Below the pieces are notes generated by a model that worked only from the letters and a program-made list of their open reading frames with translations, ran no database searches and was not told where the DNA came from. This document shows positions 1 to 11,923 of a DNA stretch of 11,923 bases, in pieces. The DNA lies in contig JAKAFQ010000073.1 of the NCBI GenBank assembly GCA_021817875.1, positions 1-11,923 of the forward strand, read 5' to 3'. The translations under genes and the position numbers were made by a program. The stretch comes from Pseudomonadota bacterium. Lineage in GTDB: Bacteria > Pseudomonadota > Gammaproteobacteria > Steroidobacterales > Steroidobacteraceae. The first letter of the stretch is position 1. Each line of letters begins with the position of its first letter.

Positions 1-2201
<2,201 letters not shown>

Positions 2202-2205
<4 letters not shown>

Positions 2206-2615
2206 CTCTCCGCAGGCCGCCCCAGGTGCACCTGCAGGCAGCCCCGCTCGTAGCGGGTGGCCAGAATCCCGAGCGGGACACCAGCCAGGGGGACGCGTCG
2301 GATGAAGCGGCCGTGCGGGATCTCCAGCCGCCGGATCAGCGTGTCCGGATGGTTCAGCTGCAGCCGGCGGTTGGCGCTCACGGTGAGCGCACCTGGCTCG
2401 AGCCTCACCTCGATGTCCTCTGGCGCCACGCCCGGCAGGGCGAACACCAGCACCACCCCTTCGGGGCCCTCCAGCACGTCGACCGGCGGCTCCCATACGG
2501 CCGCGCCGGCCCCCGGCCCGAGATAGCGCAGAAACTGCCGTTGCAACCGCTCGGCCCGCTCCAGCACCTCGCGCGCCTCCAACCACATCCAGCCGAACTG
2601 TCGCTCGCCGCTCAT
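2202..2615 (-). CDS. Hsp20/alpha-crystallin family small heat-shock protein, short form
   Basis: This is a 137-residue ATP-independent holdase chaperone of the small heat-shock family. A short helical N-terminus (residues 1-35, rich in Trp, Arg and Leu) precedes the alpha-crystallin domain (about 40-131). The domain opens with WEPPVDVLEG, contains the ALPGVAPEDIEV strand-turn-strand, and closes with GCLQVHL, the family's G-x-L motif. The protein ends only six residues after that strand, so it lacks the usual C-terminal extension with an I-x-I/V motif, which in typical members docks neighbouring dimers into large oligomers. The start at 2615 is chosen because GGAGG lies 6 bases upstream; a longer frame from a TTG at 2696 has no such support. 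The stop TGA overlaps the first lon ATG. The promoter at 2701-2728 suggests heat-shock control. Family membership is clear; the lack of oligomerisation and any hand-over of clients to Lon are inference. Confidence 0.93.
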
Positions 2616-2700
2616 CCGCACCTCCGGCCCAGCCGCGCTCGCCTCGCAGGCCGCGCACTCTCGCGCAGCACCGGGCGCGCGCGCCGGCCATCTCAATGGA

Positions 2701-2728
2701 ACATGTGGCCGAGCGGCGCCAAGTCAAG
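2701..2728 (-). promoter_or_regulatory. Sigma-32 (heat-shock) type promoter for hsp20-lon
   Basis: Read on the minus strand, a -35 element CTTGACT (2728-2722) is followed after 13 bases by CCACATGT (2708-2701). The E. coli RpoH consensus is CTTGAAA, 11-16 bases, CCCCATNT, so the match is close in both boxes and in spacing. Transcription would start near 2695, giving a leader of about 80 bases before the hsp20 start. The placement ahead of a chaperone-protease pair agrees with heat-shock control. This is assigned by eye. Confidence 0.7.
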
Positions 2729-2813
2729 GCAACCGCGCGTGAAGCGCATCCGAAGGCTCCGCTTCCGCGAAGCGCGACGCCATTGGGAAGGATGCGTATG
2801 CGGGGACGGGTTT

Positions 2814-2870
2814 CCCCTGCTCAGGGGCCGGCGCGGCGAGTGCGCCGCCGGACGCCGTCTAGGCGTCCGG
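2814..2870 (-). terminator. Cluster of three GC-rich hairpins at the end of the paa operon
   Basis: Three inverted repeats lie side by side. The first has arms 2848-2856 and 2862-2870, 9 perfect base pairs, with a 5-base loop that contains the family-length paaZ stop codon. The second has arms 2833-2838 and 2843-2848 (6 pairs, 4-base loop); it shares base 2848 with the first, so the two outer pairs compete. The third has arms 2814-2818 and 2823-2827 (5 pairs, 4-base loop). None is followed by a T-tract, so this is not a textbook intrinsic terminator; it may aid termination or protect the mRNA 3' end. The structure is seen; the function is inferred from position. Confidence 0.45.
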
Positions 2871-2957
2871 CACGGCCTTCTCGCTCACCATGGTGAGCAC
2901 ATCGTAGGCGGCCACCGTCGCTCCGTCCTGATTGGTGATCCGCGTGTCCCAGCGCAC
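2859..2957 (-). pseudogene. paaZ: Orphaned C-terminal segment of paaZ beyond an in-frame amber codon
   Basis: Directly after the TAG at 2960-2958 the same frame stays open for 32 codons and ends at a second TAG (2861-2859). The encoded peptide starts VRWDTRITNQDG and ends MVSEKAVPDA. It matches the end of PaaZ proteins, where a V-x-W-x-x-x-V/I-x-N-Q segment and a Y-x-I/V-L-T-L/M-V segment form the last strands of the MaoC-type hydratase fold. With these residues the protein would be 680 amino acids from the ATG at 4901, almost the E. coli length (681). The segment has no convincing start site of its own. It is best read as the lost end of PaaZ, or as part of an intact gene if the amber is a sequence error. 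Confidence 0.85.
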
Positions 2958-4901
2958 CTAGCCATATCCCTGACCGATGCGCAGCGATTTCTCCTTGCAG
3001 GTGAGGCGCACCCGGATCCGATCGCCGGGTTTGACCGGTTGGGTGAAGCGCAGCCCGTCGATGCCGTAGTTGGCGAGCACCGTCCCGAGCGGCGGATCGA
3101 CGAACAGGCCGGCCGCCGCGGAGATCAGGAAATACCCATGCGCGACCCGGCCGCCGAACAGAGGATTGCGCCGGGCCGCCGCTTCGTCCATGTGCGCGTA
3201 GAAGTGATCGCCCGAAAGCGCGGCAAACCGCTCGATATCCTCGAGACTCACCTGCCGTTCGCCGGACTGGAAGGTCTCGCCGATCCGCAGCTCGCCGAAG
3301 GGCTTGCGGAACGGATGCACGCCCGGATCGAGCTGCCGCGATCCCCTGACCCAACGGCCGGTGACCGCCGTGAGCACGTCGGGGGTGCCCTGCACGGCCG
3401 TACGCTGCATGTAATGCAACACGCCGCGGATACCGCCCATCTCCTCGCCGCCGCCGGCCCGTCCCGGTCCGCCGTGCACCAGGTGCGGCAGCGGCGAGCC
3501 GTGGCCGGTCGAGTCCTTGGCGCAATGGCGGTTGACCACCAGCACCCGGCCATGAAACGGCGCGAGGCCGAGCACCAGGCGCGCCGCCACCGCATCGTCG
3601 CCGGTGAACACCGAGCTCACCAGGCTGCCGGCGCCGCGGCGCGCGAGCGCGATCGCCTCATCCACGTCCCGGTAGGGCACGACGGTGCTCACCGGACCGA
3701 ATGCCTCGACCTCGTGGACGGCTTTCGCCCGGGCGGCATCCCTGCAATACAGCAGCGTCGGGGCCACGAACGCGCCCCGATCGGCATCGGCCCCGGCCAG
3801 TGAGAGCGTGTCAGCGCGTCCGCAGATCACTTCGGCCTCGCGCTCGAGCCGCTCGACCTGCGCGAGCACCTCGCGCCGCTGCGCGAGCGAGGCCACCGGT
3901 CCCATCTTGACCTGTTCCTCACGCGGGTCGCCGACCACGATCCGCCCGAGCGCGGCGCGCAGCGCCTCGATGACCGCGGGGGCCGCGGCGGCCGGCACGA
4001 GCGCCTTGCGGATGGCGGTGCATTTCTGACCCGCCTTGACCGTCATCTCGCGCACGACCTCGCGGATGAACAGGTCGAATTCCGGCGTGCCCGCCGGCGC
4101 ATCCGGGCCCAGGATGCAGGAATTGAGCGAGTCGGTCTCCGCGGTGAAGCGCACCGAGTGATCGATCACCGCCGGATGCGTCCGCAGTCTGCGCGCGGTC
4201 GAGGCCGAGCCGGTGAACGCGACGCTGTCCTGACAGGTCAGGTGATCGAACAGATCCCCGACCGTGCCGCAGACGAGCTGCACCGCGCCCTGCGGCAGCA
4301 GGCCCGAATCGATGATCCGACGGAAGGCGAGCTCGGTGAGATAGGCGGTGGCGCTCGCCGGCTTGACGATCGCCGGCACCCCCGCGAGCAGCGTCGGGGC
4401 GAGCTTCTCGAGCATGCCCCACACCGGGAAGTTGAAGGCGTTGATGTGGATTGCCGCCCCCTCGAGCGGCACGTGGATGTGCTGGCCGAGGAAGTTGCCG
4501 GACTTCGAGAGCATCTCCACGGCGCCGTCGACGTACACGTGCCCATCCGGCAGCTCCTTCATCCCCTTGCTCGCGTACACGAACAGGGTGGCGATGCCGC
4601 CATCGATGTCGATCCACGAATCCGCGCGGGTCGCGCCAGTGGCGTACGAGAGTCGGTAGAGCTCTTCCTTGTGCTCGGTCAGATACCGCCCGAGCGCCTT
4701 CAGCTGCGCGGCGCGCTCGTGGAAAGTCAGCCGGCGCAGCGCCGGTCCGCCGACCGTGCGCGCATGATCGAGCATCGCCGCGAAGTCGAGTCCTTCGCTG
4801 CTGATGCTCGCGATGAGCTCGCCGGTGGTGGCGTCACGAAGCGAGGCGGCGTTGCCGCTGCCGGCCAGCCAGCGGCCGGCGATATAACTTTGCAATTGCA
4901 T
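2958..4901 (-). CDS. paaZ: PaaZ: oxepin-CoA hydrolase / 3-oxo-5,6-dehydrosuberyl-CoA semialdehyde dehydrogenase, truncated by amber stop
   Basis: PaaZ is the bifunctional ring-opening enzyme of phenylacetate catabolism. Its MaoC-type hydratase domain hydrolyses oxepin-CoA, and its NADP-linked aldehyde dehydrogenase domain oxidises the reactive aldehyde to 3-oxo-5,6-dehydrosuberyl-CoA. From the ATG at 4901 the aldehyde dehydrogenase domain spans about residues 1-515. It has ETDSLN with general-base Glu255 and AGQKCTAIR with nucleophile Cys294, followed by STGHGSPLPHLVHGGPGRAG, typical of PaaZ. The MaoC domain starts near 530 and has the SGDHFYAH motif (Asp565, His570). Translation stops at TAG (2960-2958) after 647 residues, 33 codons early, removing the last strands of the hydratase fold. 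The ATG aligns with the E. coli PaaZ start. A GTG at 4913, with AGGA 11 bases upstream, is the alternative. The gene is last in the operon, 63 bases after paaG. If the stop is real, hydratase activity is probably impaired while the dehydrogenase could still fold. Confidence 0.93.
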   Translation of the reverse strand: MQLQSYIAGRWLAGSGNAASLRDATTGELIASISSEGLDFAAMLDHARTVGGPALRRLTFHERAAQLKALGRYLTEHKEELYRLSYATGATRADSWIDIDGGIATLFVYASKGMKELPDGHVYVDGAVEMLSKSGNFLGQHIHVPLEGAAIHINAFNFPVWGMLEKLAPTLLAGVPAIVKPASATAYLTELAFRRIIDSGLLPQGAVQLVCGTVGDLFDHLTCQDSVAFTGSASTARRLRTHPAVIDHSVRFTAETDSLNSCILGPDAPAGTPEFDLFIREVVREMTVKAGQKCTAIRKALVPAAAAPAVIEALRAALGRIVVGDPREEQVKMGPVASLAQRREVLAQVERLEREAEVICGRADTLSLAGADADRGAFVAPTLLYCRDAARAKAVHEVEAFGPVSTVVPYRDVDEAIALARRGAGSLVSSVFTGDDAVAARLVLGLAPFHGRVLVVNRHCAKDSTGHGSPLPHLVHGGPGRAGGGEEMGGIRGVLHYMQRTAVQGTPDVLTAVTGRWVRGSRQLDPGVHPFRKPFGELRIGETFQSGERQVSLEDIERFAALSGDHFYAHMDEAAARRNPLFGGRVAHGYFLISAAAGLFVDPPLGTVLANYGIDGLRFTQPVKPGDRIRVRLTCKEKSLRIGQGYG

Positions 4902-4964
4902 GGCGGTGCTCACGTGTCGGTGTGTCCTGCCCGGGCGGGGCGCCCCGGAGCCTCGGTTGTGCGG

Positions 4965-5753
4965 CTATTTACCGCTGAATCGCGGCTCGCGCTTCTCCGC
5001 GAAGGCGGCCACCCCTTCGGCGTAATCGGCGCCGAAGCCGAGCTCGCGCTGGTAATCCCGTTCCACATCGAGCTGCTGCTCGAGCGAGCGTCCCCAGCTC
5101 TCCTGCAGCGCCTGTTTGGTGCGCGCCAGTGCGCGCGTCGGTGCGCAGGCGAGCTGGCGCGCGAGCGTGTCCACCTCGCCGGGGAAGTCCTCGTCGTCGA
5201 CGCAGCGCCAGATCAGACCCCAGTCCGCGGCCTGCTGCGCCGGCAGCTTCTCTGCGAGCATCGCCAGGCCGAGGGCACGCGCCGGACCGACCAGCCGCGG
5301 CAGGAACCACGTGCCGCCCGAATCCGGTATCAGGCCGATCCGCGCGAACGCCTGCACGAAGCTCGCCGAGCGTGCCGCCACGACCAGATCACAGGCGAGC
5401 GCGATGTTGGCGCCGGCTCCGGCAGCCACGCCGTTGACCGCGGCGATCACCGGCAGCGGCAGGCGCCGCAATGCCAGCACGAGCGGCTTGTAGCGCAGCT
5501 CGATGGACTCGCCGAGATCGGCCGCCGCCGCCCCCGGGGCCACGGCCCGATCGGCAAGATCCTGACCCGCGCAGAAGCCGCGGCCGGCGCCCGTGATGAC
5601 GAGCACGCGCGCCGCCGCGGTCTGCACCGCCGCGAGCGCGTCCCTCACCTCCGCGTGCATCGTGACGTTGAAACTGTTCAGGCGCTCCGGCCGGTTGAGA
5701 GTGAGCCGGGCGATTCCGCCCTTCATCTCCAGCAGAATGGTCTGATAACTCAT
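4965..5753 (-). CDS. paaG: PaaG: 1,2-epoxyphenylacetyl-CoA isomerase (oxepin-CoA forming)
   Basis: This crotonase-fold protein has 262 residues, the same length as E. coli PaaG. It converts ring-1,2-epoxyphenylacetyl-CoA to the seven-membered oxepin-CoA, the substrate of PaaZ. The CoA-binding and oxyanion-hole segments are visible: GAGRGFCAGQDL (55-66) and NGVAAGAGANIALACD (107-122). GLIPDSGGTW (140-149) carries Asp144, which aligns with the acid/base Asp of PaaG. The tail AAFAEKREPRFSGK matches the family end. The RPERLNSFN segment and the LDVERDYQRELG stretch favour PaaG over the dehydroadipyl-CoA hydratase PaaF. The start at 5753 is set by GGAGGA about 6 bases upstream; an in-frame ATG eight codons earlier (5777) has no comparable site. 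It lies 45 bases after paaE and 63 before paaZ in the same operon. Confidence 0.95.
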   Translation of the reverse strand: MSYQTILLEMKGGIARLTLNRPERLNSFNVTMHAEVRDALAAVQTAAARVLVITGAGRGFCAGQDLADRAVAPGAAAADLGESIELRYKPLVLALRRLPLPVIAAVNGVAAGAGANIALACDLVVAARSASFVQAFARIGLIPDSGGTWFLPRLVGPARALGLAMLAEKLPAQQAADWGLIWRCVDDEDFPGEVDTLARQLACAPTRALARTKQALQESWGRSLEQQLDVERDYQRELGFGADYAEGVAAFAEKREPRFSGK

Positions 5754-5798
5754 CGCGATTCCTCCGATGGCGCGCACCCGCCCCGCGTCGGCCGCGCG

Positions 5799-6866
5799 TC
5801 ATTTCTCATCGTAGTCGAGCTCGAGCTCAGCGCTTCGGCAGCGCGACTGGCACGCCAGCACATAACCCTGCGCGACTTCCCAGTCCTCGAGCGCATAGTT
5901 CTGGGCCATCTCGACCTCGCCGCGCACCACCTTGGTGCGGCACGTCGAGCACACGCCCGAGCGGCAGGAGTACGGCAGATCGAGGCCGGCGCGCTCAGCG
6001 GCCTCGAGCACGGTTTCCTCCTCGAGCCGCATTGAAAACGAGCGGCGCCGTCCGTCCAGGGTCACCGTCACCTGGGCAACACCCGCCGCGTGCGTTTCGG
6101 CCTCCGCGGGCCGGGCACCGGCGTGGGCGGCAGCGACCGCCGTGAAGTGCTCGATGCGGATCCGATCCGCCGCCACGCCGAGCTCCCCGAGGGATCCGGC
6201 CACCGTCTCAGCCATGTCTCCGGGCCCGCAGAGGAAATACTCGCTCACCTCCCGGGGCGCGAAGAACGCCGCACTCAGCTCGCGCACCTTGGCGGCGTCG
6301 ATCCGGCCGTTGTACAGCGCGATTTCCTGGGGCTCGCGGCTCATCAGAAAATGCAGCGACAGCCGCTCGAGGTAACGATCCTTCAATCGCTCGAGCTCCT
6401 CGAGGCCCATGGCGCGCGCGACGCTGCGGTTGCCGTAGAACACCAGCATCCGACCGCCCGCGCCGAGCACGGCCCGCACCACCGACAGCACCGGCGTGAT
6501 GCCGCTGCCCGCGGCGAAGGCGACGCGCAGGCCCCCGGCCGGCTCGAGGGAGTGCGGCGTGAAGCGGCCGCTCGGCGGCAGCACCTCGAGCGCATCGCCG
6601 GGGCGCAGTCCGCGCAGGAAACCCGACATGCGCCCGCCGGGCTGCACGCGCACCAGCGTGCGCAGCAGCCTCTCCCCCGGCGCGTTGACCAGGGAGTAAG
6701 TCCGACGGATCTGCTCGCCATCGATCAGGGCGCGCAGCACCACGTGTTGGCCGGGACTGGCGCGATAGACGTCCTCGAGCTCCGCGGGCACCTCGAGTGC
6801 GAGCGCGATCGCATCCTCCGCCTCGGGCTCGACCCGCACCACGCGCAACGAATGGAATTTCAGCAT
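5799..6866 (-). CDS. paaE: PaaE: reductase subunit of phenylacetyl-CoA 1,2-epoxidase
   Basis: PaaE (355 residues, as in E. coli) passes electrons from NADPH through FAD and a [2Fe-2S] cluster to the di-iron site of PaaA. An FAD-binding barrel (about 1-105) has RRTYSLVN at 54-61. A nucleotide-binding domain (about 112-245) has AAGSGITPVLSVV and the CGPGDM segment at 213-218. A C-terminal plant-type ferredoxin domain (about 265-355) carries cluster ligands Cys301, Cys306, Cys309 and Cys339 (C-x4-C-x2-C-x29-C). Domain order, with ferredoxin last, is that of PaaE-type oxygenase reductases. The ATG at 6866 is chosen because AGGA lies 5 bases upstream, only 7 bases after the paaD stop; a longer open frame upstream lies inside paaD. 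All cofactor residues are present. Confidence 0.97.
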   Translation of the reverse strand: MLKFHSLRVVRVEPEAEDAIALALEVPAELEDVYRASPGQHVVLRALIDGEQIRRTYSLVNAPGERLLRTLVRVQPGGRMSGFLRGLRPGDALEVLPPSGRFTPHSLEPAGGLRVAFAAGSGITPVLSVVRAVLGAGGRMLVFYGNRSVARAMGLEELERLKDRYLERLSLHFLMSREPQEIALYNGRIDAAKVRELSAAFFAPREVSEYFLCGPGDMAETVAGSLGELGVAADRIRIEHFTAVAAAHAGARPAEAETHAAGVAQVTVTLDGRRRSFSMRLEEETVLEAAERAGLDLPYSCRSGVCSTCRTKVVRGEVEMAQNYALEDWEVAQGYVLACQSRCRSAELELDYDEK

Positions 6867-6873
6867 GCCGGTC

Positions 6874-7356
6874 CTAGATGCACTTGAACGTGTCGAAGGG
6901 TTCGAGACACTCGTCGCAGCGATAATGTGCCTTGCAGGGCGTGGAGCCGAACTCGCTCGCGCGCTGCACGCGCGGGCTGCCGCAGCGGGGACAGACGATC
7001 CGCGCCGAAGGCTTGCGCTCCACGGCAATACCGAACGCCTCGAGCTTGCGCCGTCCCGCCTCGCTCACCCAGTCGGTGGTCCACGCCGGCCACAGCACCG
7101 TCTCCACCACGGCATCCGCGAGCCCCTGGCGCTCGAGCGCCTCGCGGATCGAGCGCTCGATCACTTCCGTCGCCGGACAGCCCGAGTAGGTCGGCGTGAT
7201 GCCGACGTGCAGCCGGCCATCGTCCGCCCGGCGCACGTGGCGCACGATGCCGAGCTCGACCACGCTCACCACCGGGATCTCCGGGTCCATCACGGTGGCG
7301 AGCGCCTCCCAGGCCTGCCGCTCGAGCGGATCGGCCCGGGACGAGTCGCTCACCAT
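6874..7356 (-). CDS. paaD: PaaD: iron-sulfur/assembly accessory protein of the phenylacetyl-CoA epoxidase
   Basis: This 160-residue protein has an N-terminal MIP18/SufT-like (DUF59) domain. MDPEIPVVSVVELGIVR is at 23-39, and the TPTYSGCPATE motif holds conserved Cys60. A C-terminal zinc-ribbon-like part has CPRC (122-125), YRCDEC (145-150) and the ending PFDTFKCI. This arrangement matches E. coli PaaD (165 residues). DUF59 proteins act in Fe-S cluster delivery, and PaaD is thought to mature the PaaE cluster or the oxygenase complex; it is needed in vivo but is not a subunit of the purified enzyme. The ATG at 7356 overlaps the end of paaC by 7 bases. A GTG at 7353 forming a GTGA overlap is an alternative. 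Both imply translational coupling to paaC. Confidence 0.95.
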   Translation of the reverse strand: MVSDSSRADPLERQAWEALATVMDPEIPVVSVVELGIVRHVRRADDGRLHVGITPTYSGCPATEVIERSIREALERQGLADAVVETVLWPAWTTDWVSEAGRRKLEAFGIAVERKPSARIVCPRCGSPRVQRASEFGSTPCKAHYRCDECLEPFDTFKCI

Positions 7357-8135
7357 GAGGCACCGGGATACGCCCGCTGCAGATACTGCATCTCGCTCAG
7401 CAGGTGTCCCAGATGCTCCGTATGCACGCCACGCTTGCCGTGCCATGGAAAGTACTGCGGCTGGGGCTGGCGCAGCTGCGCCTCGGCCAGCGCCTCGGCG
7501 ATGCGCGTCTCCCAGCGGCCGCTGATCACCGCCACCGACGGGGCGATCCCGTGCGCGGTCATGAGCGCATCGAGCGCATCGGGCGTGGTGAGCTCGCCGG
7601 TGAAGCGCCACAGTGCCTCGAGTGCCGCCTGTGTCCGGGCGTGGCTTTCCGGGGTGCCGTCCCCGAGCCGCACGAGCCAGCCGCGGCTGAAACGCCAGTG
7701 ATAGCGACACTCCTTCAACGCCTTGGAGGCGATATCGGCGAGCGGCGCATCGGTCGATCCGGCCAGGCTGTGGTACAGCTCGAGCCGCCAGGCATCGAGC
7801 AGCGCCTGTCGCACGATGGTATGAGCGAAATCCCCGTTCGGCTGCTCGGCGAGCGCGACGTTGTAGAACTCCGGCGCATCGCGCCGGAAGGCGAGCTGAT
7901 CCTCGTCCCGGCCACGGCCCTCGAGCCGGCCGGCGTAAGAGAGGAGCAGTCGCGCCTGGCCGATCAGGTCGAGCGAGAGATTGCCGAACGCCAGGTCCTC
8001 CTCCAGGGCCGGCGCATGCCCCAGCCACTCGCTGAGCCGCTGGCCGAGCACGAGGCTGGTATCGGCGAGGCGCAGCACATAGCGGCAGCGATCGGCGGCG
8101 GAGACGTCCGCGACGCTTTCGGCCACGGCGCTCAT
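7350..8135 (-). CDS. paaC: PaaC: structural subunit of phenylacetyl-CoA 1,2-epoxidase
   Basis: PaaC (261 residues) is the non-catalytic ferritin-like partner of PaaA in the epoxidase core. Known family features are visible: the helical N-terminal part with RLADTSLVLGQRLSEWLG, then DLIGQARLLLSYAGRLEGRG (56-75). Next come EDQLAFRRDAPEFYNVALAE (78-97), the helix LKECRYHWRFSRGWLVRLGDG (140-160) and the C-terminal end HTEHLGHLLSEMQYLQRAYPG. The start at 8135 follows AGGAGGT by 8-9 bases. Its ATG overlaps the paaB stop as ATGA, so the two are probably translationally coupled. The end overlaps the paaD start. It is slightly longer than E. coli PaaC (248 residues), mostly through a short N-terminal extension. 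Confidence 0.96.
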   Translation of the reverse strand: MSAVAESVADVSAADRCRYVLRLADTSLVLGQRLSEWLGHAPALEEDLAFGNLSLDLIGQARLLLSYAGRLEGRGRDEDQLAFRRDAPEFYNVALAEQPNGDFAHTIVRQALLDAWRLELYHSLAGSTDAPLADIASKALKECRYHWRFSRGWLVRLGDGTPESHARTQAALEALWRFTGELTTPDALDALMTAHGIAPSVAVISGRWETRIAEALAEAQLRQPQPQYFPWHGKRGVHTEHLGHLLSEMQYLQRAYPGASW

Positions 8136-8416
8136 ATGTTTTTGACCTCCTCGGGGATGCTGTAGAAGGTCGGGTGCCGATACACCTTGTCGCGCGCCGG
8201 CTCGAACAGCGCCTCGGCCTCCCCGGGATCGGAAGCGAGAATGTCGCTCGAGCGGACCACCCACAGACTCACCCCTTCCTGACGGCGGGTGTAGGTGTCG
8301 CGCGCATGCTCGAGAGCCATGCGCGCATCGGCGGCATGCACACTCCCGACGTGCTTGTGCTCGAGACCCGAGCGGGCGCGGATGAAAACCTCGAACAGTG
8401 CCCAGTCTTCGTTCAT
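8132..8416 (-). CDS. paaB: PaaB: small subunit of phenylacetyl-CoA 1,2-epoxidase
   Basis: PaaB (94 residues; E. coli 95) is the small subunit that bridges PaaAC heterodimers in the epoxidase complex and supports electron transfer from PaaE. Diagnostic segments are WALFEVFIRARSGLEHKHVG at residues 5-24, then HAADARMALEHARDTYTRR. SLWVVRSSDI (50-59) and the ending KVYRHPTFYSIPEEVKNI follow. No cofactor motif is expected or seen. The start at 8416 has GAGGAG about 7 bases upstream, 11 bases after the paaA stop. An upstream extension in the same frame has no ribosome site and overlaps paaA, so it was not used. Confidence 0.97.
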   Translation of the reverse strand: MNEDWALFEVFIRARSGLEHKHVGSVHAADARMALEHARDTYTRRQEGVSLWVVRSSDILASDPGEAEALFEPARDKVYRHPTFYSIPEEVKNI

Positions 8417-8427
8417 GGTCCGACTCC

Positions 8428-9447
8428 TCAACCGGCCTGCGCCGGCGCATTGAGCCCGCCGCCGGCCCGTGTGGCGTGTTTGCCGGCGTAGGCGGCGGCT
8501 GCCTCGCGCACCCAACGGCCGTCCTCGTGCGCTTCCCGCCGCACGCCCAGGCGCTCCCGGCTGCAGGGCCCGTTACCCTTGAGCACCGCCTGGAATTCGC
8601 TCCAATCGATCGGGCCCGGGATGAAGTGCTGACCCGCCTCGTCCCAGCGCAGCGCCGGGTCGGGCACCGAGAGGCCGAGGAACTGCGCCTGCGGAACCGT
8701 GACGTCGATGAACTTCTGACGCAGCTCGTCGTTGCTGAAGCGCTTGATCTTCCAGCGCATCGACTGAGCCGTGTGCACCGAGTCGGTGTCGCTCGGGCCG
8801 AACATCATGAGCACGGGCCACCACCAGCGATTCAACGCATCCTGCGCCATGTCGCGCTGCGCGTCCGTGCCGCGGCTCAAGGTGAGCATGATCTCGTAGC
8901 CCTGGCGCTGATGGAAGCTCTCCTCCTTGCAGATGCGCACCATGGCGCGGGCATAGGGGCCGTACGAGCAGCGGCACAGCGGTATCTGGTTCATGATGGC
9001 CGCGCCGTCGACGAGCCAGCCGATCGCGCCGATGTCCGCCCAGGTGAGCGTCGGGTAGTTGAAAATGCTCGAGTACTTGGCGCGCCCCGAGAGCAGCTGC
9101 TCGATCAGTTGCCCCCGCGAAACGCCGAGCGTCTCCGCGGCGCTGTACAGGTACAGCCCATGCCCCCCCTCGTCCTGCACCTTCGCGATGAGCACCGACT
9201 TGCGGCGCAGGCTCGGGGCGCGGGTGATCCAGTTGCCCTCGGGCAGCATGCCGACGACCTCCGAGTGGGCATGCTGGGCGATCTGTCGGATGAGGGTCTG
9301 CCGATAGGCTTCGGGCATCCAGTCCTTCGGCTCGATCTTCTCGTCGCGGTCGATGCGCTCCTGGAAGCGCCGCTCCCGCTCGCTCTCGCCGGCCGCCGTG
9401 GCCGGTCCGGGTTCGGCCTCCGGGCAATCCAGAGCCTGGGTATACAT
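8428..9447 (-). CDS. paaA: PaaA: catalytic di-iron oxygenase subunit of phenylacetyl-CoA 1,2-epoxidase
   Basis: PaaA (339 residues) inserts one oxygen atom of O2 into the ring of phenylacetyl-CoA to give the 1,2-epoxide. It is a ferritin-like four-helix protein with two ExxH iron motifs: QDEGGHG with Glu93/His96, and [10 protein letters not shown] with Glu176/His179. Further metal-ligand Glu candidates lie in [13 protein letters not shown] (61-73). [17 protein letters not shown] (124-140) and [17 protein letters not shown] (204-220) are highly typical. Relative to E. coli PaaA (309 residues) there are about 20 extra residues at the N-terminus ([10 protein letters not shown]...) and about 10 at the C-terminus; N-terminal tails of this kind are common outside enterics. 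The ATG at 9447 has only a weak ribosome site (GCGGTG). It is the first gene after the control region at 9448-9517. Confidence 0.97.
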
Positions 9448-9468
9448 GGTGCACCGCAATGCTTAACG

Positions 9469-9507
9469 TGATACAAAAACATTTAATCGAGTCTCATTTT
9501 TGTGTCA
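9469..9507. promoter_or_regulatory. Inverted repeat in the paaA/paaX divergent region, candidate PaaX operator
   Basis: The arms TGATACAAAAA (9469-9479) and TTTTTGTGTCA (9497-9507) are complementary at 10 of 11 positions, separated by 17 bases. The right arm covers most of the paaA -35 hexamer and the left arm falls near its expected transcription start, a good placement for repression. E. coli PaaX binds a partly palindromic box containing TGATTC; the TGAYAC half-sites resemble it. It lies 11 bases before paaX, so it would also allow autoregulation. The repeat is seen; the protein that binds it is inferred from the neighbouring paaX. Confidence 0.65.
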
Positions 9508-9508
9508 A
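9481..9508 (-). promoter_or_regulatory. Sigma-70-type promoter of the paa operon
   Basis: On the minus strand a perfect -35 TTGACA (9508-9503) is followed after 16 bases by TTAAAT (9486-9481, 4 of 6 matches to TATAAT). Transcription would start near 9474, about 26 bases before the paaA ATG. A TTTAAT on the plus strand at 9482-9487 occupies the same bases and may be the -10 of a divergent paaX promoter, but no good -35 is visible for it. Confidence 0.65.
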
Positions 9509-9517
9509 GAATATTCC

Positions 9518-10486
9518 ATGAAAGAATTTCGCCGGCGAAGCCCCCGTCCCCCGATGACGCAGCGCGCACCCGAACCGCAGGCCGCCGTCGAGACGCTGCT
9601 GCGGCGCTTCCGCGGCCAGCGCCCCCTGCGGGGCGGCTCGCTGCTGATCAGCCTTTTCGGCGATGCGATCGCGCCGCGCGGCGGCAGGGTCATGCTGGGC
9701 AGCCTGATCGGACTGGCCCGGCCATTCGGACTGTCCGAGCGGCTGGTGCGCACGGCGGTGGCCCGGCTTGCGGCCGAGGGCTGGCTCGTGGCCGCCCGGC
9801 ACGGCCGGCGCAGCGAATACCGCCTGACCGACAGCGGCGAGATGCTGTTCGCCGAGGCGACGCGGCGGATCTACCGGGCCCAGCCGGCGGCGTGGAGCGG
9901 CCGGTGGACCCTGATGGTGCTGCCGCCCTCGCAGCGGCAGTCGCGACGCACCCTGCGCGAGCAGCTGCGCTGGCTCGGGTTCGGACAGCTCGCCCCGGGC
10001 GTGTTCGCCCACCCGTCCTGCACGCTGGATGAGGCCCGCGACTGGCTGAAGCGGCGGGGCTTCGCCGCGGAAGGCTGGCTGTTCACCGCTACCGCCGAGG
10101 ATCTGGAACGTGATCGGCGCCTGGCGCTCACCGGCTGGGACCTGACGGGCATCGCGCGCCGATACCGCAGGTTCCGCGACACCTTCGTCCCGATTCAGGC
10201 GGCCGCCGATACGGCCCGGCTCTCGCCCGAGTCCGCTTTCGTGGTCCGCACCCTGCTGATCCACGAATACCGCAAGGTGCATCTGCGTGACCCGCAGCTG
10301 CCCTCGCAGCTGCTGCCGCAGCCGTGGATCGGTGCCGAGGCCTACGAGCTGAGCAAGCGGCTGTACGGCGCCGTGCTCACGGCCGCGGAGGCCTACCTGA
10401 CGCAGACGGCCGAGGCCGCCCACGAGCGGCTGCCTGCGCCCGGGCCGGCGCTCTACTCACGCTTTGGAGGCCTGGCGAACCGCTGA
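9518..10486 (+). CDS. paaX: PaaX: phenylacetyl-CoA-responsive transcriptional repressor
   Basis: PaaX (322 residues; E. coli 316) represses paa genes and is released by phenylacetyl-CoA. The N-terminal winged helix-turn-helix spans about residues 38-108. It contains SLLISLFGDAIAPRGG, the recognition-helix region GLSERLVRTAVARLAAEGWL (71-90), and the wing HGRRSEYRLTDSG. The PaaX central and C-terminal domains follow, with YRAQPAAWSGRWTLMVLP (119-136), RWLGFGQLAPGVFAHPS (151-167), LLIHEYRKVHLRDPQLPSQL (246-265) and the family ending LPAPGPALYSRFGGL. The ATG at 9518 has only a weak AAGAA site. A later ATG at 9554 has none, and a TTG at 9500 lies inside the inverted repeat. It is divergent from paaA and convergent with petA. 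No paaY gene follows it. Confidence 0.96.
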   Translation: MKEFRRRSPRPPMTQRAPEPQAAVETLLRRFRGQRPLRGGSLLISLFGDAIAPRGGRVMLGSLIGLARPFGLSERLVRTAVARLAAEGWLVAARHGRRSEYRLTDSGEMLFAEATRRIYRAQPAAWSGRWTLMVLPPSQRQSRRTLREQLRWLGFGQLAPGVFAHPSCTLDEARDWLKRRGFAAEGWLFTATAEDLERDRRLALTGWDLTGIARRYRRFRDTFVPIQAAADTARLSPESAFVVRTLLIHEYRKVHLRDPQLPSQLLPQPWIGAEAYELSKRLYGAVLTAAEAYLTQTAEAAHERLPAPGPALYSRFGGLANR

Positions 10487-10501
10487 CCGGCGCTTGCCGG
10501 T
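10486..10501. terminator. Short GC-rich hairpin between convergent paaX and petA
   Basis: ACCGGC, GCTT, GCCGGT forms a 6-pair stem with a 4-base loop beginning at the last base of the paaX stop codon. Further GC-rich self-complementary sequence (GGCCGGCC) follows up to the petA stop at 10521. There is no T-tract on either strand. Position between two convergent genes makes a transcription-end role plausible, but the sequence alone is weak evidence. Confidence 0.3.
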
Positions 10502-10520
10502 GAGCGGCCCGGCCGGCCGG

Positions 10521-11186
10521 TTACCAGGTGTTCGGTTCCCAGTTGCGCTCGGTGCCGTTGCTGAGCTCGCCGACCACGATGGTCGTGCTGTCCTTGTAGT
10601 AGTGCGGCGGCACCGGCAGGTTCAACGGCGCCGGCGAGCCGTCCATGACACGCGCCGCCAGGTCGTAACGCGAGCCATGGCAGGGACAGTAATACCCGCC
10701 CGGCCAGCTGGCGCCGAGCAGCGGGTCACCGACCTTGGCGTGCAGCTTCGGCATGCAGCCGAGATGCGTGCAGATGCCGACGGCGACCAGGTATTCCGGG
10801 ACGATGGAGCGCTGGATGGGATTCCAGCCGGGCAGATTGGCCGGCTGCTGATCGGCCTGGGACAGCGGATCCTTCAACTGCCCGTTGAGCTTCGGCAGCT
10901 CTTTCAGTTCGTCCTCGGTGCGGCGCAGCACATAGATCGGGCGGCGGCGCCAGGAGGCTACCAGCATCTCCTTCGGCTTGAGCTTCGAGATGTCGATCGT
11001 CACCGGCGCGCCGAGGGCGCGAGCGGTCTCGCTCGGCTCCATCGATTCGATGAAGGGTGTCGCCGCAAACCCCACGCCCACCGCGCCGACCGCCGCGGTC
11101 GCCGCGGTCAGCATGCGCCGCCGCGCCAGATCGGGTTGGGACTCATCGCTCGGCGGGCCGGGTATCGTGGTAGCGCCCTCGGTCAT
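10521..11186 (-). CDS. petA: Ubiquinol-cytochrome c reductase iron-sulfur subunit (Rieske protein)
   Basis: This 221-residue Rieske protein carries electrons from ubiquinol to cytochrome c1 in the bc1 complex, anchored in the inner membrane with its cluster domain in the periplasm. An N-terminal twin-arginine signal/anchor is seen: ARRRMLT (21-27) followed by a small, hydrophobic Ala/Gly/Val helix (28-44). The cluster-binding loops are CTHLGC (Cys139, His141, Cys144) and CPCHGS (Cys167, Cys169, His170), with Cys144/Cys169 forming the family disulfide. RPIYVLRRT, SIVPEYLVAVGICTHLGC and WPGGYYCPCHGSRYDLAARV are typical of proteobacterial PetA rather than Rieske oxygenases. The start has GGAGGA 7 bases upstream. 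petB and petC, which normally follow in one operon, are absent: the next gene downstream is paaX on the opposite strand. Confidence 0.96.
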   Translation of the reverse strand: MTEGATTIPGPPSDESQPDLARRRMLTAATAAVGAVGVGFAATPFIESMEPSETARALGAPVTIDISKLKPKEMLVASWRRRPIYVLRRTEDELKELPKLNGQLKDPLSQADQQPANLPGWNPIQRSIVPEYLVAVGICTHLGCMPKLHAKVGDPLLGASWPGGYYCPCHGSRYDLAARVMDGSPAPLNLPVPPHYYKDSTTIVVGELSNGTERNWEPNTW

Positions 11187-11332
11187 GCAGACGTCCTCCG
11201 CTCAGGTAATTCCTCTAATGGTACCGGCCTGGGGCGCCCGCGTCACTACGGTAATTACAGACGACGGGCCAGGCAACCCTGTGCTGCGACGGCAGCAGCG
11301 GCACGCTCTCTGACCTCTACAGAGACCGTTTT
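11187..11332. other. Intergenic region between petA and the E2 gene
   Basis: These 146 bases must hold the petA promoter if petA is not co-transcribed with the upstream E2 gene, which reads the same way. No convincing -35/-10 pair was found; TTGCCT with TACCGT 17 bases later on the minus strand is a weak possibility. The palindrome GTAATTAC (11250-11257) and GGTACC (11220-11225) are short and may be chance. The only clear structure is the hairpin described at 11307-11333. Confidence 0.4.
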
Positions 11333-11333
11333 T
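11307..11333 (+). terminator. Plus-strand hairpin with T-tract, just past the E2 stop
   Basis: TCTCTG (11307-11312), a 7-base loop and CAGAGA (11320-11325) form a 6-pair stem followed by CCG and five T (11329-11333) on the plus strand. This has the shape of a weak intrinsic terminator for plus-strand transcription, yet no plus-strand gene lies upstream within the window. On the minus strand the stem follows the E2 stop by about 7 bases but has no T-tract after it. It may serve the E2 mRNA end or stop antisense transcription. Confidence 0.3.
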
Positions 11334-11923
11334 CAGTCCGGCCAGTTCCCCAACTGCCGCGCGAATACCTGCATGAACCGGTTCGCCTGCTCGCCATCCA
11401 TCACGCGATGGTCGATCGTGAGCGTCGCGTAGCAGCGCGGCCGCGCGACGATGCGCTCCTCACCATGCTCTTCGATGACCACCGCGCGCTTCTCGAGCTT
11501 GCCGACACCGAGAATGGCCGACTGCGGCTGGTGGATGATGACCGGGGTGGCGAGCAGGCTGCCGCTCACTCCGTGATTGGACAGCGTGAAGGTGCCGCCG
11601 CGCACATCCTCCGGCGCCAGTTGACCCGCGCGGGCCTTGCGCACCAGCTCCTCGATGCCCTGCGCGGTCTGAAACAGATCGAGTGTCTCGGCATGGCGCA
11701 GTACCGGCACCACCAGACCGTCGGCCACCGCGGTGCCGATACCGAAGTCCACACTGTCGAACACCTCGAGCGCGCTGTCGGTCCAGCGGCTGTTGGCCTG
11801 CGGCACGGTGCCGATGGCCGTCACGGCGGCGCGCACGAAATACGCCGTGAGAGTCAGTGCCACGCCGCGCCGCTCGAACGCACCGCGATGACGCTCGCGG
11901 TGCGCGAGCACCGCCCCCAGGTC
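11333..11923 (-). CDS. 2-oxoacid dehydrogenase E2 (dihydrolipoyl acyltransferase), catalytic domain, N-terminus cut by window edge
   Basis: The 196 visible residues are the C-terminal catalytic domain of a lipoate-dependent acyltransferase, which moves an acyl group from lipoyl-lysine to CoA at the core of a 2-oxoacid dehydrogenase complex. The frame is open to the right edge (first visible residues DLGAVLAHRERHRG). Typical features are SVDFGIGTAVADGLVVPVLR, GGTFTLSNHGVSGSLLATPV, HQPQSAILGVGKLEKRAVV and the active-site TIDHRVMDG with catalytic His and Asp. Lipoyl and E3/E1-binding domains would lie outside. The SNHGVSGS segment differs from the SNGGVFGS type of E. coli SucB, so the substrate (pyruvate, 2-oxoglutarate or branched-chain oxoacids) cannot be settled from this part. 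petA follows 146 bases downstream on the same strand. Confidence 0.93.
   Translation of the reverse strand, partial: DLGAVLAHRERHRGAFERRGVALTLTAYFVRAAVTAIGTVPQANSRWTDSALEVFDSVDFGIGTAVADGLVVPVLRHAETLDLFQTAQGIEELVRKARAGQLAPEDVRGGTFTLSNHGVSGSLLATPVIIHQPQSAILGVGKLEKRAVVIEEHGEERIVARPRCYATLTIDHRVMDGEQANRFMQVFARQLGNWPD

Follow-up and report, generated by a model that had tools for sequence, protein, structure and literature searches.

An in-frame amber codon in the hydratase half of a bacterial paaZ gene: probable recent nonsense mutation, with consensus error as the main rival

INTRODUCTION

In Escherichia coli, the core of the PaaZ hexamer is built by the hydratase domains of the enzyme, according to excerpts of the structural study (PMC6739347). 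The formation of tropone requires the hydratase without the dehydrogenase (excerpts of PMC7497051). Premature-stop alleles as such are not rare in bacteria, since 28 of 325 nonsynonymous de novo mutations in B. fragilis were premature stops in a study cited in an eLife 2024 article (PMC11379459, in the part consulted).

Here, we describe a paaZ gene interrupted by an in-frame TAG in a window of 11,923 nucleotides, by which we mean the whole stretch of DNA analyzed. The best homolog among the proteins listed, P0002, is full length (680 residues) and 99% identical over query residues 200 to 684 (485 residues). The two-domain layout is shared with PaaZ of E. coli K-12 (PDB 6jql), the match to which spans P0002 residues 2 to 674. 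From the position equivalent to the stop, Val648 by alignment (with an inferred 7-residue tag offset), the E. coli protein runs on for 34 residues without a stop.

RESULTS

The paaZ frame contains an in-frame stop

The paaZ frame opens with GTG at position 4913, 651 codons before the TAG (Table 1). An ATG at 4901, four codons inside the GTG, is the likelier start, as in P0002, and 647 codons precede the TAG when counted from there. On the minus strand, the codon context at the stop is GGC TAG GTG (TAG at 2960 to 2958), which confirms the original prediction that PaaZ is cut 33 codons early: residues 652 to 684 of the normal protein (33 residues) fall at or after the stop. The tail that follows was said to be recognizable and undecayed, and it is; 32 codons lead to a second TAG, and their sole mismatch with P0002 is at residue 658. 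This second TAG is the normal end of paaZ, with 14 of 19 distinct relatives stopping at the same residue and the other five 1 to 3 residues later.

Table 1. Positions of paaZ, its parts, and the two neighboring genes that end with TAG
Feature	Position	Strand	Basis or remark
paaZ reading frame (bifunctional oxepin-CoA hydrolase/semialdehyde dehydrogenase)	2859..4913	-	ORF list, homolog P0002
Aldehyde dehydrogenase domain, residues 16-505, complete	3399..4868	-	Pfam PF00171, 214.2 bits
MaoC hydratase domain in truncated product, residues 544-643	2985..3284	-	Pfam PF01575, 86.2 bits
Codon 611, Thr versus Pro in 120/120 listed homologs	3081..3083	-	Hydratase half, 41 codons before stop
In-frame TAG, codon 652 from GTG (648 from ATG)	2958..2960	-	Glu in 120/120 listed homologs
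Undecayed PaaZ C-terminal tail past stop, 32 codons	2862..2957	-	One difference from P0002
Second TAG, normal paaZ end	2859..2861	-	Ends of distinct relatives
paaG	4965..5753	-	Ends with TAG
paaD	6874..7356	-	Ends with TAG

Upstream of paaZ, the same strand carries frames that correspond in position to paaG, paaE, paaD, paaC, paaB, and paaA in the loci of relatives, placing the gene in a paa cluster. The names paaE and paaA are backed by matching records or sources; the names of the other cluster genes are presumptive. After paaZ, on the same strand, come a small heat-shock-like protein (2202 to 2615) and then lon protease (1 to 2199, cut by the window end), each matched in 15 of 21 relatives' loci.

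Relatives carry a sense codon at the position of the stop

We searched proteins with the read-through frame, placing X at the stop and scoring residues 200 to 684, and considered the best 120 of 8000 scored candidates (those sharing the most words), a listing that lower-ranked early-ending proteins would escape. Within these best 120, the stop column is Glu in every protein and none ends early at this position. The genomic copies of paaZ that reach the codon, 93 distinct stretches left from 112 loci after removal of identical matched stretches, have Glu in 91 cases and Val in 2, in line with the prediction of a sense codon here. The protein and locus sets partly overlap, and the counts are therefore not independent.

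A strong paaZ match was obtained from 95 of 217 genomes of the family, the other 122 giving none at E ≤ 1e-150. The position of the stop was covered by 88 of the 95 matches (seven fall short), and the TAG was found in none of these 88, nor in any of the 93 distinct loci. No internal stop was counted in the 95 strong matches, by a counter run without a positive control. Two loci (L046 and L057) seemed to have internal stops, but these map to query residues 679 and 681, close to where the gene normally ends, and were set aside. The closest DNA among the 217 genomes was 85% identical, with 58 genomes of one genus giving the same top place, and no genome of the same species was found in this set. 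Plasmid records with a match (n = 79) were each 60 to 80% identical.

The stop is thus truly present in the sequence and abnormal for the PaaZ family. Had many PaaZ proteins ended at this position, the original prediction would have fallen, and none did (0 of the 120 listed, 0 of 95 genomic matches), so that a natural early end of the family is unsupported. As is characteristic of a nonsense allele, the stop is absent from close relatives, whether listed proteins, genomic copies, or family genomes. The literature searched, which is not exhaustive, contained no report of a premature stop codon in paaZ.

TAG is a terminator in neighboring genes

We examined where the two other TAG-ending genes of the cluster terminate in relatives. 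The window paaG ends at exactly the same residue as in 18 of 18 distinct relatives with an identified stop, and the window paaD as in 16 of 16. In these relatives, the terminator is TAA or TGA in 13 of 18 cases for paaG and in 11 of 16 for paaD, and TAG in the remainder. Since both genes end with TAG at ends that relatives conserve, TAG is a true stop here and terminates translation in the source organism. This rules out amber codon reassignment, which the original prediction had already thought unlikely on account of these two genes.

The stop removes the last strands of the hydratase domain

The truncated product contains the N-terminal aldehyde dehydrogenase domain (PF00171) of a bifunctional PaaZ but not the complete C-terminal hydratase fold, despite the PF01575 match. 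We placed the stop on an AlphaFold2 model of the intact P0002, predicted as a single chain (mean pLDDT, 86.9; 89 to 94 in the blocks covering residues 611 to 670 and 78 in the last block). The model has four long hydratase strands, at residues 608 to 619, 628 to 641, 646 to 656, and 662 to 673, and the stop falls at residue 648. It would therefore cut the penultimate strand, and the last two of the four would be lost, which agrees with the expectation that the missing residues form the last strands of the MaoC-type hydratase. In an alignment with E. coli PaaZ, the counterparts of catalytic D561 and H566 and of CoA-binding R613, as given in the excerpted source, all precede the stop.

Judging from the model, the truncated hydratase half should neither fold nor work. 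The dehydrogenase half may also be affected, because hydratase domains make up the hexamer core in E. coli.

Window-only changes cluster in the hydratase half of paaZ

We compared the window with columns that are invariant across 21 loci (two pairs of which represent the same contigs twice), using columns with at least eight hits only. Departures from these columns ranged from 0 to 3.7% across twelve genes: lon, 4 of 465; hsp20, 2 of 55; paaZ, 5 of 344 (1.5%); paaG, 1 of 123; paaE, 3 of 129; paaD, 1 of 61; paaC, 2 of 117; paaB, 0 of 64; paaA, 2 of 207; paaX, 1 of 99; petA, 1 of 125; and an E2-like gene, 3 of 81. Eleven residues of paaE differ between the window and P0122, its 97% identical relative; none of them is at an invariant column, and neither sequence departs alone at any of the 129 invariant columns. 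With these low departure rates and the lack of lone departures in paaE, a generally poor window sequence is unlikely.

Three of the five paaZ departures are common to P0002. The other two, codon 611 and the stop, are window-only departures; no departure is private to P0002. The two sequences differ at six residues in all, three of which (611, 652, and 658) lie within the last 74. Arg 658 looked at first like a third private change, being found in 0 of the 120 listed proteins, but 4 of 96 genomic stretches (the same loci, with minus-strand matches not turned and some places counted twice) carry it, and it is for that reason no sign of error or decay. The pair formed by codons 611 and 652 could reflect a short stretch of poor consensus around 2958 to 3083, which is possible; a relaxation of constraint in the hydratase half would fit the same pattern.

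Relatives encode a further MaoC-domain protein near paaZ

In all nine near genomes searched, we found at least one MaoC-domain match besides paaZ. In seven of the nine, such a match is on the paaZ contig, 15 to 18 kb away. By best local alignment, the neighboring MaoC protein in three relatives is 28 to 31% identical to the PaaZ hydratase, and its sequence does not make it evidently an oxepin-CoA hydratase. A back-up hydratase is not apparent from this comparison, in which only this distant protein stands near paaZ in the three relatives read. In one locus (L113), the stand-alone MaoC protein at 6779 to 7237 is followed by a frame that resembles a CoA-ester lyase.

DISCUSSION

The TAG is best explained as a recent nonsense mutation, private to the strain, in an otherwise normal paaZ, disabling the oxepin-CoA hydratase. 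We put the probability of this reading at roughly 0.58; our weighting of the competing explanations rests partly on judgment. Translation would halt at codon 652 and yield a protein of 647 residues from the ATG. Its aldehyde dehydrogenase half would be complete, and its hydratase half, with the catalytic Asp and His still present, would lack the last two of four long beta strands. If the base is real, the hydratase would be dead, and the phenylacetate pathway of the source strain would likely stall at oxepin-CoA. CoA intermediates may then build up, as the original interpretation supposes. A hydratase disabled in this way would not supply the formation of tropone, which depends on it (PMC7497051, in the part consulted). 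The second window-only change, at codon 611, falls in the same hydratase half and fits relaxed constraint there. The tail is too young to offer evidence of decay in either direction. Taken as a whole, the original interpretation is partly supported.

The main rival is an error of base calling or assembly, with the organism's real paaZ being intact, and we hold this to be a serious if distinctly less probable explanation. It would account for an observation that speaks against a mutation: codons 611 and 652, the sole invariant paaZ columns at which the window alone departs, stand within 42 codons of each other, as a short stretch of poor consensus would give. In addition, none of the contigs that encode P0002, the nearest protein, is longer than 11,611 bases, and the window itself may well be a metagenome contig. 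Against an error, the stop site has no homopolymer, the other tested reading frames in the window are open and depart little from invariant columns, and paaE shows no window-only departure at its 129 such columns when set against P0122.

Readthrough ranks next, at some distance, and we regard it as improbable. By this explanation, a suppressor tRNA or leaky termination would yield full-length PaaZ, perhaps with a hydratase-less form alongside. In its favor, the tail past the stop is undamaged, and cells with a stop inside a gene of the pathway should grow less well on phenylacetate. An intact tail would, however, also be left by any new mutation, and paaG and paaD carry TAG at ends that relatives conserve. 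The 101 nt of RNA 3′ of the stop fold no better than shuffled sequences (z = 0.73), and the window contains no Rfam family at gathering scores and no tRNA gene. The stop is missing from all relatives examined, and therefore no conserved recoding was seen; programmed readthrough, which would call for a conserved stop, an RNA structure, or an Rfam family, was rejected.

We consider it more doubtful still that a division of labor has been established, in which PaaZ is kept as a dehydrogenase only and another hydratase opens oxepin-CoA. This reading presupposes a real mutation and is one particular form of our preferred explanation, with which it overlaps. Bacteria with PacL and a separate hydratase would be a precedent, as split arrangements are known (PMC7497051, in excerpt), and the additional MaoC-domain match in all nine near genomes is compatible with it. 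The low identity (28 to 31%) of the MaoC neighbor to the PaaZ hydratase in three relatives argues against it, as does the position of the L113 protein beside what is presumably a CoA-ester lyase-like frame. All nine near genomes, moreover, retain a full PaaZ frame without a stop, and a cut within a domain does not make a clean single-domain protein. Least probable of all is that the strain is midway in splitting a formerly fused ring-opening step, the hydratase half of PaaZ being lost (codons 611 and 652) because another hydratase now opens oxepin-CoA or because a halt at oxepin-CoA supplies a different product.

If the nonsense mutation is real, the strain would be a natural variant without the hydratase half of PaaZ and would let the folding and function of the dehydrogenase be tested without a complete hydratase core. 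A single unconfirmed paaZ allele changes little, and the finding is an ordinary one. Like other bacterial nonsense alleles, it has one stop, after which the sequence has not decayed, and relatives carry the gene intact; unlike those of B. fragilis, it is known from one sequence. Further parallels are the Phaeobacter inhibens protein PaaZ2 and the Streptomyces protein TrlA, in which likewise just one of the two PaaZ halves is present or works (excerpts of PMC7497051). These proteins have retained the hydratase, and their dehydrogenase half is the one that is defective or absent, whereas in the window paaZ it is the hydratase that is cut, so that the allele, if real, would be the reverse of the dehydrogenase-defective PaaZ2.
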